Assembly: GCF_003428335.1 (NCBI RefSeq)
Contig: NZ_CP031704.1
Span: forward strand, 3,596,001 to 3,660,000
DNA length: 64,000 bases
Direction: 5' to 3'
Source of the DNA: Solimonas sp. K1W22B-7
GTDB taxonomy: Bacteria; Pseudomonadota; Gammaproteobacteria; Nevskiales; Nevskiaceae
Under the pieces are notes generated by a model. It did not search any database. It had not been told where the DNA came from and saw nothing but the letters and a program-made list of their open reading frames with translations. Positions 1-64,000 of the stretch are shown here, in pieces. The first letter of the stretch is position 1; every line of letters begins with the position of its first letter. Both the position numbers and the translations under genes were made by a program.

Positions 1-332
<332 letters not shown>

Positions 333-411
333 CCTCATCTCCTCGAAATACCGACAGCGGGCTGCGGATGGCCCGTCCTATGGCGGAGTGTGTTCCCTCC
401 ACCCTGGGGGG

Positions 412-453
412 CGTGAGCCCCGCACACGCCAGACCGCTTAGCCGATCGGGCCA
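412..453 (-). promoter_or_regulatory. Shared 42-bp upstream motif, copy A
   Basis: One of five ungapped matches to a 42-bp motif (others at 27873, 29239, 30927 and 41847). On the coding (minus) strand it begins TGGCCCG and has a second half site TGGCGTG 22 bp further on, with CTAAGC between them and CTCACG at the end. It lies about 80-120 bp before the start of the lipase-like gene ending at 332. The role as an operator or promoter is inferred from position and conservation. Confidence 0.55.
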
Positions 454-520
454 CAACGGCCGAAGGCTGGCCCCGCCCCAAGGGGCGGAGCCAGCCTTCG
501 GCAATACCACCGAGGTCAGG

Positions 521-1348
521 TCAGTGCGTCTGGAACCAGTTCAGGATCTCTTCCGGCGTTTCCGCGAAATACTCGTGGGCCTTGCCCGCCACCATCACCT
601 TGCGGACATCGACACCCTGGGCCTGCAGCTTGTTGAAGTAGGCCTCCATGGTGTTGACCGGCACGACGTTGTCGTTGGCGCCGTGCAGGAACAGCGTCGG
701 CGGGTGGTTGTAGGGCAGTGTGGCCGGGATGTTGCAGATGGGACCCAGGCAGGTGGCGTAGGAGCCCGACTGGATCGCCAGGGCGCGGAAGCGGCCCTGG
801 AAGCTCACCGCCATGCGCGAGGTGTTGTAGCCGCCGCTGGACATGCCGGTGGCGTACAGCTTCGCGGCGTTGATCGGGCCGTACTGCTGCGCCGCGATAC
901 CGTTGAAGACCTTGGTCAGGAATCCGTAGTCATCGGTGGTGGGGTAGTTGAAGTCGCTGCCAAAGCCGACGTTGGTGTCCCAGAACTGGTAGAGGCGCAG
1001 CCAGTTGGTCGGCGGCTCGACCACGGCGTAGCCGGCCTCGAGCAGGACCTTGATGCTGCGCACCTGGTGGAAGGCGCCGGCCGGGGTGTAGTCCGGGGCG
1101 GACCAGAAGATCGGGAACACGCTCGGCTGCATCATCACCACCGCGGGCCAACCGCCCGCCGGCGGCGTGCCCTCCGGCACCTGGTAGCGCACGATGCGCG
1201 GAATGCCGTAGTTCGAGGTAACGGTCTTGCTCTGGTAGCTGCAGCTCAGCGTGTGCGAGGTGCCGGTGACGGTGTCGGTACAGGGTGAAGCGGCCTGGGC
1301 CGCGGGTACGGAAGCCGCCAGGACGGCGGCAAGCAACAGGAATCGCAT
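521..1348 (-). CDS. Secreted PHB-depolymerase/feruloyl-esterase-like hydrolase
   Basis: A 275-residue alpha/beta hydrolase with a cleavable signal peptide (hydrophobic stretch ending PAAQA). The nucleophile elbow G-M-S-S-G is near residue 168, the likely acid lies in HGANDN near 219 and the catalytic His in GKAHEY near 258, an arrangement typical of the PHB depolymerase/LpqC esterase family. The product should act outside the cytoplasm on polyester or aryl ester substrates; the substrate cannot be read from sequence. A GGAGAG site sits 7 nt before the ATG at 1348 but only 1 nt before the ATG at 1354, so 1348 is the likely start. It is transcribed alone; 1349-1572 holds nothing I recognise. 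Confidence 0.8.
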   Translation of the reverse strand: MRFLLLAAVLAASVPAAQAASPCTDTVTGTSHTLSCSYQSKTVTSNYGIPRIVRYQVPEGTPPAGGWPAVVMMQPSVFPIFWSAPDYTPAGAFHQVRSIKVLLEAGYAVVEPPTNWLRLYQFWDTNVGFGSDFNYPTTDDYGFLTKVFNGIAAQQYGPINAAKLYATGMSSGGYNTSRMAVSFQGRFRALAIQSGSYATCLGPICNIPATLPYNHPPTLFLHGANDNVVPVNTMEAYFNKLQAQGVDVRKVMVAGKAHEYFAETPEEILNWFQTH

Positions 1349-1572
1349 GGTCATTCTCTCCAGAAGGCTGTCGGATAAAGGGCCCGTCTTGTCGCGGGTC
1401 GGGGTGCATTGTCCGAATGCCACGGGTGTCCGTCTTGGACGCCGCGCTTGGATGAAACGACTGCATTGCAAGCCTTGTCGGCAAGTTCCGACAAGCGCTG
1501 TCGCAGCGGGCTTATGGACGCAGGCATGGCGCCCTCAAGCTCTGGTTTTATGGCCCCGAATGAGTGGCCGGC

Positions 1573-2370
1573 CTAACGCCGGAAGTGCAGCTGGTACAGC
1601 CGCGGATCGGTCATGACCGTGGGATTCATGCCGAAGATCTCGTTCATCACACGGTCGGCATGGGCCAGGTCGTAGAAGCCGGCGGCCAGGGCGATGTCGG
1701 TGAAGCTGCTGCCCTCGCGCCACATCTCCGCCGCTTTCGAGCCGGCAACCCAGCGCATGTACTGCGAGATGGTGCAGCCGACATGGCGCTGGAACAGGGC
1801 GCGCAGGCGCGAGGCCGAGAGCTGCGCCTCCTGCGACAGGTCCTCGTGCGAGAGCTGGTCCAGCGGCAGGCGCTCGATCTGCTCCATCACTCGCAGGATG
1901 CGCGGCTCGCGCCGCAGCGGCGGCCGCGGCGGATCGCAACAGGCATCCACGGCGGCGCCGAACAGGAGCACCGCCGCCTCGACGTCCAGCACTCCCGGAT
2001 CATGCCGCGCCAGCAGGCCGCGCAGCCGGTCGCGCAACGCCGGCGCCAGCACCCGCGGCTGCCCCGGGGACAGGTAGGGCGCCAGCCGCAGGTAGGCCTG
2101 ACTGCTGACGCCCGCGTCCGCGATGGTGAAGGGGCGGCCATGGCTGGTGATCCAGTCGCGCTGGATGTTGACCGGCAGCAGCACCGCCTCGTACTCGCGC
2201 GGCGGCTCGCCATTGATGCCCAGCTCGAAACTGCCCTCGTGCGCCACCAGCAGCGTCGCCGACGGGCGATGGTAGGGATTGTGGCGCCGGTCCAGCTCGT
2301 ACTCATGGCCCTGCAGCAGGAAGCAGCGGTCCCACAGGTAGGTGTGTATCCGCGGGCCCGCTACGCTCAT
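1573..2370 (-). CDS. AraC-family transcriptional regulator
   Basis: A 265-residue protein: an N-terminal cupin-like sensor part (about 1-160) and a C-terminal double helix-turn-helix of the AraC type (about 165-262), recognisable from LSASRLRALFQRHVGCTISQYMRWV and the second helix FYDLAHADRVMNEIFGMNP. I start it at ATG 2370 (MSVAGPRIHTY...), which follows a purine-rich GAGAGAGGGCAGGGCG; longer reading upstream runs into a large inverted repeat and is not protein-like. Its target is unknown. The neighbouring secreted esterase (521-1348) on the same strand is a candidate. Confidence 0.85.
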   Translation of the reverse strand: MSVAGPRIHTYLWDRCFLLQGHEYELDRRHNPYHRPSATLLVAHEGSFELGINGEPPREYEAVLLPVNIQRDWITSHGRPFTIADAGVSSQAYLRLAPYLSPGQPRVLAPALRDRLRGLLARHDPGVLDVEAAVLLFGAAVDACCDPPRPPLRREPRILRVMEQIERLPLDQLSHEDLSQEAQLSASRLRALFQRHVGCTISQYMRWVAGSKAAEMWREGSSFTDIALAAGFYDLAHADRVMNEIFGMNPTVMTDPRLYQLHFRR

Positions 2371-2464
2371 CGCCCTGCCCTCTCTCCTCGGTGGCGGCCC
2401 GGGGGCCGCTCTCGTCGTTATGGCCAGCAGTATGGCCCAGGCCGGGGAAGAAACAATCGCCCCA

Positions 2465-2650
2465 GGGCCTGCTAACGCCATGGCCGTCGTTGTGACGGAG
2501 ATCGTTTTGGCGCAGGGCAATGTCCCGAGACGCGCGGTGTACAAGATGTACATAAGCGGCCTCGGGACGCCGCCATGCGCCAAAACAATCCCGCCCCGGA
2601 GGGGTGCCCCGCAGGGGCATCACGGCGATGGCCATGGCGTTAGCAGGCCC
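2465..2650. repeat. Long imperfect inverted repeat (cruciform-forming)
   Basis: The outer 21 bp (gggcctgctaacgccatggcc at the left) reappear exactly inverted at 2630-2650. Further matching blocks follow inward (GTTTTGGCGCA, CCCGAG) to a centre of TGTACA-AGA-TGTACA. The right arm carries about 26 extra bases, themselves two small CCCCT-GGGG hairpins. The repeat fills the gap between the antiporter gene, whose TAG stop it touches, and the AraC regulator. It could end transcription of the antiporter gene, but it has no T-tract. Confidence 0.75.
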
Positions 2651-4470
2651 TAATCACCTGCCCGTGTCACCGCGGCCGTCTCGGGGCTCAGGGCCTCGCC
2701 GGGGTGGCGCGGCTCGGTCAGCGGCGTGGGCTTGAGGCGGTTGCTGTGCAGCAGGTCGGTGCCGGCATTGATGCCGCCGGTGACCTGCTGGTCCAAGCGT
2801 TCGATGTCGCGGCGGCGCACGTCCGCCGCCACCGCCTCGGCCTCCGCCGCCGGCACGCCCAGGGCCAGCAAGGCGGCCTCGCCGAAGCGGCTGGCGGACT
2901 CGAAGGTCTCGCGGATCTGGTAGTCCACGTCGGCCTCGATCAGGCGGATGGCGTGCTCACGGTCGAAGGCGCGCACCAGCAGCTTCACGTGCGGGAACTC
3001 GTGCCGCACCAGCTGCACGATCTTCATCGCCGACTCGCGGTTGTCGATGCACACCGCGATCACCTGCGCCTTCCCGGCACCGGAGGCGCGCAGCACGTCC
3101 AGGCGGGTACCGTCGCCATAGTAGATCTTGAAACCAAATTCGCCGGCGGTGCGGATCATCTCGGTGTCGGTGTCGATGATCGCCACCTCGATGCCGCGCG
3201 CCAGCCAGGCCTGGCTGGCCACCTGGCCGAAGCGGCCGAAGCCGATCAGCAGCACGCGGCCGGTCAGTCCCCTGGCGTGATCGACGCCGTCCATCGACTG
3301 ATCCTCGCGCGGCAGCAGCCAGCGCAGCGACATCACCACCAGCGGCGTCAGCGCCATCGACAGGATCACGATCGCGGTGAAGATCGCACTGAGGCGGCTG
3401 TCGAACACGCCGGCCGCCGCGCCGGCGGCATAGAGCACGAAGGCGAACTCGCCGCCCTGGGCCATCAGCGCCGTGCGATGCAGCGCGTCGCCGTGGCTGG
3501 CGCGGTACAGGCGCCCGATGCCGTAGATGCCCGCGGCCTTGATCGCCATGAACAGCAGGGTGCCGCCGATGACCATGCGCCAGTCGCTGGTGAACACCGT
3601 CAGGTCCAGCGACATGCCGACGCTGAGGAAGAACAGGCCCAGCAGGATGCCGCGGAAGGGCTCGATATCGGCTTCCAGCTGGTGACGGAAGGTGGACTCG
3701 GACAGCAGCACGCCGGCCAGGAAGGCGCCCATCGCCATCGACAGGCCGCCGATTTCCATCAGCAGGGCGGCGCCCAGCACCACCAGCAGGGCCGCGGCGG
3801 TCATCACCTCGCGCGCCTTGGCTGCCGCCAGCGTGCGGAACAGCGGGTTCAGCAGCCAGCGGCCGGCCAGCACCAGCCCCACGATCGCCGCCACGCCGGT
3901 GCCGATGGCGAGCCAGCGCGACTGCCCCACGCCTTCCGACGGCGGCGCCAGAAAGGCGACCATCGCCAGCAGCGGCACGATCGCCAGGTCTTCCAGCAAC
4001 AGCACCGAGACGATGCGCTGGCCCCGCGGGGTGGAGGTTTCGCCGCGCTCATCCAGCAGCAGCATGACGGTGGCGGTGGAGGTCATCACGAAGCCCATGG
4101 CGGCGACGAAGGCCACCGCCGGCGACAGCCCGGCGAACAGCACGGCAGCACCGGTGAGCAGCACGCCGCAGGCCAGCACCTGGCTCAGGCCCAGGCCGAA
4201 GATCTCGCCGCGCAGGCTCCACAGCCGCGTCGGCTGCATCTCCAGGCCGATGATGAACAGGAACATGACCACGCCGAGTTCCGCGACGTGCAGGATCGCC
4301 TGCGGATCGCTGAACCAGCCGAGCCCGAAGGGGCCGATCACCAGGCCGGCGGCGAGGTAGCCCAGCACCGAGCCCAGGCCCAGGCGCTTGAACAGCGGCA
4401 CGGCAACGACGCCGGCGCCCAGCAGGGCCACCACCTTGACCAGGTCACTGCCCTGTCCCTCTACCGCCAT
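2650..4470 (-). CDS. KefB/KefC-like cation:proton antiporter (CPA2 family) with RCK/TrkA-N domain
   Basis: A 606-residue inner-membrane protein. About 12-13 hydrophobic segments fill residues 1-395, starting with an antiporter first half (GSVLGYLAAGLVIGP, LGVVMFLFIIGLEM) typical of CPA2 exchangers. A cytosolic TrkA-N/RCK Rossmann domain follows from about 400 (GFGRFGQ nucleotide loop, IIDTD, YGDGTR). It exchanges K+ or Na+ for H+; the Rossmann domain probably senses NAD(H) or a glutathione adduct as in KefB/KefC. ATG at 4470 follows GGGAGG. The last residues after about 540 are family-variable. The upstream YceI gene is 70 bp away on the same strand. Confidence 0.9.
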   Translation of the reverse strand: MAVEGQGSDLVKVVALLGAGVVAVPLFKRLGLGSVLGYLAAGLVIGPFGLGWFSDPQAILHVAELGVVMFLFIIGLEMQPTRLWSLRGEIFGLGLSQVLACGVLLTGAAVLFAGLSPAVAFVAAMGFVMTSTATVMLLLDERGETSTPRGQRIVSVLLLEDLAIVPLLAMVAFLAPPSEGVGQSRWLAIGTGVAAIVGLVLAGRWLLNPLFRTLAAAKAREVMTAAALLVVLGAALLMEIGGLSMAMGAFLAGVLLSESTFRHQLEADIEPFRGILLGLFFLSVGMSLDLTVFTSDWRMVIGGTLLFMAIKAAGIYGIGRLYRASHGDALHRTALMAQGGEFAFVLYAAGAAAGVFDSRLSAIFTAIVILSMALTPLVVMSLRWLLPREDQSMDGVDHARGLTGRVLLIGFGRFGQVASQAWLARGIEVAIIDTDTEMIRTAGEFGFKIYYGDGTRLDVLRASGAGKAQVIAVCIDNRESAMKIVQLVRHEFPHVKLLVRAFDREHAIRLIEADVDYQIRETFESASRFGEAALLALGVPAAEAEAVAADVRRRDIERLDQQVTGGINAGTDLLHSNRLKPTPLTEPRHPGEALSPETAAVTRAGD

Positions 4471-4540
4471 GCCCGCCTCCCGTGTGTGGGGAGGATGCTA
4501 ACCGCAGAAGGAAGTCGCTGCACCCGTGGGAGCGGGCAGT

Positions 4541-5119
4541 TCAGTCCTTCTTGATCGCTTCCACCTGGATGCGGATCAGGATCTTGCCCGCACCATTGTC
4601 GGCGTACTGCGTCATGCCGTAATCGACACGATCCAGTGTGCCCTCGGCGTCCGCACCGCAGGCTTCCTTCTTGTAGAACGGATGGTCGATGCACTTGAAG
4701 CTGTTGATCTTCAGCTTCAGCGGCCGGGTCACGCCGCGCAGGGTGAGTTCGCCGTCTACCGCGGTGGGGGTATCGCCCTTGCCCTTGCCGAACACCAGCT
4801 TTCCCTTGTAGCTCATCGTCGGATACTTCCCGGCATTGAGCCAGTCCTCCGAAACCGCATGCTTGTTCATCTCGTCCAGGCCGAAGTCGACGCTGGCAAT
4901 CTCGGTCTGGATGTCCACCGTGCCGGTCCTGGCCTTGCGGTCCATCGTCACCGTGCCGGAGCTCTTGTTGAACTTGCCGCGCCAGATCGAGATACCCATG
5001 TGGGTCATCTCCAGGCTCGGGTAGGTATGGTAGGTCTCGATCTCGTAGCTGGCAGCGGAAGCCAGGGCGGGCATCAGGGCGGCGGCGAGCGCCAGGGACA
5101 GCATGCGGCGGATCAGCAT
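4541..5119 (-). CDS. YceI-family periplasmic lipocalin-like protein
   Basis: 192 residues with a signal peptide (cleavage after LASA, about residue 22) followed by a full YceI domain: the SYEIETYHTYPSLEMTHMG start, the FGLDEMNKHA block and the GELTLRGVTRPL block. YceI proteins form an extended barrel that binds isoprenoid-type or other amphiphilic molecules in the periplasm and are often induced by pH or osmotic change. A conserved GVTRP tail and a Cys pair (KCIDHPFYKKEACG) are visible. It lies head to tail with the small gene cluster upstream. Confidence 0.9.
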   Translation of the reverse strand: MLIRRMLSLALAAALMPALASAASYEIETYHTYPSLEMTHMGISIWRGKFNKSSGTVTMDRKARTGTVDIQTEIASVDFGLDEMNKHAVSEDWLNAGKYPTMSYKGKLVFGKGKGDTPTAVDGELTLRGVTRPLKLKINSFKCIDHPFYKKEACGADAEGTLDRVDYGMTQYADNGAGKILIRIQVEAIKKD

Positions 5120-5154
5120 CGGAAAGCTCTCCTGCGGTTTTTCGGTGTACGGCC

Positions 5155-5241
5155 TCAGAACATGCCGTACGGGTCGGGCGACTCTTCAGGCACAGGCTGC
5201 CCGAGGTCCCGGAACTCGGCAATCTCCTTGCGGGCAGTCAT
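5155..5241 (-). CDS. Candidate 28-residue small protein
   Basis: An ATG one base after the stop of the DUF1428 gene opens a 28-codon frame (MTARKEIAEFRDLGQPVPEE, then SPDPYGMF) that ends 36 bp before the YceI gene. There is no clear ribosome site, but translational coupling to the upstream gene is possible. I do not recognise a family. It could also be chance or a leftover C-terminus, so confidence is low. Confidence 0.3.
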   Translation of the reverse strand: MTARKEIAEFRDLGQPVPEESPDPYGMF

Positions 5242-5242
5242 G

Positions 5243-5593
5243 TCAAAGCGTGACGATCGGCTTGAAGCCACCCCAGAACATGCGCTTGCCGTCGAAGATC
5301 GTCGGATCCATGTTGGCCAGGCGCGGATCCTTCATCACCTTGGCCAGGATGCTGTCGCGCTGCTTGCGTGACTTGTAGATGATGTAGGAGAACACCACGA
5401 CTTCATCGGCCTTGAGCTTCACGCTCTGCGGAAAGGACGTGAGCTTGCCCGGCTTGACGTCGTCGGCCAGGCATTCGACGTACTCCAGCGCGCCGTATTC
5501 CTTCCAGACCTTGCCGGCCTTGCGCGCGACCTTGCGGTAAGCCTCGACATTCTTCTTCGGCACCGGCACCACGAAACCATCAATGTAAGCCAT
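5243..5593 (-). CDS. DUF1428 family protein (YbaA-like)
   Basis: 116 residues covering the whole DUF1428 domain: MAYIDGFVVPVP at the start, then KEYGALEYVECLADD, and a WGGFKPIV end. These are small cytoplasmic ferredoxin-like-fold proteins related to the YciI/dimeric alpha-beta barrel world; no reaction is established. GAGGAG lies 7 nt before the ATG at 5593. It is the second gene after the VOC gene, 35 bp away, and the pair diverges from the YciI/ECF42 operon, whose members include the same fold types. A shared regulon is plausible. Confidence 0.85.
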   Translation of the reverse strand: MAYIDGFVVPVPKKNVEAYRKVARKAGKVWKEYGALEYVECLADDVKPGKLTSFPQSVKLKADEVVVFSYIIYKSRKQRDSILAKVMKDPRLANMDPTIFDGKRMFWGGFKPIVTL

Positions 5594-5628
5594 CTTGTTC
5601 TCCTCGTGTGTATGCGAAAAATGACGCC

Positions 5629-6033
5629 CTAGCCCTGCGGCGCCTCGGGGGACATGTGGATCAGCTCCCAGATGTGACCGTCGAGATCCTGGAAGCCATG
5701 CTGGTACATGAAGCCGTGGTCCTTGGCCTCGCTGTAGCTCCTGCCGCCGGCCTTCACCGCCTGCTGGACCATCTCCTCCACCGCCTCGCGGCTGTCGCGG
5801 CTGAGGCAGACCAGCACCTCGGTGCTCTTGTGCGCGTCGCAGACCGGGTTGGGCGTGAAGCTGCGGAATTTCTCGTGGGTCAGCAGCATCGCGTAGATGT
5901 TGTCGCCGATCACCATGCAGGCGGCGGTGTCGTCGGTGAACTGCGTGTTGAAGCCGAAGCCCAGGCGCTTGAAGAAGTCCATCGAGGCCGGCAGGTCCTT
6001 CACCGGAAGATTGACGAAGATTTGCGTGCTCAT
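5629..6033 (-). CDS. VOC-family (glyoxalase/bleomycin-resistance fold) protein
   Basis: 134 residues of one vicinal-oxygen-chelate unit pair: FVNLPVKDLPASMDFFKRLGF at the N-terminus, a central VCLSRDSREAVEEMVQ helix region and a C-terminal FMYQHGFQDLDGHIWEL metal-site block. This lactoylglutathione-lyase-like subfamily is common beside DGPF proteins and ECF sigma factors; a specific substrate is not known. It is the first gene of a short minus-strand unit with the DUF1428 gene. Confidence 0.85.
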   Translation of the reverse strand: MSTQIFVNLPVKDLPASMDFFKRLGFGFNTQFTDDTAACMVIGDNIYAMLLTHEKFRSFTPNPVCDAHKSTEVLVCLSRDSREAVEEMVQQAVKAGGRSYSEAKDHGFMYQHGFQDLDGHIWELIHMSPEAPQG

Positions 6034-6244
6034 CGTGAATTCCTTTTCTGGGTGGCCGCCCTACATCGACCCGCGATCCGCCTGCGAGTTCGCCGCCGGG
6101 GCCTTTCAAGCTAGCATCCCGGTGCCGGCCCTGTCCTGTCGGCCTGAAACGTCTCGCCGGGGTCATTGAAGCCAGCCAGACAAAACTATAAAACGCATGA
6201 ATTCAGTGTCTTGCAATATTTCCCGTCAATAATGCGCGGGAGCC

Positions 6245-6271
6245 TGTCGATTTCGCGGTCTGCCGTTCGAC
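6245..6271 (+). promoter_or_regulatory. Candidate ECF42-type promoter
   Basis: TGTCGA at 6245-6250, a 17-bp spacer, then CGAC at 6268-6271. As I recall it, the promoter described for Streptomyces ECF42 sigma factors has TGTCGA at -35 and CGA/TC at -10, and the operon downstream ends in an ECF42-type sigma gene, so this fits autoregulation. It lies about 75 bp before the first YciI gene. The rest of the 314-bp divergent gap (6034-6347) shows no gene; I found no matching inverted copy for the leftward VOC gene. Confidence 0.5.
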
Positions 6272-6347
6272 GTATCAGTAACACCGGGAAACAGGGCGGC
6301 GCAAAACCTCCCCTCCCGGCTCCACTGAAGCCAACAGGAGCAGGACG

Positions 6348-6773
6348 ATGCGCGTAATGGTTTTGATCAAGGCGGACCAGAATTCCGAAGCCGGCGTGAT
6401 GCCGGACCAGCAGCTGCTGACCCAGATGGGCCAGTACAACGAGGAGCTGGTGAAGGCCGGCATCATGCTCGCCGGCGAAGGCCTGCACCCCAGCTCCAAG
6501 GGCGCCCGCGTGCGCTTCTCGGGCCAGCAGCGCTCCGTCATCGACGGCCCCTTCGCCGAGACCAAGGAACTGCTGGCCGGCTTCTGGCTGTGGCAGGTGC
6601 GCTCGATGGAAGAGGCGATCGAGTGGGTCAAGCGCTGCCCCAACCCGATGGGCGTCGAATGCGAGGTGGAGATCCGCCCGGTGTTCGAGATGGAGGATTT
6701 CGGCGCCGAGCTGACCCCGGAACTGCGCGCCCAGGAAGAGCGCCTGCGCGAGCAGATCACCACGCAGCACTGA
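6348..6773 (+). CDS. YciI/DGPF family protein 1
   Basis: 141 residues of the YCII-related family (PF03795): start MRVMVLIKAD, core VIDGPFAETKELLAGFWLWQ carrying the DGPF signature, and an EVEIRPVFEMEDFG end. Members are small dimeric alpha/beta barrels; those beside ECF42 sigma factors are known as DGPF proteins and have no proven reaction. It opens an operon of eight genes in the same direction and lies about 75 bp after the candidate ECF42 promoter. Confidence 0.9.
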   Translation: MRVMVLIKADQNSEAGVMPDQQLLTQMGQYNEELVKAGIMLAGEGLHPSSKGARVRFSGQQRSVIDGPFAETKELLAGFWLWQVRSMEEAIEWVKRCPNPMGVECEVEIRPVFEMEDFGAELTPELRAQEERLREQITTQH

Positions 6774-6809
6774 ACGCGGCGCCAGGCCGCCATCACAGGG
6801 AGTGAATCG

Positions 6810-7250
6810 ATGCTTTTCATGATCATCCGCAAGGACGATGCCCTCACCGAGTCAGGCACCCTGCCCGGCCCGCAGATGCTCGAGGCCATGGGCCGCTACC
6901 GCGACGAACTGGCCGCGGCCGGCGTCTATCGCGGCGGCGATGGCCTGCTGCCCAGCGCCCTCGGAGCGAAGCTGCGCTATTCGCAGGGCCGCACGACGGT
7001 CACCGACGGCCCCTTCACCGATGCCAAGGAAGTCATCGCCGGCTTCGTGCTGCTGGAAACGGGCTCGCTGACCGAAGCGGTGCGCTGGGCGCGGCGCTGC
7101 CCCTCGCTGGCCGGCGGCGATGCCGAGATCGAAATCCGCCAGCTGGCGGAGGCCGCCCACTTCCCGCCGGAGGCGCAGCCGGCGCTGGCCCGCATGCCCT
7201 GGAGCACCGTCTCGGCGCAGGCTATCACCCGCATTGGAGATATCGCATGA
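6810..7250 (+). CDS. YciI/DGPF family protein 2
   Basis: 146 residues, start MLFMIIRKDD, signature VTDGPFTDAKEVIAGFVLLE, then AVRWARRCP and AEIEIRQLAEAAHFPPE. It is a diverged paralogue of the gene before it, 36 bp away, preceded by AGGGAG. The C-terminal tail is longer than in the other copies. Its stop overlaps the start of the next gene (ATGA), showing translational coupling. Confidence 0.9.
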   Translation: MLFMIIRKDDALTESGTLPGPQMLEAMGRYRDELAAAGVYRGGDGLLPSALGAKLRYSQGRTTVTDGPFTDAKEVIAGFVLLETGSLTEAVRWARRCPSLAGGDAEIEIRQLAEAAHFPPEAQPALARMPWSTVSAQAITRIGDIA

Positions 7251-7684
7251 ACCCGCAATATCCGGCACTGGGCGCCTACGCGCTCACCTCCATCCTGCTG
7301 GTGCTGAACCTGCTGTTCCTCTGGGGCTACAGCGGCGCGACGCGCGGCAGGACGAAGATCGCGATCAACCCCGAGGACGCCGCGCGATTCGGCGGAACGC
7401 TGCGCGACACCGATCCGCCGGAAGTGGCGCGCGTGCTGCGCGCGCACCGCAACGCCGAGGCGGCGATCTACCCGTTCCTGCTGCTGGGCCTGGTGTATGT
7501 GCTGCTCGGCGGCGGCCTGAAGCTGGCCAGCGCGCTGTTCGCGGTGTTCGTGTTCGCCCGTTACGTGCATTCCTGGGCCTATCTTTCAGCGACCCAGCCC
7601 TGGCGCACCATCAGTTTCATCATCGGCGGCCTGGCCACCATCGTCCTGCTGCTGGACATTGCCTGGATGCTGCTGCGCGGCTGA
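7247..7684 (+). CDS. MAPEG-family membrane protein
   Basis: 145 residues with four predicted membrane helices (about 8-30, 78-100, 100-115 and 122-142) and the MAPEG signature region RVLRAHRNAEAAIYPFLLL around 65-85. The family includes microsomal glutathione S-transferases and leukotriene C4 synthase; bacterial members act on lipophilic electrophiles or peroxides in the inner membrane. It overlaps the previous YciI gene by 4 bp. Its place inside a sigma-factor operon suggests a stress or detoxification role, which is inference. Confidence 0.88.
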   Translation: MNPQYPALGAYALTSILLVLNLLFLWGYSGATRGRTKIAINPEDAARFGGTLRDTDPPEVARVLRAHRNAEAAIYPFLLLGLVYVLLGGGLKLASALFAVFVFARYVHSWAYLSATQPWRTISFIIGGLATIVLLLDIAWMLLRG

Positions 7685-7733
7685 CCGTCAATCCATGATC
7701 CTTTTCAGAATCAGAAATCCGAGGAAAACCACC

Positions 7734-8138
7734 ATGAATATCCAACCCTACCTGATGTTCGACGGCCGCTGCGAAGAGGCCCTGGAGTTCTACAAGAAGA
7801 CCGTGGGCGCGCAGGTCGAAATGATCCTGCGCTTCAGCGAAAGCCCGGAGCCGAATCCCGGCCTCGCTCCGGGCAACGAGAACAAGATCATGCACTCCTC
7901 CTTCCGCATCGGCGAAAGCACGATCATGGCCTCCGACGGCATGTGCAACGGCACCACCCGCTTCGGCGGCTTCTCGCTGTCGCTGAACCTCAAGGCCGAG
8001 GCCGACGCGGACAAGGCCTACGCAGCGCTGTCCGAGGGCGGCCGCGCCGACATGCCGCTGCAGAAGACCTTCTTCTCGCCGCGCTTCGGGGCCCTGACCG
8101 ACAAGTTCGGCATCAACTGGCTGATCCACGTCGTCTGA
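7734..8138 (+). CDS. VOC-family PhnB-like protein
   Basis: 134 residues: MNIQPYLMFDGRCEEALEFY at the start, NKIMHSSFRIGESTIMASDG in the middle and FGALTDKFGINWLIHV at the end, the standard PhnB/YjdN (glyoxalase fold) pattern. ATG 7734 follows GAGGAAAACC; an upstream in-frame ATG at 7695 lacks a site. Such proteins are demethylmenaquinone-methyltransferase-like by annotation only, without shown activity. It lies in the YciI/ECF42 operon. Confidence 0.88.
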   Translation: MNIQPYLMFDGRCEEALEFYKKTVGAQVEMILRFSESPEPNPGLAPGNENKIMHSSFRIGESTIMASDGMCNGTTRFGGFSLSLNLKAEADADKAYAALSEGGRADMPLQKTFFSPRFGALTDKFGINWLIHVV

Positions 8139-8154
8139 ACCGGGAGACAGGACC

Positions 8155-8577
8155 ATGCGTTTCATGATGCTGATGATTCCCGGCGGCTACGAGAGTGCCC
8201 CCGCCGGAACCATGCCCGACGCCAAGGCCGTCGAGGCGATGATGAAGTACAACAGCGCGCTGCAGGAGGCCGGCGTGCTGCTGGCCCTGGACGGCCTGCA
8301 CCCGCCCTCGATGGGCGCCCGCGTGTCCTTCCAGGGCGGCAGGCCCAAGGTCACCGACGGCCCCTTCGCAGAGGCCAGGGAAGTGCTGGGCGGCTACTGG
8401 ATGATCCAGGTGAAGTCGCGCGAGGAGGCCATCGAGTGGGCCCGGCGCTGCCCGGGCGGCGACAACGAAGTGATCGAGATCCGCCAGGTGCAGGAGTTCG
8501 AGGACTTCCCCGCCGACGTGCAGGAAGCCGCGTCCGACTTCAAGGACATGCAGCAGAACATAGGCCAGAAGGGCTGA
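8155..8577 (+). CDS. YciI/DGPF family protein 3
   Basis: 140 residues, start MRFMMLMIPGGYES, signature VTDGPFAEAREVLGGYWMIQ, then EEAIEWARRCP and VIEIRQVQEFEDFP. Close in pattern to copy 1. It begins 16 bp after the VOC gene and is followed within 12 bp by the SRPBCC gene. Confidence 0.9.
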   Translation: MRFMMLMIPGGYESAPAGTMPDAKAVEAMMKYNSALQEAGVLLALDGLHPPSMGARVSFQGGRPKVTDGPFAEAREVLGGYWMIQVKSREEAIEWARRCPGGDNEVIEIRQVQEFEDFPADVQEAASDFKDMQQNIGQKG

Positions 8578-8588
8578 AGGGATCTCCG

Positions 8589-9194
8589 ATGATCAAGAAA
8601 ATCCTCATTGCGCTGGCACTGGCGATCGCCGCCCTGCTGGGCTACGCCGCCACGCAGCCCGACATCTTCCGCGTCGAACGCTCCACCGTCGTGCAGGCAC
8701 CGGCGGAGCAGATCTACCCGCTCATCGCCGACTTCCATCGCTGGACCCAGTGGTCGCCCTACGAGAAGCTCGATCCCGCGCTGAAGCGGACCTACGGCGG
8801 CGCCGAAAGCGGCCTGGGCGCGAGCTACGCCTGGGAGGGCGACAAGAACGTCGGCTCCGGCCGCATGGAAATCACTGAAGCGACGGCGCCCTCGAAGATC
8901 GGCATCAAGCTCGATTTCATGGTCCCCTTCGAGGCTCACAACCAGGCCGAGTTCACCCTGCAGCCCGAGGGCAGCGGCACACGCGTCAGCTGGGCCATGC
9001 ACGGCCCCGCCAACTTCATGTCCAAGCTGATGGGCACGCTGTTCAACATGGACAAGATGGTCGGCGGCGATTTCGAGAAGGGCCTCGCGACGCTGAAGTC
9101 CGTGGCGGAAGCCACACCCGCCGCCCCGGCGGAAATCCCCGCGGCAGCCCCGGTCCAAGAACCGGCCCCTGCAGCCGCCGCAGCGGGCGCCTGA
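8589..9194 (+). CDS. Membrane-anchored SRPBCC (START-like) protein
   Basis: 201 residues: an N-terminal membrane helix (MIKKILIALALAIAALLGYA), then an SRPBCC polyketide-cyclase domain (VERSTVVQAPAEQIYPLIADFHRWTQWSPYE..., VGSGRMEITE) and a low-complexity Pro/Ala tail from about 175. The domain forms a hydrophobic pocket for lipid-like ligands. ATG at 8589 follows GAAGGGATCTCC. The helix and domain suggest an anchored periplasm-facing or cytoplasmic ligand binder; the side is not clear. It is a typical companion of DGPF and ECF42 genes. Confidence 0.85.
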   Translation: MIKKILIALALAIAALLGYAATQPDIFRVERSTVVQAPAEQIYPLIADFHRWTQWSPYEKLDPALKRTYGGAESGLGASYAWEGDKNVGSGRMEITEATAPSKIGIKLDFMVPFEAHNQAEFTLQPEGSGTRVSWAMHGPANFMSKLMGTLFNMDKMVGGDFEKGLATLKSVAEATPAAPAEIPAAAPVQEPAPAAAAAGA

Positions 9195-9219
9195 TGCCGG
9201 ACCACGCGAGGACACCGCG

Positions 9220-9603
9220 ATGAAGAAGTATCTCTGCCTGGGCTACTACGACGTGGAGAAGTTCAAGGCCATGAGTCCGGCCGACAGGCAGGCCCTGGTC
9301 AGCCAGTGCCCGCCCCGCGACGCCGCATTGCATGCCACAGGTCGCGTGCTGTTCGCAGGCGCCCTGGCCGACCCGGGGGACTGGGCCTGCCTGCGCCCCC
9401 GCAATGGCAAGCCGGTCGTCACCGACGGCCCTTACACCGAGGCCAGGGAACTGGTCGGCGGCCTGTTCATGATCGAGGCCGCCGACATCACCGAGGCCAT
9501 CGCCATCGCCTCGAAGCACCCGGCGGCGGAACTCGGCGAGCAGGTCGGCTGGGGCATCGAGATCCTGCCGATCGGCCACTACATTCCGGGCCAGGCCGCG
9601 TGA
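9220..9603 (+). CDS. YciI/DGPF family protein 4
   Basis: 127 residues, the most diverged of the four copies: start MKKYLCLGYYDVEKF, signature VTDGPYTEARELVGGLFMIE (DGPY in place of DGPF), then AIAIASKHPAAELGEQVGWGIEI. This subgroup is the one that most often directly precedes ECF sigma genes. Its TGA stop overlaps the GTG start of the sigma gene, so the two are translationally coupled. Confidence 0.9.
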   Translation: MKKYLCLGYYDVEKFKAMSPADRQALVSQCPPRDAALHATGRVLFAGALADPGDWACLRPRNGKPVVTDGPYTEARELVGGLFMIEAADITEAIAIASKHPAAELGEQVGWGIEILPIGHYIPGQAA

Positions 9604-10868
9604 GCACCCCGGTCCACCGCCGCATCGACGCCGTCTGGCGCATGGAATCGCCGCGCCTGATCGCCGGCCTGACGCGCCTGCTGCGCGACGTCGGCCTGGC
9701 CGAGGAGATGGCGCAGGACGCGCTGGTGTCGGCGCTGGAGCAGTGGCCGGAATCCGGCGTGCCGGACAACCCGGGCGCCTGGCTGATGGCCACGGCCAAG
9801 CATCGCGCGATCGACCGCCTGCGCCGCCTCAAGCTGGCCGAGCGCAAGCACGAGGAACTGGGCCGCGAGATGCAGGAACAGGAGCTGGCCATGCCCGACT
9901 TCGACACGGCGCTGGACGACGACATCGGCGACGACCTGCTGCGCCTGATGTTCATCGCCTGCCACCCGGTACTGTCCACCGAGGCGCGTACGGCGCTGAC
10001 GCTGCGCCTGCTCGGCGGCCTCTCCACCGACGAGATCGCCCGCGCCTTCCTGGTGTCCGAGCCGACCGTGGCGCAGCGCATCGTGCGCGCCAAGCGCACG
10101 CTGTCGGAGGCGCGCGTGCCCTTCGAGGTGCCGCGCAGCGCCGAACTGGGCGAACGCCTGGGCTCGGTGCTCGAGGTGATCTACCTGGTCTTCAACGAGG
10201 GCTATGCCGCCACCGCGGGCGACGACTGGATGCGCCCGACGCTGTGCGAGGAAGCCCTGCGCCTGGGTCGCATCCTCGCCGGCCTGGCATCGCAAGAGCC
10301 CGAGGTGCATGGCCTGGTGGCGCTGATGGAAATCCAGGCCTCGCGCCAGCATGCACGCGTCGGCCCCAACGGTGAGCCGGTGCTGTTGCTGGAACAGAAC
10401 CGCGCACGCTGGGACCTGCTGCTGATCCAGCGCGGCCTCAAGGCCCTGCGCCGTGCCGAGCAGCTCGGCGGCGGCCTGGGGCCTTACGCATTGCAGGCCG
10501 CGATCGCGGCCTGCCACGCGCGGGCACGCCGCGCCGAGGACACCGACTGGCCGCGCATCGCCGCGCTCTACGACGCCTTGTCGCAACTGATGCCCTCGCC
10601 GGTGGTGGACCTCAACCGCGCCGTGGCGCTGGCCATGGCCTACGGCCCTGCCGCGGGGCTGGAACTGGTCGACGCGCTGCAGTCGGAAGCGGCGCTGAAG
10701 AACTACCACCTGCTGCCCGGCGTGCGCGGCGACCTGCTGTTCAAGCTCGGCCGCCTCGACGAGGCGCGCACGGAATTCGAGCGCGCCGCCGCACTGACCC
10801 GCAACAGCCGCGAGCGCGACCTGATGCTGCGGCGCGCGGCGGAGTGCGGGGAGCAGCGGCTGCATTGA
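9600..10868 (+). CDS. ECF42-type RNA polymerase sigma factor with C-terminal TPR-like extension
   Basis: 422 residues starting at GTG 9600 (GTGA overlap). Region 2 lies at about 5-75 (LIAGLTRLLRDVGLAEEMAQ, then PGAWLMATAKHRAIDRLRR), region 4 at about 115-165 (LGGLSTDEIARAFLVSEPTV, VRAKRTL), and a long helical extension from about 180 to 420 (FNEGYAA..., ALYDALSQLMPSPVVDLNRAVA, LLFKLGRLDEARTEFERA) that reads like tetratricopeptide repeats. This build, with no anti-sigma gene and DGPF genes alongside, defines ECF42. The extension is thought to control activity in place of an anti-sigma factor. It ends the operon. Confidence 0.92.
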   Translation: MSTPVHRRIDAVWRMESPRLIAGLTRLLRDVGLAEEMAQDALVSALEQWPESGVPDNPGAWLMATAKHRAIDRLRRLKLAERKHEELGREMQEQELAMPDFDTALDDDIGDDLLRLMFIACHPVLSTEARTALTLRLLGGLSTDEIARAFLVSEPTVAQRIVRAKRTLSEARVPFEVPRSAELGERLGSVLEVIYLVFNEGYAATAGDDWMRPTLCEEALRLGRILAGLASQEPEVHGLVALMEIQASRQHARVGPNGEPVLLLEQNRARWDLLLIQRGLKALRRAEQLGGGLGPYALQAAIAACHARARRAEDTDWPRIAALYDALSQLMPSPVVDLNRAVALAMAYGPAAGLELVDALQSEAALKNYHLLPGVRGDLLFKLGRLDEARTEFERAAALTRNSRERDLMLRRAAECGEQRLH

Positions 10869-10880
10869 ACGGCGATCCTC

Positions 10881-10989
10881 GTGGGAGCGACGCGAGTCGC
10901 GATCTTTTACGAGAAGATCGCGACTGCTGTTGGCCATGGCGAGGGCTGACTCAATGTCAGTCTGAGTTAAGCCAACAGCCGCTCCCACA
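10881..10989. repeat. Hairpin repeat, gtgggagcg family, copy 1
   Basis: Outer arms GTGGGAGCG and CGCTCCCAC bracket a second inverted pair (CGCGATCTT / AAGATCGCG) and a third unit (CTGTTGGC ... GCCAACAG). It follows the sigma gene directly and may also act as a transcription end. The inner block gagggctgactcaatgtcag recurs in copy 2. Confidence 0.75.
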
Positions 10990-11013
10990 AGAAAAAGGCG
11001 CCAGATTCTTCTC

Positions 11014-11136
11014 GTAGGAGCGGCTGTTAGCCGCGAACGCCGGTCAACATAGCCACCGGCGTTCGCGGCTAGCTGTTGGCCACGGCGAGGGCTGACTCAA
11101 TGTCAGGCCGAGTTAAGCCAACAGCCGCTCCTACAA
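11014..11136. repeat. Hairpin repeat, gtaggagcggc family, copy 2
   Basis: Arms GTAGGAGCGGCTGTTAGCC and the inverted counterpart ending CCGCTCCTAC enclose GCGAACGCCGG / CCGGCGTTCGC and the same gagggctgactcaatgtcag block as copy 1, 24 bp away. A further, simpler member lies at 45355-45426. The pair fills the convergent gap between the sigma gene and the giant membrane protein gene. Confidence 0.78.
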
Positions 11137-11143
11137 AAGCACC

Positions 11144-14100
11144 TCAAGCCTGCGGCGTCTCCACCGTCGGCGGCGCGATAACCACCGGCTTCTTCTTCCA
11201 CAAACCGCCCTGCCCGTACTGCTGCCAGCCCCAACGCAGCCAGCCGAGCAAAGCATTGGCCAGCCACAGCGCCCAGGCCAGCATCAGCAGGCGGTAGACC
11301 CACATCGGCACCGACAGCACCCAGGCCGTCGGCAGCAGCTGCCCGTAGCGGTCCTGGTACCAGTGCAGCGAGTTGCCGAAGGACTGGTTGCCGGTGATCT
11401 GCATGTCCGGCGAACCGAGCAGCCCGTGCGCCACGGCACCGAACAGCGTCGACAGCGCCGCCAGCGTCAGCAGCAGCAGCCCGACCTGCACCAGGTCAAA
11501 GCGCCGCCAGGACCAGGTCTCCGGCATGCGCCCGCGCCAGCCCAGCGCCAGCAGCCAGCCCACCACCACGGCCGCCGCGGGCACCGGGATCTGCGACAGG
11601 CCCACCATCAGCAGCATCCATTGCGCCGCGCGCAGCGGCGTCAGCGTCAGGCGGCCCAGGCCCACGGCGATCACCATCAGCACCGCCAGCACCGACCAGA
11701 ACAGCACCGCCGGCCCCAGTCGCGGACCGCCCAGCAGCAGCGGCCAGCGATCCTGCGGCAGCTCCAGGTCCAGCACGGCGTTGACGCCGGGCAGGCCCAG
11801 GTCGATCGCCGGCGTGTGCAGCAGCAGGGCCATGGCCTCGTCGCTGCGCAGCTTCAACTCGAAGTCCTGCGCACCGGGACGCAGCGTCAGCGGCACCTGC
11901 ACGCCCTTGTCGCTGTTGCTCTGGCGCAGCGGCTGCGGCACGCCATCCTGGCTCAGGCCCAGCAGCGACCAGCCGGCCGGCAGCGTCAGCAGCTGCGAGC
12001 CGCCCTGGCCCGAGCGCAGGCGCAACTTCAGCGTGGCGTCGCGCGCGCGCAGCCCCGGCTGCAGCAGCAGCTGGCTGCGCTCCAGCGTCACCACCTGTCC
12101 CTGCGCGCCGGCCGGGCGCGACAGCTTCACGGCCAGCGACTCACCCGGCCAGGGCTGGAACTGCGGCAGCCAGTAGCCCTGGTCCTCGCGCCGCACCGGC
12201 GGCAGCGCGCCAGCGCCTTCGGTAGCGAAGTCGGCATGCCACAGCGGGCTGACGTCGAAGCGCCAGACCTCGTAGAGCTCGCTGCCCTTGGGCGCCAGCA
12301 GCTTCAGCTCGCGCGCCTGCTCCAGGCGCGAGGTCCAGCGCCGCTCGCTCTCCTGCGGCGCCAAGGCCACTTCCACGGCGCCGTCAACCGCACGCAGGTT
12401 CTCGCCGGTGAGGCGCTCGCCCGGCAGCAGCGGCACGCGCGCCAGCACCGGCGTGTGCATCACGCCCTCGCGGCTCAGCACCGTCTCCACCTCCCAGTCC
12501 AGGCCCAGGCGCAGCGTGCGGGTCACCACCAGCAGCGCCGGCAAGGCCTGCTCGCTGCCCGTCGCCGCGCTCGCGCCGGCTTCACGCAGGCGGCTCAGCT
12601 GCAGCGTCGCGGCCGGCTGGCCCTCCTCGTTCAATCCCGCCAGCGCCCAGCCCGACAGCTCGGCGCGCACGCCGCGCGGCGCCAGCGGCAGCGGCAGCTG
12701 CACCTGCGTGAAGCCCGACAGGCTGCCGCGCAGCAGCAGTTCGTGGCGGCCGGCGGGAGCGGCCAGCCACAGCTGGCCCTGGGTGTCGCGGCGTAGCGCC
12801 GCCGGACGCCCGTCGAGCAGGGCCTCCTGCGGTTGCCATACCGTGTCCTGCGCGCCATCCGCCACCGCCGGCAGCGGCAGCGGCAAGGCCGATTCAGCGG
12901 CGGCGTCGATGGTCAGGCGCAGGCTCAGCACATTGCCCTGTGCGCTCAGCGCCATGCGCGGCAACTCGGCGCAGCGCGGCGCGCATTCCGGCGGCGCCAG
13001 CAGGCGATTCTTCAACTCGTCCAGCCAGGACTGCTCCGGCATCGGCGGCACCGGTGTCTCGGCCAGTGCCGGCGGCGCCCAGCCCAGGCTGCCGCCCAGC
13101 GTCAATAGCAGCGCGGCCATTGCCGCAGGCGCGGCAACGCGGCGCTGCGGCAGGCGCGGCCAGCCACCGCCCATCCAGCGCAGCAGCGTCAGCGCCATCA
13201 GCAGCAGCGCCAGCAGCTTCAGGCTGCGCGTCATCCAGGGCGGCGACAGCCACAGACCCATCTCCTGTTCCACCGTCACCGGCCCCGCCGCCGACAGGCT
13301 GGCAGAGGCCCAGCGCCACTCCGGCAGGCCGGGGCCGGTCTGGGTCAGCGCGTTGGGGTCGAGGCTCTTGAGGGATTGCTGCGAGACGTTGTTTGCCTGC
13401 GGGTAGCCGCCATAGCGGGATGCCTTGTCCTTCGCCATCGACGCCAGTACGCGCGGGCTGACCACATCCCTCCTGGCCCGCTCTTCAAACACGTCTTCCA
13501 CTGCGGGCGCCGCCTGGCCGGCCTCCGCCATCGGCGGTGGTGGTGCCGCGGGTTCAGGCATTGCGGCCGCCTGCTCCTTTGCCAGGTCAAAGCTGAAGCC
13601 CGGCGATTCCTGCCCCACCCGCTCCAGCTGCGGATACATCGCCTCGCGCACCTGCGTCAGCGCGAAGGGCAGCGCGATCAGCAGCAGCGCCGCCGCCGAC
13701 AGCCAGCGGTAGCGATCGAGGAAGCGTGCCAGGCGCTCGCCGCGCAGGCCCTCCGGCAGCGCGCGCAGCAACGCCACGGCGGCGATCAGGTTGAGCCAGG
13801 CCCATTGCGGCGCCCCGGCCTCGTGCCAGCTCAGCGCCAGCGCGGCCAGCGCGATGCCGCCGGTGGCGGCGCCGAACAGGCGCAGGCTCGCCACCGCGAC
13901 GATCATCACCAGGAACAGGTCCAGCAGCGTCCAGCGCGACAGCCAGGTATCGGCGCGGTCCACACCACTGGCCGCGAACAGGCGCCAGCCCGGCGGCAGG
14001 TGCAGCGTCGTGTTCACGGCATGCAGCTCGATGTTCCAGCCATTGGCCGGCAGGCTGCGCAGCGAATCGTCGACGCGGCTTTCAGCCAGGAATGCGAGCT

Positions 14101-15334
14101 GGCCATGGCGCACTTCCACGCCGGCCGGCGCTTCCGGCGCCAGCCGCGTGATCAGCTGCGGCTCGCCATCGGAATCGGCACGGCCCAGCGCCAGCGGCGC
14201 AGCCGCCTCCAGGCGCCAGCGGCTGGCGAGCTTGCCGCCCAGCGTGTCGCGCAGGGTCCAGCCGCCGCCGTCGAAATCCAGCCACAGCTCGCGGTGCAGG
14301 GTCACCTCGTCGGGCGGCGGCACGGCCTCGCCACGGCTGCGCTCGTTCAGCACCAGCACCGTGCCCGGCTGCATCAGGTAGGCGGGATCGGCCTTCCACT
14401 CTTCCGGCAACTGCGTCTGGCGCGGATCCAGCGGCGCGGCACCGCTGGGCTCGATCACGCGCAGCTCCGGCCGCGCATGCACCGACCAGGTTTCCTCGGC
14501 CGGCCAGGGCTCCGGCAGCTTCGCCAGTTCCAGCTTCGCCACCGGCGCCGGCGCACGGGCGACGAGCGTCACGCGCCAGACGCCGGGACGCAGGCCGACG
14601 CGCAGGCGGCCCTGCTCGTCGAGCCGTGCCGGCAGGTCACCGGACAGCGACAGCGGCGTGAAGCCGGCCGGCAACGCCGGCCCCAGCACCACCTCGCGCG
14701 CCTGCCCCGCCACCTCCAGCAGCAGCTGCGTCACCAGGCGCAGCGGAATATCGTCCTCGACGCGGCGCAGCACCTGCAGTTCCAGGTGATCGCCGCTGGC
14801 GGCGGCGCCGGCGGCACCCAGCCACAGCTCACCCTCGGCGTTGCGCGTGGGACTGCTGCGCTCCTCGCCATCGACCCGCAGGCTCACCAGGCCGGCATCC
14901 GGCGGCAGCGGCAGGCCCTCGGGCAGGCGCGACCAGTCGAAATCGCCGCGCAGGCGATACTCGCCCGCCACCAGCCACACCGCCGGCGCGCCCTCGTGCT
15001 CCACCACCGGCGCCGCCTTGCCATCGGCGCTGACATCGCGCGGCCAGCGCGCGGCATCGCCGGGCAGCCGCACCCAGCCGGGCGCGTACAGCCGCAGCGC
15101 CAGCTCGAAGCGCCCGCCCCGGCCATCCAGGTCCAGGCTCAGCGCGGAGGGCCAGCGGCATTCGCGGCCTTCACCTTCAGCGGCCAGCGGGCAGGCTCGC
15201 AAGTCCTCGCCCTGCAGCGCCCAGCCGACCCAGGGCTGCAGGGGCGCGGGCACGTCCTTCTCCTGCAGCGGCGCCGCATGGGCGCAGGCAAGCGGCAGCA
15301 ACAGCGCGAGGGCAAGACGGAACTTCGAGGACAT
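11144..15334 (-). CDS. Giant envelope protein of unknown function (1396 residues)
   Basis: I do not recognise a family. AGGAGG 5 nt before ATG 15334 fixes the start. A signal peptide (ALALLLPLACAHA) leads into a large beta-rich, Leu/Arg/Glu-rich periplasmic part. A hydrophobic cluster lies at about 465-565, another pair near 695-750 with a second, APALAE-like cleavage-type stretch, then a second soluble part that seems to repeat the first (LRL...LPLPLPAV, GRHELLLRGSL, LPLPLAPRGVRAEL), and finally five or six membrane helices from about 1205 to 1390. The duplicated soluble-membrane layout suggests an inner-membrane protein with two periplasmic lobes. The codon and composition style match the neighbours. 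It is transcribed alone. Confidence 0.8.
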   Translation of the reverse strand: MSSKFRLALALLLPLACAHAAPLQEKDVPAPLQPWVGWALQGEDLRACPLAAEGEGRECRWPSALSLDLDGRGGRFELALRLYAPGWVRLPGDAARWPRDVSADGKAAPVVEHEGAPAVWLVAGEYRLRGDFDWSRLPEGLPLPPDAGLVSLRVDGEERSSPTRNAEGELWLGAAGAAASGDHLELQVLRRVEDDIPLRLVTQLLLEVAGQAREVVLGPALPAGFTPLSLSGDLPARLDEQGRLRVGLRPGVWRVTLVARAPAPVAKLELAKLPEPWPAEETWSVHARPELRVIEPSGAAPLDPRQTQLPEEWKADPAYLMQPGTVLVLNERSRGEAVPPPDEVTLHRELWLDFDGGGWTLRDTLGGKLASRWRLEAAAPLALGRADSDGEPQLITRLAPEAPAGVEVRHGQLAFLAESRVDDSLRSLPANGWNIELHAVNTTLHLPPGWRLFAASGVDRADTWLSRWTLLDLFLVMIVAVASLRLFGAATGGIALAALALSWHEAGAPQWAWLNLIAAVALLRALPEGLRGERLARFLDRYRWLSAAALLLIALPFALTQVREAMYPQLERVGQESPGFSFDLAKEQAAAMPEPAAPPPPMAEAGQAAPAVEDVFEERARRDVVSPRVLASMAKDKASRYGGYPQANNVSQQSLKSLDPNALTQTGPGLPEWRWASASLSAAGPVTVEQEMGLWLSPPWMTRSLKLLALLLMALTLLRWMGGGWPRLPQRRVAAPAAMAALLLTLGGSLGWAPPALAETPVPPMPEQSWLDELKNRLLAPPECAPRCAELPRMALSAQGNVLSLRLTIDAAAESALPLPLPAVADGAQDTVWQPQEALLDGRPAALRRDTQGQLWLAAPAGRHELLLRGSLSGFTQVQLPLPLAPRGVRAELSGWALAGLNEEGQPAATLQLSRLREAGASAATGSEQALPALLVVTRTLRLGLDWEVETVLSREGVMHTPVLARVPLLPGERLTGENLRAVDGAVEVALAPQESERRWTSRLEQARELKLLAPKGSELYEVWRFDVSPLWHADFATEGAGALPPVRREDQGYWLPQFQPWPGESLAVKLSRPAGAQGQVVTLERSQLLLQPGLRARDATLKLRLRSGQGGSQLLTLPAGWSLLGLSQDGVPQPLRQSNSDKGVQVPLTLRPGAQDFELKLRSDEAMALLLHTPAIDLGLPGVNAVLDLELPQDRWPLLLGGPRLGPAVLFWSVLAVLMVIAVGLGRLTLTPLRAAQWMLLMVGLSQIPVPAAAVVVGWLLALGWRGRMPETWSWRRFDLVQVGLLLLTLAALSTLFGAVAHGLLGSPDMQITGNQSFGNSLHWYQDRYGQLLPTAWVLSVPMWVYRLLMLAWALWLANALLGWLRWGWQQYGQGGLWKKKPVVIAPPTVETPQA

Positions 15335-15453
15335 CGCAGCCTCCTGGCAGGGCACGGCGGGATTGTGCCTGCATTGGCGCAGGCCGGCTTTCCCTGTAAA
15401 CGGGAATCCCGGCCAAACGGGGTTACGGCCCTCGCACGGCCAGGGCCGCGCAC

Positions 15454-15480
15454 AAAAAAAGGGGCGGCCATGGCCGCCCC
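15454..15480 (-). terminator. Intrinsic terminator after the mosaic surface protein gene
   Basis: A perfect palindromic stem GGGGCGGCC/GGCCGCCCC with the complement of seven A residues behind it gives a GC stem plus a U-tract on the minus strand, 20 bp after the stop at 15501. Confidence 0.88.
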
Positions 15481-15500
15481 TTCCCTGTCCACAACGGCGC

Positions 15501-18500
15501 TTAGTGATTGACGTTGCCGATCGTCACCTTCAGCGTCTTGGGGCTGCCCAGCTTGGCCCCACCGGTCGGCAACGACAGCAGCACGCTGAACTTCTCGGCC
15601 TTTTCGCTGGCGCTATCCCAGGTGATCGGGATGGTGAAGCTCTTGTTGGCCACGTCGCCGGCTGCCCAGGACAGGTCGCCGGAGGTGGCGCCGTAGTCCG
15701 TGCCCGCCAGCGCGGTACCGTCGGCCGTCGCGTAGTGAATGCCCACTGCGTTGCCGTTGCCGCCGGTGCGGCGCAGGGTCACGGTGACGCTGCCGGCATT
15801 CTCGCTGACGGTGAGGCTCGAGCCGACGAAGGACAGCGAGCCGGCCTTGTCGTCGCTGGTGATGCTCGCGGTGCTCAGGGCATTGCCCAGCACGGCGCCA
15901 CCGGTCGGCGCGGACAGCGCCAGCGTGAAGGTTTCCGGGGTCTCGACCTGCAGGTCGTCAACCAGGTTCACGGTCACCAGGCGCGGCGTCACGTCGCCGG
16001 ATTCCCAGGTCAGGTTGCCGGACACGGACTGGTAGTCCTCGCCCGCCAGGGCCGTGCCGTCGGCCGTGGCGTAGTGGACGCTGACCGCGCCATCGCGGCC
16101 ACCGGTGCGCGCCACCTTGAACACCGCGGTGCCGACGGCCTCCTTGGCCGAAACCTTGATCGCGGAGATCGTCAGCTTGCCCGGCTTGGCGCCGCCGCTG
16201 AGACCGGTACCGCTCAGCGGCAGGCTCGCCGGGCTGCCGGGGGCGTTCGAGGGGATCAGCAGGCTGGCGCTGCGGGTGCTGGTGGCGGTCGGCGTGAACA
16301 CCACGCCGATCACGCAGGTCGCGGCCGGCGCGATGCCGCTGCCGCAGCCATTGCTGGCGATCGAGAAATCCCCCGGATGGCTGCCGCCCAGGGTCGGCGT
16401 GCCGACGTACAGCGTCGCCGTGCCGGTGTTGGTGACCGTGACGTTCTGCGGCGCCGTGGGCGTGCCCACCGTGCGGCTGCCGAAGGCCAGCTGGCCGCTG
16501 ACTCCCAGGCCCGCCTGCGTGCCGGTTCCGCTGAGGCCGGCGGTGTCCGGGCTGGACGGAGCGTTGCTGACCAGGCTCACCATGCCGTTGCGCGCACCCG
16601 CGGCGCTGGGCGAGAACGTGACGTCGACCTGGCAGCTGGCGGCGGGCGCCAGCACGGCCGCGCAGTTGTGCGAGGCCGAGAAATCGCCGCTGGCAGCGAT
16701 GCTGGTGATCGACAGCGGAGCGTCTCCGGTATTGGACAGGACCAGCGGCTGCGGCAGGCTGCTGCTGGACACCGGCTGGTTGCCGAAGGCGAGGCTGGCC
16801 GGGCTGAAGCCGACACTGGCCTGGGTGCCGGTGCCGCCCAGCGTGAAGCTGGCCGACGCGCCGGTCTGGGCCGGGCTGCTGGAGACGGTTTCCACGGCGC
16901 TGCGGCTGCCCGCGGCACCCGGGGTGAAGCTGAAGCTGACGCTGCAGGACGCGCCCACGGCGAGCAGATGCCCGCTGCAGCCGTCGCTGGCGATGGCGAA
17001 GTCCGCCGGATGACTGCCGCCGGCGCTGAAGCCGCTGACGGTGATGGGACTATTGCCGTTGTTGCTCAGGTTCAGGCTGTGGCCGCTGCTGGTGCTGCCG
17101 ACCGGCTGGTTGCCGAAGCCCAGGCCCGAGGCACTGGCCTGCAGGCTGTAGTTCGCCGCGACACCGCTGCCCGACAGCGACACCAGTTCGGGGCTGCCCG
17201 AGGCGTTGGACGGAATGCTGAGGTTGGCGCTGCGGCTGCCGGTGGCGCCGGGCGTGAAGCGGACGTCGATCTCGCAGCTGGCGCTGGCGGCCACTGCGCC
17301 GGTGCAGCCGTTGGCAACGATGACGAAGTCGCCGGGATGGCTGCCCCCCAGGGCCAGTGCACCGACCTGCAGCGGCACCGTGCCGGGATTGCTCACCGTC
17401 ACCGACTGCACCGCGCTGCTGGCGTCGACGACGATGTTGCCGAAGCTCAGGCTGGACGGCGTCACGCTGATTTCCGCCGGTGCGCGCAGGACCACCGCGT
17501 TGGTCGTGACCTCGAGGCTGCCTTCCAGGCCGGGCGGGACGCTGCCGAGGCTGACGTTGGCGGTGGTGAAGCCCGAGGCCGAGCCGAAGTTGAGCAGGGT
17601 GTAGTCGGTGCCGGCGACGATGCCGTTGTCGAGGATGTCGATCACCAGCGTGCCGCCGCCGCTGAAGCCCAGGGCGCCGCTGACATCGAGACGGCCTGAG
17701 GACGCACCCAGGGCGAGCTTGAGCTTCGCGCCGGAAGCCAGGCTGAGACTGTCGACGGTCAGCACGCCCGACGGGGCCAGGATGGCGCCCGCTTCTGCCA
17801 GCACTGCACCGACATGGCCGTTGCCGCCCAACGTGGCGGCACTGCGCAGCGTCACGCTGCCAGTGCCGGTGGCCGAGCCCGTGCTGTTGACGGCAACCAG
17901 GGTGCCGGCGGTGACGGTGGTGTCGCCGGCATAGCTGCTGGCGCCCGACAGGCTCACGGTACCGCTCTTGATTTCCACCGCGGAGAAGTTGGACAGCACA
18001 CCGGAGTAGCTGAAGGACAGGCTGGCGCCCGGATCGAAGTCCAGCGTGTTGCTGCCGCTGCCGCCGGACACGTCGCCGCTGATCGAAGCGGAGCCGCCGA
18101 GGATGTGCAGCGTGTCGTTGCCGGCTTCGAGATCGATCGCCAGGCCGTTGTCGCCGACGATGCTGCCGCTGTTGCTGAGCGTGTCGGCACCGTCGCCCAT
18201 CTGGATCGCCGGGCCCTGCGCGGCGTTGCCGCCGCCGCGGATGTTGCCGCCGGCGTTGTTGGCGATGCTGTCGGCACGGTTGCCGATGAAACGGATGGCA
18301 TAGCTGTCGTAGCCGCGGATCAGGCCCGCGTTGGTGACACTGGTCGTCCCCGGTGCCGTGCCGCCGCTGGAATCGTCCGCCAGGATGCCGTGGCCCTTGG
18401 TGCCGAAGCCGCTGGTGTCCTGGCCGGTGATCTCGGCACCGCTGTTGTTGATGATGGTGCCACCGCCCACCGAGACGCCTTCCGGGTTGCTGGCTCCGCC

Positions 18501-19487
18501 GTCGCTGCCGAGGCCGCCGGCGCCACGGCCGCGGATGATGCCGTTGTTGGTCAGCGTCACCAGTCCGTCCACATCGACGCCGTCGCCGTCGCCGGTGTTG
18601 TAGGTCACCGAATCGAAGTCGCCGAAGATGTTGCCGTCATTGACGACCGTGGCATCGCCCCGATTGCCGCCGACGACGCTGTCGATGTTGATGCCGGACC
18701 CGTCGATACCACGGATGGTGCCGCCCGCCTGGTTGGTGACGGACATGTTGAAGGCGCCGGCGGAATTGGCGCCGCCCGTGATGCCGTGGCGGCCGGTGAT
18801 CGTACCGGAGTTCGTCACCGACACGCCGGTTACCGGCAGGCCGCTGGTGCTGACCACGTCGAGCTTGATGCCCTCGTCGCTGTCGGCCTTGATCACGCCG
18901 CCGCTGTTGAGGGTGTTGGGCAGCGCCTCGATCAGGCCGGCGTTGGTGACGATGCCGTTGGTGCCGGGGCGCACGGCGTCGGCAGCGGTGCCGCGCGCGA
19001 TGCCGGTCGACAGGTTATTGAAGGTGTTGCTGGTGATCTCGCGCGCGTTGAAGGCGCGGTTGTTGCCGGAGCTGATGGTGCCGGCGTTGTTCACCGTCAC
19101 CGAGCTGCCCGGCACCGAGACCTGGATGGCGTCGTCGCCGTTGGCCGAGATCGTCGCACCGGCGCGGTTCTCGATGCCGATGACCGCGATGCCGGAGCTG
19201 TTGCGGATCGCGCGGCCGCTGGCGGTCTGGCGGATCTTGCCGCTGTTGTCGATGTTGGCGGTGCTGGTGGCGCCGCCGCCGGTGATGGTGACCGCAACGC
19301 TCCCGCCGGAGACATTGAGATCGCCGGCAGCCGATACGGTACCGGTCTGCGTCGTGCCGCTGGTGGGGTTGAGCGTCTTGGCGGCGGTATCGCTGCCGGT
19401 GACGCTGAAGTTGGCGGCGATGGCCAGCGGAATCGCTGCCAGTGAACCGAGCACCACAGACAAACGCAGAGCACGCCGACGCAGCAT
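15501..19487 (-). CDS. Secreted mosaic protein: autotransporter-type beta-helix, four choice-of-anchor-D and two Calx-beta domains
   Basis: 1328 residues. A signal peptide (about 1-24) precedes a Gly/Asn/Thr-rich region to about 640 with many 'NSGTI/NNGTI' rungs typical of autotransporter passengers, and a terminal PATR-like passage (LSGASSYAGDTTVTAGTLVA). Four immunoglobulin-like choice-of-anchor-D units follow (about 670-1100; each has a LxFGNxxVG start and DFxIxxxxC core), then two Calx-beta domains (about 1105-1328; VHYATADGTALAGEDY and its near copy). No C-terminal beta-barrel is present, so it is not a classical autotransporter; export beyond the periplasm would need another route. A likely surface or adhesion role is inference. 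A strong terminator follows. Confidence 0.85.
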   Translation of the reverse strand: MLRRRALRLSVVLGSLAAIPLAIAANFSVTGSDTAAKTLNPTSGTTQTGTVSAAGDLNVSGGSVAVTITGGGATSTANIDNSGKIRQTASGRAIRNSSGIAVIGIENRAGATISANGDDAIQVSVPGSSVTVNNAGTISSGNNRAFNAREITSNTFNNLSTGIARGTAADAVRPGTNGIVTNAGLIEALPNTLNSGGVIKADSDEGIKLDVVSTSGLPVTGVSVTNSGTITGRHGITGGANSAGAFNMSVTNQAGGTIRGIDGSGINIDSVVGGNRGDATVVNDGNIFGDFDSVTYNTGDGDGVDVDGLVTLTNNGIIRGRGAGGLGSDGGASNPEGVSVGGGTIINNSGAEITGQDTSGFGTKGHGILADDSSGGTAPGTTSVTNAGLIRGYDSYAIRFIGNRADSIANNAGGNIRGGGNAAQGPAIQMGDGADTLSNSGSIVGDNGLAIDLEAGNDTLHILGGSASISGDVSGGSGSNTLDFDPGASLSFSYSGVLSNFSAVEIKSGTVSLSGASSYAGDTTVTAGTLVAVNSTGSATGTGSVTLRSAATLGGNGHVGAVLAEAGAILAPSGVLTVDSLSLASGAKLKLALGASSGRLDVSGALGFSGGGTLVIDILDNGIVAGTDYTLLNFGSASGFTTANVSLGSVPPGLEGSLEVTTNAVVLRAPAEISVTPSSLSFGNIVVDASSAVQSVTVSNPGTVPLQVGALALGGSHPGDFVIVANGCTGAVAASASCEIDVRFTPGATGSRSANLSIPSNASGSPELVSLSGSGVAANYSLQASASGLGFGNQPVGSTSSGHSLNLSNNGNSPITVSGFSAGGSHPADFAIASDGCSGHLLAVGASCSVSFSFTPGAAGSRSAVETVSSSPAQTGASASFTLGGTGTQASVGFSPASLAFGNQPVSSSSLPQPLVLSNTGDAPLSITSIAASGDFSASHNCAAVLAPAASCQVDVTFSPSAAGARNGMVSLVSNAPSSPDTAGLSGTGTQAGLGVSGQLAFGSRTVGTPTAPQNVTVTNTGTATLYVGTPTLGGSHPGDFSIASNGCGSGIAPAATCVIGVVFTPTATSTRSASLLIPSNAPGSPASLPLSGTGLSGGAKPGKLTISAIKVSAKEAVGTAVFKVARTGGRDGAVSVHYATADGTALAGEDYQSVSGNLTWESGDVTPRLVTVNLVDDLQVETPETFTLALSAPTGGAVLGNALSTASITSDDKAGSLSFVGSSLTVSENAGSVTVTLRRTGGNGNAVGIHYATADGTALAGTDYGATSGDLSWAAGDVANKSFTIPITWDSASEKAEKFSVLLSLPTGGAKLGSPKTLKVTIGNVNH

Positions 19488-19645
19488 GGAATTCCCCCGG
19501 AGTAAAGATGAGTCCGGCGGGTTCCCTGGCCTCGCCGGTCGCCGACAGGCCCGCGGCTCGCGGATTCGGCGTGCGCAGATTACGGAGGCCGGGAGAAGGA
19601 TTCGTGACGCTACGATGACGATCGCTGCAGAACCGCCACCCGCGC

Positions 19646-21052
19646 TCAGGCCTGCAGCGCCGTCCGGTAGCCCGGGTACTTCGGCTGGTCGATCGCCACC
19701 TGGTCGGCGACGCTCTGGCGCAGATGCTCCGGCAGCCCGGGACGGTCCAGCGCGATGACGCCCGAGCGCAAGCCTTCCACCAGTTCGCGGCGCAGCGCTT
19801 CCCGCTCACCGCCATGCCCGAGCACCCGTTCCAGCCCGGCCTGTTCGCGCGCGCGGCATTGCGCGCCCAGCTGCAGTTCGCGCTGCACGATCTCCAGCGA
19901 GTTGGCGGCGACGCGCGCCAGGAAGGACACACGCCCCTTGGTCGCGGCGGTGACTTCCTCGCGCAGGAAGGCCGTGGTGCTGTCGAGCAGTTCGTCGGTG
20001 CGCGGCATCTCCATGTCCGGCATGGCAGCAGCGGGCGCCAGCGGCAGCACCGGCCCGGCCAGCAGCAGGTTGACGCAGTCGATCTGGCATTCCGAGCTGC
20101 GCCGGCCGATGGCGACACGCTCGGCCGATCGGTCCGGCCCCTGGCGGTAGAACTGCGTCATCATCAGCGTGCCCATCGACCACCAGAACGCGCCGAACAC
20201 GATCCACCAGTGCAGCCGTTCCGCCGAGGGACGCTCGCCGGCGACGGCGGCGTAGCCCTCCAGCAGTTCCTCGATCGGGCCGAAGCCGCCCACCGGCAAC
20301 TCGTGCCGGCCGAAGCGCCAGGACGGCGTACACAGCCAGCCGAGATCGCGCATCGGATCGCCCCGCTGCGCCAGCTCCCAGTCCAGCACGCCGACGATGC
20401 CCCGCTCCGGCGCGACCATCAGGTTGCCGTTGCGGAAGTCGCCATGCACCAGGCGCTGCGCGGACGGCGGCGGCAGATGATCCAGCAGCCAGCGCGCGGT
20501 GTAGTCGATCATCGGCTGCGGCGTGCCGTAGCCCTGGTAGGTCACCCAGGTCTCGCGCACCAGCTGCTCCGGCGTGCGCTCGGGCAGCAGGCCGCGCAGG
20601 CCGGCGCGATCCGGGTCGATCGCGTGGATCCGCGCCAGCACCTCGCCGCACTGCCGCGCCAGGCGCGGACGCACCGTCGCCAGCGCTTCGCTGCGCAGGA
20701 TCTGCGTGCCGAGGGTTTCGCCGTCCAGCCATTCCATGAGAAAGCCGGCACCGAGACCGTCCTGCGGCTGCAGCAACCCGAGCACGCGCGGTTCCGGCAC
20801 GCCGGCCGTGTGCGCAGCAGTCAGCAGGCGCGCCTCCGCTTCCAGGCCCGCGGTGGCTTGCGCCCGCTGCGTCACTCCGCCTGGTGCGCGCCGCAGCGCA
20901 TAGCGTTGCGAGCCACCTTCCGCCTCCACCAGCAGCCGCCAGGTCTCCTGGCTGGCACCGCCCGACAGGCGCTCGCAGGACTGCAGCGCGCGGAAGCCCG
21001 GCAGCAGCCGCGCCAGCACCGCGGGCAGCTTCTCCGCCAGCTCCGCGCTCAT
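19646..21052 (-). CDS. Aminoglycoside-phosphotransferase-fold kinase fused to DUF6285
   Basis: 468 residues. Residues about 1-340 form an APH/choline-kinase-like domain with the Brenner motif HGDFRNGNL near 200 and the metal-binding LDWELAQRGDPMRD near 225. Residues about 345-455 match DUF6285 (PRTDELLDSTTAFLREEV..., FLARVAANSLEIVQREL). The ATG overlaps the stop of the acyl-CoA dehydrogenase gene (ATGA). In the levulinate pathway LvaA (same kinase family) needs the small protein LvaB and is followed by the dehydrogenase-like LvaC. By analogy this kinase may phosphorylate 4-hydroxyacyl-CoA, with DUF6285 in the role of LvaB; that is inference. Confidence 0.85.
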   Translation of the reverse strand: MSAELAEKLPAVLARLLPGFRALQSCERLSGGASQETWRLLVEAEGGSQRYALRRAPGGVTQRAQATAGLEAEARLLTAAHTAGVPEPRVLGLLQPQDGLGAGFLMEWLDGETLGTQILRSEALATVRPRLARQCGEVLARIHAIDPDRAGLRGLLPERTPEQLVRETWVTYQGYGTPQPMIDYTARWLLDHLPPPSAQRLVHGDFRNGNLMVAPERGIVGVLDWELAQRGDPMRDLGWLCTPSWRFGRHELPVGGFGPIEELLEGYAAVAGERPSAERLHWWIVFGAFWWSMGTLMMTQFYRQGPDRSAERVAIGRRSSECQIDCVNLLLAGPVLPLAPAAAMPDMEMPRTDELLDSTTAFLREEVTAATKGRVSFLARVAANSLEIVQRELQLGAQCRAREQAGLERVLGHGGEREALRRELVEGLRSGVIALDRPGLPEHLRQSVADQVAIDQPKYPGYRTALQA

Positions 21053-22320
21053 TCCTCGACCACTCCCTTGGGCGCGCGCTGCTTCATCATGCCGAACAGG
21101 TAGCCGGCGACGCGGCGCATCTGGATTTCCTCGGTGCCCTCGGTGATGCGGTAGCGGCGGTGATGGCGGTAGATGTGCTCGAAGGGCTTGTGCCGCGAGT
21201 AGCCCAGGCCGCCATGCACCTGCATCGCGCGGTCCGCCGCCTCGCAGCACAGGCGGTTCGCCCAGTAGTTGCACATCGACACCTTGTCGGAGGCCGAGAA
21301 GCGCCCCTGCGTATCCATCAGCCACGCGGTCTTGTGGATCAGCGCCCTGAGCATCTCGCACTGCGTCTGCAGCTCCACCAGCGGGAACTGGATCGCCTGG
21401 TTGGTGGCCAGCGGCTTGCCGAAGGGCTTGCGCTGCTTCGCATACTCCACCGATTCGTCGATGCAGTACTGCGCCGCGCCGAGGCTGGACGCGGCCTGGC
21501 GGATGCGGTTCTCGTTGAAGAAATGCTGCACCACCGCCAGACCCTGCCCTTCCTTGCCGAAGATCGCCGACTGCGGCACGAACACGTCCTTCAGCGACAC
21601 CCGCGCGTGGTCGGTGGGCATGTTGAAGGTCCACAGGTATTCCTCGATGCGGAAGCCCTGCGCCGCCACCGGCACCAGGAAGGCGGTGATGCCCAGGCCG
21701 TCGCCGGCCTTGCCGGCGGTGCGGGCGAAGATCAGGTCGTGGCTGGCGGTATGGATGCCGGTATTCCAGGTCTTCTCGCCATTGATGCGCCAGCCCTCGC
21801 CGTCGCGCACCGCCACGGTTTCCATGTGCGTGGCGTCGGAGCCGTGCTCCGGCTCGGTGATGCCGAAGGCGAAGAAGGCCTCGCCGCGCAGCAGCGGCTC
21901 GAGGAAATGCTCCTTCTGCTCCGCGCTGCCGTATTCGTGCATCAGCAACAGGCCGACGTGGTTGCTGACGATGGCGTGCTCGTTCTGCAGGTCGCAATGC
22001 AGGCCCAACCCCAGGTGGGCAAGATGCTCGCGGATGATCGCCATGCCCAGGTTGCTGCCGTCGCGCCCGCCCATGGCCTTGGGCAGGGGGTAGCGGTAGA
22101 AGCCGGCGGCGTCGGCCATGCCCCGTGCCCTGGCCAGCAGGGCCTCCCACTCCGGGGTCGGCAGGCCGCCGCGGTCCCAGTCGGTGCGCGCGTCCTCGCG
22201 GCGGTGGTCGAAGAAGCGGATGTTGTCGTCCGCCTGCTCCAGCGGTTTCAGCTCGCGCTCGATGAAACCGTCCATCTCCGCCAGGAAGGCGGCGATGTCG
22301 GCCGGGATAGCGAAATCCAT
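21049..22320 (-). CDS. Acyl-CoA dehydrogenase, ACAD10/11-LvaC-like
   Basis: 423 residues, full-length ACAD fold: FAFGITEPEHGSDATHMET (FAD/substrate loop) near 150, EKTWNTGIH, and C-terminal MQVHGGLGYSRHKPFEH, then ITEGTEEIQMRRV. At the place where MCAD-type enzymes have the catalytic Glu (…EYP…), this protein reads SRHKPF, so the base must sit elsewhere or the chemistry differ. ATG 22320 follows GGAGGAAAACC; upstream in-frame Met codons lack a site. It is the first gene of a two-gene operon with the kinase-DUF6285 gene, the bacterial counterpart of human ACAD10/11, where both parts are in one chain. Confidence 0.9.
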   Translation of the reverse strand: MDFAIPADIAAFLAEMDGFIERELKPLEQADDNIRFFDHRREDARTDWDRGGLPTPEWEALLARARGMADAAGFYRYPLPKAMGGRDGSNLGMAIIREHLAHLGLGLHCDLQNEHAIVSNHVGLLLMHEYGSAEQKEHFLEPLLRGEAFFAFGITEPEHGSDATHMETVAVRDGEGWRINGEKTWNTGIHTASHDLIFARTAGKAGDGLGITAFLVPVAAQGFRIEEYLWTFNMPTDHARVSLKDVFVPQSAIFGKEGQGLAVVQHFFNENRIRQAASSLGAAQYCIDESVEYAKQRKPFGKPLATNQAIQFPLVELQTQCEMLRALIHKTAWLMDTQGRFSASDKVSMCNYWANRLCCEAADRAMQVHGGLGYSRHKPFEHIYRHHRRYRITEGTEEIQMRRVAGYLFGMMKQRAPKGVVEE

Positions 22321-22464
22321 GGTTTTCCTCCGCTTTTTCCGCACTTTAGCGCGAAGCGGCGGAGCCAAGATCGTTCGCGCCGGGAACAACTGTCCGGGGG
22401 CGCCTGCTATGCTTGTGGCCTACCGGTTCGCATTTGCCCGAACCCGCCCAGCACAGGAATGCCT

Positions 22465-22605
22465 ATGGCCACGCCCAATTACTCGTTCGCAAAGCGTCAG
22501 AAAGAGCTGGCCAAGAAGGCAAAGAAGGAAGAAAAGCTCCAGAAGAAGAGCGCCACCAAGGGCGACGCTCCCCGTTCCGCCGACGACGACAAGCAGGCCG
22601 GCTAG
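22465..22605 (+). CDS. Small lysine-rich conserved protein (46 residues)
   Basis: MATPNYSFAKRQKELAKKAK followed by a KKEEKLQKK coil and an acidic end. AGGA lies 6 nt before ATG 22465 but abuts the alternative ATG at 22459, so 22465 is preferred. I recall short proteins with an ATPNYSFxKRQxELAKK start as a recurring uncharacterised family in proteobacteria. The charged helix could bind nucleic acid or ribosomes; that is a guess. Its stop overlaps the stop of the convergent serine hydrolase gene by 3-4 bp. Confidence 0.7.
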   Translation: MATPNYSFAKRQKELAKKAKKEEKLQKKSATKGDAPRSADDDKQAG

Positions 22606-23855
22606 CGTCCCTTCACGCGCGGGCAGTTGCGGCTGATCGCCCCCAGCACCCGCGCCACGGTCAGCAGGCTGTCCGGCGCCACCGTCTTGCCGGTATTGAG
22701 CAGCGACACCGAGATGTCGCGGTCCGGGTCGGCCCAGCAGATGATGTTCAGGAAGCCCAGGTGCCCGAAGGCCTTCGGGCAGTTGCTGCCGTAGAGACCG
22801 AACGGCCATTCCCCCAGCACGAAGGCCGGCGAAAAGCGCACCGGCGCCAGCAGCGTCCGGTCGATCTGGATCGGGCCGGCCGGGCGCACCGCTTCGGCGA
22901 TGGTTTCCGGCTTGAAGATGCGGCGGCCCTGCCAGACGCCGCCGTCGAGCAGCATCTGGTAGAAGCGGCAGGACTCCTCGGCGGTGGAATAGATGTTGGC
23001 CGCCGGCACCACCGACTCCATGAAGTGCGGGTCGTTGGTCAGCACCGCCAGTTCCTCGAAATCGACGTACAGCGCGCGCTTGGCGATCATCGCCACCGGC
23101 GCCGGCAGTGACGGGCCGGTGAAGGCATTGAGCGCGCCCCGCGGCTGCTGCTCCGGTGCCAGGCCGTAACGGAAGTACTCGCAGCCCAGCGGCTCGGCCA
23201 GCTCGGTGCGCAGCAGCTCCGGCAGCGAGCGGCCGCTGACCCGCTGCGCCACCGCGCCGGCGATGTAGCCGGCGGTGACCGCGTGGTAGGACTGCTGGCG
23301 GCCGTGCGCGGCATTGGGCTTGGACGCGCAGAGCAGGCGCACGATCGTGTCGAAGTCGTTGAGCACCGTCGGGTCGACATTCTTCAGCGGCACCTCGGGG
23401 ATGCCGGCGCGGTGCGCCAGCAGCTGGCGCAGCGTGGTCTTCTCCTTGCCGTTGTTGCCGTATTCCGGCAGGTAGTCGGCAACCCGCGCATCCAGCTGCA
23501 GCTTGCCCTGCTCGGCCAGCTTGTGGATCAGCATGGCGCTGATCGCCTTGGAGGCGGAGAACAGGCAGACCGGCGTCTGTGGCGTCAGGAGCTGCTTTTC
23601 GCCCTGCTCGCCCGGCGCATTGCCGCGCGCATGGCCGATCGCGCGGTCCAGGATCACGCGGCCATGGCGGCGCACGGTGATGGACACGCCCGGGTGCAGG
23701 CCGCTGCCGTACATCGCTTCCACCGCCGACCAGATGCGCCGGGCGGCGTCCGGCTTGAGGCCCACGTCCGCGGGATCGGTCTCGCGGGCGGGATCGTAGC
23801 TGGTGACGGAAGCAAGATCGCGGGGGACCGCGACGCGGTTCTGGCGGAAGAGCAT
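22602..23855 (-). CDS. Serine hydrolase of the beta-lactamase/esterase EstB family
   Basis: 417 residues of the class C beta-lactamase fold: SxxK in FSASKAISAM near residue 100, the Tyr of the YxN-like motif in SYHAVTAGY near 190, and a C-terminal FGHLGFLN block. No signal peptide, so it is probably a cytoplasmic esterase or lipase-type hydrolase rather than an antibiotic-hydrolysing enzyme. ATG 23855 is chosen; further upstream reading lacks family similarity. 23856-24049 separates it from the divergent ABC1 kinase gene. Confidence 0.85.
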   Translation of the reverse strand: MLFRQNRVAVPRDLASVTSYDPARETDPADVGLKPDAARRIWSAVEAMYGSGLHPGVSITVRRHGRVILDRAIGHARGNAPGEQGEKQLLTPQTPVCLFSASKAISAMLIHKLAEQGKLQLDARVADYLPEYGNNGKEKTTLRQLLAHRAGIPEVPLKNVDPTVLNDFDTIVRLLCASKPNAAHGRQQSYHAVTAGYIAGAVAQRVSGRSLPELLRTELAEPLGCEYFRYGLAPEQQPRGALNAFTGPSLPAPVAMIAKRALYVDFEELAVLTNDPHFMESVVPAANIYSTAEESCRFYQMLLDGGVWQGRRIFKPETIAEAVRPAGPIQIDRTLLAPVRFSPAFVLGEWPFGLYGSNCPKAFGHLGFLNIICWADPDRDISVSLLNTGKTVAPDSLLTVARVLGAISRNCPRVKGR

Positions 23856-24049
23856 GGAGCGAGGGTTCCCGGATGAAAGGCGACCCGCCGCGCGGATCAG
23901 GCCAAAAAGTCTGCAATAGCCGCCCAGGCCCTGCCATGGCCGCAGCGACAGCCGTCCGGACCGGGAAATTGCCGGCCCCACCGCCATTCGGAAGTGGACG
24001 GCAACGGCCGCCAGCGCGTACCGTCAGCGACAGTTTCCAGGCCCCCGAC

Positions 24050-25372
24050 ATGAGCGACGACGACAACCACCCATCCGGCAAGCCTGCGGCCGGCGCCAAA
24101 CGCTTCCTCAAGATGGCCGGCATGACCGCCAGCCTGGCCACGCGCTATGCCGGCCATGCCCTGGCCAACGGCTTCCGCACGGCCGAGCAGCGCGAGCAGG
24201 CCCGCGACCAGCTCAACGCCAAGGCCGGCGAGCAGCTGGCGCAGACCCTGGGCGAGCTCAAGGGCGCGGTGATGAAACTGGGCCAGATCGCCTCCCAGGC
24301 GGCCGATTTCCTGCCCTCCGAGATCGCCGAGCCGCTGAAGAAGCTGCAGAAGGAGGCGCCGCCGATGCCCTTCGCGGTGATCCGCCAGCAGATCGAGCGC
24401 GAGCTGAAGAAGCCGCTGGCCGAACTGTTCCGCGAACTGGACCCGAAGCCCTACGCCGCCGCCTCCATCGGCCAGGTGCACCGCGGCGTGCTGCATGACG
24501 GCCGCGAGGTGGTGGTGAAGGTGCAGTACCCCGGCGTCGCCGCCTCCTGCGACACCGACCTGAAGCAACTCAAGTTCGCCTTGCGCAGCGCGCGCCTGGT
24601 CAAGGTCGGCAAGGAAGTGCTGGACGAACTGTTCGAGGAGATCCGCACGCGCCTGCACGAAGAACTGGACTACGTGCAGGAGGCGCAGAACATGGCGCTG
24701 TTCCGCGACTACTACGCCGACGACCCCCTCATCGTCGTGCCCGCCACCGTGCCCGAGTTCTGCGCGAAGCAGGTCATGACCATGGTGCTGGAGCCCGGCG
24801 ACCACCTGGACACCGTCAACACCGAATACGACCAGGACCTGCGCAACGAACTGGCGATCCGCCTGTTCCACTTCATGTGCCGCTCGCTGTTCGGCCTGCA
24901 GGCGGTGCATGCCGACCCCAATCCCGGCAACTTCGCCTACCGCCGCGACGGCAGCCTGGTGATCTACGACTTCGGCTGCATCAAGCGCCTGGAGCCCGAC
25001 AGCATCGCCGCCTACCGCGACACCGTGAAGGCGGCGCTGGCCGAGAACTGGGCCGGCGTGGACATCGGCCTGATCCGCCTGGGCGCCCGCGTGCCGGGCT
25101 CGGCCCCGGTGGAGGGTGCGTTCTACGCCGAGTGGCGCCGCATCGTCATGCGCCCCTTCATCTCCGACGCCCCCTTCGACTTCGCCAGCTCGACGATGCA
25201 CAAGGCCGCCGCCGCCAAGGGCCCGGAAGTGCTCAAGCGCATGGACCAGTTCCAGCCGGCGGTGAAGACCGCCTACCTCGACCGCATGGTCGGCGGGCAT
25301 TACTGGACCCTGGTGCGCCTCAAGGCCCAGGTGGCGCTGGCGCCCCTGCTGCGGGGCTACCTGACGGCCTGA
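24050..25372 (+). CDS. ABC1/UbiB-family atypical kinase
   Basis: 440 residues. The family's KxGQ motif (MKLGQIASQAADFLP) is near residue 76, the Ala-rich nucleotide loop AAASIGQVHRG near 138, the Lys of VVVKVQYPG near 156, HADPNPGNF near 287 and the metal-binding IYDFG near 305. These are the signature residues of the UbiB/ADCK group, which uses ATP to support ubiquinone or lipid metabolism. It lacks the C-terminal membrane helices of E. coli UbiB, so it is a paralogue of the AarF type rather than UbiB itself. Confidence 0.88.
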   Translation: MSDDDNHPSGKPAAGAKRFLKMAGMTASLATRYAGHALANGFRTAEQREQARDQLNAKAGEQLAQTLGELKGAVMKLGQIASQAADFLPSEIAEPLKKLQKEAPPMPFAVIRQQIERELKKPLAELFRELDPKPYAAASIGQVHRGVLHDGREVVVKVQYPGVAASCDTDLKQLKFALRSARLVKVGKEVLDELFEEIRTRLHEELDYVQEAQNMALFRDYYADDPLIVVPATVPEFCAKQVMTMVLEPGDHLDTVNTEYDQDLRNELAIRLFHFMCRSLFGLQAVHADPNPGNFAYRRDGSLVIYDFGCIKRLEPDSIAAYRDTVKAALAENWAGVDIGLIRLGARVPGSAPVEGAFYAEWRRIVMRPFISDAPFDFASSTMHKAAAAKGPEVLKRMDQFQPAVKTAYLDRMVGGHYWTLVRLKAQVALAPLLRGYLTA

Positions 25373-25502
25373 GAGAGACCCTTTCGGGAGCATTCATTCC
25401 AAAACGTCACGAATAAAGTTCCGGCAGCCCGATTTATTGCGTTCTGTTATGGAACTAGGCTGGTCCCAAGCTCGAAAGGGCACCTTCAACAGGGGAACCG
25501 CC

Positions 25503-25916
25503 ATGAACTTCCGTACCGCCATCCAGACCGCCAGCCTCGCCCTCGCCGCCACCCTGGCCCTGCCCGCCAGCGCCGCCGACCCGGTCGAGGACTTCGTCCA
25601 GGCCTTCAACCGTGCCGAGCGCCCGGCGCTGACCGCCTACGTCCAGCAGAACTACAGCGCCCAGGCGCTGCAGGAGCGCAGCGCCGAGGAGCGTGTCGAC
25701 GAACTGCTGAACGCCCACCAGCAGCTCGGCGCCATCGCCTTCCAGGAGGTCAGCGGCGTGTCGCGCGTCTCGGTGATCAACGTGCGCAGCAGCCACCTGG
25801 TGCAGGACGCCGACATCGTGCTGCTGCGCGATGCCAACCTGCCCCACCAGATCACCGACATCTACATCCACCCGGTGGAGCCGGATGCGGTCCTGACCGC
25901 CGAAGCTTCGCGCTGA
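25503..25916 (+). CDS. Small periplasmic protein of unknown function
   Basis: 137 residues with a clear signal peptide (cleaved after LPASA, about residue 23). The mature part starts DPVEDFVQAFNRAERPALTA and continues with a short alpha/beta pattern (ERVDELLNAHQQLGAIAFQ, VQDADIVLLRD, ITDIYIHPVEP). It resembles the N-terminal DUF3471/NTF2-like stretch sometimes attached to serine hydrolases, but I cannot assign a family. A strong terminator follows. Confidence 0.75.
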   Translation: MNFRTAIQTASLALAATLALPASAADPVEDFVQAFNRAERPALTAYVQQNYSAQALQERSAEERVDELLNAHQQLGAIAFQEVSGVSRVSVINVRSSHLVQDADIVLLRDANLPHQITDIYIHPVEPDAVLTAEASR

Positions 25917-25923
25917 GCATCCT

Positions 25924-25952
25924 GGGGTCCGCCACCACGGCGGACCCCTTTT
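25924..25952 (+). terminator. Intrinsic terminator
   Basis: GGGGTCCGCC-ACCAC-GGCGGACCCC stem and loop followed by TTTT, 8 bp after the stop at 25916. Confidence 0.88.
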
Positions 25953-25975
25953 CGTCGATCCCGCAGGGCCCTCCC

Positions 25976-26497
25976 ATGTCGCAACTGTTCCGCAGCCCCA
26001 CCGCCTTCCGCACTTTCATGAACCTGTGGCCGCCGTTCTGGGGCACGGGCATCTCCATCACCGGGATGGCACCCGACTACAGCCGCCTGGTGGTGCAGAT
26101 GAAGAAGCGCTTCTACAACGCCAACGCCTTCGGCACGCACTTCGGCGGCAGCCTCTACGCCATGTGCGATCCCTTCCTGGTGCTGATGCTGGTGCCGCAA
26201 CTGGGGCCGGAATACCTCATCTGGGACAAGGCCGCGAGCATCGAATTCATCAAGCCCGGTCGCGGCACCGTGACTGCCGTGTTCGAGTGGGACGCAGCGG
26301 AGATCGCAGAAATCCGCCAGCGCACCGAAGGCGGCGCGAAGTACGAACCGCAGCGCATGGTGGAAGTCCGCGATGCCAGCGGTGAACTGGTCGCCCGCGT
26401 CCACAAGACGCTGTACGTGCGCCGGCGCAGGCCGGAGCCCGAGCCGGCGGCGGCGCCGCGGGCCGTGGCTGCGGCTGACCAGGTCGCTGCCGGCTAA
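25976..26497 (+). CDS. DUF4442/PaaI-like hot-dog thioesterase
   Basis: 173 residues of a DUF4442 hot-dog fold: FWGTGISITGMAPDYSRLVV, then RFYNANAFGTHFGGSLYAMCDP in which the His-Gly-Gly turn and Asp lie where related acyl-CoA thioesterases hold their catalytic site, and a RVHKTLYVRRR strand. Residues after about 148 are an Ala/Pro/Glu-rich tail. Its stop overlaps that of the convergent lipase-like gene. Likely cleaves acyl-CoA or a similar thioester in the cytoplasm; the substrate is unknown. Confidence 0.85.
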   Translation: MSQLFRSPTAFRTFMNLWPPFWGTGISITGMAPDYSRLVVQMKKRFYNANAFGTHFGGSLYAMCDPFLVLMLVPQLGPEYLIWDKAASIEFIKPGRGTVTAVFEWDAAEIAEIRQRTEGGAKYEPQRMVEVRDASGELVARVHKTLYVRRRRPEPEPAAAPRAVAAADQVAAG

Positions 26498-27783
26498 TTG
26501 CAGGATTTCGTGCCCGGCGGCAGCAGCGTCAGCGCGCCACCGGCGAAGCGGCTTTCCAGATACAGCAGCTGACTCGGTGCCGAAGTGACGGCGCCGACGA
26601 TGTGCTCGCCGGTGAAGTCCTTGAACACGTGCACCGGCGAACCCCTGGCGCACCAGTCGTCGGCGACCTTCTGCATCTCCGCGAACGGCGCCAGCTGGTC
26701 GGCGGCCTGGTGATAGAAATAGACGTCCGCGGTGGGCGCGACATCGGGCTGCGGCAGCGAGATCTTCGGCAGCACGTCACGCGCGCCCGGCGTGGCATAG
26801 ATGTCCTCGACCGTGGTGTAGTCGGACATCTGGCCCTTGGGGCCCGCCGACCCGTCGGTGGTGCCGCCCAGGCAGCCGTCCTTCACCGACTCGGCCATGG
26901 CCTTGCCCTCCTCCGTCAGCAGGCTGGGCGGAACCAGCTGCGGGAACAGGCGGTTGATGCTCAGCACCGCGCCGTACATCACCGGAAAGAACAGCGCACT
27001 GCCGTCGAAGGCCCTGGCGGTGGCTTCGAGATTCGCGGGAATGCCACCGATCGCCACGGCCCTGAGGTCCAGCTCCGGCGCGTACTTCGGCTGCATGCCC
27101 GCGGCCCAGGCGGTGGCCACGCCGCCGCCGGAGTAGCCCATCAGGCCCACTGGCGAATCCGCGGTCAGCCCCAGCGCCTCGAAGCGCTTCGCGGCGCGGA
27201 TGCCGTCGAGCACGATCGGGCCGGCGACGCGGCCGACCGCGACCGAGGAGGTCGGGCCCAGGTGATCCGGGAACACCAGCGTCCAGCCCAGCGCCAGCAC
27301 CTGCGGGATGTAGTTCAGGGCCTCCAGCTGCGAGTTGGTGTTGGCATAGCTGCCGGTGACCTGCTGCGAGGGCGCGCACTTCAGGCCGGCGCTGTTGATC
27401 GCGAACTGGAAGGACACCAGCGGCCGGTTGAGCGTCAGCGCCGGCAGCAAGGGCTTGACCACCGTGGCGATCGCCGCCATCGGCTGGCCCTGCAGGCCGG
27501 TGCTCATGTACTGCAGCTGCCAGGCGGAGTTGGGCATGGGAATGCCCAGCGGCGCGTAGCGTACCTCGCGCGAAGCGATGATCGTGCCCGGCGCGAGCTT
27601 CGGCATCGGGTCGGGCTGGTCGAAGAAAGGGTCATCCAGCGGCGTCGGCGGGTACAGCATCCTGGTGAAGTCGATGCCCGGGGCCGTGCCGTCGTCGCCG
27701 CCCGAGCCGCCGCCGCAGGCGGCCAGCAGCGTGACGGCCAGCAACACCCCCAAATGCCAGGCGGTCCGGGTGGTCTTTTCCAT
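26494..27783 (-). CDS. Secretory-lipase-family lipoprotein
   Basis: 429 residues. GAGGAG 7 nt before ATG 27783 fixes the start. A lipobox LLAACGGG marks a lipoprotein. The body is an alpha/beta hydrolase with the nucleophile elbow G-Y-S-G-G near residue 215 (GLMGYSGGGVATAW), an acidic region DVYFYHQAADQLAP and His in FTGEHIVG, as in secretory lipases (PF03583; triacylglycerol lipase LipA of Candida is the classic member). It is a paralogue of the truncated gene at 1-332 and shares the upstream 42-bp motif with it. Likely surface-anchored or periplasmic and acting on triglycerides or similar esters. Confidence 0.85.
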   Translation of the reverse strand: MEKTTRTAWHLGVLLAVTLLAACGGGSGGDDGTAPGIDFTRMLYPPTPLDDPFFDQPDPMPKLAPGTIIASREVRYAPLGIPMPNSAWQLQYMSTGLQGQPMAAIATVVKPLLPALTLNRPLVSFQFAINSAGLKCAPSQQVTGSYANTNSQLEALNYIPQVLALGWTLVFPDHLGPTSSVAVGRVAGPIVLDGIRAAKRFEALGLTADSPVGLMGYSGGGVATAWAAGMQPKYAPELDLRAVAIGGIPANLEATARAFDGSALFFPVMYGAVLSINRLFPQLVPPSLLTEEGKAMAESVKDGCLGGTTDGSAGPKGQMSDYTTVEDIYATPGARDVLPKISLPQPDVAPTADVYFYHQAADQLAPFAEMQKVADDWCARGSPVHVFKDFTGEHIVGAVTSAPSQLLYLESRFAGGALTLLPPGTKSCN

Positions 27784-27872
27784 GCGCGATCTCCTCAGAT
27801 TGAATGCCGGGTCCGGCAGCCTGCGGTGCTGGCCCGTTCTGCATTGAACTCTGCGCGCTGCGCAGTGCCCGG

Positions 27873-27914
27873 GGTGAGAGGCGCGGAGGTCATAGTGCTT
27901 GATATTTCGGGTCA
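27873..27914 (-). promoter_or_regulatory. Shared 42-bp upstream motif, copy D
   Basis: On the coding strand the two half sites read TGACCC and TGACCT with the same 22-bp step as in the other copies. The change from TGGCC to TGACC occurs in both half sites together, which argues that they are read by the same protein. It ends about 90 bp before the lipase-like gene start at 27783. Confidence 0.5.
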
Positions 27915-27935
27915 TCGAGTAAGGCCCCCGCCCAC

Positions 27936-27961
27936 GAAAAAGGCCCGCCGGAGCGGGCCTT
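27936..27961 (-). terminator. Intrinsic terminator after the FG-GAP gene
   Basis: AAGGCCCGC-TCCG-GCGGGCC stem on the minus strand followed by TTTTTCG, 21 bp after the stop at 27983. Confidence 0.85.
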
Positions 27962-27982
27962 CCTTTCTCTGCCGATTGAAGC

Positions 27983-29149
27983 TCAGGGCGTGGTGTTGCG
28001 TATCACCGACAGGCGCGAGGCCGGGTTGAAGATGCTGGTGAGCCCCTGCACCGCGATGTCGAGCTTGCCGTCCTGGTTGAAGTCGGCCACCGCCGGCCCC
28101 TGCGGGATCAGCACACCCGAGGTGCTGCTGCCGGCAGTGAAGCCGCCGTTGCCGTCGCCGATGATCACGGTGACCCTCTGCGAGGTCACGTCCGGAATCA
28201 CCACGTCCTGGATGCCGTCGTTGTTGAAGTCGGCCATGCCGGCGTTGCCGGTGAAGTAGCCGCCGTTGTAACGCGCCGGCGTCAGCGGGTTGGTGAAACC
28301 ACCGGTGCCGTTGCCCTTGAACACCAGGATGTTCTGGGTGGGGCTGAACTCGGCGAGCACCACCACGTCCTTCTTGCCGTCACCATCGGTGTCGGTGACC
28401 ATGACATCGCCCGGCACCAGCGGCGCAACGCCGAGGCTGTTGAACGTGAAGCTGCCGTCGCCGTTGCCGAGGTAGGTCAGGATCGACTGGCCGATGAAGG
28501 CCAGCGACAGCACCATGTCGAGAGTGCCGTCGTTGTTGATGTCGCTGTAGACGAAGGAGGACAGCGTCGGATCCGGCACCACGGTCAGCACGCCGGTGCC
28601 GAAGCTGCCGTTGCCGTTGCCCAGGTAGGTCTTCACGCCATAGCGCAGCTGCACGCCGAGATCGAGCTTGCCGTCGCCGTTGACGTCGGCCAGTTCCACG
28701 CCCTCCTGGCCGCCCTGGAACTCGGTCACGTTCCAGCTCTGCGTGAACGTGCCGTTGCCGTTGCTGAGCAGCACCCAGATACTGCCGGCGTTGGTCGCGA
28801 TCAGGTCGTCCTTGCCGTCGCCGTTGAGATCGGCGGAATCCACCACGCCCACCAGCGGCTGCAGCGTGACCACCGTGCCCGGCGCCTGGAACGTGCCGTT
28901 GCCATTGTTGAGCATCACGCGCGGGCCGAGGCCGGAGTAATAGTCGGCGCTGACCAGGTCGGGATAGCCGTCGCCGTTGAAGTCACCGGCAGCAACCGCG
29001 TCGGTGTGCACGCTGCCACCGCCGAGACCGCCGACGGCATAGTGGGCAGGAGCGGCAAAGGTCGGCGCCGCGGCCTGGGCGGAAAACGAAACGAAACCGA
29101 AAGTGGCCGCGGCAGCCGCGGCGATGAGACGACGGGTATGAACAGGCAT
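27983..29149 (-). CDS. Secreted FG-GAP/VCBS repeat beta-propeller protein
   Basis: 388 residues. After a signal peptide (FSAQA, about 27) it carries seven calcium-type loops of the D-x-N-x-D-G-x-x-D kind (for example DFNGDGYPD, DLNGDGKDD, DVNGDGKLD, DINNDGTLD), spaced about 50 residues, as expected for a seven-bladed integrin-like propeller. No enzyme domain is attached. The start is the Met of MPVHTRRL, which follows GGAGGATCAC. It probably binds calcium and a partner or polymer outside the cell. The 42-bp motif copy E lies upstream, linking it to the lipase genes. Confidence 0.87.
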   Translation of the reverse strand: MPVHTRRLIAAAAAATFGFVSFSAQAAAPTFAAPAHYAVGGLGGGSVHTDAVAAGDFNGDGYPDLVSADYYSGLGPRVMLNNGNGTFQAPGTVVTLQPLVGVVDSADLNGDGKDDLIATNAGSIWVLLSNGNGTFTQSWNVTEFQGGQEGVELADVNGDGKLDLGVQLRYGVKTYLGNGNGSFGTGVLTVVPDPTLSSFVYSDINNDGTLDMVLSLAFIGQSILTYLGNGDGSFTFNSLGVAPLVPGDVMVTDTDGDGKKDVVVLAEFSPTQNILVFKGNGTGGFTNPLTPARYNGGYFTGNAGMADFNNDGIQDVVIPDVTSQRVTVIIGDGNGGFTAGSSTSGVLIPQGPAVADFNQDGKLDIAVQGLTSIFNPASRLSVIRNTTP

Positions 29150-29238
29150 GTGATCCTCCGTGATGTTGATGTCTTGCATGTCGGCCGCGCTGTTTTGCGC
29201 AAGCGTGGCCGGCACAGTAGCGGCGGCCTGATCCCGTT

Positions 29239-29280
29239 CGTGATGGGAGGAAATGCCAGTCTCATTAACTTTATGGGCCA
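29239..29280 (-). promoter_or_regulatory. Shared 42-bp upstream motif, copy E
   Basis: Coding-strand half sites TGGCCCAT and TGGCATT 22 bp apart, ending ATCACG. It ends about 90 bp before the FG-GAP gene start at 29149. It shares the block TGGCCCATA with copy C. This is the most diverged copy in the centre. Confidence 0.45.
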
Positions 29281-29337
29281 AGTTCTCCGCCTTGTAGGCC
29301 ATTGCCGATTGCAGCCGTAGGCGCAGGGCAGGAAATG

Positions 29338-29364
29338 GAACAGGCCCGATTCAGCGGGCCTGTT
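29338..29364 (-). terminator. Probable terminator after the serine hydrolase lipoprotein gene
   Basis: AACAGGCCCG and CGGGCCTGTT form a 10-bp stem with a 6-nt loop, 34 bp after the stop at 29398. The T-tract is poor, so it may be weak or rely on another factor. Confidence 0.5.
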
Positions 29365-29397
29365 GTGAATGTATCGGCGGAGCCTTCCGCGCCGGTC

Positions 29398-30861
29398 CTA
29401 CTCCTGCTTCTGCGGGTAGATCACTTCGCTGTACTCGCGGCCGCCCATGGCGTCCGTCGCACTGCCGGTCACCACGCCGAGGAACTGCAGCACGGTATCG
29501 CCGCCGAAGTTCGCCAGGTCCTGCACGATCAGGCGGCCGTTGCACAGGATCAGGTTGCAGTCCGGCAGCGTGTCCTGGCCCAGGCCCAGCAGGATGCCGG
29601 CGAGGTTCCACTCGAAGGCATTGAGGTAGCCGAGGATGTCGTCGAACTGTCCGGCCGATTCCGGATAGGTCAGCGGACCCGGATCGGTGATGCGCTTCTG
29701 GTCGTCGACGGCGTCGGTGATCAGGCGGATCAGTTCCTTGTACTTCATGCCTTCGACCGTCGACAGTCCGTCGCCGGGGCCGCCGTTGCGCACGATCACC
29801 ATGTGGCGGCTGGGCACGGCAATGATCATCTGGCCCAGCGCCCCCATGGCGCCGTAGGCATCGCGCGGACTGCCCGGCAGCAGCGGGTAGTCCACCGGCA
29901 CCGGCCGGCCGATGTGGCTGCCCTTGTGCGTGTCGCCTTCGTTGGTCCAGATCAGATAGCCGTAGCCCGGGTTGGCCTTGGTGCCGTGCTTCAGGTCGTT
30001 CATGTAACCGCGGTCGATCAGCTGCCGGCCGTTCCACAGGCCGCTGTACAGCATGAGGTGCCCCATGCGCGCCTCGTCGTCGGGGCGCATCATCAGGCCA
30101 CCGGGGGCAATCGTGACGCCGCTGCGGTCACGCAGCCACAGCCAGCTGCTGCGCTGGATGCCCATCGGCGCCATCAGTTCCTGCTGGGTGAACTCCTGGA
30201 AATCCCGACCGGTGGCTCGCTCGACGATGCGCGACAGCGTCGCCAGCGTGTTCTGCGCGTACATGTACTCGCTGCCGGGCTCATACCAGAACGGTTCCTC
30301 CAGCGTCTGCTGCACGGGATCGCTGAGCAGGCCGGCGATCTCGTCGGCCAGTACCAGGCGCAGTCCGGAAGTCTGCGTCAGCAGCTGGCGCACGGTCAAT
30401 GCGCCATGCGGCGCATCGGCCTCGGGCAGGTACTTGCCGATCGGGTCGTCGACACGGAGATGGCCGAGTGTGACTGCACGGCCGATCGACAGCGCCAGGA
30501 CCGTCTTGGAGGCACTGGCCATCAACTGCGGCACATAGATGCTGTAGCGGTCGCGCTGCGACTCGCCGGCCAGGCAGCCATAGCGGTAGACGCGGATCGA
30601 AGTGCTCAGCAGCCGGTTGCCGTACTCGATCGCCTCGTCCAGCCGCTGCCGGTTGAAGCCCAGGGTCGTCGCATCCACCGGCGGGAAGAACTGCCCCTCT
30701 GCGGGCTGCGCGCATTTCGGCGCATTGCGCGGGATGGGCTGCAGCCCGGCGCTGGCCCCGCCTGACAGGCCATCGACCGGCGCGGAGTGGTGGCAGGCCG
30801 CAAGGGCCAAGGCCAGGCAGAGGCCGGCAGCGCCGGCCAGCTTGTTGTTCTTCAAGATCAT
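29398..30861 (-). CDS. Serine hydrolase lipoprotein (beta-lactamase fold)
   Basis: 487 residues. A lipobox LALAAC near residue 23 marks a lipoprotein. The class C beta-lactamase/esterase core has SxxK in MASASKTVL near 117 and GSEYMYAQNTLATL carrying a YxQ/N-type motif near 205. A C-terminal extension after about 390 contains two Cys (CNLILC) that may form a disulphide. GAGGAG abuts the ATG at 30861 and lies 6 nt before a TTG two codons further, so TTG 30855 is a possible start. Extracytoplasmic esterase or peptidase; shares the 42-bp motif with the lipase genes. Confidence 0.85.
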   Translation of the reverse strand: MILKNNKLAGAAGLCLALALAACHHSAPVDGLSGGASAGLQPIPRNAPKCAQPAEGQFFPPVDATTLGFNRQRLDEAIEYGNRLLSTSIRVYRYGCLAGESQRDRYSIYVPQLMASASKTVLALSIGRAVTLGHLRVDDPIGKYLPEADAPHGALTVRQLLTQTSGLRLVLADEIAGLLSDPVQQTLEEPFWYEPGSEYMYAQNTLATLSRIVERATGRDFQEFTQQELMAPMGIQRSSWLWLRDRSGVTIAPGGLMMRPDDEARMGHLMLYSGLWNGRQLIDRGYMNDLKHGTKANPGYGYLIWTNEGDTHKGSHIGRPVPVDYPLLPGSPRDAYGAMGALGQMIIAVPSRHMVIVRNGGPGDGLSTVEGMKYKELIRLITDAVDDQKRITDPGPLTYPESAGQFDDILGYLNAFEWNLAGILLGLGQDTLPDCNLILCNGRLIVQDLANFGGDTVLQFLGVVTGSATDAMGGREYSEVIYPQKQE

Positions 30862-30926
30862 CTCCTCGGTTCGGCGGCAGCGTTGGCCGTCCATGCCGCG
30901 CAGTCTCTGTAATCGCCGTCCTACGG

Positions 30927-30968
30927 CGTGAGAGCCGCTCGCGCCAGATTGCTTATCTTTTCGGGTCG
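30927..30968 (-). promoter_or_regulatory. Shared 42-bp upstream motif, copy B
   Basis: Coding-strand half sites CGACCCG and TGGCGCG 22 bp apart, with ATAAGCAATC between and CTCTCACG at the end. It ends 66 bp before the serine hydrolase start at 30861. It also adjoins the candidate leader RNA that runs the other way. Confidence 0.55.
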
Positions 30969-30970
30969 GC

Positions 30971-31140
30971 CCCGAGGAACGGTACAAAGCGGGGAACAAA
31001 CGGCGGCGCTGTCCCGATCCGCCAAGCAGCTTGGCACGTGCGGCGATTCCCGCTCCGTGTCCCAGCGCAGAACATGTCGCTACCCAAGGCTCCTCGGAGT
31101 TGCGGGGTCCATGCCGTTTGCGGACCCCGCCTCTTTTTTT
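30971..31140 (+). ncRNA. Candidate structured leader RNA upstream of the acyl-CoA-binding protein gene
   Basis: CCGAGGA at 30972-30978 can pair with TCCTCGG at 31091-31097, closing a domain that holds the perfect hairpin GCCAAG-CAG-CTTGGC (31021-31035). An intrinsic terminator follows at once, and the ATG of the next gene is 11 bp after its T-tract. The 5' part can instead form a local hairpin TCGGG/CCCGA (30961-30975), so two folds exclude each other. It could be a separate small RNA or a cis-acting attenuator. I match it to no known RNA family (not 4.5S, 6S or tmRNA). Confidence 0.3.
31102..31140 (+). terminator. Intrinsic terminator directly before an ORF
   Basis: GCGGGGTCC and GGACCCCGC form a 9-bp stem around an 11-nt loop, followed by CTCTTTTTTT. 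Only ten bases separate it from the ATG at 31151, so any transcript reading in from upstream would have to pass it to express that gene. Confidence 0.85.
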
Positions 31141-31150
31141 GCTCGCACTG

Positions 31151-31429
31151 ATGAGTGACCTCAAACAGATATTCGAAGCCGCGATGTCGCGCCTGCGCCT
31201 CACCGGCTCTCGCTCCGCAATAACGCAGGAGCAGGCCCTGCGCCTGCATGCCCTGCACCTGCAGGCACTGCACGGAGACGCCGCCTCCCAGCGCATGACT
31301 TTCGCCGACTTGGACGAACGCAGCCGCCACGAAGCCTGGATCCGCCTGCGCGGCATGAGCCGTGACGATGCGATGCGGCGGTATATCGCAGAGGTCGAGG
31401 ACATCTTCGCCTTGCAGCGGCGGGCGTGA
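31151..31429 (+). CDS. Acyl-CoA-binding protein (ACBP family)
   Basis: 92 residues with the four-helix ACBP pattern: SDLKQIFEAAMSRLR at the start, then EQALRLHALHLQALHGDA, and the signature RHEAWIRLRGMSRDDAMRRYIAEVEDIF (compare the usual K-x-x-A-W-x-x-x-x-G-M-S-x-x-x-A-M-x-x-Y-I). The protein binds long-chain acyl-CoA in the cytosol. Bacterial ACBPs are less common than eukaryotic ones but found in lipid-using species. There is no ribosome site before ATG 31151; the bases there belong to a terminator. Translation may start leaderless, or regulation may involve that element. Confidence 0.8.
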   Translation: MSDLKQIFEAAMSRLRLTGSRSAITQEQALRLHALHLQALHGDAASQRMTFADLDERSRHEAWIRLRGMSRDDAMRRYIAEVEDIFALQRRA

Positions 31430-31434
31430 CGGCC

Positions 31435-31761
31435 TCTTCCAATGGCTTGGTGAGCGCAGCGAATTGCTTTTGATGTTCCGGGTTCCCTCGTAGCGGCGCC
31501 CGCACAGGGGTCGGGCGCAGGGGTCGAGCCGGACAGGATGTCCGGCCGAGGACACGCAGGCCATGGATGGCCTGTGTGTCCGACCCCTCAGCGACCGACC
31601 ACTGGGCGGGGAACCCCGCGTGAGCGGGGCGCCGATACAAGGGTACGTTTTCTCTTGGTTACTTCTCTTTGTCGTATAACAAAGAGAAGTAACTCGCCCT
31701 TGGGCGAAATAAACCTCCAGAGAGCCACCGCACCTGACCGGCGTAGTCGCCGGCACCACCG
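31435..31761. repeat. 327-bp dispersed repeat, copy 1
   Basis: Begins TCTTCCAATGGCTTGGTGAG and runs nearly base for base with 59467-59792: only about eight differences and one 1-bp indel by eye. It contains several nested inverted repeats (GGACACGCAGGCCATGGATG / mirrored arm, AACCCCGCGTGAGCGGGG, TTACTTCTCTTTG / CAAAGAGAAGTAA). Open frames inside it look spurious. No transposase or target duplication is seen, so it may be a MITE-like or REP-like non-autonomous element. Confidence 0.88.
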
Positions 31762-31765
31762 TTGT

Positions 31766-31814
31766 GTGCGTCCCTCGATACACCGCTACGCGGCACTCGG
31801 GATGAACGGTTCGG
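31766..31814. repeat. 49-bp repeat block next to the 327-bp repeat, copy 1
   Basis: GTGCGTCCCTCGATACACCG through GGATGAACGGTTCGG, identical by eye to 59916-59964. Here it is 4 bp from the 327-bp repeat; at the other site about 124 bp intervene. It ends about 17 bp before the stop of the response regulator gene. Together the two blocks fill the 402-bp gap 31430-31831, which holds no gene. Confidence 0.8.
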
Positions 31815-31831
31815 AACGGAACTCCGTATTT

Positions 31832-33186
<1,355 letters not shown>

Positions 33187-33190
<4 letters not shown>

Positions 33191-35022
33191 GAGGATGGCT
33201 CCACCGGAAAGCTGAGGACGAAGCAGGTGCTCCAGCCTTCGCGCGCTTGCAGGCCCACGTCGCCGCCATGCGCCTGCATGATGCGCGCGACGATCGCCAG
33301 GCCCAGGCCGGTACCGTCGGGACGACGCGAGACGAAGGGCTGGAACAGGCTGTCGCGGATTTCTGGCGGCACGCCGCTGCCGTTGTCGCAGATCGCCAGT
33401 TCCAGGGTACGCGCGTCCGGACGACGGGCCTCGACCACGACGCGGCCGCCGTCGATGCCGGCGATCGCGGCGCGGGCATTGTCGAACAGGTTCAGCAGCA
33501 CCTGCTGCAGGCGCCGCGGATCGGCATGCACCGGCAGCGGCGCATCCAGGCCCTCGCCCATCGCCACGGCCGCGTACGGCGCCGCCAGCGCGCGCACATA
33601 GTCGGACAGGTCCAGCGGCCGCAGCTCTACCTGCCAGGATCGCGCGTAGTCGAGCAGGTCGGCGGCCAGCTGCGAGATGCGCGAGGTCTGCGCCAGGATC
33701 TCGCTGCGCAGTTCCGGCGCCGCCATGGTCGCGGCCATGTTGATGATGTTGAGCGGGTTGCGGATGTCATGCGCCACCGTCGCCGCCAGCGCGCCGAGTT
33801 CGGCGAGACGTTCCTGCTGCTGCTGCTCACGCTCGCGCAGTGCCAGGCCCAGGGCCTGCTCCAGCTGCTGCGCGCGCTCCGCCAGGATCGTGCCGAACAG
33901 CTGCGCGACGTGGCGCGGTCCCGGCGGCGCCGCGTCCCAGCCGCGCATCGTGCTCTGCCAGCGCCCGCCCTCGCGGCGGCAGCGTAGCGCCGGCACCCCG
34001 CTGTCGGCCATCGCCGCGTCGGGATTCACCGTGACCTCGATGCCGATGCGCAGCTGCGCCGACAGGATCGACGCCGCAGCCTGCGCCAGCGCATCGTAGG
34101 ACTCCGCCGGCTGCAGCTGCGCGCGCCAGCGCTCGACATCGCCCTCGCCCAGGTGCGAGCCCGGGTAGACCAGCCGCGTCGCCAGGCGACGGAAGGGATC
34201 GAGCAGCAGGCCCGAGGCCAGCAGCGTCGCCACCGCCACCGCCCACAGGCCCCAGCCGGAGCGCGGCGCACCAAAGGGCAGCGGCAGCGTGCTGAGCGCG
34301 ATCAGCGCGGCGGAGCCCAGGCCCACGGTCAGCGCCCAGGCCAGGCCGCGGCGCGCCCAGGCGTTCACGATCATCAGCTCGTAGCGCAGGATGCCGTAGA
34401 CCAGGATCACCGGGTACAGCGGCAGCAGCAGCAGCGGGAAGGGATACAGCTCGATGCCGAAGGACGCGAAGCCGTAGGCGCTCATGCACATCAGGCCCCA
34501 GCCGCTGGCCAGGCACATCGCCACCAGCTGCCCGCGCGGCGGCCCGCGACGGACCAGCCAGTGCCAGAACAGCACCGCGTGCCCGGCGATCGCCAGCAGC
34601 GCCCAGGTCCAGCCCACCACCCAGCCCATCGCGGTCGGCAGGAAGAAATATTCGAAGCCTTCCCAGCGCTGGTAGCTGCCCGGCGGCAGCCACAGCGCCA
34701 GCAGGCAGGTGAGCCCGCCCAGCGCATAAATCGCCGCCAGCAGCACCGGCGGCCGGCGCGTACCGCAGAGCACCAGCACGAAGTGCAGGTACACCGCCGA
34801 GGTCAGCGGCGACAGCGAGGCCAGCGCCATGCCGGCCGGGATCGCGCCCGGCCCGAACCAGGTCGGCAGCTCGCAGGCCAGCACCCAGGCCGCCACGCCG
34901 AACAGGAACAGCACCAGCAGCCGCAGGCCGGCAACGCCGCGCAGGCGCAGCAGCAGCACACCCAGGCCCAGGCTTTCGACCAGGGCCAGCGTCAGGGCGA
35001 CGTGGACGTAGAGCGGCGACAT
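33187..35022 (-). CDS. Membrane sensor histidine kinase
   Basis: 611 residues. Seven or eight membrane helices fill about 1-280, of the 7TM-type N-terminus seen in many kinases (YPVILVYGILRYELMIVNAWARRG at the last loop). A poorly conserved linker, perhaps GAF-like, covers about 300-400. The HisKA box is AHDIRNPLN near 419, and the ATPase has NLFDNARAAI near 515, DNGSGVP near 550 and GTGLGLAIV near 571. Partner of the overlapping NtrC-type regulator. The build recalls PrsK of PEP-CTERM systems, but no other part of such a system is seen here. Confidence 0.9.
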
Positions 35023-35042
35023 GGCCGGAACATATCAACTTC

Positions 35043-35083
35043 GTTTACAGCTGAGTAGCCGGAATCGTGTACCTGGTTTACAG
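35043..35083. promoter_or_regulatory. GTTTACAG direct repeats, 33 bp apart
   Basis: GTTTACAG at 35043-35050 and again at 35076-35083, three helical turns apart, in the divergent gap between the kinase operon and the DUF4166 gene. They lie about 65-105 bp upstream of the candidate sigma-54 promoter, where enhancer sites for the NtrC-type regulator would be expected. Confidence 0.4.
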
Positions 35084-35145
35084 GCAGGCAGGCGGCCTTT
35101 TGTAAAATCCTTTTTATTTCATGATCTTGAATAGATGGCAAAACC

Positions 35146-35162
35146 CGGCACGGCTCTTGGGA
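35146..35162 (+). promoter_or_regulatory. Candidate sigma-54 promoter
   Basis: CGGCACG-GCTC-TTGGG compared with the consensus TGGCACG-N4-TTGCW: correct spacing, with two mismatches (first T and the C of TTGC). It lies about 37 bp before the DUF4166 start codon and opposite a sigma-54 activator operon. The second mismatch affects the GC of -12, so this is only a candidate. Confidence 0.35.
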
Positions 35163-35198
35163 CATGGAAGGTGAATCCGCCCGAAACAGGAGCCCGCC

Positions 35199-35858
35199 AT
35201 GACCCTCATGACCCCCCAGGTCCTCCGCGCTGTCCCGCCGCAGGACCCGCCCCCGCCGCCCGACTTCGAGGCCCTGGTGGGCCGCGAGGGCTGGTGGCGG
35301 CTGCCGGCGGCGGTGCGCCAGCGCTTCCATGAGAAGCCAGCGCCGCAGGCGCCGATCCGCTACGTCGGCGTGATGCACCAGGTGGAGTGCTCGACGCTGG
35401 GCTGGCTGCTGGCGCAGTGCTGCCGCCTGATCGGCACGCCCTTCGCGCCCTGGCGCGGCCGCGACGTGCCGGTGGCGATCACGCTGCGCCATGACGACGA
35501 CGGCGTGATCTGGGAGCGCGAGTACCGCTACCCGGACCGCCCGGCGATCACGGTCAGCTCGACCAAGCGCATCGGCAGCGACGGCTCGCTGCGCGAATGC
35601 GTCGGCTGCGGCTTCGGCATGCGCCTGGCGGTGTTCGAAGCCAACCGCGCCCTGCACTTCCTCAGCCTGCGCTACTTCTGGCAGCCCGGCGGCCGCCTGC
35701 GCTGGCTGCCCGGCCTGCTGTCGCCCGGCGTCGCCCACGTGATCCACGAAGACCTCGGCGACGGCCGCTTCCGCTTCGCCATGACCATCCACCACCCCTG
35801 GTTCGGCACGCTGTTCCAGCAGGACGGCGTGTTCCACCGCGCAGGAGAACTGCAATGA
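35199..35858 (+). CDS. DUF4166 domain protein
   Basis: 219 residues. The DUF4166 region spans about 35-215: LPAAVRQRFHEKP, GVMHQVECSTLGWLLAQCCRLIGTP, then VWERE-type strand VIWEREYRYPDRP and a WFGTLFQQDGVF end. The family is of unknown activity and is often fused or adjacent to SDR-type oxidoreductases, as here. Its stop overlaps the start of the next gene (ATGA), so the two act together. Possibly a lipid- or sterol-like ligand pocket; that is a guess from the company it keeps. Confidence 0.82.
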   Translation: MTLMTPQVLRAVPPQDPPPPPDFEALVGREGWWRLPAAVRQRFHEKPAPQAPIRYVGVMHQVECSTLGWLLAQCCRLIGTPFAPWRGRDVPVAITLRHDDDGVIWEREYRYPDRPAITVSSTKRIGSDGSLRECVGCGFGMRLAVFEANRALHFLSLRYFWQPGGRLRWLPGLLSPGVAHVIHEDLGDGRFRFAMTIHHPWFGTLFQQDGVFHRAGELQ

Positions 35859-37693
35859 CCACCGTCCTGATCCTGTTCTGCATCCAGTGCCTGCTCGGCG
35901 CCTTCGACAACCTCTGGCACCACGAACTGGAAGCCGGCCTGTCGCGGCAGCCGCAGGCGCGCACCGAGCTGGCGCTGCACACGCTGCGCGAGCTGCTGTA
36001 CGCACCGATCTTCGTCGGCATCGCCTGGTGGAGCTGGCAGGGCGCCTGGGCCTGGCTGCTGATCGCCTTGCTGGCGACCGAGATGGTGGTGACGATCACC
36101 GACTTCGTGGTGGAGGACCGCACACGGCGCCTGCCGCCGATGGAGCGCGTGCTGCATACCGTGCTGGCGATGAACTACGGCGCGCTGCTGGCGCTGTGGG
36201 CGCCGATACTGCAGCAGTGGACTCGCCTGCCCACCGCGATGACGGCCGTCGATCACGGCCCCTGGTCGTGGGCACTGGGCGTCTTCGGTGCCGGCGTACT
36301 GGGCTGGGGCCTCTACGATCTGTTCGCCGTGGCCAGGCTGGGCGTGCCGCAATGGCTGCGCGAGCCGCTGCGCGTGGAGCCGAACGAGGCCCCTCGCACC
36401 CTGCTGGTGACCGGTGCCACCGGCTTCATCGGCCGCGCCCTGGTCCGGCGCCTGCTGCAACGCGGCGAGCGCATCATCGTGCTGAGCCGCGATCCGCTGC
36501 GCGCGGAGTACCTGTTCGGCCCGCGCGTCGAAGCCCTGGGCTCGCTGGCGGCGATCGACGCCGAACGCCGTATCGACGCCATAGTCAACCTCGCCGGCGA
36601 ACCGGTGGCCGGCGGCCTGTGGACGCGCGCGCGCCGCGAACGCCTGTTGCAGAGCCGCATCGCCGTCACCACGGAGGTGACGATGCTGATCCGGCGCCTG
36701 CGCCACAAGCCGGCGGTGCTGGTCAACGCCTCGGCGATCGGCTGGTACGGCGAGCGCGGCGACACCGCACTGGGCGAGGACAGCGGTGCCGGCGAAGGCT
36801 TCCTGTCGATGCTGTGCCGGCGCTGGGAGGAAGCGGCCTGGGCCGCGACGCGCGAGGGCGTGCGCGTCTGCCGCCTGCGCATCGGCCTGGTGCTGGGCCG
36901 CGGCGGCGGCGTGCTGCAGCCGCTGGCACTGGCCACGCGCCTGGCCGGCGGCACGGTGCTGGGCGATGGCCGCCACTGGATGTCGTGGATCCACCTGCAG
37001 GACTTGCTGCGCATCATCGACCTCGCCCTGGAGGACGAAGACCTGCACGGCGGCATCAACGCGGTGGCGCCGCAGCCCTTGCCGCAGGCCGCATTTGCCG
37101 CGGCGCTCGCAGGCAGCCTGCGGCGGCCCCTGCCCTGGCGCGTCCCGGCCTGGCTGCTGCGCCTGATGGCCGGGGAGATGGCGGACCTGTTCCTGGTGAG
37201 CCAGCGCGTCGAGCCGCGGCGCCTGCTCGCCGCCGGCTTCCGCCACGAGCTGGGCGGCATCGATGCGGCACTGGACCAGATCCTGCACCAAGCCCTGCCG
37301 GCGCCGGTCGCCGCGCGGGTCTGGGTCAACCAGCGCTGCCCGGTGTGCCGCACGACCATGGGCCTGCAGCAAGCCACGGCGCAGCGCGGCGGCGTGGACC
37401 TGGCCTTCTGCCCGGTGGAGGCCGACCGCGAGCTGGCCGCCTGGGGCCTGCAGCGCGAGCAGCTGCGGCGGCGCCTGTACGTGCAGACCCGCGACGGCCG
37501 CCTGCTCAGCGGCATCGACGCCTTCGCCGCGATCTGGGCCGCGCTGCCGCGGCGCCGCTGGATCGCGACGCTGATGCGCCTGCCGCTGCTGTATCCGATC
37601 AGCTGCATGGTCTACGACCTGGCGGTGGCGCCGCTGCTGTCGGGCTGGGACGAGCGCCGCGCGCGGCGGCGGGAGCTGGCGCAGCTGCGGTGA
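35855..37693 (+). CDS. Three-part fusion: membrane domain, TIGR01777-type SDR epimerase, thiol-disulphide-like domain
   Basis: 612 residues. Residues about 1-155 hold four membrane helices. About 185-480 is a TIGR01777/YfcH (SDR39U1) epimerase with the nucleotide loop GATGFIGRALVRRLL near 188, NLAGEPVAGGLWT, NASAIGWYGERGD and the C-terminal DUF1731 part. About 488-610 resembles the DCC/DUF393 thiol-disulphide family (NQRCPVCRTT near 494, then YVQTRDGRLLSGIDAF and PLLYPISCMVYD). The usual DGDC start of that family is NQRC here, with the CxxC kept. Role unknown; NAD(P)-dependent redox of a membrane-near substrate is a reasonable guess. Confidence 0.85.
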   Translation: MTTVLILFCIQCLLGAFDNLWHHELEAGLSRQPQARTELALHTLRELLYAPIFVGIAWWSWQGAWAWLLIALLATEMVVTITDFVVEDRTRRLPPMERVLHTVLAMNYGALLALWAPILQQWTRLPTAMTAVDHGPWSWALGVFGAGVLGWGLYDLFAVARLGVPQWLREPLRVEPNEAPRTLLVTGATGFIGRALVRRLLQRGERIIVLSRDPLRAEYLFGPRVEALGSLAAIDAERRIDAIVNLAGEPVAGGLWTRARRERLLQSRIAVTTEVTMLIRRLRHKPAVLVNASAIGWYGERGDTALGEDSGAGEGFLSMLCRRWEEAAWAATREGVRVCRLRIGLVLGRGGGVLQPLALATRLAGGTVLGDGRHWMSWIHLQDLLRIIDLALEDEDLHGGINAVAPQPLPQAAFAAALAGSLRRPLPWRVPAWLLRLMAGEMADLFLVSQRVEPRRLLAAGFRHELGGIDAALDQILHQALPAPVAARVWVNQRCPVCRTTMGLQQATAQRGGVDLAFCPVEADRELAAWGLQREQLRRRLYVQTRDGRLLSGIDAFAAIWAALPRRRWIATLMRLPLLYPISCMVYDLAVAPLLSGWDERRARRRELAQLR

Positions 37694-37702
37694 CACCAAA
37701 CG

Positions 37703-37731
37703 AAAACGCCCCGGTTTCCCGGGGCGCTTTT
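37703..37731. terminator. Bidirectional terminator between convergent genes
   Basis: CGCCCCGG-TTTC-CCGGGGCG stem with AAAA before and TTTT after, so it can stop transcription from both the SDR fusion gene (plus) and the DUF1302 gene (minus). Confidence 0.85.
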
Positions 37732-37763
37732 CTAGGGCCTGTTGACACTACGGCAGCAGACTC

Positions 37764-39950
37764 TCAGAACGCGTAAGAAAAGCTCAGCGAAGCGTTGTCG
37801 CGGTCACGATAGTTGTTGCGATCGCCGGCACCGGTGTACCAGGTGTAGCCCATGCGCACGCCGAAGTCCTCGCTGACCTGGATGTCGTTGACCAGCGCGA
37901 ACTCCTTGCGGTCCTCGACGAAGTTCTGCAGCGGCTGCGGCGCGGTGCCCTTGATGTCCCAGGCGATGATCAGCGTCGGGCGGAACGACAGGCCGAAGAT
38001 CACGTCGTTGTACTCGCCGCGGATCAGCGAGCGCCAGCCCCAGGCGAAGTCGTCGGCGAAGCCCTTGGTCTGCTGCGTCGGGTTGAAGCGCAGCGTCGCC
38101 GGCGGCACGCCGCCCGGCTGGCCGGTGCCGTCGGCGCCGCCGCTGGCATGGGTCGAGTTGAGATAGAAGGTCTCGAACTGCAGCTGGTTGCGCTTGGGCA
38201 TGTCGACGATGTGGGTGAAGCCGACCTCGTTGATGAAGATGATCTGGTCGGCACCCAGGATGTCGGACACGGCGCGGATCGCGGTCAGGCCGAACTGGCC
38301 GGCACCGAAGCGCTCCCAGCCGCGCAGATACTGGCCGGCCTCCACGCGATCGATGCCGCGGTAGCGCGTGACGTAGGCCGGGAAGGCGTCGGTGGCCGCC
38401 GGGAAGGTCACGTCGGACAGGGCGACCAGCTGGCCCAGCAGCCCCAGCACCTGGCCGGGATTGGCGAGGATGTCCGGCAGGTTGCCGATACCGGCGCCCA
38501 GGGCACCGGCCAGGTCGGCCAGGTTCAGCGACTGCAGGTCCACCAGCTGCGCGAAGCTGATCTGGTTGGCCGGCAGCGCCGGCTGCGCGGCGGCGAAGAA
38601 CAGGTCCTGCACCGAGATCAGCACCGGCAGGTTCGGGCGGTAGGCGTACTCGCCGGCGATCGACCAGCTGCCGACGTTGGTGTTGAAGCTGAAGCCGTAC
38701 ATCTGGATGTCTTCGGGGTATTCCACCACCACCTTGACGGTGTCGGCCGGCAGCGGCTCCAGGCCCTCGCCGTAGATCGGGTTGGGCAGGTCGCCGTTGA
38801 AGCCGCGGCAATCGAGGTAGGCGCCGACGATGCTGGTGGAATCGCGTGCGCAGGAGTCGTCTGCGGCGAACATCGAGGCGTAAGGCAGGCGGCTGTGATA
38901 GTTCAGGAAGTAGAACGACAGGTCGGTGCCCTCGTTGAGCCAGCTGGCGAAGTGGCTGATCTTGGCGCCGTACTGGCCGTCGTCGCGGGCGTCGATCTCG
39001 CGCACCGGCACGGTCAGCGTGGTGCGGCTGAGCTGGCGCAGGTCGGCGTTGCTGAACTCGAACTCGTTGTTCGGGTCCTCCGGGAACTGGCCCAGGGAGA
39101 CGTTGGCGGTGAGGCCCTTGCCGCCGATGAAGTCGGTGAAGGAGAAGAAGCTGCCGGCCGGGTCCACTTCCGCCGGCTTCCACTGCAGCTGGTAGAACAG
39201 CTCCAGGGAGATGTCCTCGGTCAGGCTGGTGGCGATCGTGACGGCCGGCACCGGCTTGAACACCTCGTTGATCTCCGAGCCCGGCGCATGCAGGCTGCGG
39301 TAGCTCGGCGGGTTGATCTCGCTGATGCTGTTCAGCGCCAGCAGGGTGGACTCGCCCCAGCGCACGATCTGGCTGCCGACGGTGATCGCGCCCTCGCGGC
39401 TCTCGCCCCAGCTGAAGTTGTACTGCACGAAGGCCTCGTACAGCTCGGTGCCCAAGGCGTAGCGGTCGATGGCGTCGCCGGGGCGCGGTGTCTTGTGCGG
39501 CTGGTACAGCGTATTGCTGTGCGTCTGGTCGAAGTCGGCATTGACCGGGTCGTAGAAGCCCAGGGCATGCACGCGCCCCAGCCAGTCGCCCTTGCGCAGC
39601 GTCAGGTCGGTGTTGATCTTGAACAGGGCGGAAACGACGTCGCCCTTGTCGTAGGCCATGTTGCCGTCATCGCCGTTGGCGCCGAAATAGGCACCGCGGG
39701 CATCGACCAGCCGCTGGTTGGGCGCCGTGTCGCCGGTCAGCGACAGGCAGTCGTCGCTGGCGCAGAGGTTCTGCTGCCCCGGGATGTTGGTCTTGCCGAT
39801 CAGCTCCTCGGCCTGGTGCTGCATGCGCACCTGGGTGCCGGCCGAGAGCAGGGTCTTCCATTGCATGTCGAAGCCGTAGAACTCGCCTTCGAGGGCGGAC
39901 GCGGGCAGCGAGATCAGGGCCAGCAGGGCGGCCCAGGGCAGTTTTTTCAC
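37764..39950 (-). CDS. DUF1302 outer-membrane beta-barrel protein
   Basis: 728 residues. GTG 39950 follows GGAGGAAAC; a signal peptide ends LPASA (about 19). The body has the DUF1302 pattern: FYGFDMQWKTLLSAG at the start, the conserved GSQIVRWGESTLLALNSISEINPP near 205, and a terminal aromatic Phe (SFSYAF) as in outer-membrane barrels. Such proteins accompany hydrophobic-substrate catabolism (steroids, alkanes, terpenoids) and are thought to aid uptake; some are paired with DUF1329 proteins, which I do not see here. It lies head to tail with the acyl-CoA ligase gene. Confidence 0.9.
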   Translation of the reverse strand: MKKLPWAALLALISLPASALEGEFYGFDMQWKTLLSAGTQVRMQHQAEELIGKTNIPGQQNLCASDDCLSLTGDTAPNQRLVDARGAYFGANGDDGNMAYDKGDVVSALFKINTDLTLRKGDWLGRVHALGFYDPVNADFDQTHSNTLYQPHKTPRPGDAIDRYALGTELYEAFVQYNFSWGESREGAITVGSQIVRWGESTLLALNSISEINPPSYRSLHAPGSEINEVFKPVPAVTIATSLTEDISLELFYQLQWKPAEVDPAGSFFSFTDFIGGKGLTANVSLGQFPEDPNNEFEFSNADLRQLSRTTLTVPVREIDARDDGQYGAKISHFASWLNEGTDLSFYFLNYHSRLPYASMFAADDSCARDSTSIVGAYLDCRGFNGDLPNPIYGEGLEPLPADTVKVVVEYPEDIQMYGFSFNTNVGSWSIAGEYAYRPNLPVLISVQDLFFAAAQPALPANQISFAQLVDLQSLNLADLAGALGAGIGNLPDILANPGQVLGLLGQLVALSDVTFPAATDAFPAYVTRYRGIDRVEAGQYLRGWERFGAGQFGLTAIRAVSDILGADQIIFINEVGFTHIVDMPKRNQLQFETFYLNSTHASGGADGTGQPGGVPPATLRFNPTQQTKGFADDFAWGWRSLIRGEYNDVIFGLSFRPTLIIAWDIKGTAPQPLQNFVEDRKEFALVNDIQVSEDFGVRMGYTWYTGAGDRNNYRDRDNASLSFSYAF

Positions 39951-40094
39951 GTTTCCTCCGACGCAACGCAGCCCTTTTTTAGGAACAGCCGGGCCATTCC
40001 GGGGAACCTAACATCGGACAATGGCAGCGGCATTGGCACTTTCGGGCACACACCCTGTCATTCCGGCAAGCCAGTGTCCACAAAGAGCCTGCGC

Positions 40095-41768
40095 TCAGCT
40101 CCAGAGCACCTCGTTCCGGGCGCTGGCCCAGGTCTCGGCCTGGCCCAGGTAGCGCTGCTCGATGACGTTGCGGCGGATCTTCATGGTCGGCGTGAGGAAG
40201 CCGTTGTCCATGGTCCAGGGCTCGGCCACCACCACCAGGTAGTCCAGCTGCTCGTGGTCCTCCAGGCGCCCGTTGAGGTCGCCCAGCAGGCTGCGGAACT
40301 CGGTTGTCAGGGTCTCGCGCCCGCCGGCATCGGCCTGGGCCCGCGCCTCGGGCGACAGCAGCAGCAGGGCGAAGGGCTGGGGCTGGCCGGAGCCGGTGAC
40401 GCAGACCGCCTCGATCGCCGGGTGGTTGGCCAGCTGGTTCTCGATCGGCACGGGCGCCACGTACTTGCCCTTGGCGGTCTTGAACAGCTCCTTCACGCGG
40501 CCGGTGATCTTCAGGTAGCCCGCGGCGTCGATCTGGCCCATGTCGCCGGTGCGGAACCAGCCGTCGGCGCTCAGGTCGGCGGCGGTTTTCTCCGGATCCT
40601 TGTAGTAGCCCATCATGTTGCCGGGGCTGCGCACCAGGATCTCGCCGTTGTCGTCGATGCGGCAGTCCACTCCGGGCGCGACGGTTCCCACCGTGCCGAC
40701 ACGGACCTGGCCCGGGCGGTTGCCGTGCGAGTAGGCGAAGTTCTCGCTCATCGCATAGCCCTCCAGCAGCTCCAGACCCAGCTCGCGGTACCAGCCGATC
40801 AGCTGCGGCGACAGCGGTGCCGAGCCGGTGACGGCAACGCGCACGTCCTGCAGGCCCAGCTGCCGCAGGATCTTGCGCTTGACGATGCGCGAAACCAGGG
40901 GAATCCGGAACAGGCGGCGCTGCTTCTGCGGCGGCAGCTTGTCGCAGATGCCCTGGTAGAACTTGGTCCACAGCCGCGGCACCGAGAAGAACAGCGTCGG
41001 CCGGGCGCGGCGCAGGTCCTCCAGGAAGGTCGGCAGCGACCAGGCGAAGTAGACCCGGAAACCGTTGTACAGCGACAGCGTCTCCACGAACACGCGCTCG
41101 GCGGCATGCGCCAGCGGCAGGTAGGACAGCATGCGGTCGGAGGTCGTCAGCGGATACAGCTGGTCGACGCCGGCGGCGGTGGCGCGCATCGCCGCGAAGC
41201 TGATCATCACGCCCTTGGGCCGGCCGGTGCTGCCGGAGGTGTAGATGATCGTCGCCAGCTCCGGCGGGTCGCGATGCACCACCTCGGCCAGCGGCGGGCT
41301 GCGGGCCACGATCTCGTCCCAGGAGGGGCCCAGTCCGGCGGGCGCCAGCGGCAGGGCGACGCGCGGCAGGTCCGCCGGAATGCCCGGCTCCACGATCGGC
41401 CACAGCTCTTCCATCTTGCCGACGAACAGCAGCTTCGCCTCGCTGTGCTCCAGCACGTAGGCGGCGGTTTCGGCGTTCAGCGTCGGGTACAGCGGCACCG
41501 AGACATGGCCCGCTGCCCAGATCGCCAGGTCGGCCATGATCCAGTGCGCGCTGTTCTTGCCCAGCAGGCCGATGTTGCTGCGCGGCGGCAGGTCCAGAGA
41601 GCGCAGGTGGGTGGCCATGCGCCGCACCTGGTCCGCCGCCTGGCCCCAGGTGAAGTCCACCGTCCGGCCCTGCCCCAGCGGCTGGGTCAGCCAGATGGCC
41701 TGCGGCTGCACCAGCTCCCAGTGCAGCAGGCAGTGCAGCAAGGTCGCTTTCTCGTCGGCTTGCGCCAT
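40095..41768 (-). CDS. Long-chain acyl-CoA ligase (AMP-binding, FadD15-like)
   Basis: 557 residues of the ANL family: phosphate loop YTSGSTGRPKGV near 176, motif YAMSENFAYSHG near 340, WFRTGDMG near 411, GRVKELFKTAKGKYVAP near 428 and the catalytic Lys in PTMKIRR near 529. This is the long-chain (FACL) branch; it activates fatty or similar acids with ATP and CoA. ATG 41768 follows GGGGAAT. The 42-bp motif copy C is upstream. With the DUF1302 gene and the acyl-CoA dehydrogenase nearby it fits a fatty-acid or side-chain degradation block. 39951-40094 shows no gene. Confidence 0.9.
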   Translation of the reverse strand: MAQADEKATLLHCLLHWELVQPQAIWLTQPLGQGRTVDFTWGQAADQVRRMATHLRSLDLPPRSNIGLLGKNSAHWIMADLAIWAAGHVSVPLYPTLNAETAAYVLEHSEAKLLFVGKMEELWPIVEPGIPADLPRVALPLAPAGLGPSWDEIVARSPPLAEVVHRDPPELATIIYTSGSTGRPKGVMISFAAMRATAAGVDQLYPLTTSDRMLSYLPLAHAAERVFVETLSLYNGFRVYFAWSLPTFLEDLRRARPTLFFSVPRLWTKFYQGICDKLPPQKQRRLFRIPLVSRIVKRKILRQLGLQDVRVAVTGSAPLSPQLIGWYRELGLELLEGYAMSENFAYSHGNRPGQVRVGTVGTVAPGVDCRIDDNGEILVRSPGNMMGYYKDPEKTAADLSADGWFRTGDMGQIDAAGYLKITGRVKELFKTAKGKYVAPVPIENQLANHPAIEAVCVTGSGQPQPFALLLLSPEARAQADAGGRETLTTEFRSLLGDLNGRLEDHEQLDYLVVVAEPWTMDNGFLTPTMKIRRNVIEQRYLGQAETWASARNEVLWS

Positions 41769-41846
41769 AGGATTCCCCGGACAGGTTTCAGGGTGCCGCG
41801 CGGGCACCTCTCATGGTCGCGCAGTGTCGGCCATGGCCGCCAGCGG

Positions 41847-41888
41847 CGCGAGGGCGCACCGTGCCAGATTGCTTAGCCGTATGGGCCA
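41847..41888 (-). promoter_or_regulatory. Shared 42-bp upstream motif, copy C
   Basis: Coding-strand half sites TGGCCCAT and TGGCACG 22 bp apart, with CTAAGCAATC between and CTCGCG at the end. It ends 78 bp before the acyl-CoA ligase start at 41768 and lies only about 0.16 kb from the AraC-family gene at 42043-43029, a candidate for its binding protein. Confidence 0.55.
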
Positions 41889-41895
41889 GACCTTT

Positions 41896-42037
41896 GTTCC
41901 CCTCTCCCGCTTGCGGGAGAGGGTGGCCGCAGGCCGGGAGAGGGTTTCTGTAAATGGTGGGCATGCCGATCCAGTTGGATCTACAGCCCCTCTCCCGGCC
42001 CTCCGGGCCACCCTCTCCCGCAAGCGGGAGAGGGAAC
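41896..42037. repeat. Long inverted repeat of the ccctctcccgc family
   Basis: Left arm GTTCCCCTCTCCCGCTTGCG continuing to about 41947, right arm ending at 42037 as its inverse, with a unique centre (TCTGTAAATGGTGGGCATGC). Each arm also contains its own small hairpin. It ends 5 bp before the stop of the AraC gene and could form a terminator-like structure. Short relatives are at 59406 and 59883. Confidence 0.85.
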
Positions 42038-42042
42038 AGAAT

Positions 42043-43029
42043 TCACAGCGCGTCCCGATAAGCCCCCGGCGTACTCTCCGTCCACCTCCGGAACGCCCGG
42101 TTGAAGGCGCTCTGCTGCGAAAAACCCAGCAGGAAGGCGATGTCCACCAGCGACAGTTGCGGATCGCGCACGTAGCCCAGCGCCAGGTCGCGGCGCATGT
42201 CGTCGAAGGCCGCCTTGAAGTGGCTGCCGCGCTGCTGCAGGCGGCGCTGCAGGGTGCGCCCGGAGATGTTCAGCGCCGCCGCCACCTGGTCCATCTCCGG
42301 CACCGCCTGCGGCAGCAGGCGCGCGATGGCGGCGCGCAGCTGCGCCATGAAGGGATCGGCCTCCAGGCCCAGTTCCTTCGCCTGGCGCTGCGCCTTGGCC
42401 TCCATCATCTGGCGCAGCTCGGGATCGGCCTGCGGCAGCGGACGGTCGAGCAGGCCGTTGTGGATCGACAGGCTGAAACAGGGTGCGTCGAACCGCAGCG
42501 GGCACTGGAAGATGCGGCGGTACTCGTCCAGCTGCGCCGGCTCGGGATAGGGAAAGCTGACGTCCAGCGGGCGGAACTGGCTGCCGAAGACCCAGCGCGC
42601 AAAGCTCAGCATCGAAGCCGCGTGGCATTCCCCGGCGGCCCTGGTCAGCAGGCCCGGCAGCGGCGGCAGCGTCTCGCGCAGGCGCAGCAGGCCGTCGGCC
42701 TCCTCGTAATCCAGCTCCACGCCCTGCATCACCAGCTGGTGCCAGCGCTGGTGCGTCTCGATGATCTGCCGGCTGGTGCCGCAGCTCATCATGATGTAGC
42801 CGACCACGCCATAGTGCGCCGGCCGCACCCGCTCGCCGGCATGCAGGCCCACGTGCGGATCGCCGGTCTGCTCGATGGCGCACTCCAGCGCCGCGTTGAA
42901 ACGCAGCCGCGACACCCGCCGGTCCGGGTCGGCCAGAGCAGCCCCGGGCACATCCAGCGCCGCCAGCACCGGTTCCAGGGCCTGGCCCCGCGATTGCAGC
43001 CAGTCGGTCAGCACCCGGCAGTAGGCCAT
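42043..43029 (-). CDS. AraC-family regulator with arabinose_bd-type sensor domain
   Basis: 328 residues. The N-terminal ligand domain (PF12625 type, about 15-205; ALECAIEQTGDPHVGLHAGE, HYGVVGYIMMSCGT) precedes the AraC double helix-turn-helix at about 235-325 (AAALNISGRTLQRRLQQRGSHF, LGFSQQSAFNRAFRRW). Relatives such as OruR, ArgR-like and many lipid or steroid regulators share this layout. I use ATG 43029; a GTG 33 bp upstream is possible. It diverges from the acyl-CoA dehydrogenase at 43167 and lies beside motif copy C, making it a candidate controller of both sides. Confidence 0.88.
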   Translation of the reverse strand: MAYCRVLTDWLQSRGQALEPVLAALDVPGAALADPDRRVSRLRFNAALECAIEQTGDPHVGLHAGERVRPAHYGVVGYIMMSCGTSRQIIETHQRWHQLVMQGVELDYEEADGLLRLRETLPPLPGLLTRAAGECHAASMLSFARWVFGSQFRPLDVSFPYPEPAQLDEYRRIFQCPLRFDAPCFSLSIHNGLLDRPLPQADPELRQMMEAKAQRQAKELGLEADPFMAQLRAAIARLLPQAVPEMDQVAAALNISGRTLQRRLQQRGSHFKAAFDDMRRDLALGYVRDPQLSLVDIAFLLGFSQQSAFNRAFRRWTESTPGAYRDAL

Positions 43030-43166
43030 GGTCAGCGTGGGGGTTTCGGGCGGAAGGATCACGGCGTTTGGCGGTCTGCGGTCAACAGGTTGGCATCCAG
43101 GGGTCAATTCTAGGGAAAGCCGGCCGGGAACAATTCGTTCGTCCTTTTTCCAATCCGAGACCCGAA

Positions 43167-44306
<1,140 letters not shown>

Positions 44307-44323
44307 CACCGAAAACATATTCG

Positions 44324-44394
44324 CCGCGGATTGCGCGGATACACGCGGATTCTGTGCAAGTTTTTTGATCCGCGTTCATCCGCGTCATCCGCGG
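44324..44394. repeat. Inverted repeat of CGCGGAT/ATCCGCG units
   Basis: CCGCGGATTGCGCGGATACA on the left and a run of ATCCGCG units on the right form a stem-loop between the acyl-CoA dehydrogenase and the nitronate monooxygenase genes, with TTTTTT in the loop. A related AT-richer version lies at 50088-50167. Such repeats are common between genes in gammaproteobacteria. Confidence 0.75.
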
Positions 44395-44411
44395 CAAGAA
44401 AGGAGCTTTAC

Positions 44412-45350
44412 ATGCGCATGCCCGAATCCTGGAAAGGCCGCGTCCGCGTTCCCGCGATCGCCGCCCCGATGTTCCTGGTATCCAATCCGAAGCTGGTCGC
44501 CGCCTGCTGCAAGGGCGGCGTGGTCGGAACCGTCCCGGCGCTCAACCAGCGCAGTACGGAAGCCTTCGTCGCCTGGCTGGAAGAACTGCAGGGCACGCTG
44601 AGCCCGCAGGATGCGCCCTACGGCGTCAACCTGATCGTGCACAAGTCCAATCCGCGCCTGCAGGCCGACCTGGCGCAGGTGGTGAAGCACAAGGTGCCGC
44701 TGGTGATCACCTCGCTGGGCGCGGTGGCCGAAGTGGTGGACGCGGTGCACAGCTACGGCGGCCTGGTGTTCCACGACATCGTCAGCCTGCGCCACGCCGA
44801 GAAGGCGGCGCAGGCCGGCGTCGACGGACTGATCCCGGTGGCCGCCGGTGCCGGCGGCCATGCCGGCACCATCAATCCCTTCGCGCTGATGCCGGAGATC
44901 CGCTCGGTGTTCGAGGGCTACATCGCCCTGTCCGGCTGCATCGGCAGCGGCGCCGGCATCGCCGCGGCGCAGGCCCTGGGTGCGGACTTCGCCTACCTCG
45001 GCACGCGCTTCATCGGCACGCAGGAAGCCAATGCCTCGGACAGCTACAAGCAGATGCTGCTCGACGCGCGCGCCGCCGACATCGTCTACACCGCGCACAT
45101 CAGCGGCGTGCCGGCCAGCTTCCTGCGCGAATCCATCGTCAGGGCCGGCCTGGACCCGGACAAGCTGCAGGCCAAGACCGGCATCGATTTCGGTGCCGAG
45201 CTGTCGGCCGGAAAGGCCTGGAAGGACATCTGGTCCGCCGGCCAGGGCGCGGGCGCGATCCGCGACCTGCCGACGGCGGGAGAGCTTTGCGAGCGCTTGG
45301 CCAGCGAGTACCGCGAGACCTGCAGGAACCTGGCCTCTGCGGGAAGTTGA
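44412..45350 (+). CDS. Nitronate monooxygenase (NMO/2-nitropropane dioxygenase family)
   Basis: 312 residues of an FMN TIM barrel: APMFLVSNPKLVAACCKGGV at the start, VNLIVHK, then PVAAGAGGHAGTINPFAL, where the GAGGHAG block carries the FMN-phosphate loop and active His, and GADFAYLGTRFIGTQEA. It oxidises nitronates or acts as a related flavin oxidoreductase; many genes so named are quinone reductases. AGGAG lies 6 nt before ATG 44412. It follows the acyl-CoA dehydrogenase on the same strand, separated by the repeat. Confidence 0.9.
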   Translation: MRMPESWKGRVRVPAIAAPMFLVSNPKLVAACCKGGVVGTVPALNQRSTEAFVAWLEELQGTLSPQDAPYGVNLIVHKSNPRLQADLAQVVKHKVPLVITSLGAVAEVVDAVHSYGGLVFHDIVSLRHAEKAAQAGVDGLIPVAAGAGGHAGTINPFALMPEIRSVFEGYIALSGCIGSGAGIAAAQALGADFAYLGTRFIGTQEANASDSYKQMLLDARAADIVYTAHISGVPASFLRESIVRAGLDPDKLQAKTGIDFGAELSAGKAWKDIWSAGQGAGAIRDLPTAGELCERLASEYRETCRNLASAGS

Positions 45351-45354
45351 CGGA

Positions 45355-45426
45355 GTAGGAGCGGCTGTCAGCCGCGAAGGGAGGTGATCATGTCGACCTG
45401 CCATCGCGGCTGACAGCCGCTCCTAC
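45355..45426. repeat. Hairpin repeat of the gtaggagcggc family, copy 3
   Basis: GTAGGAGCGGCTGTCAGCCG and its inverse ending CCGCTCCTAC form a 23-bp stem-loop between convergent genes. Same outer arms as the copies at 10881 and 11014, but without their inner block. It may end transcription from both sides. Confidence 0.8.
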
Positions 45427-45442
45427 AAAAGAAACAAAGCCC

Positions 45443-47059
45443 TCAGGCCTCCGCCGGCTGCCACTGCTTCAGCAGCTTGAACACCTGCCCCGCCTTGCTG
45501 CCCATCATCGCCGCGGTGGTCATCACGCCGCCCAGCAGCGCGCCGCCGACGCCGGCGGTCACCACGTCCTGGCCGGTGAGGTAGAGCCCCTTCACCGGCG
45601 TCACCGGGTGCAGCCACTTCTGCTCGAAGCGGCGCAGGTCATGGTCCAGGCCGTAGATCTCGCCGCGGTCGTACATGCCGAAGAACTGCGTCGACAGCGG
45701 CGTCGACAGCTCCACGTAGTCGAGCTTGCCGCGCAGCTGCGGCATCTGCCGGTACAGACCCTCCAGCAGGCGCTCGGTGAACTGTGCCTTGAGTGCCTCG
45801 TAGTCGGCGCCGCGCTGGTTCCAGGTCTCGCCGGCCCATTTCTCGAACCACTCGTAGCGGCCCAGCGTGATCACTTCCACGGTGCTCTTGCCCGGGTAGT
45901 TCCGGTCCCAGTCCGGATCCTTGGCCGAGGGGAAGGAGATGTACAGCATCGGCAGCGTGCCATGCGGGTCGGCCATGAAACGCTCGACGTTGCCCTCGTG
46001 ATCCGCGTCCGGGTAGACCCAGAGATTGGTGCGCGGCAGGCCCAGTTCCTGCGCACTGCCCTTGAATCCGGCGTAGATGCACAGGTGGCCCGACGAGGGC
46101 TTCACCTCGCGCAGCTTCTTGGGATAACCATGGCGCTCGCGCTCGGCCCGCGGCAGCAGCTGCTCGAAGGTCAGGCGCGCGCCAGCGCTGCTGACCACGG
46201 CCTTCGCCAGGACACGGCTGCCGTCCTCCATCTCCACGCCGGTGACCCGGCCGGCCTCCACCAGCAACTGCTTGACGCGGGCATAGGTGAAGACCTCGCC
46301 GCCGCCGCTGCGGATCACCGGCACGATGGTATCGGCGATCTTCCAGGAGCCGCCGACGGGATAGTTGCCACCGGCGAAGTAATGCTTGGTCACCGCCGCG
46401 TGCATGATGAACGCAGCCTCGCGCGGCGGCAGGCCGTAGTCGCCCCATTGCCCGGTCAGCACCGCGATCAGTTCCTGGTTGCCGGTGAGCCCTTCCAGCA
46501 CCTCGCGCGTGGTCTGGAAGCATTCGCGCGGCACGCGCAGCGGACGGATCTTCTCGTAGAGCCGTGCCAGCCGCGGCGGCATCGCCTGGCCGGCGAAGTA
46601 GGCCTGCATGCTGCGGCTGACCTTCTGCACCAGCGCGAAGTAGCGGTCGATCGCCTCTTCCTCGCCGGGGAAGCTGCGCTTGAGTTCCGCTGCCAGCTTG
46701 TCGCGGCCGGCGATGAAGTCGTAATGGCGTTCGCCGATGATGATGCGGTCGTAGACCTCGTCCATCGGCGCCCATTGCAGCTTGCCGTCGGAGATCACGT
46801 CGAAGATGCGGCGCAGCGGCGCGTGCGGCTTGTGCACCTCGCCGACGTAGTGCACGCCCACGTCCCACTCGTAGCCCTCGCGCTCGTAGGAGTGCGTGAA
46901 GCCGCCAGCGGTGTAGTGCTGCTCCAGCACGCAGACCTTGCGGCCCAGGCGCGTCAGCAGGGCGGCGCAGGCCAGCCCGCCGATGCCCGAGCCGATCACG
47001 ATGACGTCATATTCAGCCGCCGCGCGACCGGGCCGGTAGCGCTTGCCGGTTCTTTTCAT
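45443..47059 (-). CDS. FAD-dependent oxidoreductase of the phytoene desaturase/carotenoid isomerase/retinol saturase type
   Basis: 538 residues. The FAD Rossmann motif IVIGSGIGGLACAALLTRLG is near 20, the HYTAGGFTHSYEREGYEWDVG stretch near 48, and the C-terminal GLYLTGQDVVTAGVGGALLGG FAD end near 495. The closest pattern is the CrtI/CrtISO/RetSat group, which adds or removes hydrogens on isoprenoid-like chains. No carotenoid genes are near, so a role in isoprenoid or lipid breakdown is as likely. It shares the minus strand with the aldo/keto reductase upstream (83 bp gap). Confidence 0.88.
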   Translation of the reverse strand: MKRTGKRYRPGRAAAEYDVIVIGSGIGGLACAALLTRLGRKVCVLEQHYTAGGFTHSYEREGYEWDVGVHYVGEVHKPHAPLRRIFDVISDGKLQWAPMDEVYDRIIIGERHYDFIAGRDKLAAELKRSFPGEEEAIDRYFALVQKVSRSMQAYFAGQAMPPRLARLYEKIRPLRVPRECFQTTREVLEGLTGNQELIAVLTGQWGDYGLPPREAAFIMHAAVTKHYFAGGNYPVGGSWKIADTIVPVIRSGGGEVFTYARVKQLLVEAGRVTGVEMEDGSRVLAKAVVSSAGARLTFEQLLPRAERERHGYPKKLREVKPSSGHLCIYAGFKGSAQELGLPRTNLWVYPDADHEGNVERFMADPHGTLPMLYISFPSAKDPDWDRNYPGKSTVEVITLGRYEWFEKWAGETWNQRGADYEALKAQFTERLLEGLYRQMPQLRGKLDYVELSTPLSTQFFGMYDRGEIYGLDHDLRRFEQKWLHPVTPVKGLYLTGQDVVTAGVGGALLGGVMTTAAMMGSKAGQVFKLLKQWQPAEA

Positions 47060-47142
47060 GCTCTCACCCCAGATGTTCGGGCCAGCTTATAGCCCCCGCC
47101 TCCCTGCCCCGCCATTGGCGCCGGAGACAGTCCGAAATCCGG

Positions 47143-48174
47143 CTACCAGGATGTCGGCTGCGGAATCCGATCCTCGAAGCCCGCCTGGTGCCAGTAGGGA
47201 TAGACCGGCGGCCGGCGGCTCGCCGCATCCAGTTTCGCCAGCTGCTCCGCCGTCAGCTTCCAGTCCAGCGCACCGAGGTTGTGCTTCAGCTGCTCCTCGT
47301 TCCGCGCGCCGACCACGATGTTGCAGACCGTGGGTCGCTGCAGCAGCCAGTTCAGCGCGATCTGCGGCACGCTCCTGCCGGTTTCACGCGCCACCTCGTC
47401 GATCGCGTCGATCACCTGGTACAGATACTCTTCATCCACCAGCGGCCCACCCTCGGCGCCGCCCTGGGCGATGCGGCCCGCGGTCGCGGCCTGGCCGCGG
47501 CGGATCTTGCCGGTGAGCCGGCCCCAGCCCAGCGGGCTCCAGACCATGGTGCCCAGGCCCTGCTCCAGTGCCAGCGGCATCAGCTCCCACTCGTACTCAC
47601 GGCCGATCAGCGAGTAGTAGCCCTGGTAGGCGACGTAGCGGCCCAGGCCATGGCGCTCGGAGGTGGCCAGCGCCTTCATCACGTGCCAGCCGGAGAAGTT
47701 GGAGCAGCCGATGTAGCGGATCTTGCCGGCGCGCACCAGGTCGTCCAGCGTGCCCAGCACTTCCTCGGCCGGCGTCAGCGCGTCGTAGATGTGCATGAAG
47801 TAGAGATCGATATGATCGGTGCCCAGGCGCTTGAGGCTGGCTTCGCAGGCACGAATGAGGTGATGGCGCGAGGCGCCGCGGTCATTGGGGCCAGGGCCGG
47901 TGGGAATCGAGGCCTTGGAGGAGATCAGCAAGTCGTTGCGCCGGCCGCGGATCGCCTGGCCGAGGATTTCTTCCGAAGCGCCACTCGAATAGATGTCGGC
48001 GGTGTCGAAGAAGTTGAGGCCCGATTCGAGGCTCACATCCACCAGCCGCGTCGCTTCCTTCACGTCGGTCGTGCCCCACTTGGCGAACATCTCGCCTTTG
48101 CCGCCGAAGGTGCCGGTGCCGAGGCTGAGTACGGGAACCTTGAGGCCGGAACGGCCGAGCTGCCTGTATTCCAT
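47143..48174 (-). CDS. Aldo/keto reductase
   Basis: 343 residues of a full AKR barrel: start MEYRQLGRSGLKVPVLSLGT, catalytic Asp and Tyr in FFDTADIYSSG near 55-60, Lys in LISSKAS near 87, His in LYFMHIYD near 126, and the NADPH-binding NIVVGARNEEQL near 291. It reduces carbonyl groups with NADPH. AGGAG lies before ATG 48174. It diverges from the dienelactone-hydrolase-like gene. Confidence 0.92.
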   Translation of the reverse strand: MEYRQLGRSGLKVPVLSLGTGTFGGKGEMFAKWGTTDVKEATRLVDVSLESGLNFFDTADIYSSGASEEILGQAIRGRRNDLLISSKASIPTGPGPNDRGASRHHLIRACEASLKRLGTDHIDLYFMHIYDALTPAEEVLGTLDDLVRAGKIRYIGCSNFSGWHVMKALATSERHGLGRYVAYQGYYSLIGREYEWELMPLALEQGLGTMVWSPLGWGRLTGKIRRGQAATAGRIAQGGAEGGPLVDEEYLYQVIDAIDEVARETGRSVPQIALNWLLQRPTVCNIVVGARNEEQLKHNLGALDWKLTAEQLAKLDAASRRPPVYPYWHQAGFEDRIPQPTSW

Positions 48175-48266
48175 GTTGACTCCTGAGGGGCTTTTTTCCG
48201 TCTGTGACTTTACCGCGTCGCGCCGGCCGGCATATGTTCGCGCACCCCCACGGATGAGGAGTGCAC

Positions 48267-49160
48267 ATGGACCTGGATGAATACGGACTCAAGCCCCTGG
48301 ACTTCAGCGGCGCGCGTCCCGCGGTCGAGAAATCCGGCTTCACCCGCCGCGGCTTCCTGGTCTCGACGCTGGCCAGCGGCTTCGCGCTCGCCTCCAGCCC
48401 GGTGCTGGCGCAGGCGATCAGGACCGACAGCAAGGGCCTGCTGGCCGGCGCCATCAGCATCGACGTGCCGGACGGCAAGATGCCGGCCTACCGCGCGCGC
48501 CCGGCCAGGCGCGGCCACTACCCGGTGGTGCTGGTGATCCAGGAAATCTTTGGCGTGCACGAGCACATCCAGGACGTCTGCCGCCGGCTGGCCAAGCTCG
48601 GCTACTGCGCGATCGCGCCGGAGCTGTTCGCGCGCCAGGGCGACGTGTCGAAGATGAGCGACATCGGCCAGATCCTGCAGCAGGTGGTGGCCAAGGTGCC
48701 GGACGCCCAGGTCATGAGCGACCTGGATGCGACCGTGGCCCATGCCGGCAAGTCCGAAGGCGCCGATACCGCGCGCGTCGGCATCGTCGGCTTCTGCTGG
48801 GGCGGCCGCACCACCTGGCTGTATGCCGCGCACAACCCGAAGGTGAAGGCCGGCGTGGCCTACTACGGCCTGCTCAGCGGCATGAAGTCTGAGATCAAGC
48901 CGCAGGACCCGATCGACATCGGCGCCACGCTCAAGGTGCCGGTGCTGGGCCTGTACGCGGCCGGCGATGCCTATATCCCGCTGGACGTGGTCAACCAGAT
49001 GCAGAAGGAGACGGTGAAATCCGGCAGCGGCTCGGAGATCGTCGTCTTCCCCGGCGTGGATCACGGCTTCAATGCCGACTACCGCCCGACCTACGACGCC
49101 ACCGCCGCCACCTACGGCTGGAAGCTGGCGCGCGACTGGTTCAAGGAGCATGGCGTCTGA
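48267..49160 (+). CDS. Dienelactone-hydrolase-family protein with Tat signal
   Basis: 297 residues. A twin-arginine signal (TRRGFLVSTLASGFALASS) at about 28-47 sends the folded protein to the periplasm. The DLH domain has the nucleophile Cys in VGFCWGGRT near 177, Asp in AAGDAYIP near 233 and His in GVDHGFNAD near 266, the full Cys-Asp-His triad. GAGGAG is 5 nt before ATG 48267. Relatives hydrolyse dienelactones or act as general carboxymethylenebutenolidase-like esterases. Its stop overlaps the probable CTG start of the next gene. Confidence 0.9.
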   Translation: MDLDEYGLKPLDFSGARPAVEKSGFTRRGFLVSTLASGFALASSPVLAQAIRTDSKGLLAGAISIDVPDGKMPAYRARPARRGHYPVVLVIQEIFGVHEHIQDVCRRLAKLGYCAIAPELFARQGDVSKMSDIGQILQQVVAKVPDAQVMSDLDATVAHAGKSEGADTARVGIVGFCWGGRTTWLYAAHNPKVKAGVAYYGLLSGMKSEIKPQDPIDIGATLKVPVLGLYAAGDAYIPLDVVNQMQKETVKSGSGSEIVVFPGVDHGFNADYRPTYDATAATYGWKLARDWFKEHGV

Positions 49161-50119
49161 GTACTGCCGGGGGTGACGAGCTGCGGCAGCGCCGCGCCTG
49201 GCTGACGGGCCTGGCGCTGGCCGTGGCCGGCGCGGTGTTCTTCTCGGCCAAGGCCGTGATCGCCAAGCTGCTGTACCGCGAAGGCATCGACGCGGTGACG
49301 CTGATCGCGCTGCGCATGCTGCTGTCGCTGCCGGTGTTCCTGCTGGTGGCGGCCTGGACCTGGCGGCGCGAACCGCGGCTGGACGCGCGCGACCTGGCGC
49401 GCATCGGCCTGCTGGGCCTGCTCGGCTACTACCTGTCGAGCATGCTCGACTTCCTCGGCCTGCAGTACGTCAGCGCCGGCCTGGAGCGGCTGATCCTGTT
49501 CCTGACGCCGAGCTTCGTGCTGCTGCTGGGCCTGCTGGTGCTGGACCGCAAGGTCACGCGGCGACAGTGGCTGTCGCTGGCCTTCGCCTACGCCGGCATC
49601 GTGCTGGTGTTCTGGCACGACGTCAGCCTGGGCGGCCGCAACGTCGTGCTGGGTGGCGCGCTGGTGGCCGGCGCGGCGATCTCCTATGCGATCTACCTGC
49701 TGCTGTCGGGCGAGCTGATTGCCCGCGTCGGCGCGCTGCGCCTGGTGGCGCTGGCGATGACCGTGTCCACCGTGGCCTGCCTGCTGCAGTACGCCCTGCT
49801 ACGCCCCTTCCCGGGTCTGTTCGAACAGGCCCTGCCGGTGTGGCGGCTGTCCCTGCTCAACGCCAGTCTCTGCACCGTGCTGCCGGTGTTCCTGACCATG
49901 GCCAGCGTCGGCCGTGTCGGTGCCGGGGTCTCGGCCCAGGCCGGCATGATCGGCCCGGTCTCCACCCTGTTCCTGGCCTGGTGGCTGCTGGGCGAGCCGA
50001 TCACAGCCCTGCAGTTGGCCGGCACCGGGCTGGTGCTGGCCGGCATGCTGCTGCTGTCCCTTAAAGCTGACCATCGCCAGACAGGCAGTCCGCAAATGAA
50101 CGCGAATGGACGCAAATGA
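49157..50119 (+). CDS. EamA/DMT-family transporter
   Basis: 320 residues with ten predicted helices and two EamA repeats (RRAWLTGLALAVAGAVFFSA..., and GVVLGGALVAGAAISYAIY-like second half). The only canonical in-frame start, GTG 49223, would cut the first helix in half. CTG 49157 lies 8 nt after AAGGAG and overlaps the upstream stop as CTGA, like the ATGA/GTGA junctions elsewhere here, so I take CTG. The last residues are encoded by an inverted repeat (50088 onward). Exports or imports small metabolites; substrate unknown. Confidence 0.82.
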   Translation: MSTAGGDELRQRRAWLTGLALAVAGAVFFSAKAVIAKLLYREGIDAVTLIALRMLLSLPVFLLVAAWTWRREPRLDARDLARIGLLGLLGYYLSSMLDFLGLQYVSAGLERLILFLTPSFVLLLGLLVLDRKVTRRQWLSLAFAYAGIVLVFWHDVSLGGRNVVLGGALVAGAAISYAIYLLLSGELIARVGALRLVALAMTVSTVACLLQYALLRPFPGLFEQALPVWRLSLLNASLCTVLPVFLTMASVGRVGAGVSAQAGMIGPVSTLFLAWWLLGEPITALQLAGTGLVLAGMLLLSLKADHRQTGSPQMNANGRK

Positions 50120-50167
50120 TTGCTTCCAGGCATTTGTATTTGCGTTGATTTGCGTTCATTCGCGGAC
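50088..50167. repeat. Inverted repeat of GCAAATGAACGCGAATG type
   Basis: GTCCGCAAATGAACGCGAAT on the left and its approximate inverse ending TTCATTCGCGGAC on the right. It starts inside the 3' end of the transporter gene and supplies its last ten or so codons and stop. Related to the CGCGGAT repeat at 44324. Confidence 0.75.
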
Positions 50168-50264
50168 AGAAGAGCTTTTCGGCGACCTACGCCGACCGGA
50201 CGAATGCTGCACCGCAATAAAACAGCAGACTAACGACTCCTGGTTCAGCGGATCGGTTGCTCAA

Positions 50265-51191
50265 ATGGCGAAGTGGACAGCGAAGGACATCCCGGCCCTG
50301 GCCGGAAAGCGCGCAGTGGTCACCGGCGCCAACAGCGGCCTGGGCCTGGAGACCGCGGCCGAACTGGCCCGCGCCGGCGCCGACGTGGTGATGGCCTGCC
50401 GCGACCCGGGCCGCGCCAGCGCGGCGGTGGCCGAGGTGCAGCGCCGCGCTCCCGACAGCCGCGTCGAGGCCATGGCCCTGGACCTGGCCGACCTGTCCTC
50501 GGTGCGCGCCTTCGCGGAAGGCTACATGGCCAAGCACGCCAGGCTCGACATGCTCTGCAACAACGCCGGCGTGATGCACCTGCCCTACCAGAAGACCCGC
50601 GACGGCTTCGAGATGCAGGTCGGCACCAACCACCTGGGCCACTTCGTGCTGACCGGCCTGCTGCTGGACACGCTCAAGGCGACGCCGAAGGCGCGCATCG
50701 TCACCGTGGCCAGCATCGCCCACCGCGCCACCAAGGGCATCGACCTGGACGATCTCAACTGGGAGCGCCGCCCCTACAGCCCGGCCGACTCCTACGGCAA
50801 GAGCAAGCTGGCCAACCTGATGTTCCATTTCGAGCTGCAGCGCCGCCTGGAGAAGGCCGGCAGCGACGTGCTGGCGGTGGCCGCCCATCCCGGCTACTCG
50901 GCCACCAACATCGGCTTCGGACTCAAGGACAAGACGCCGCTGTGGAAGCGCTGGGCGATGAACATCGGCAACGCGCTGTTCGCACAGCCGGCTTCCAAGG
51001 GCGCCCTGCCGACGCTGTACGCGGCGACGATGCCGGACATCGTCGGCGGCGACTACATCGGCCCCGACGGCTTCATCGAGTTCATGGGCCACCCGACGCG
51101 CGTCGGCAGCCGCCCCGAGGCACGCGACCCGCAGCTCGGCCAGCGCCTGTGGCAGCTGTCGGAGCAGCTCACGGGGCTGAGCTACCTGTAA
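50265..51191 (+). CDS. Short-chain dehydrogenase/reductase (retinol-dehydrogenase-like)
   Basis: 308 residues: cofactor loop VTGANSGLGLETA near 20, CNNAGVM near 98, Ser in VTVASIAHR near 148 and the YxxxK in DSYGKSKLAN near 176. The long substrate region and NHLGHFVLTGLL are typical of the RDH11-14/WWOX-like branch, which uses NADP(H) on hydrophobic alcohols or ketones. ATG 50265 is chosen as the family start; the preceding 145 bp hold the repeat and no gene. Confidence 0.9.
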   Translation: MAKWTAKDIPALAGKRAVVTGANSGLGLETAAELARAGADVVMACRDPGRASAAVAEVQRRAPDSRVEAMALDLADLSSVRAFAEGYMAKHARLDMLCNNAGVMHLPYQKTRDGFEMQVGTNHLGHFVLTGLLLDTLKATPKARIVTVASIAHRATKGIDLDDLNWERRPYSPADSYGKSKLANLMFHFELQRRLEKAGSDVLAVAAHPGYSATNIGFGLKDKTPLWKRWAMNIGNALFAQPASKGALPTLYAATMPDIVGGDYIGPDGFIEFMGHPTRVGSRPEARDPQLGQRLWQLSEQLTGLSYL

Positions 51192-51265
51192 GCGTGACGC
51201 AGTCGGCTTGTGCAAAGCCGGCTGTCGCGCTCCAATCGGCGGGCCACACCTGGACAGGAGTCCTC

Positions 51266-51934
51266 ATGCGCCGCGCCCTCGCCCTGCTGCTGCTCGCCCT
51301 GCCCCTGGGCGCCGGTGCCGCCAGCTTCGACTGTGCCAAGGCCAGCCATCCGGTCGAAAAGATGGTCTGCTCCAGTCCCACGCTGTCGAAGCTCGACGAG
51401 GACCTGGCCCAGGCCTTCAAGCAGCGCCTCGCGGTGGTGCTCGACAGGAACGCGCTGCGCGGCCAACAGAAGGACTGGAACGCCGTGCTGCGCACGCGCT
51501 GTGCCAAGGGCTGCCCCGCCAGCGACATCGAGACCCAGTACCGCGAGCAGGTCGCCGCGCTCAAGGGCGAGTGGGAAGAGATGTGGAGCGCGAACTACAA
51601 GAGCAACTATGAGGGCCAGATGGACCTCACCGCCCGCGATTCCGGCGGCTTCAGCTTCCGCCTCGTGCGCATTCATATCGACGAGCCCGATACCGCGCTC
51701 TGCAGGATTCCCGCCGCCGAGGCGCCGGCCGCGCTGGCGCGAATGCGCGACGACCGGCACGCGCAGTGGAGCGAGGCCGGCTGCAAGCTGGATTTCACCC
51801 TGGAGCGCGATGCGCGCAGCAGCGTGATCTCGATCCGGATCGACAGCCGCGGCTGCGAGAAATACTGCAAGGCCGGGCAACTGCCGGACGACCGCTATCT
51901 CCCGGAAAACAACTGGGTGGCCGGCAACCAGTAG
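51266..51934 (+). CDS. Periplasmic DUF1311/LprI-like protein
   Basis: 222 residues. Signal peptide cleaved after about GAGA (19). The mature N-terminus FDCAKASHPVEKMVCSSPTLSKLDEDL carries the Cys pair and L-D-xx-L pattern of DUF1311 (LprI family), a domain shown in Mycobacterium LprI to inhibit lysozyme. The C-terminal half (about 115-222) with four more Cys is unassigned. ACAGGAG lies before ATG 51266. Convergent with the diguanylate cyclase gene. Confidence 0.82.
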   Translation: MRRALALLLLALPLGAGAASFDCAKASHPVEKMVCSSPTLSKLDEDLAQAFKQRLAVVLDRNALRGQQKDWNAVLRTRCAKGCPASDIETQYREQVAALKGEWEEMWSANYKSNYEGQMDLTARDSGGFSFRLVRIHIDEPDTALCRIPAAEAPAALARMRDDRHAQWSEAGCKLDFTLERDARSSVISIRIDSRGCEKYCKAGQLPDDRYLPENNWVAGNQ

Positions 51935-51952
51935 GGCCGGCAGAGCGCCGGG

Positions 51953-53305
51953 TCAGCTGCCGTAGTTGCTGCCGTACTGGCCGCCGCCGCGCGCCGCCTT
52001 GGCGGCGATGTCTTCCACGACCAGGCCGTCGCGGCCCGCATGCTTGGCCTTGTACAGGCAGTGGTCTGCCGCATGGTAGGCGTCGGACAGCGGCAGCGCG
52101 GGTCCCACGGCGACGCCGCCGGCGCTGACCGTGACCACCGCGGCGCGGTTGGCGCGGTGCTCGATGCCGAGGTTGCGGATCGCCTCCAGCAGTTCGGTCA
52201 GGCGCGCGCGGCCGTCGTCGAGATCGCAGTCGTAGAGCAGCAGCGCGAACTCGTCGCCGCCCAGGCGCGCGGCCATGTCCATGGAACGGCGCGCGTACTG
52301 CGCCAGCACCAGTCCCAGCTCGGCCAGCACGCCGTCGCCGTACTCGTGACCGTAGAGATCGTTGATCTTCTTGAAATGGTCCATGTCCAGCAGCGCGAAG
52401 AACAGGCCGCGCTGCTCGCCGCGCGAGACCGCGCGCCGGGCCACTTCGTAGCGGTCTTCCAGGGCGCGGCGGTTGGCCAGGCCGGTGAGCGGATCGCGGA
52501 AGGCCATCATCGACAGCAGCTTGCCCGCCGCCCACTGCCGCCGCGAGGACAGGCGCGTGCCCACGGCGGTCAGCAGCGCCGTGCCCAGCAGCAGGATCTC
52601 CAGGATCCACTCCTGCACGCCGCGCCCCGGCGAACCCGGCAGGACCAGCCAGGCGGCAAACAGCATGGCGACGTAGCCCGCGATGAAGGCGATGCAGCGG
52701 TTCAGCGGCAGGCGCGCCAGTGTCACCACCGCCACCGGGATGGTGACCAGCAGGTAGGGCTCCACCGTGTGTCCCAGTTCATGCCCGCGATAGCGGATCA
52801 GCTCGACGCAGGCGACGATCAGCAGGAAGCCGCCCATCAGCATCAACTCCGCCAGCGAGGACTCCACCTTGCGGAACTGGGTCAGGGTCACGGCGATGAA
52901 CAGCGGCGTGATTACCGCCAGTTCGATCCACAGCAGCAGGGGGATCAGTTCGGCCGGAGAGCCGGCAACCAGCGTCTGCCAGAACGGCGCGCTGCCGAAG
53001 CTGAGTACCGGGATCATGCCGAGGCAGACGCGGGTGATGCGCGCGGAACGCCGCTCATGGGCCTCGAACTCCTGCTCCAGGCGCAGCGGAATGCGGGCAC
53101 CGCGACGGGTTTCGGAAGCGACATCGCGCAGCGCGCGGATTTCCTCGGAGGTGAGCACCTGCTCGGGCTGCTCCGCTTCCTCGACGGGCGGGGTCGGCCT
53201 GACCTCCTGCTGGGGCAGGCTGTCTTCGACCACGACATCCGCACTTTCGGCCGAGCCGCTGAAGGCCCCGTTCACGTCGACGCGCCCCGCATCTGCGCCC
53301 CCCAA
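51953..53305 (-). CDS. Membrane diguanylate cyclase (GGDEF)
   Basis: 450 residues. An acidic cytosolic N-terminus (to about 80) is followed by five or six helices (about 90-255) and a GGDEF domain. The active-site motif is intact (ARLGGDEFALLL near 348), and an inhibitory RxxD (RSMD) lies exactly five residues before it, so product inhibition by c-di-GMP is expected. Metal-binding Asp is in LLDMDHFKKINDLYGH. Start is uncertain: TTG 53305 or GTG 53275. It makes the second messenger c-di-GMP in response to an unknown membrane signal. Confidence 0.9.
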   Translation of the reverse strand: MGGADAGRVDVNGAFSGSAESADVVVEDSLPQQEVRPTPPVEEAEQPEQVLTSEEIRALRDVASETRRGARIPLRLEQEFEAHERRSARITRVCLGMIPVLSFGSAPFWQTLVAGSPAELIPLLLWIELAVITPLFIAVTLTQFRKVESSLAELMLMGGFLLIVACVELIRYRGHELGHTVEPYLLVTIPVAVVTLARLPLNRCIAFIAGYVAMLFAAWLVLPGSPGRGVQEWILEILLLGTALLTAVGTRLSSRRQWAAGKLLSMMAFRDPLTGLANRRALEDRYEVARRAVSRGEQRGLFFALLDMDHFKKINDLYGHEYGDGVLAELGLVLAQYARRSMDMAARLGGDEFALLLYDCDLDDGRARLTELLEAIRNLGIEHRANRAAVVTVSAGGVAVGPALPLSDAYHAADHCLYKAKHAGRDGLVVEDIAAKAARGGGQYGSNYGS

Positions 53306-53504
53306 CCCCTCATGTCAATACCGCTGTTTTCCCCATGGTAGGGCCTGCGATTCACCCTTGAAAAGCGATACAAGCGCCCATTTGGGGGGTGGGGCCTTGT
53401 CAAAAAGTGACATATCCGGCCCATTTCGCAATGATTTCAGGGAAATGCGGCAAAATTCACAGGCTTTCATTCACGCCGTATATTCGTCTGCCGGTCGCTC
53501 CGGG

Positions 53505-53524
53505 CAGCCGAACGGCTGTTTTTT
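53505..53524 (+). terminator. Terminator-like hairpin in the leader of the pseudouridine synthase gene
   Basis: CAGCC-GAAC-GGCTG, a 5-bp stem with tetraloop, followed at once by TTTTTT, ending 21 bp before ATG 53546. The stem is short, so it may be chance. If real it ends or attenuates transcription into that gene. The 240-bp gap 53306-53545 holds nothing else I recognise. Confidence 0.4.
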
Positions 53525-53545
53525 GACCGTCGATCCCGAAAGGCC

Positions 53546-54445
53546 ATGACCATTTCCCCCTCCCTGCCGATGCGCGACGGCGTCGGCGCCAGCGCGATCC
53601 AGCTGCCGGAAGGCCGCTGGGACAGCGTGCTGGACTTCCTGCTGGCGCAATTCCCCGGGATCGACGCCACCACCTGGCGCTCGCGCCTGGCGCGCGGCCT
53701 GGTGACGGATGCGCAGGGGCAGGCGCTGGCGCCGGACAGCCCCTGCCAGGCCGGCGACCGCCTGCACTACTACCGCGAGCTGGCGGCGGAAACACCGGTG
53801 CCCTTCGAGGCCGAAATCCTGCACCGCGACGAGCAGCTGCTGGTGGTGGACAAGCCGCACTTCCTGCCTGTGGTCCCGGCCGGCCGTCACCTGCAGGAGA
53901 CCCTGCTGGTGCGCCTGCGCCGGCAACTGGGCATCGATACGCTGGCACCGCTGCATCGCATCGACCGCGGCACCGCCGGCCTGGTCCTGTTCTCGCTGGA
54001 CGAGGCCAGCCGCGGCGCCTACCAGGCGCTGTTCGCGCGGCGCGAGGTGGAGAAGACCTACGAGGCGCTGGCGCCGTCGTTGCAGGGACAGGCTTTTCCG
54101 CTGCTGCATCGCAGCCGCCTGGAAGCGGGCGAACCGTTCTTCCTCATGCGCGAGGCGCCCGGCACGCCCAACAGCGAAACCCGCATCGAGATCGCGCAAC
54201 GGCGCGGCGCGCGGAACCTCTACCGCCTGAGCCCGGTCACCGGCCGCAAGCACCAGCTGCGGGTCCACATGGCCGCCCTGGGCGCAGCGATCGTCAACGA
54301 CGACTTCTACCCGGAGCTGCGGCCGCAGGCGGAAGATGACTTCAGCCACCCCTTGCAGCTGCTGGCCCGGAGCCTGGCCTTCCGCGATCCCCTGGATGGC
54401 CGGCCCAGGCGATTCGACAGCCGCCGGCAGCTCCTGGCGTCCTGA
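53546..54445 (+). CDS. RluA-family pseudouridine synthase
   Basis: 299 residues: an S4-like N-terminal part (about 20-80), then the RluA catalytic core with the active Asp in LHRIDRGTAGLVLF near 138 and the C-terminal YRLSPVTGRKHQLRVHMAALGA near 232. It isomerises uridine to pseudouridine in rRNA or tRNA; the exact target cannot be told. A scrap of a second, related C-terminus lies at 55318-55378. It is preceded by a terminator-like hairpin. Confidence 0.9.
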   Translation: MTISPSLPMRDGVGASAIQLPEGRWDSVLDFLLAQFPGIDATTWRSRLARGLVTDAQGQALAPDSPCQAGDRLHYYRELAAETPVPFEAEILHRDEQLLVVDKPHFLPVVPAGRHLQETLLVRLRRQLGIDTLAPLHRIDRGTAGLVLFSLDEASRGAYQALFARREVEKTYEALAPSLQGQAFPLLHRSRLEAGEPFFLMREAPGTPNSETRIEIAQRRGARNLYRLSPVTGRKHQLRVHMAALGAAIVNDDFYPELRPQAEDDFSHPLQLLARSLAFRDPLDGRPRRFDSRRQLLAS

Positions 54446-54455
54446 CCGACCGCCA

Positions 54456-55196
54456 CTACGCCGGCTGACGCGCCTGCAGCGCCAGCTTCTCGACGACGTC
54501 ATGCGCCAGGATCTGGTGCAGCGACTGGCGCAGCTGCGGCTCGCGCCGGAGCAGCGCTGCCAGCCCGGCGGCGGGCCAGCTCACCACGCAGCAAGCGCCG
54601 GCGGTACTGACGGTGGCGGTCGCCGCGGCATCGGTGAGATAGCCCATTTCGCCCACGAACGAACCCTGGCCGATGCGGGCAACGTTGCGCGAGTCCACGG
54701 CGACCAGGGCGAAGCCGCTGTAGAGATAGATCAGCGGGCGCGAGGAATCGTCGCCCTGGCGGATCAGCACCTCCCCGGCCGTCACGTCGCGCCACTGCGC
54801 CAGGGCCATGAGCTTGCGATAGCCCGCCGGAGCGAGCGTGGCGAACACCGTGCTGCGCAGGCGCTCTTCGCGCTCGTCCAGGCTGCCTTTGCGGCGGTCG
54901 TGCAGCAGCCAGGCAATGTGGCAGAGGTTGATGGTGATGAAGATGATGTTCCACCAGACCACCACCCAGGCCGGCTGGTCGTAGGTGAGCAGGTTGAAGG
55001 CGATCATGATGCAGGCGGCAGTCACCGCGATGCCACGCAGGTACAGCACGTCGCGGATCAGGTAGGACAGCGCCAGCAGCAGGAAGCCAATGTGCGCGAC
55101 GTAAGCGTATTCCGGATTCACGGGTGCCGTGCCGCCGGGCGCATCGAGGCCTCCATCACCGGCACCGGGGGCCTGGGCAGACGCGGAGAATCCCAT
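54456..55196 (-). CDS. Popeye-like membrane protein with cyclic-nucleotide-binding domain
   Basis: 246 residues. Three membrane helices lie at about 30-95 (AYVAHIGFLLLALSYLIRDV, CIMIAFNLL, VVWWNIIFITINLCHIAWLL), followed by a cNMP-binding domain at about 115-215 (GEVLIRQGDDSSRPLIYLYS, GQGSFVGEMGYLT). The order and the W-W-N-x-x-F-I-x-I-N-x-x pattern recall Popeye domain proteins, best known as cAMP binders in animal muscle. The phosphate-binding Arg of classical CRP domains is absent (GEMGYLTDAAATATV), so the ligand may differ. Convergent with the pseudouridine synthase gene. Confidence 0.78.
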   Translation of the reverse strand: MGFSASAQAPGAGDGGLDAPGGTAPVNPEYAYVAHIGFLLLALSYLIRDVLYLRGIAVTAACIMIAFNLLTYDQPAWVVVWWNIIFITINLCHIAWLLHDRRKGSLDEREERLRSTVFATLAPAGYRKLMALAQWRDVTAGEVLIRQGDDSSRPLIYLYSGFALVAVDSRNVARIGQGSFVGEMGYLTDAAATATVSTAGACCVVSWPAAGLAALLRREPQLRQSLHQILAHDVVEKLALQARQPA

Positions 55197-55317
55197 TCGT
55201 CAACATGACCCTCCCCCTTCTCTACAGTCACGATGAAACCACATGTTGTTGTTCTGGTGAACCCACCGTAACACGGCATTCGGGTCGCTATTGTGTAGCC
55301 GCTGCGCACTCCCCGGC

Positions 55318-55378
55318 GGGCGATTCCCCGGATGGCCGGTTCAGACGATTCGAAAACCGGCGGCAACTCCTAGAATGA
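55318..55378 (+). pseudogene. Remnant of an RluA-type gene 3' end
   Basis: The frame DSPDGRFRRFENRRQLLE-stop matches the tail of the pseudouridine synthase 0.9 kb upstream (DPLDGRPRRFDSRRQLLAS-stop), and the DNA matches in the same order (CGGATGGCCGG, GGCGATTCGA-like, CGGCAGCTCCT-like). No upstream part of the gene is left. This looks like the end of a deleted paralogue or a partial duplication. Its TGA stop overlaps a possible ATG (55375) of the transglutaminase-like gene. Confidence 0.65.
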
Positions 55379-55404
55379 CCCGGCCCTCTTCCCTGGAGCC
55401 CGCC

Positions 55405-56079
55405 GTGGATTCCGCCGTTTCCGAGTTCCTGCAGCCCGCGCTGATCGTCGATTCCGACCACCCTGCGGTGCGGGCCCATGCCCGCGAGCACGCCGGGCCC
55501 TCCGCCGAGCCGCGCGAGCAGGCGGTGGCGCTGTACTACGCCGTGCGCGACGGCTTCCGTTACGACCCCTATGCCATCGACCTGGGCCCGGACGGACTCA
55601 AGGCCAGCAGCGTACTGCGCCTGGGGCATGGCTGGTGCGTGACCAAGGCGGCGCTGCTGGCCGCCGGCTGCCGCGCGCTGGGCATCCCCGCCAAGGTGGG
55701 CTTTGCCGACGTGCGCAACCACCTGTCGACCGAGCGCATGCGCAAGACCATGCAGACCGACGTGTTCTTCTGGCACGGCTACACGGCGATCTGGCTCGAC
55801 GGCCAATGGGTCAAGGCGACCCCGGCCTTCAACATCGGGCTGTGCGAGCGCTTCGGCCTCAAGCCGCTGGAGTTCGACGGCCGCGGGGATTCGATCTACC
55901 ACCCCTACGACCTGTCCGGGAACCGCCACATGGAATACCTCGCCTTTCGCGGCGAATTCCTCGACGTGCCCTACCGGGAGATGCACGCCGACTTCGAGCG
56001 GCTCTACCCGCAGCTGCCGCGGCTGGACAAGGCCAGCTTCGAGGCCGACGTCGCGGCCGAGACCGCGCGCCCGGCCTGA
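55405..56079 (+). CDS. Transglutaminase-like cysteine protease fold protein
   Basis: 224 residues from GTG 55405, which has GGAG 6 nt upstream; ATG 55375, ten codons earlier, has no site and lies in the pseudogene remnant. The transglutaminase core has the Cys in LGHGWCVTKAALLAAGCRALG near 78 and the His in FFWHGYTAIWLDGQW near 123, followed by KATPAFN. Bacterial members act as peptidases or amidases on unknown targets in the cytoplasm; no signal peptide is seen. Confidence 0.85.
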   Translation: MDSAVSEFLQPALIVDSDHPAVRAHAREHAGPSAEPREQAVALYYAVRDGFRYDPYAIDLGPDGLKASSVLRLGHGWCVTKAALLAAGCRALGIPAKVGFADVRNHLSTERMRKTMQTDVFFWHGYTAIWLDGQWVKATPAFNIGLCERFGLKPLEFDGRGDSIYHPYDLSGNRHMEYLAFRGEFLDVPYREMHADFERLYPQLPRLDKASFEADVAAETARPA

Positions 56080-56095
56080 CCTGGGCGCAGGCCGC

Positions 56096-56410
56096 TCAAC
56101 CCCGGCGCTGGCGCCAGGCGATCAGGCCGGTCGTCGCCACCAGGGCCAGCATGCCCGGCAGCATCACCAGGCTGGCGGGGTGCAGCGGCGCCAGGGCGCC
56201 GCCCATCTTGCCGAAGTGGAACAGGATCAAGGCCATGCCCAGCCCGATGCAGCTCAGCTGGAAGCCGGTATCCACCTGCATCGGCGCCCTCAGGGGCACG
56301 GCTTCGATGTCGTGGCTGTAGCCGGCGGGCGGCTCGTCGTGCGTCGGTTCGTTGGCCACGGCATAGGCCAAGGCCGCGGCGGTCATGCTGCCCCGGGACG
56401 GTGCGCTCAT
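56096..56410 (-). CDS. Small membrane protein of unknown function
   Basis: 104 residues with two hydrophobic segments (about 58-75, CIGLGMALILFHFG, and 80-98, LVMLPGMLALVATTGLIAW) and a hydrophilic N-terminus. ATG 56410 follows AGGGGAAT. I do not recognise a family. Convergent with the transglutaminase-like gene. The 304-bp gap 56411-56714 to the DUF1631 gene holds its presumed promoter region and no other gene. Confidence 0.65.
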   Translation of the reverse strand: MSAPSRGSMTAAALAYAVANEPTHDEPPAGYSHDIEAVPLRAPMQVDTGFQLSCIGLGMALILFHFGKMGGALAPLHPASLVMLPGMLALVATTGLIAWRQRRG

Positions 56411-56714
56411 GGTGATTCCCCTGTGTCTGGCGGGGTTCACGCAAACCACGTGCCAGACGGGCGCGCCGCGAATGCCGGTTCATGCTGGTTTTGTAAGCCG
56501 AATGCTCTACCGGCGGCACGACCACTTGCGGTTTAATGGGCCGGGGTGAGAGACGCACGTCACGTAACGTGCGACAACGGGGCGGAGCGGGATCGATCTG
56601 GCGGTTTGCGCCGGGCGAGAGGATCATGGAATTCATCGAAGCATCCTTGAACTGCGCAGCCCCCGCCGGCAGTCCCCCTCTTTTTTCCTGCAGTCCAGAG
56701 CCAGGCCGCATCGC

Positions 56715-59294
56715 ATGAGCGAGCGCAAATCCCCCTCCGCGGTCCCTGCCGCGGCTACGGCGGCGGATGCCCAGGCCGTGCTCGGCGAGTTGCGCGATTC
56801 GCTGCTGGCCGAAATGGACCGCCGCCTGCAGTCGATGATGCAGTCGGCCGATGCCGCCCTGTTCGAGCTGGCCCGCGGCAGCCCGCCGGCGCAGCTGCCG
56901 GGTTTCCTCAATGCACGCCACCTGCTGCGCAACGAAGAAGCGCGCACCACGCTGGCCCGCGAATTCCGCGAGGCCATCGTGCAGCGCCTGCAGGTCTCCG
57001 GCAGCACTGGCTCCGCGGCCAGCGAACTGGCCCTGCGCCGCAATGACGAGGTCGAAGACAACATCCAGCTGGCCGACATGGCGACACGCGCCGGCGCCAG
57101 TTGCGAGGCGCAGCTGCACGAACTCGCCGGCCGCTTCGAAACCCTGCGCAGGCTCGCCCCGGGTTTCCCGGCGGTGGCCGGCCTGTCGCCGCAGGGCCTC
57201 TGCGAGGCCTTCGCCGCCGCGATCAGCGCCCTGCCCGAGGGCGCTGCCGCCCGGCTCGCGCTCAACCGCCTGTTCGAGTCCTCGGCGCTGGCCAAGCTGC
57301 GACCGGTGTATGCCGAGGCCGTGGCCGCCTGCGAGCGTCGCGGGGTCCGTGCTTCGCCGGTGACGCCGCAGCACCAGGGCCGGCAGGGGGTAGGCAACGC
57401 CACTGCCAGCCTGCTGCAGAAGGTGCAGGACGGACAGGTCCCGGGCCCGCAGGACGAACCGGGCGCCGAGCCCTCGAATTTCCTGCCGGATTTCGCGGCC
57501 GGCTTCTCCGACTCCGACCTGGCCCGCCTGCTGCTGCAGGCCGTGCAGGGTGTCGCGGCAGGCGCCGAGGCGGTGAAGCAGCAGATGCTGCGGCAGCGCG
57601 CCGGCCTGGTCGGGCGCATGCTCGACGACATCCTCGCCGACCCGCAGATTCCGCAGCGCCTGCACCCGCTGATCGAAGCCTTCCGCTTCCCGGCGATCAA
57701 GGCCGCGCTGGCCGACGCCAGCTTCTTCACCGACCGCCAGCACCCGGTGCGCGGGCTGATCAACGACATGGCCGACATGGCCGGCGACACGCGCATCGGC
57801 GGCATGGATGCGCTGCAGCGTTTCGACGGCTGGGCACGGCGCGTGCTGCGGCAGGCCAACCTCGCCGCCCACGAGGTCCATGAACGCCTCGCCGGTGCCC
57901 GGCCGCTGGCCGAGAACGACGTGCAGGCCTTCCTGGCCGAGCAGGGTCGCCAGCAGCAGGAGCGCCACAAGAGCCTGCTGCGCAGGGTGCGCGAGGTGGT
58001 GGACCAGGAACTCGAGCTCTGCACGGCCACCTGTGACTTGCCGGAGCCGGTGTGGCCGCTGCTGCGCAGTGGCTGGGGCCCGATGATGGCCAGCCACCTG
58101 CTGCGCCAGGGGCCCGAGAGCCAGCTCTACCGCTCCGGCATGGAACTGCTGCACCGCGTGCTCTACGCCCTCAACCCGGAGTCGCCCAACGCGCGCACGC
58201 CGGCCGAGCGCGCGGCGCTGCGCGTGGACCTGTTCAAGGCGCTGACCGCGGTCGGCATGCCCAAGGAGCGCGCCCACGAACTGCTCAGGGGCCTGGACAA
58301 GGCACTGAACAGTTTCAGCACGCAGGATCCTCCAGGCACCGGCGCGGCGACCGCCGCCCCTGCTGTCTCCGTTGTCTCCGCTGCCGCCGTTCATCCCGAT
58401 GTCCCCGAGTGGGAGAGGATGTCGGCGACCATGGAGATCACGCTGACGCAGGGACTGCGTCGCCAGCGCGAGCCGGAGCCGCCGCTCGCACGAACCTCCC
58501 GGATCTCGGTCACGGAAGCGGAGCTGCCTGACGAGCCCGAACTCGAACTCGAAAACCTGGCGCACACCACGGAAATCGCCCGCGAGATGCAGGAGCACGC
58601 CGCGGCCAGCACGGCATCCGCCCCGGCCGTCGCGTCGACACCTGCGGAAACGGCGGAGGCCCGCGAGCCGTCCCTGGCCGAAGCCGATGAAACGCCGGCA
58701 GAGGCGAACGCCGCCGAAACAGCGGAGCCGGTGACGCAGGAAGAACCCGCCGAAGCCGCCGCCCTGGCAACCGCGATCGCCGATGCCATCATCGAAAGCG
58801 TCGCGGAGAGCACCGAGGTGTCGCCGGAGGAAGCCGCCGAAGCCGCCGAGATCGCCGCCGTCTTCGCCGAGCCGGTGGCCGCCGAGACCGCGGCGGAATC
58901 CGGCGAGGCAGAATCTCCTTCCGCCACCATCGTCTGCCTGCCCCTGGAAATGCCGACGCCGCAGCGCTTCCTCGAGCAGCTGCTGCGCATCGGCGCCTGG
59001 TTCCGCGTCTACGACCGCCGCAGCGAAGGCACCCGCTGGCTCAAGCTCAACTCCTGGTTCCCGCAGGCCAAGCGCGCCTCCTTCACCGAGTTCGACGGCC
59101 ACAACGCCCTCACCGTCTCGGCCGTCGACCTGCTGGAAGACCTGATGGAAGGCCGCTCCGAACCCATCGACATCGCGCCGCAGGCCGTGATGGTGCTGCA
59201 GGCGCTGCGCCAGCAGTACGTCGAGAACAAGGCCAATGCCGAGAACGGCGGAGAGGCTTCAGGCGAAGCAGCGCCGTCTTCGCTGGTGGCTTGA
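56715..59294 (+). CDS. DUF1631 family protein
   Basis: 859 residues, the usual length of DUF1631 proteins. N-terminal helical region AEMDRRLQSMMQSADAALFE and LLRNEEARTTLAREF, middle RGLINDMADMAGDTRIGG and DRRQQQQERHKSL-type helices, an Ala/Glu-rich low-complexity linker (about 610-735), and a C-terminal FRVYDRRSEGTRWLKLNSWFPQ, then FTEFDGHNALTVSAVDLLE part resembling a PilZ-like barrel, as in other members. A regulatory, c-di-GMP-linked role is a guess from that C-terminus. It is transcribed alone. Confidence 0.87.
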   Translation: MSERKSPSAVPAAATAADAQAVLGELRDSLLAEMDRRLQSMMQSADAALFELARGSPPAQLPGFLNARHLLRNEEARTTLAREFREAIVQRLQVSGSTGSAASELALRRNDEVEDNIQLADMATRAGASCEAQLHELAGRFETLRRLAPGFPAVAGLSPQGLCEAFAAAISALPEGAAARLALNRLFESSALAKLRPVYAEAVAACERRGVRASPVTPQHQGRQGVGNATASLLQKVQDGQVPGPQDEPGAEPSNFLPDFAAGFSDSDLARLLLQAVQGVAAGAEAVKQQMLRQRAGLVGRMLDDILADPQIPQRLHPLIEAFRFPAIKAALADASFFTDRQHPVRGLINDMADMAGDTRIGGMDALQRFDGWARRVLRQANLAAHEVHERLAGARPLAENDVQAFLAEQGRQQQERHKSLLRRVREVVDQELELCTATCDLPEPVWPLLRSGWGPMMASHLLRQGPESQLYRSGMELLHRVLYALNPESPNARTPAERAALRVDLFKALTAVGMPKERAHELLRGLDKALNSFSTQDPPGTGAATAAPAVSVVSAAAVHPDVPEWERMSATMEITLTQGLRRQREPEPPLARTSRISVTEAELPDEPELELENLAHTTEIAREMQEHAAASTASAPAVASTPAETAEAREPSLAEADETPAEANAAETAEPVTQEEPAEAAALATAIADAIIESVAESTEVSPEEAAEAAEIAAVFAEPVAAETAAESGEAESPSATIVCLPLEMPTPQRFLEQLLRIGAWFRVYDRRSEGTRWLKLNSWFPQAKRASFTEFDGHNALTVSAVDLLEDLMEGRSEPIDIAPQAVMVLQALRQQYVENKANAENGGEASGEAAPSSLVA

Positions 59295-59325
59295 GAGCAG
59301 CCTGCTGATCGTCGCGGTCAGGCGC

Positions 59326-59388
59326 AGGGTGCGCATCGCGCACCATTCAAGTTGGCCGGGCCTGCTCCGCGTGCGCAATGCGCACCCT
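59326..59388. repeat. Inverted repeat of AGGGTGCGCAT type
   Basis: AGGGTGCGCATCGCGCACC on the left and GGTGCGCATTGCGCACCCT-type inverse at 59370-59388 form a stem-loop 31 bp after the DUF1631 stop; it may end that transcript. It opens a 772-bp stretch (59295-60066) made of repeats, without a gene. Confidence 0.75.
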
Positions 59389-59405
59389 ACAGATCATGAG
59401 TTGCG

Positions 59406-59451
59406 CCCCCTCTCCAGCCCTTCGGGCACCCTCTCCCGCAAGGGGAGAGGG
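59406..59451. repeat. ccctctcc inverted repeat
   Basis: CCCCCTCTCC and GGGGAGAGGG arms around a GCCCTTCGGGC hairpin and CCCTCTCCCGC. A shorter relative of the long repeat at 41896-42037, just before the 327-bp repeat. Confidence 0.65.
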
Positions 59452-59466
59452 AAAGCACTTCTTGTG

Positions 59467-59792
59467 TCTTCCAATGGCTTGGTGAGCGCAGCGAATGCTT
59501 TTGATGTTCCGGGTTCCCTCGTAGCGGCGCCCGCACAGGGGTCGGGCGCAGGGGGCGAGCCGGACAGGATGTCCGGCCGAGGACACGCAGGCCATGGATG
59601 GCCTGTGTGTCCGACCCCTCAGCGACCGACCACTGGGCGGGGAACCCCGCGTGAGCGGGGCGCCGATACAAGGGTACGTTTTCTCTTGGTTACTTCTCTT
59701 TGACGTATATCAAAGAGAAGTAACTCGCCCTTGGGCGAAATAGACCTCCAGAGAGCCACCGCGCCTGACCGGCGTAGTCGCCGGCATCACCG
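59467..59792. repeat. 327-bp dispersed repeat, copy 2
   Basis: Same orientation as copy 1 at 31435 and nearly identical, with one base deleted in GCGAATGC and a handful of substitutions, some compensatory in stems (CTTTGACGTATATCAAAG versus CTTTGTCGTATAACAAAG: both keep the palindrome). Open frames inside it are most likely not genes. Confidence 0.88.
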
Positions 59793-59882
59793 ACGAACTT
59801 CAGTGAGTTCCAAGTAGCACCACCCTCACCTCGGCAACCGCTCCATGCGTTGCCCTACCTCGGGCATCCATGCCCTCGCCAG

Positions 59883-59906
59883 CCCTCTCCCGCCGGCGGG
59901 AGAGGG
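59883..59906. repeat. Perfect ccctctcccgc palindrome
   Basis: CCCTCTCCCGCC and its exact inverse directly abut. It lies in the 124-bp stretch that separates the two repeat blocks here but is absent at the other locus. Confidence 0.75.
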
Positions 59907-59915
59907 AGACAAGAA

Positions 59916-59964
59916 GTGCGTCCCTCGATACACCGCTACGCGGCACTCGGGATGAACGGTTCGG
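59916..59964. repeat. 49-bp repeat block, copy 2
   Basis: Same 49 bp as 31766-31814, ending GATGAACGGTTCGG. It is followed by the terminator of the SRPBCC gene. Confidence 0.8.
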
Positions 59965-59975
59965 TTGGGGCGCAA

Positions 59976-60009
59976 CAAAAAGCCCGGCCTCGCTACGCGA
60001 AACCGGGCT
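59976..60009 (-). terminator. Intrinsic terminator after the SRPBCC gene
   Basis: On the minus strand AGCCCGG and CCGGGCT form a stem around a 15-nt loop that can pair further (CGCGTAGCG), followed by TTTTTG, about 57 bp after the stop at 60067. It probably ends the whole 60-64 kb minus-strand run. Confidence 0.75.
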
Positions 60010-60066
60010 ACTTGGTGAGGATCGGCATCCCACCTCCCCCGTAAACAGGAGAGTGACAAGCGCGTA

Positions 60067-60486
60067 TCAACTGATGCGACGCAGGCCCAGCTTGATCGCG
60101 GTGCCCAGCACCAGCCGCACCACGGTGCCCGCCACCGGGACGGAGGAGTCGAAGTCGATGGCCCACTGCACGCGCGAACCCTCGGCGGTCTTGCTGAAGG
60201 TCAGCTCGCCGCTGTGGTTCCGGATCGGTGCGCCGCCCTTGCTGATGCGGTAGCGGATCAGGCGGTTGGGCGTCGCCGCGGTGACGGTTTCCTCGATGCC
60301 CAGCGGGCCCATGCCGATCAGGCGCACCGAACCGACGCCGTTGACGTCGTCGCCCTGGGCGTCGCGGATGCGCTTGACCGGCACGCCGAGCACGCGGCTC
60401 AGGCGGTTGTGGTCCGACAGGACGGCGTAGACGTCTTCGACGGGAAGGCTGAAATCGCGGGTCACGCGAACCTGGTGCTGTGCCAT
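60067..60486 (-). CDS. SRPBCC (polyketide-cyclase-like) protein
   Basis: 139 residues: HQVRVTRDFSLPVEDVYAVLSDHNRLSRVLG at the start, GIEETVTAATPNRLIRYRIS in the middle, and a C-terminal amphipathic helix (GTVVRLVLGTAIKLGLRRI). A typical START-like ligand-binding fold for a hydrophobic molecule. AGGAG precedes ATG 60486. It is the last gene of a minus-strand run with the methyltransferase, PF10118 and monooxygenase genes, 60 bp from the methyltransferase. Confidence 0.85.
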   Translation of the reverse strand: MAQHQVRVTRDFSLPVEDVYAVLSDHNRLSRVLGVPVKRIRDAQGDDVNGVGSVRLIGMGPLGIEETVTAATPNRLIRYRISKGGAPIRNHSGELTFSKTAEGSRVQWAIDFDSSVPVAGTVVRLVLGTAIKLGLRRIS

Positions 60487-60546
60487 GGGATGCTCCTGGA
60501 GGGAAAAACGGATAAGCGGATTATGTACTGCCGTGGCGCCGGCCGT

Positions 60547-61386
60547 TCAGGGGCCGGTGCGGGCCTCGACCACCCGCACCAGCTCGGCGCCGGGCTGCGT
60601 TCGCCCGACCTGCGGCAACTGGCGCGGGTCGTGTATCCCGGCCGTGTCGAAGCCGGCGGCCCGCAGTTCCGCGATCGCCTCTTCGCTGTCGCTGAAATGC
60701 AGGTGCAGGCGGCCGCGCACGAAGGCCGAGAGCATGCGCGCAAAGGCACGCTGCGATTCGGTACGGTTTTCGCGTGCCAGGTGCAGGTCGGACAGGTACA
60801 GGCCCTGCGGAAAGCGCGACAGCACGGCAGCAAAGCGGCGCCACATGCCCCGCACCGACTCGCGGTCGAAGTAGTTCAGCAGGCCTTCGGTGATGATGGC
60901 GGTGCCCTGCGCCGGGTCGAGCCGGTCGGCCAGCGCGGACAGCGACATCGGGCCGCTGTCGGCCAGGGCATCCAGCGCCTGCACGCGATGCCCCGGCAGC
61001 AGCAGGCCGGCACGCTCCAGGCGCTGCAGCTTGCGTTCGGCCATGTGCGGCAGGTCGGCCTCGACATAGCGCAGGCGGCTGCCGTGGCGGCGCTTGAAGT
61101 CCCAGCCGCGCGGCGAGAAGCCGGCGGCCACCTCGATCACCTGCGTCACGCGGCCCTCGCTGATCGCCTGCTCCAGCAGGCCGTCCATCGCGCGGTGGCG
61201 CGCCAGCAGGAAGCCCTCCGCCGTGGGGCGGCCGCGGACCTGCGCCAGCTTCGACAGCGGCCGCAGGGCATTGAACAGCAGGCGGCCCTGCGGGGTCACC
61301 AGGGCTTCGTGGGACATGCCGTGGTGGAACCAGGCATAGCCGGTGTAGTGGGCGGTCGGGCTGATCGCCTCGGAGCTGCGGGCCAT
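60547..61386 (-). CDS. Class I SAM-dependent methyltransferase, PPM1/LCMT-like
   Basis: 279 residues. Motif I reads TQVIEVAAGFSPRGWDF near 85, followed by RYVEADLPHMAERK and an AIITEGLLNYFD block near 165, typical of the leucine carboxyl methyltransferase family (PF04072), which in bacteria also includes O-methyltransferases of polyketides and mycolate-type lipids. It probably methylates a carboxyl or hydroxyl of a small molecule. It is 29 bp from the PF10118 gene upstream. Confidence 0.82.
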   Translation of the reverse strand: MARSSEAISPTAHYTGYAWFHHGMSHEALVTPQGRLLFNALRPLSKLAQVRGRPTAEGFLLARHRAMDGLLEQAISEGRVTQVIEVAAGFSPRGWDFKRRHGSRLRYVEADLPHMAERKLQRLERAGLLLPGHRVQALDALADSGPMSLSALADRLDPAQGTAIITEGLLNYFDRESVRGMWRRFAAVLSRFPQGLYLSDLHLARENRTESQRAFARMLSAFVRGRLHLHFSDSEEAIAELRAAGFDTAGIHDPRQLPQVGRTQPGAELVRVVEARTGP

Positions 61387-61415
61387 TTTGTCGTGGTGGT
61401 TCCGTAAGGGAGAAA

Positions 61416-62261
61416 TCAGGCGGCCAGCGTCGGCCGGTCGAGCATCTGCGCCAGGCGCTGCAGCGCAGCCTCGCGCAGGGCGCGGGTATCGACTTCGTCG
61501 GGATGGAAATCGCGGCGGTAGTAGGCGAGATAGCGCGGGCGCAGGCTGCGCAGCCAGGGGCGGAAGTAGCCCAGCCCCCTGAGCACGCCGCGCGCACCGA
61601 GCTTCGCACCGGAGGCGCGATAGAGGCGTGCGAAGTGCAGCATGCTGAACAGCGAGAACTCCAGGGTGGTGATGGCCATCTGGCTGCGGCGGATCCACTG
61701 GCTGCCGACCTGGTCCTGGAACACGTCGAAGGCCACGGCCTTGTGCTCGCTTTCTTCCACGGCATGCCAGAGCCACAGCGCGAACACGCGCTCGTCCATG
61801 CCCTTGAGGAACTCCGGATGCTCCAGCAGCATCTCCGCCAGCATCGCGGTGAAATGCTCCAGCGCGCAGGTCATGGCCAGGCGCCGCTCGGGCGAGAGCA
61901 TGCGGTCGCGAAAGCCCAGGCCGCGCTTCACGAAGGCTTCGACCTTGTCGGTGGGCAGGCCGCGGCCGAGCATGAAGGCATTGAGCGCGGTGTGCTCGTT
62001 GCCGTGGTGCGCCTCCTGGCCGATGAAGCCGCGGATCTGCTGGCGCAGCACCGGGTCCTGCACGCCGTCCTGCCAGGCGCGCACGGAACGGATGAAGAAG
62101 CGCTCGCCCTCCGGGAAGGTGCAGGACTGTGCCGCCATGATCAGCGTCTTGACCACGTCGCCGTCGAACCACCAGGTCGGGATCGTGTCGTCGAACTGGA
62201 AGTCCATGCGACGGACGATGATTTCGGCGGTCCCTTCCCTGCCCTGCTCCATCTTGCCCAT
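61416..62261 (-). CDS. PF10118 'metal-dependent hydrolase' family protein
   Basis: 281 residues. The His/Glu-rich motifs of the family are present: IGQEAHHGNEHTALN near 99-105, EHFTAMLAEMLLEHPEF near 155 and AVEESEHKAVAFDVF near 193. The E-x-x-H spacing suggests a ferritin-like di-metal site, so the family name may mislead and an oxygenase-type reaction is possible. GAGGAG lies 7 nt before ATG 62261. Adjacent to a flavin monooxygenase, as often in lipid- and steroid-degrading bacteria. Confidence 0.87.
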   Translation of the reverse strand: MGKMEQGREGTAEIIVRRMDFQFDDTIPTWWFDGDVVKTLIMAAQSCTFPEGERFFIRSVRAWQDGVQDPVLRQQIRGFIGQEAHHGNEHTALNAFMLGRGLPTDKVEAFVKRGLGFRDRMLSPERRLAMTCALEHFTAMLAEMLLEHPEFLKGMDERVFALWLWHAVEESEHKAVAFDVFQDQVGSQWIRRSQMAITTLEFSLFSMLHFARLYRASGAKLGARGVLRGLGYFRPWLRSLRPRYLAYYRRDFHPDEVDTRALREAALQRLAQMLDRPTLAA

Positions 62262-62298
62262 ATGTGCTCTCCTCACCTCGCCCGATTCTGCCCCTCGC

Positions 62299-63804
62299 TC
62301 AGGCGAAGTGATAGTCCTTGAGGGGAAAACGGCTGGCCTGGCGCAGGCCGGAGAGGGTCGAAGTGGGCCGCAACAGGGTCGCCTCGCCATGCTGATTGAA
62401 ATAGTAGCTGCGCGAGCTGGCGCAGTTGCCGTTGACGAACACCGAACTCCCGACGCGCTGCTTCATGTCGGCCACGAAGGCATCGTTGGCCGATTCGGAG
62501 ACCTCGAAGCTGTGCGCGCTCTTGCGCCGCAGCTCGCCGACCAGGCGGGCGATGTGCTTCATCTGGCCCTCGATGGTGGTGAAGAAGGACAGGCCGTTGT
62601 AGGCGTAGGGGCTGTTGAGGCAGAACAGGTTCGGGAAGCCCGGCACCGCGACACCTTCGTAGGCCTGGAAACTCGTGCCGCGCCACCAGGCGCCCAGGTC
62701 CTTGCCCTGGCGGCCGACGATTTTTATCGCCGGGAAGTTCTCTTCCCAGAGCGAGAAGCCGGTGGCCAGGATCAGGGTGTCGATCGGCCGGCGGCTGCCG
62801 TCGCGGCTGACGATGGCATCCGGCTCGATGCGCTCGATGCCCTCGGTCACCAGCTCGACGTTGGCGCGGTTGAAGGTCGGGTAATAGGTGTTGGAGAAGG
62901 TCGGGCGCTTGCAGCCGAAGCTGTAGTCCGGCGTCAGCTTGCGGCGCAGTTCCGGGTCCTTGATCTGGCGGGCGATGTGCGCCTTGCAGGCGCGTTCCAT
63001 CGTGCGCGTCAGCATCGGCAGCTGCTTGTTGTAGAGCACGCCGGTGACCATGATCGCCTCGAGGATGCCGGAGCTGACCAGGCGCGCCGAGCGCTGCGCC
63101 GCCGGCAGCGCGGCGAACAGGCGCCGCAGCGCCATCGGGATCGGGCCGTCGACCTTCGGCGTCACCCAGATCGCGGTGCGCTGGTAGACGTCCAGCCGCG
63201 CCAGCTGCGGCGCGATCTTCGGCAGCAGCTGCACGGCGGTGGCGCCGGTGCCGATGACGGCGGCGCGCTTGCCCTCCAGCGGGTAGTCGTGGTCCCAGGC
63301 GGCGGTGTGGATGACCTTGCCCTTGAAACTTTCGATGCCCGGGATGTCCGGCTTCTTCGGCTGCGACAAAAAGCCGGTCGCGGTCAGCAGGAAGCGCGCG
63401 GTGATCGGCTCGCCACCCTGGACGTGCACGCTCCAGAGGCGGTTGGTCTCGTCCCAGACTGCCTGCTGCACCGCGGTGTTGAAGCGCATGTGGCGGCGCA
63501 GGTCGTACTTCTCCGCGACGTGCTCGGCGTATTTCTTCAGCTCCGCTCCGCGTGCGTAGAGACGCTCCCACCAGGGGTTCGGCTCGAAGGAATAGGAGTA
63601 GGTGAAGGAGGCAATGTCCACCGCCAGGCCCGGGTAGGTGTTGACGTGCCAGGTGCCGCCGAGATCGTCGTTGCGGTCCAGCATCAGCAGCGAGTCGATG
63701 CCCAGGCGCTTGAGCTCGATCGCCGCGCCCATGCCGCCGAAACCGGTGCCGATCACGATGGCCTCGTAGTCGGGTTGCCGTTCCATCCGTTCTGCCTTGC
63801 CCAT
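62299..63804 (-). CDS. Flavin-containing monooxygenase, Baeyer-Villiger type
   Basis: 501 residues. FAD loop IVIGTGFGGMGAAIELKRLG near 17, RNDDLGGTWHVNTYPG near 45, and NADPH loop AAVIGTGATAVQLLPKIAPQ near 183. Between them lies FKGKVIHTAAWDHD, close to the Baeyer-Villiger fingerprint F-x-G-x-x-x-H-x-x-x-W-P/D with Asp at the end, the variant common in class I enzymes of this branch. It would insert oxygen beside a ketone or oxidise a heteroatom; the substrate is unknown. Confidence 0.9.
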   Translation of the reverse strand: MGKAERMERQPDYEAIVIGTGFGGMGAAIELKRLGIDSLLMLDRNDDLGGTWHVNTYPGLAVDIASFTYSYSFEPNPWWERLYARGAELKKYAEHVAEKYDLRRHMRFNTAVQQAVWDETNRLWSVHVQGGEPITARFLLTATGFLSQPKKPDIPGIESFKGKVIHTAAWDHDYPLEGKRAAVIGTGATAVQLLPKIAPQLARLDVYQRTAIWVTPKVDGPIPMALRRLFAALPAAQRSARLVSSGILEAIMVTGVLYNKQLPMLTRTMERACKAHIARQIKDPELRRKLTPDYSFGCKRPTFSNTYYPTFNRANVELVTEGIERIEPDAIVSRDGSRRPIDTLILATGFSLWEENFPAIKIVGRQGKDLGAWWRGTSFQAYEGVAVPGFPNLFCLNSPYAYNGLSFFTTIEGQMKHIARLVGELRRKSAHSFEVSESANDAFVADMKQRVGSSVFVNGNCASSRSYYFNQHGEATLLRPTSTLSGLRQASRFPLKDYHFA

Positions 63805-63828
63805 GTCTGTCTTTCCTGTGAAGAGGGT

Positions 63829-64000
63829 TTACTGCAGCGCCGCACGCAGGGCGCGCTCGCTGCTGCGCTGCGCCACGTCGAAGACATGACGGCGGCGGCG
63901 GTGATCCATCATGTTGTAGCCAATTGCAGCCAGATCCTCGGGGCCCGGCTCGAGCCGGATCGTGCGGATGCCGGCCGCTTCCAGCTGCGCCAGTTCGCGG
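63829..64000 (-). CDS. C-terminus of an unidentified protein (possibly patatin-like)
   Basis: Only the last 56 residues lie in the window, ending about 24 bp before the monooxygenase start. They read RELAQLEAAGIRTIRLEPGP, then EDLAAIGYNMMDHRRRRHVF and a helical DVAQRSSERALRAALQ end. The LEPGPEDLAAIGxNxMD pattern resembles the C-terminus of patatin-like phospholipases in lipid-degrading bacteria, as I recall it. That call is tentative; the gene is certain to continue beyond the edge. Confidence 0.5.
   Translation of the reverse strand, partial: RELAQLEAAGIRTIRLEPGPEDLAAIGYNMMDHRRRRHVFDVAQRSSERALRAALQ

Follow-up and report, generated by a model that had tools for sequence, protein, structure and literature searches.

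The window, that is, the whole 64,000-nucleotide stretch of the Solimonas sp. K1W22B-7 genome analysed here, carries on its reverse strand an acyl-CoA dehydrogenase (ACAD) gene and, overlapping its end, the gene of a kinase with a C-terminal DUF6285 domain (Table 1). Both the 4-bp overlap and the extra domain had been pointed out in a preliminary description of this DNA, and both hold, as do the coordinates given: the overlap is the ATGA running from 21052 to 21049, and the domain is recovered by Pfam with high significance. Such an overlap is compatible with a possible translational coupling of the two genes. Pfam also recognises ACAD domains in the first product (best E 4.3e-47) and the APH family (PF01636, E 8.1e-39) in the second. 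The neighbours in the window that were scanned with Pfam encode a beta-lactamase-fold hydrolase, an ABC1/UbiB-like protein, a DUF4442 protein, a lipase, an FG-GAP repeat protein and a Calx-beta/repeat protein, and none of them resembles lvaD, lvaE, lvaF, lvaG or lvaR. In a Pfam search of the 5.37 Mb genome, DUF6285 is matched by the fused kinase only. The same genome contains a second, ordinary ACAD10/11-type kinase-ACAD pair (locus L114), which fits the features of the LvaC/ACAD11 type.

Table 1. Coordinates (positions in the window) of the two genes and of their main features.
Feature	Position	Strand	Basis
Type-Q acyl-CoA dehydrogenase (ACAD), 423 aa, P0002	21049..22320	-	Pfam ACAD domains; type-Q clade, SH-aLRT 100
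LvaA-type kinase fused to LvaB (DUF6285) domain, 468 aa, P0001	19646..21052	-	Pfam, kinase tree, AF2
ATGA common to ACAD stop and kinase start	21049..21052	-	Sequence
APH kinase domain, residues 26-257; HGDFRNGN 203-210, DWE 224-226	20282..20977	-	Pfam, alignment
Loop linking the kinase to DUF6285, residues ~331-351	20000..20062	-	AF2 model: without helix or strand
DUF6285 = LvaB-family domain, residues 370-459	19676..19945	-	PF19802 E 3.1e-27; match to LvaB
ACAD active-site helix NRIRQAASSLGA, residue 271 onward, replacing the R-x-x-HCMR helix	21475..21510	-	Alignment
RRYRITEGTEEIQM, residues 388-401; Glu394 at the LvaC/ACAD10/11 Asp site	21118..21159	-	Alignment

The correspondence between DUF6285 and LvaB, proposed at the outset together with a profile comparison as its check, is confirmed by that comparison. 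Taking as reference the lva operon of the P. aeruginosa plasmid p12939-PER (locus L154), we found that its LvaB matches PF19802 (E 4.8e-24), that the DUF6285 domain of the window is 34% identical to it (E 3e-8), and that the window's DUF6285 group and the LvaB group align in hhalign with a probability of 99.3 (E 8.4e-21). Within the domain, Arg47 and Pro113 (numbered on window 19649-20020) hardly vary. By these matches, LvaB of levulinate operons is a member of the DUF6285 family. Neither LvaB nor DUF6285 has a match in NCBIfam, and the profile retrieves no solved chain (best E 0.14). Modelled alone, the domain is predicted with confidence by AF2 (pLDDT 95.1, pTM 0.79); Foldseek returns nothing significant for this model (best E 1.5), and the top VIA-align hit has a Z of 5.7 over 46 residues, which is not proof of a new fold. 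Our literature search found no paper on DUF6285; for LvaB and for kinase-ACAD pairs of this kind, the pertinent results were confined to levulinate and ACAD10/11 studies. Excerpts of one such study present LvaB as a 12 kDa protein, required for growth on levulinate and termed 'hypothetical' (PMC6692424); the findings of Rand et al. 2017 are taken here from portions of PMC6692424, PMC11342911 and PMC12440821. DUF6285 is fused to or adjoins an APH-type kinase in all 40 loci retrieved (from 52 places), as it does in the window. A confinement of the domain to type-Q pairs or to fused proteins (see below for type Q) can be discarded, as stand-alone DUF6285 genes lie beside LvaC-type ACADs. In Thermus a histidine phosphatase adjoins DUF6285; a search of the Solimonas genome, run without a positive control, gave no match to it.

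The kinase was described as LvaA-like, and it does fall inside the LvaA clade. Indeed, the kinases partnered with DUF6285 (48 rows, window and LvaA included) form one side of a 100/100 branch of the kinase tree, while the ACAD10/11-type kinases, beside which we found no DUF6285, form a separate clade. The window kinase and LvaA are 33% identical, and the catalytic Asp, Asn and Asp (HxD, N, DxE) are conserved in 48/48 DUF6285-partnered kinases, that of the window among them. This branch has lost two arginines: at positions 83 and 175 of the mouse chain, Arg is present in 25/25 kinases without DUF6285 and in only 1/48 and 0/48 of the partnered ones, of which 17/48 and 13/48 have an Arg or Lys within two columns of the respective site. 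The AF2 model of the fusion is of high confidence (mean pLDDT 94.7, pTM 0.93). By sequence, the closest solved proteins are the bacterial APH-family 3dxp and 9o56, followed by mouse ACAD11. Among the closest folds is the 25-hydroxysteroid kinase, with a Z of about 23 (9ft5: Z 23.1, rmsd 4.0, 321 aligned), a match that is unspecific, many APH and choline kinases scoring similarly.

The fusion recurs elsewhere. It occurs in at least 80 loci of other records (80 of the 86 matches listed), at 49-77% identity, and in 43 of these 80 loci the gene just upstream, in the same orientation, encodes a type-Q ACAD, as in the window; the association of the fused kinase with this ACAD is therefore not a chance one. 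The kinase tree requires at least five changes between the fused and the separate state, against a single change for the presence of DUF6285. In relatives, the pair is accompanied by genes for an SDR, an enoyl-CoA hydratase, a CoA-transferase, a thiolase and a CoA ligase.

The dehydrogenase is where the initial reading of the locus as an LvaABC-like module has to be amended: the LvaA-clade kinase and the LvaB-family domain stand, but an LvaC as third component is not supported. In the alignment, R626 of mouse ACAD11 is replaced by F267 in the window ACAD, H634-C-M-R637 by Q275-A-A-S278, and D753 by Glu394. Excerpts of the ACAD11 structure paper (PMC12440821) describe the HCMR motif as essential, the ACAD as inactivated by changing the catalytic Asp, and the upstream Arg R626 as likely required for phosphate stabilisation. 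In the ACAD tree (a quick method, no bootstrap) the window enzyme, 78% identical to the ACAD of locus L045, belongs to a clade of its own (SH-aLRT 100), which we call type Q and which is distinct from the clade uniting LvaC and the ACAD10/11-type enzymes (99). All 70 type-Q ACADs have Phe at the upstream-Arg site and Glu at the catalytic-Asp site, whereas Arg and Asp are each found in 55/55 HCMR-type ACADs, a set chosen by its HCMR motif. Because HCMR, R626 and the Asp are absent and the protein lies outside the LvaC/ACAD10/11-type clade, we rejected the window ACAD as an LvaC, and hydroxyl removal by LvaC chemistry is, from its residues, unlikely. Type Q has features of its own: Arg274 does not vary, nor do a run of Arg and His residues or the basic C-terminal block. 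Its E-G-T aligns with the E-G-T of CarC, at the canonical position of the catalytic Glu. With the known phosphate-contacting Arg and His lost, the enzyme may be blind to phosphate altogether. In the literature we found no measured activity of a fused kinase or of an ACAD of type Q.

The two enzymes nevertheless travel together. In a sample of 396 genomes from the phylum to which the window belongs, 30 with type Q were found and 30/30 have such a kinase, in 10 cases not linked to it, a count to be read knowing that the type-Q search pattern misses some genes and that type Q may therefore also exist where there is no kinase. The type-Q motif and DUF6285 occur together in 27 genomes (10 of them not linked), where 3.2 would be expected, or 18.6 when expectation is computed within families, with 0/200000 permutations as high as observed. 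Five genomes initially seemed to have type Q and no DUF6285; in four the pattern had matched where no surrounding ACAD was found, and the fifth carries a fused kinase overlooked by the Pfam search. Starting from the fused kinase (80 of 86 matches listed), a type-Q ACAD lies within 44/80 loci, and 33 of the 35 searchable loci lacking it have one elsewhere in the genome, so that 77/79 searchable loci have type Q in the locus or genome; genome searches found none in those of L218 and L214. Co-occurrence of this kind is a sign of shared use, whatever the order in which the two enzymes act. DUF6285 kinases also serve other ACADs, since 10/40 genomes with DUF6285 yielded no type Q. The type-Q clade extends to MAGs labelled Myxococcota and Acidimicrobiia.

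We consider it probable that the pair is a two-gene module for the ATP-dependent processing of hydroxylated acyl-CoA, in which the fused kinase phosphorylates, DUF6285 docks and type Q, with a site unlike that of LvaC, takes part in the same pathway. Given that DUF6285 is the LvaB family and that the kinase lies in the LvaA clade, phosphorylation of a hydroxyacyl-CoA is plausible, the target being most likely a hydroxyl on the acyl chain of the CoA ester; the 4-hydroxyacyl-CoA proposed at the outset is a candidate substrate. As the two arginines invariant in kinases without DUF6285 are missing here, we propose from this residue loss that DUF6285 would provide the acyl-CoA docking surface that its kinase branch gave up. 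The type-Q ACAD would then act, most likely on the phosphorylated product, in a step leading to an enoyl-CoA for beta-oxidation. The sequences themselves show the family assignments, the fusion, the missing LvaC signature and the co-occurrence; the substrate, the docking by DUF6285, the sequence of steps and the reaction of the ACAD are inferred. A more daring version, to which we give somewhat less than even credence, is that type Q represents a third class of kinase-coupled ACAD, in addition to LvaC and ACAD10/11, handling phospho-acyl-CoA in a rebuilt pocket (the Glu base, Arg274/Gln275 and the invariant basic C-terminal block) and thus removing or processing hydroxyls beyond the reach of the LvaC type. 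In this version the active site of the kinase would be split in two, DUF6285/LvaB being the half that docks CoA and that was repeatedly joined to the other.

Other readings have to be set against this module. The ACAD could be a plain ETF-linked alpha,beta-dehydrogenase, with the kinase working at another step of the same degradation route and the phosphate leaving through another enzyme or never meeting the ACAD. This would agree with the canonical catalytic Glu, with closest solved ACADs that are CarC- and SCAD-like rather than ACAD11-like, and with the many genomes in which the ACAD is unlinked to the kinase. However, not one of the 30 type-Q genomes is kinase-free and nearly all searchable fused-kinase loci have type Q, a tie above generic expectation, and the invariant basic residues are unusual; we regard this reading as unlikely. 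Less likely still is a complete counterpart of LvaABC, its ACAD taking the phosphate off a 4-phosphoacyl-CoA by the mechanism of LvaC/ACAD11. The homology to LvaA and LvaB, the shared operon logic and the strong co-occurrence speak for it, and Arg274 with the Arg/His run could make an alternative phosphate site, but the three signature elements are replaced in the window ACAD, Phe and Glu are fixed throughout type Q, HCMR is essential according to the excerpted ACAD11 work (PMC12440821), and another pair in the same genome does fit that mechanism. Finally, the kinase could, like the 25-hydroxysteroid kinase, act on a hydroxyl of a substrate that is steroid-like or carries no CoA, with DUF6285 as a regulatory or folding partner. 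The fold match would suit this, and so would the service of that kinase in the ATP-dependent dehydration of a tertiary alcohol, described in excerpts of PMC8449060; yet the closest solved sequences lie elsewhere, LvaA is in the same clade, and acyl-CoA enzymes are the neighbours in relatives, all of which makes this reading very improbable.

These findings bear on more than this locus. As a member of the DUF6285 family, LvaB marks a whole branch of acyl-CoA-linked kinases and is often fused to them, making the role of LvaB testable on one polypeptide. Type Q, in which the known phosphate-elimination site is absent and which is yet tied to a kinase, teaches that kinase-ACAD gene order alone is insufficient to read ACAD10/11 chemistry. 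Should it be true that type Q acts on phosphorylated acyl-CoA, this would be unexplored flavoenzyme chemistry.

Among known systems, the LvaA-LvaB-LvaC set of the levulinate operon, known from Pseudomonas putida and represented here by the P. aeruginosa plasmid operon L154, resembles the window pair in its kinase clade, its LvaB family and the presence of an ACAD in the operon. It differs in that LvaB is fused to the kinase in the window, that the window ACAD lacks the HCMR, Arg and Asp of LvaC, and that the pair has no lvaD/E/F/G/R-like genes alongside. Animal ACAD10/ACAD11 and the bacterial ACAD10/11-type pairs, such as L114, likewise couple an APH-type kinase to an ACAD, but their kinases belong to another clade with no DUF6285 found alongside, and their ACADs keep HCMR and Asp. 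The 25-hydroxysteroid kinase of Sterolibacterium denitrificans (PDB 9FSG, 9FT5) shares the fold of the window kinase and turns a hydroxyl into a leaving group by phosphorylation, a role to which that of the window kinase may be likened; unlike it, this enzyme takes a steroid and is not part of the kinase tree built here. In the excerpted parts of the 2021 paper, the phosphate lyase of that system was not known (PMC8449060). The canonical ACADs CarC, SCAD and MCAD are homologous to the window ACAD (CarC E 3e-51) and have the position of the catalytic Glu in common with it, whereas the type-Q block RHKPFEHIYRHHRRYRITEG is absent from them in the alignments compared. To our knowledge, these canonical ACADs have no tie to a kinase.

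The acyl-CoA dehydrogenase (ACAD) and kinase genes of the window share ATGA at the end of the first and the start of the second, the 4-bp overlap that the preliminary description had reported, and the C-terminal DUF6285 domain (PF19802) that it had seen on the kinase is matched by Pfam. This fusion is the only DUF6285 match in its genome, and its closest named relative, from Solimonas fluminis, is 77% identical.

Coordinates of the gene pair, its surroundings and loci in other sequences
Feature	Position	Strand	Description
ACAD gene	window 22320..21049	-	423 aa; Pfam ACAD domains
Kinase-DUF6285 gene	window 21052..19646	-	468 aa; Pfam APH residues 26-257, DUF6285 residues 370-459
Beta-lactamase-fold hydrolase	window 22602-23987	-	upstream of the ACAD; top NCBIfam score LipE, below cut-off
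Repeat protein	window 15501-19487	-	1328 aa; Calx-beta, HYDIN-like Ig and PATR repeats
Next long ORF	window 11144-15355	-	1403 aa; no Pfam match at 1e-5
ACAD10/11-type pair, window's genome	L114:4022-6307 (G000:C1 about 901.5-903.8 kb)		kinase and ACAD elsewhere in the genome; HHCMR, LADGPDEVH
ACAD10/11-type ACADs, two f217 genomes	L055:1123-2166; L178:1913-2956		<4 kb from DUF6285 kinase and type-Q module
Split kinase-DUF6285 gene, G314	L051:6475-7729		three frames, downstream of type-Q ACAD
Thermus plasmid loci	L156:4793-7929; L157:4844-7971		LvaC-type ACAD, kinase, DUF6285, histidine phosphatase

As had been proposed, sequence comparison identifies DUF6285 as the LvaB family. The plasmid matches listed by tblastn for the window fusion include two records from Pseudomonas aeruginosa that bear the annotation 'phosphotransferase family protein' and 'lvaB: 4-hydroxypentanoyl-CoA kinase subunit LvaB'. 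One of them has the gene order PrpR-annotated regulator, kinase, LvaB, ACAD, SDR-like 'glucose 1-dehydrogenase', acyl-CoA synthetase, DUF485 protein and cation acetate symporter; lvaB is the only lva name annotated there, and we assign the remaining genes to lvaR, A, C, D, E, F and G on the basis of this order and of the operon description in PMC6692424. The LvaB of this plasmid operon, which represents LvaB in all our comparisons in place of the KT2440 protein, matches PF19802 (E 4.8e-24, 85.3 bits, cut-off 28.1) and is 34% identical to the window DUF6285 (E 3e-8), and a profile-profile alignment of the window's DUF6285 sub-group with the LvaB sub-group gave a probability of 99.3 (E 8.4e-21). 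In PMC6692424, LvaB is a 12 kDa protein that co-purifies with LvaA in a pull-down, and its deletion abolishes growth on levulinate.

DUF6285 occurs in 9/369 genomes of our class sample and 39/398 of our phylum sample, at 52 places besides the window's own. In the window and in all 40 of these loci taken for reading, the domain is either fused to an APH kinase or directly preceded by one (in L050 the two matches are 445 bp apart), and a 41st locus, in G684, is arranged alike. In a tree of 73 kinases, a branch with 100/100 support separates the 48 DUF6285-partnered ones, LvaA and the window's included, from 25 without DUF6285. An ACAD10/11-type ACAD is found near 22 of these 25, among them one from the window's own genome, where no DUF6285 match lies beside the pair. 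The minimum number of changes on the tree is one for the presence of DUF6285 and at least five for fused versus separate genes, and the window kinase groups with two fused kinases from another family (100/100). The split gene of G314 is either a pseudogene or an assembly error. The histidine phosphatase of the Thermus plasmids has a counterpart adjoining the lvaA homologue of P. citronellolis (PMC6692424). At six loci, L050 among them, genes of one cluster, whose L050 representative is DUF7064/DUF7065 by Pfam, lie near DUF6285 kinases, with neither LvaC-type nor type-Q ACADs.

The preliminary description had also taken the window ACAD to be LvaC-like, a reading that did not survive alignment. 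Relative to mouse ACAD11, R626 is replaced by F, H634-C-M-R637 by Q-A-A-S and D753 by E; in the plasmid operon, LvaC carries the motifs THCMR and YDGPSEVH. In one alignment, the ACADs around DUF6285 kinases are LvaC-like in 12 loci, of the window's kind, which we call type Q (NRIRQAASS plus Glu for the catalytic Asp), in 15 including the window, and of other kinds in the remainder. A larger set was sorted by NRIRQA (70 sequences) or HCMR (55), with 13 ACADs matching neither excluded; in columns unused for sorting, the HCMR set keeps the upstream Arg and catalytic Asp in 55/55, and the type-Q set has Phe and Glu there in 70/70, with Ser for R637 in 69/70. In a quick tree (74 rows, keeping 21 of 41 ACAD10/11-type sequences), the type-Q sequences form a single clade (SH-aLRT 100) that does not fall within that of LvaC and the ACAD10/11 type (99). 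On this placement and the replaced residues we reject the window ACAD as an LvaC. Some Arg/His positions are invariant in type Q and particular to it, R274 for example, and its block GYSRHKPFEHIYRHHRRYRITEG is identical across eight aligned members. In the two f217 genomes, an ACAD10/11-type and a type-Q ACAD share one neighbourhood.

Type Q and the DUF6285 kinase are tied by co-occurrence. Matches to the type-Q motif pattern occur in 32 of 396 genomes. DUF6285 is present in 27 of these, against 3.2 expected (hypergeometric p 1.3e-27); within families (11, entered by hand) the expectation is 18.6, and 0 of 200000 permutations was as high as the observed number. The pair lies within 2.4 kb in 17 of the 27 genomes and is unlinked in 10. 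In four of these 10 the two genes are 0.6-2.7 Mb apart on a single contig; in the other six they fall on separate contigs, and a contig break could mask their proximity. The ACAD was read in loci or the window for 19 of the 27, nine of the unlinked ones among them (the exception, G658, is a pattern match only), and seven of the other eight, all pattern matches, lie within 2.4 kb of DUF6285. Five pattern genomes have no DUF6285 match: four have no ACAD around the pattern and the fifth, G650, has a fused kinase. Two type-Q ACADs missed by the pattern (G684, G729) also come with the kinase, which is present in all 30 type-Q genomes found. Type Q was not found in 10 of the 40 DUF6285 genomes; six have an LvaC-type ACAD in the locus, two have a locus outside those read, and two have no ACAD within 12 kb.

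Closer to the window, the best 80 of 86 named loci matching its fusion (49-77% identity, many from MAGs) all carry a kinase-DUF6285 fusion. Among these 80, type Q is in the locus in 44, upstream on the same strand in 43, with 44-325 bp from ACAD end to kinase-match start. Of the remaining 36 genomes, 35 were searchable: 33 have type Q elsewhere (60-83% identity, one a fragment) and two yielded none. The exact motif was found in 26 of the first 29, the ones tested for it.

We infer that LvaB/DUF6285 contributes a CoA docking surface. All 25 kinases without DUF6285 have Arg at two positions of the mouse ACAD11 chain, 83, which adjoins the alpha-C Glu, and 175; among the 48 partnered kinases it is found once at 83 and never at 175 (Lys once), and all 48 retain the catalytic Asp, Asn and Asp. 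The modelled CoA contacts described in the ACAD11 paper PMC12440821 include R176 and an Arg beside the alpha-C Glu, R86 there, which we equate with position 83 by description since the numberings differ. Counting against docking, 17 and 13 of the 48 partnered kinases have Arg or Lys within two columns of the first and the second site, respectively. AF2 models give DUF6285 five helices, placed confidently against the kinase in the window fusion because pLDDT is 94.7 and pTM 0.93; a search for a solved structural relative of the domain found none.

The fused LvaAB-type kinase would phosphorylate a hydroxyacyl-CoA, and the type-Q ACAD would serve the same pathway, with the phosphorylated product as its probable substrate and an active site unlike that of LvaC. 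Sequence comparison establishes family membership and co-occurrence; the substrate, the docking role and the ACAD reaction are proposals. Neighbouring genes in relatives (SDR, enoyl-CoA hydratase, CoA-transferase, thiolase, CoA ligase) are as in acyl-CoA breakdown. The hydrolase upstream of the window ACAD could be an esterase or lactonase supplying the pathway. In nine loci from Acidimicrobiia/Microthrix/Actinomycetota MAGs, the gene immediately upstream of the fused kinase belongs to a PhyH-like dioxygenase cluster (identified by Pfam from one member, the L219 representative), and in 8/9 a Polyketide_cyc2-cluster gene lies downstream, an order that possibly reflects hydroxylation followed by phosphorylation.

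The fold of the window kinase is close to that of 25-hydroxysteroid kinase, an enzyme that prepares a tertiary alcohol for elimination by phosphorylating it (PMC8449060). Both LvaB and the idea of pairing such a kinase with an ACAD are already known, and one DUF6285 protein is named LvaB in NCBI annotation. Our literature searches returned no paper on DUF6285 and, on LvaA/LvaB and such pairs, levulinate and ACAD10/11 work only, unrelated papers aside. As far as these searches reach, what is new beside the levulinate and ACAD10/11 systems is the clade-wide link between DUF6285 and its kinase, their repeated fusion, and a kinase-tied ACAD, type Q, that lacks the elimination signature.
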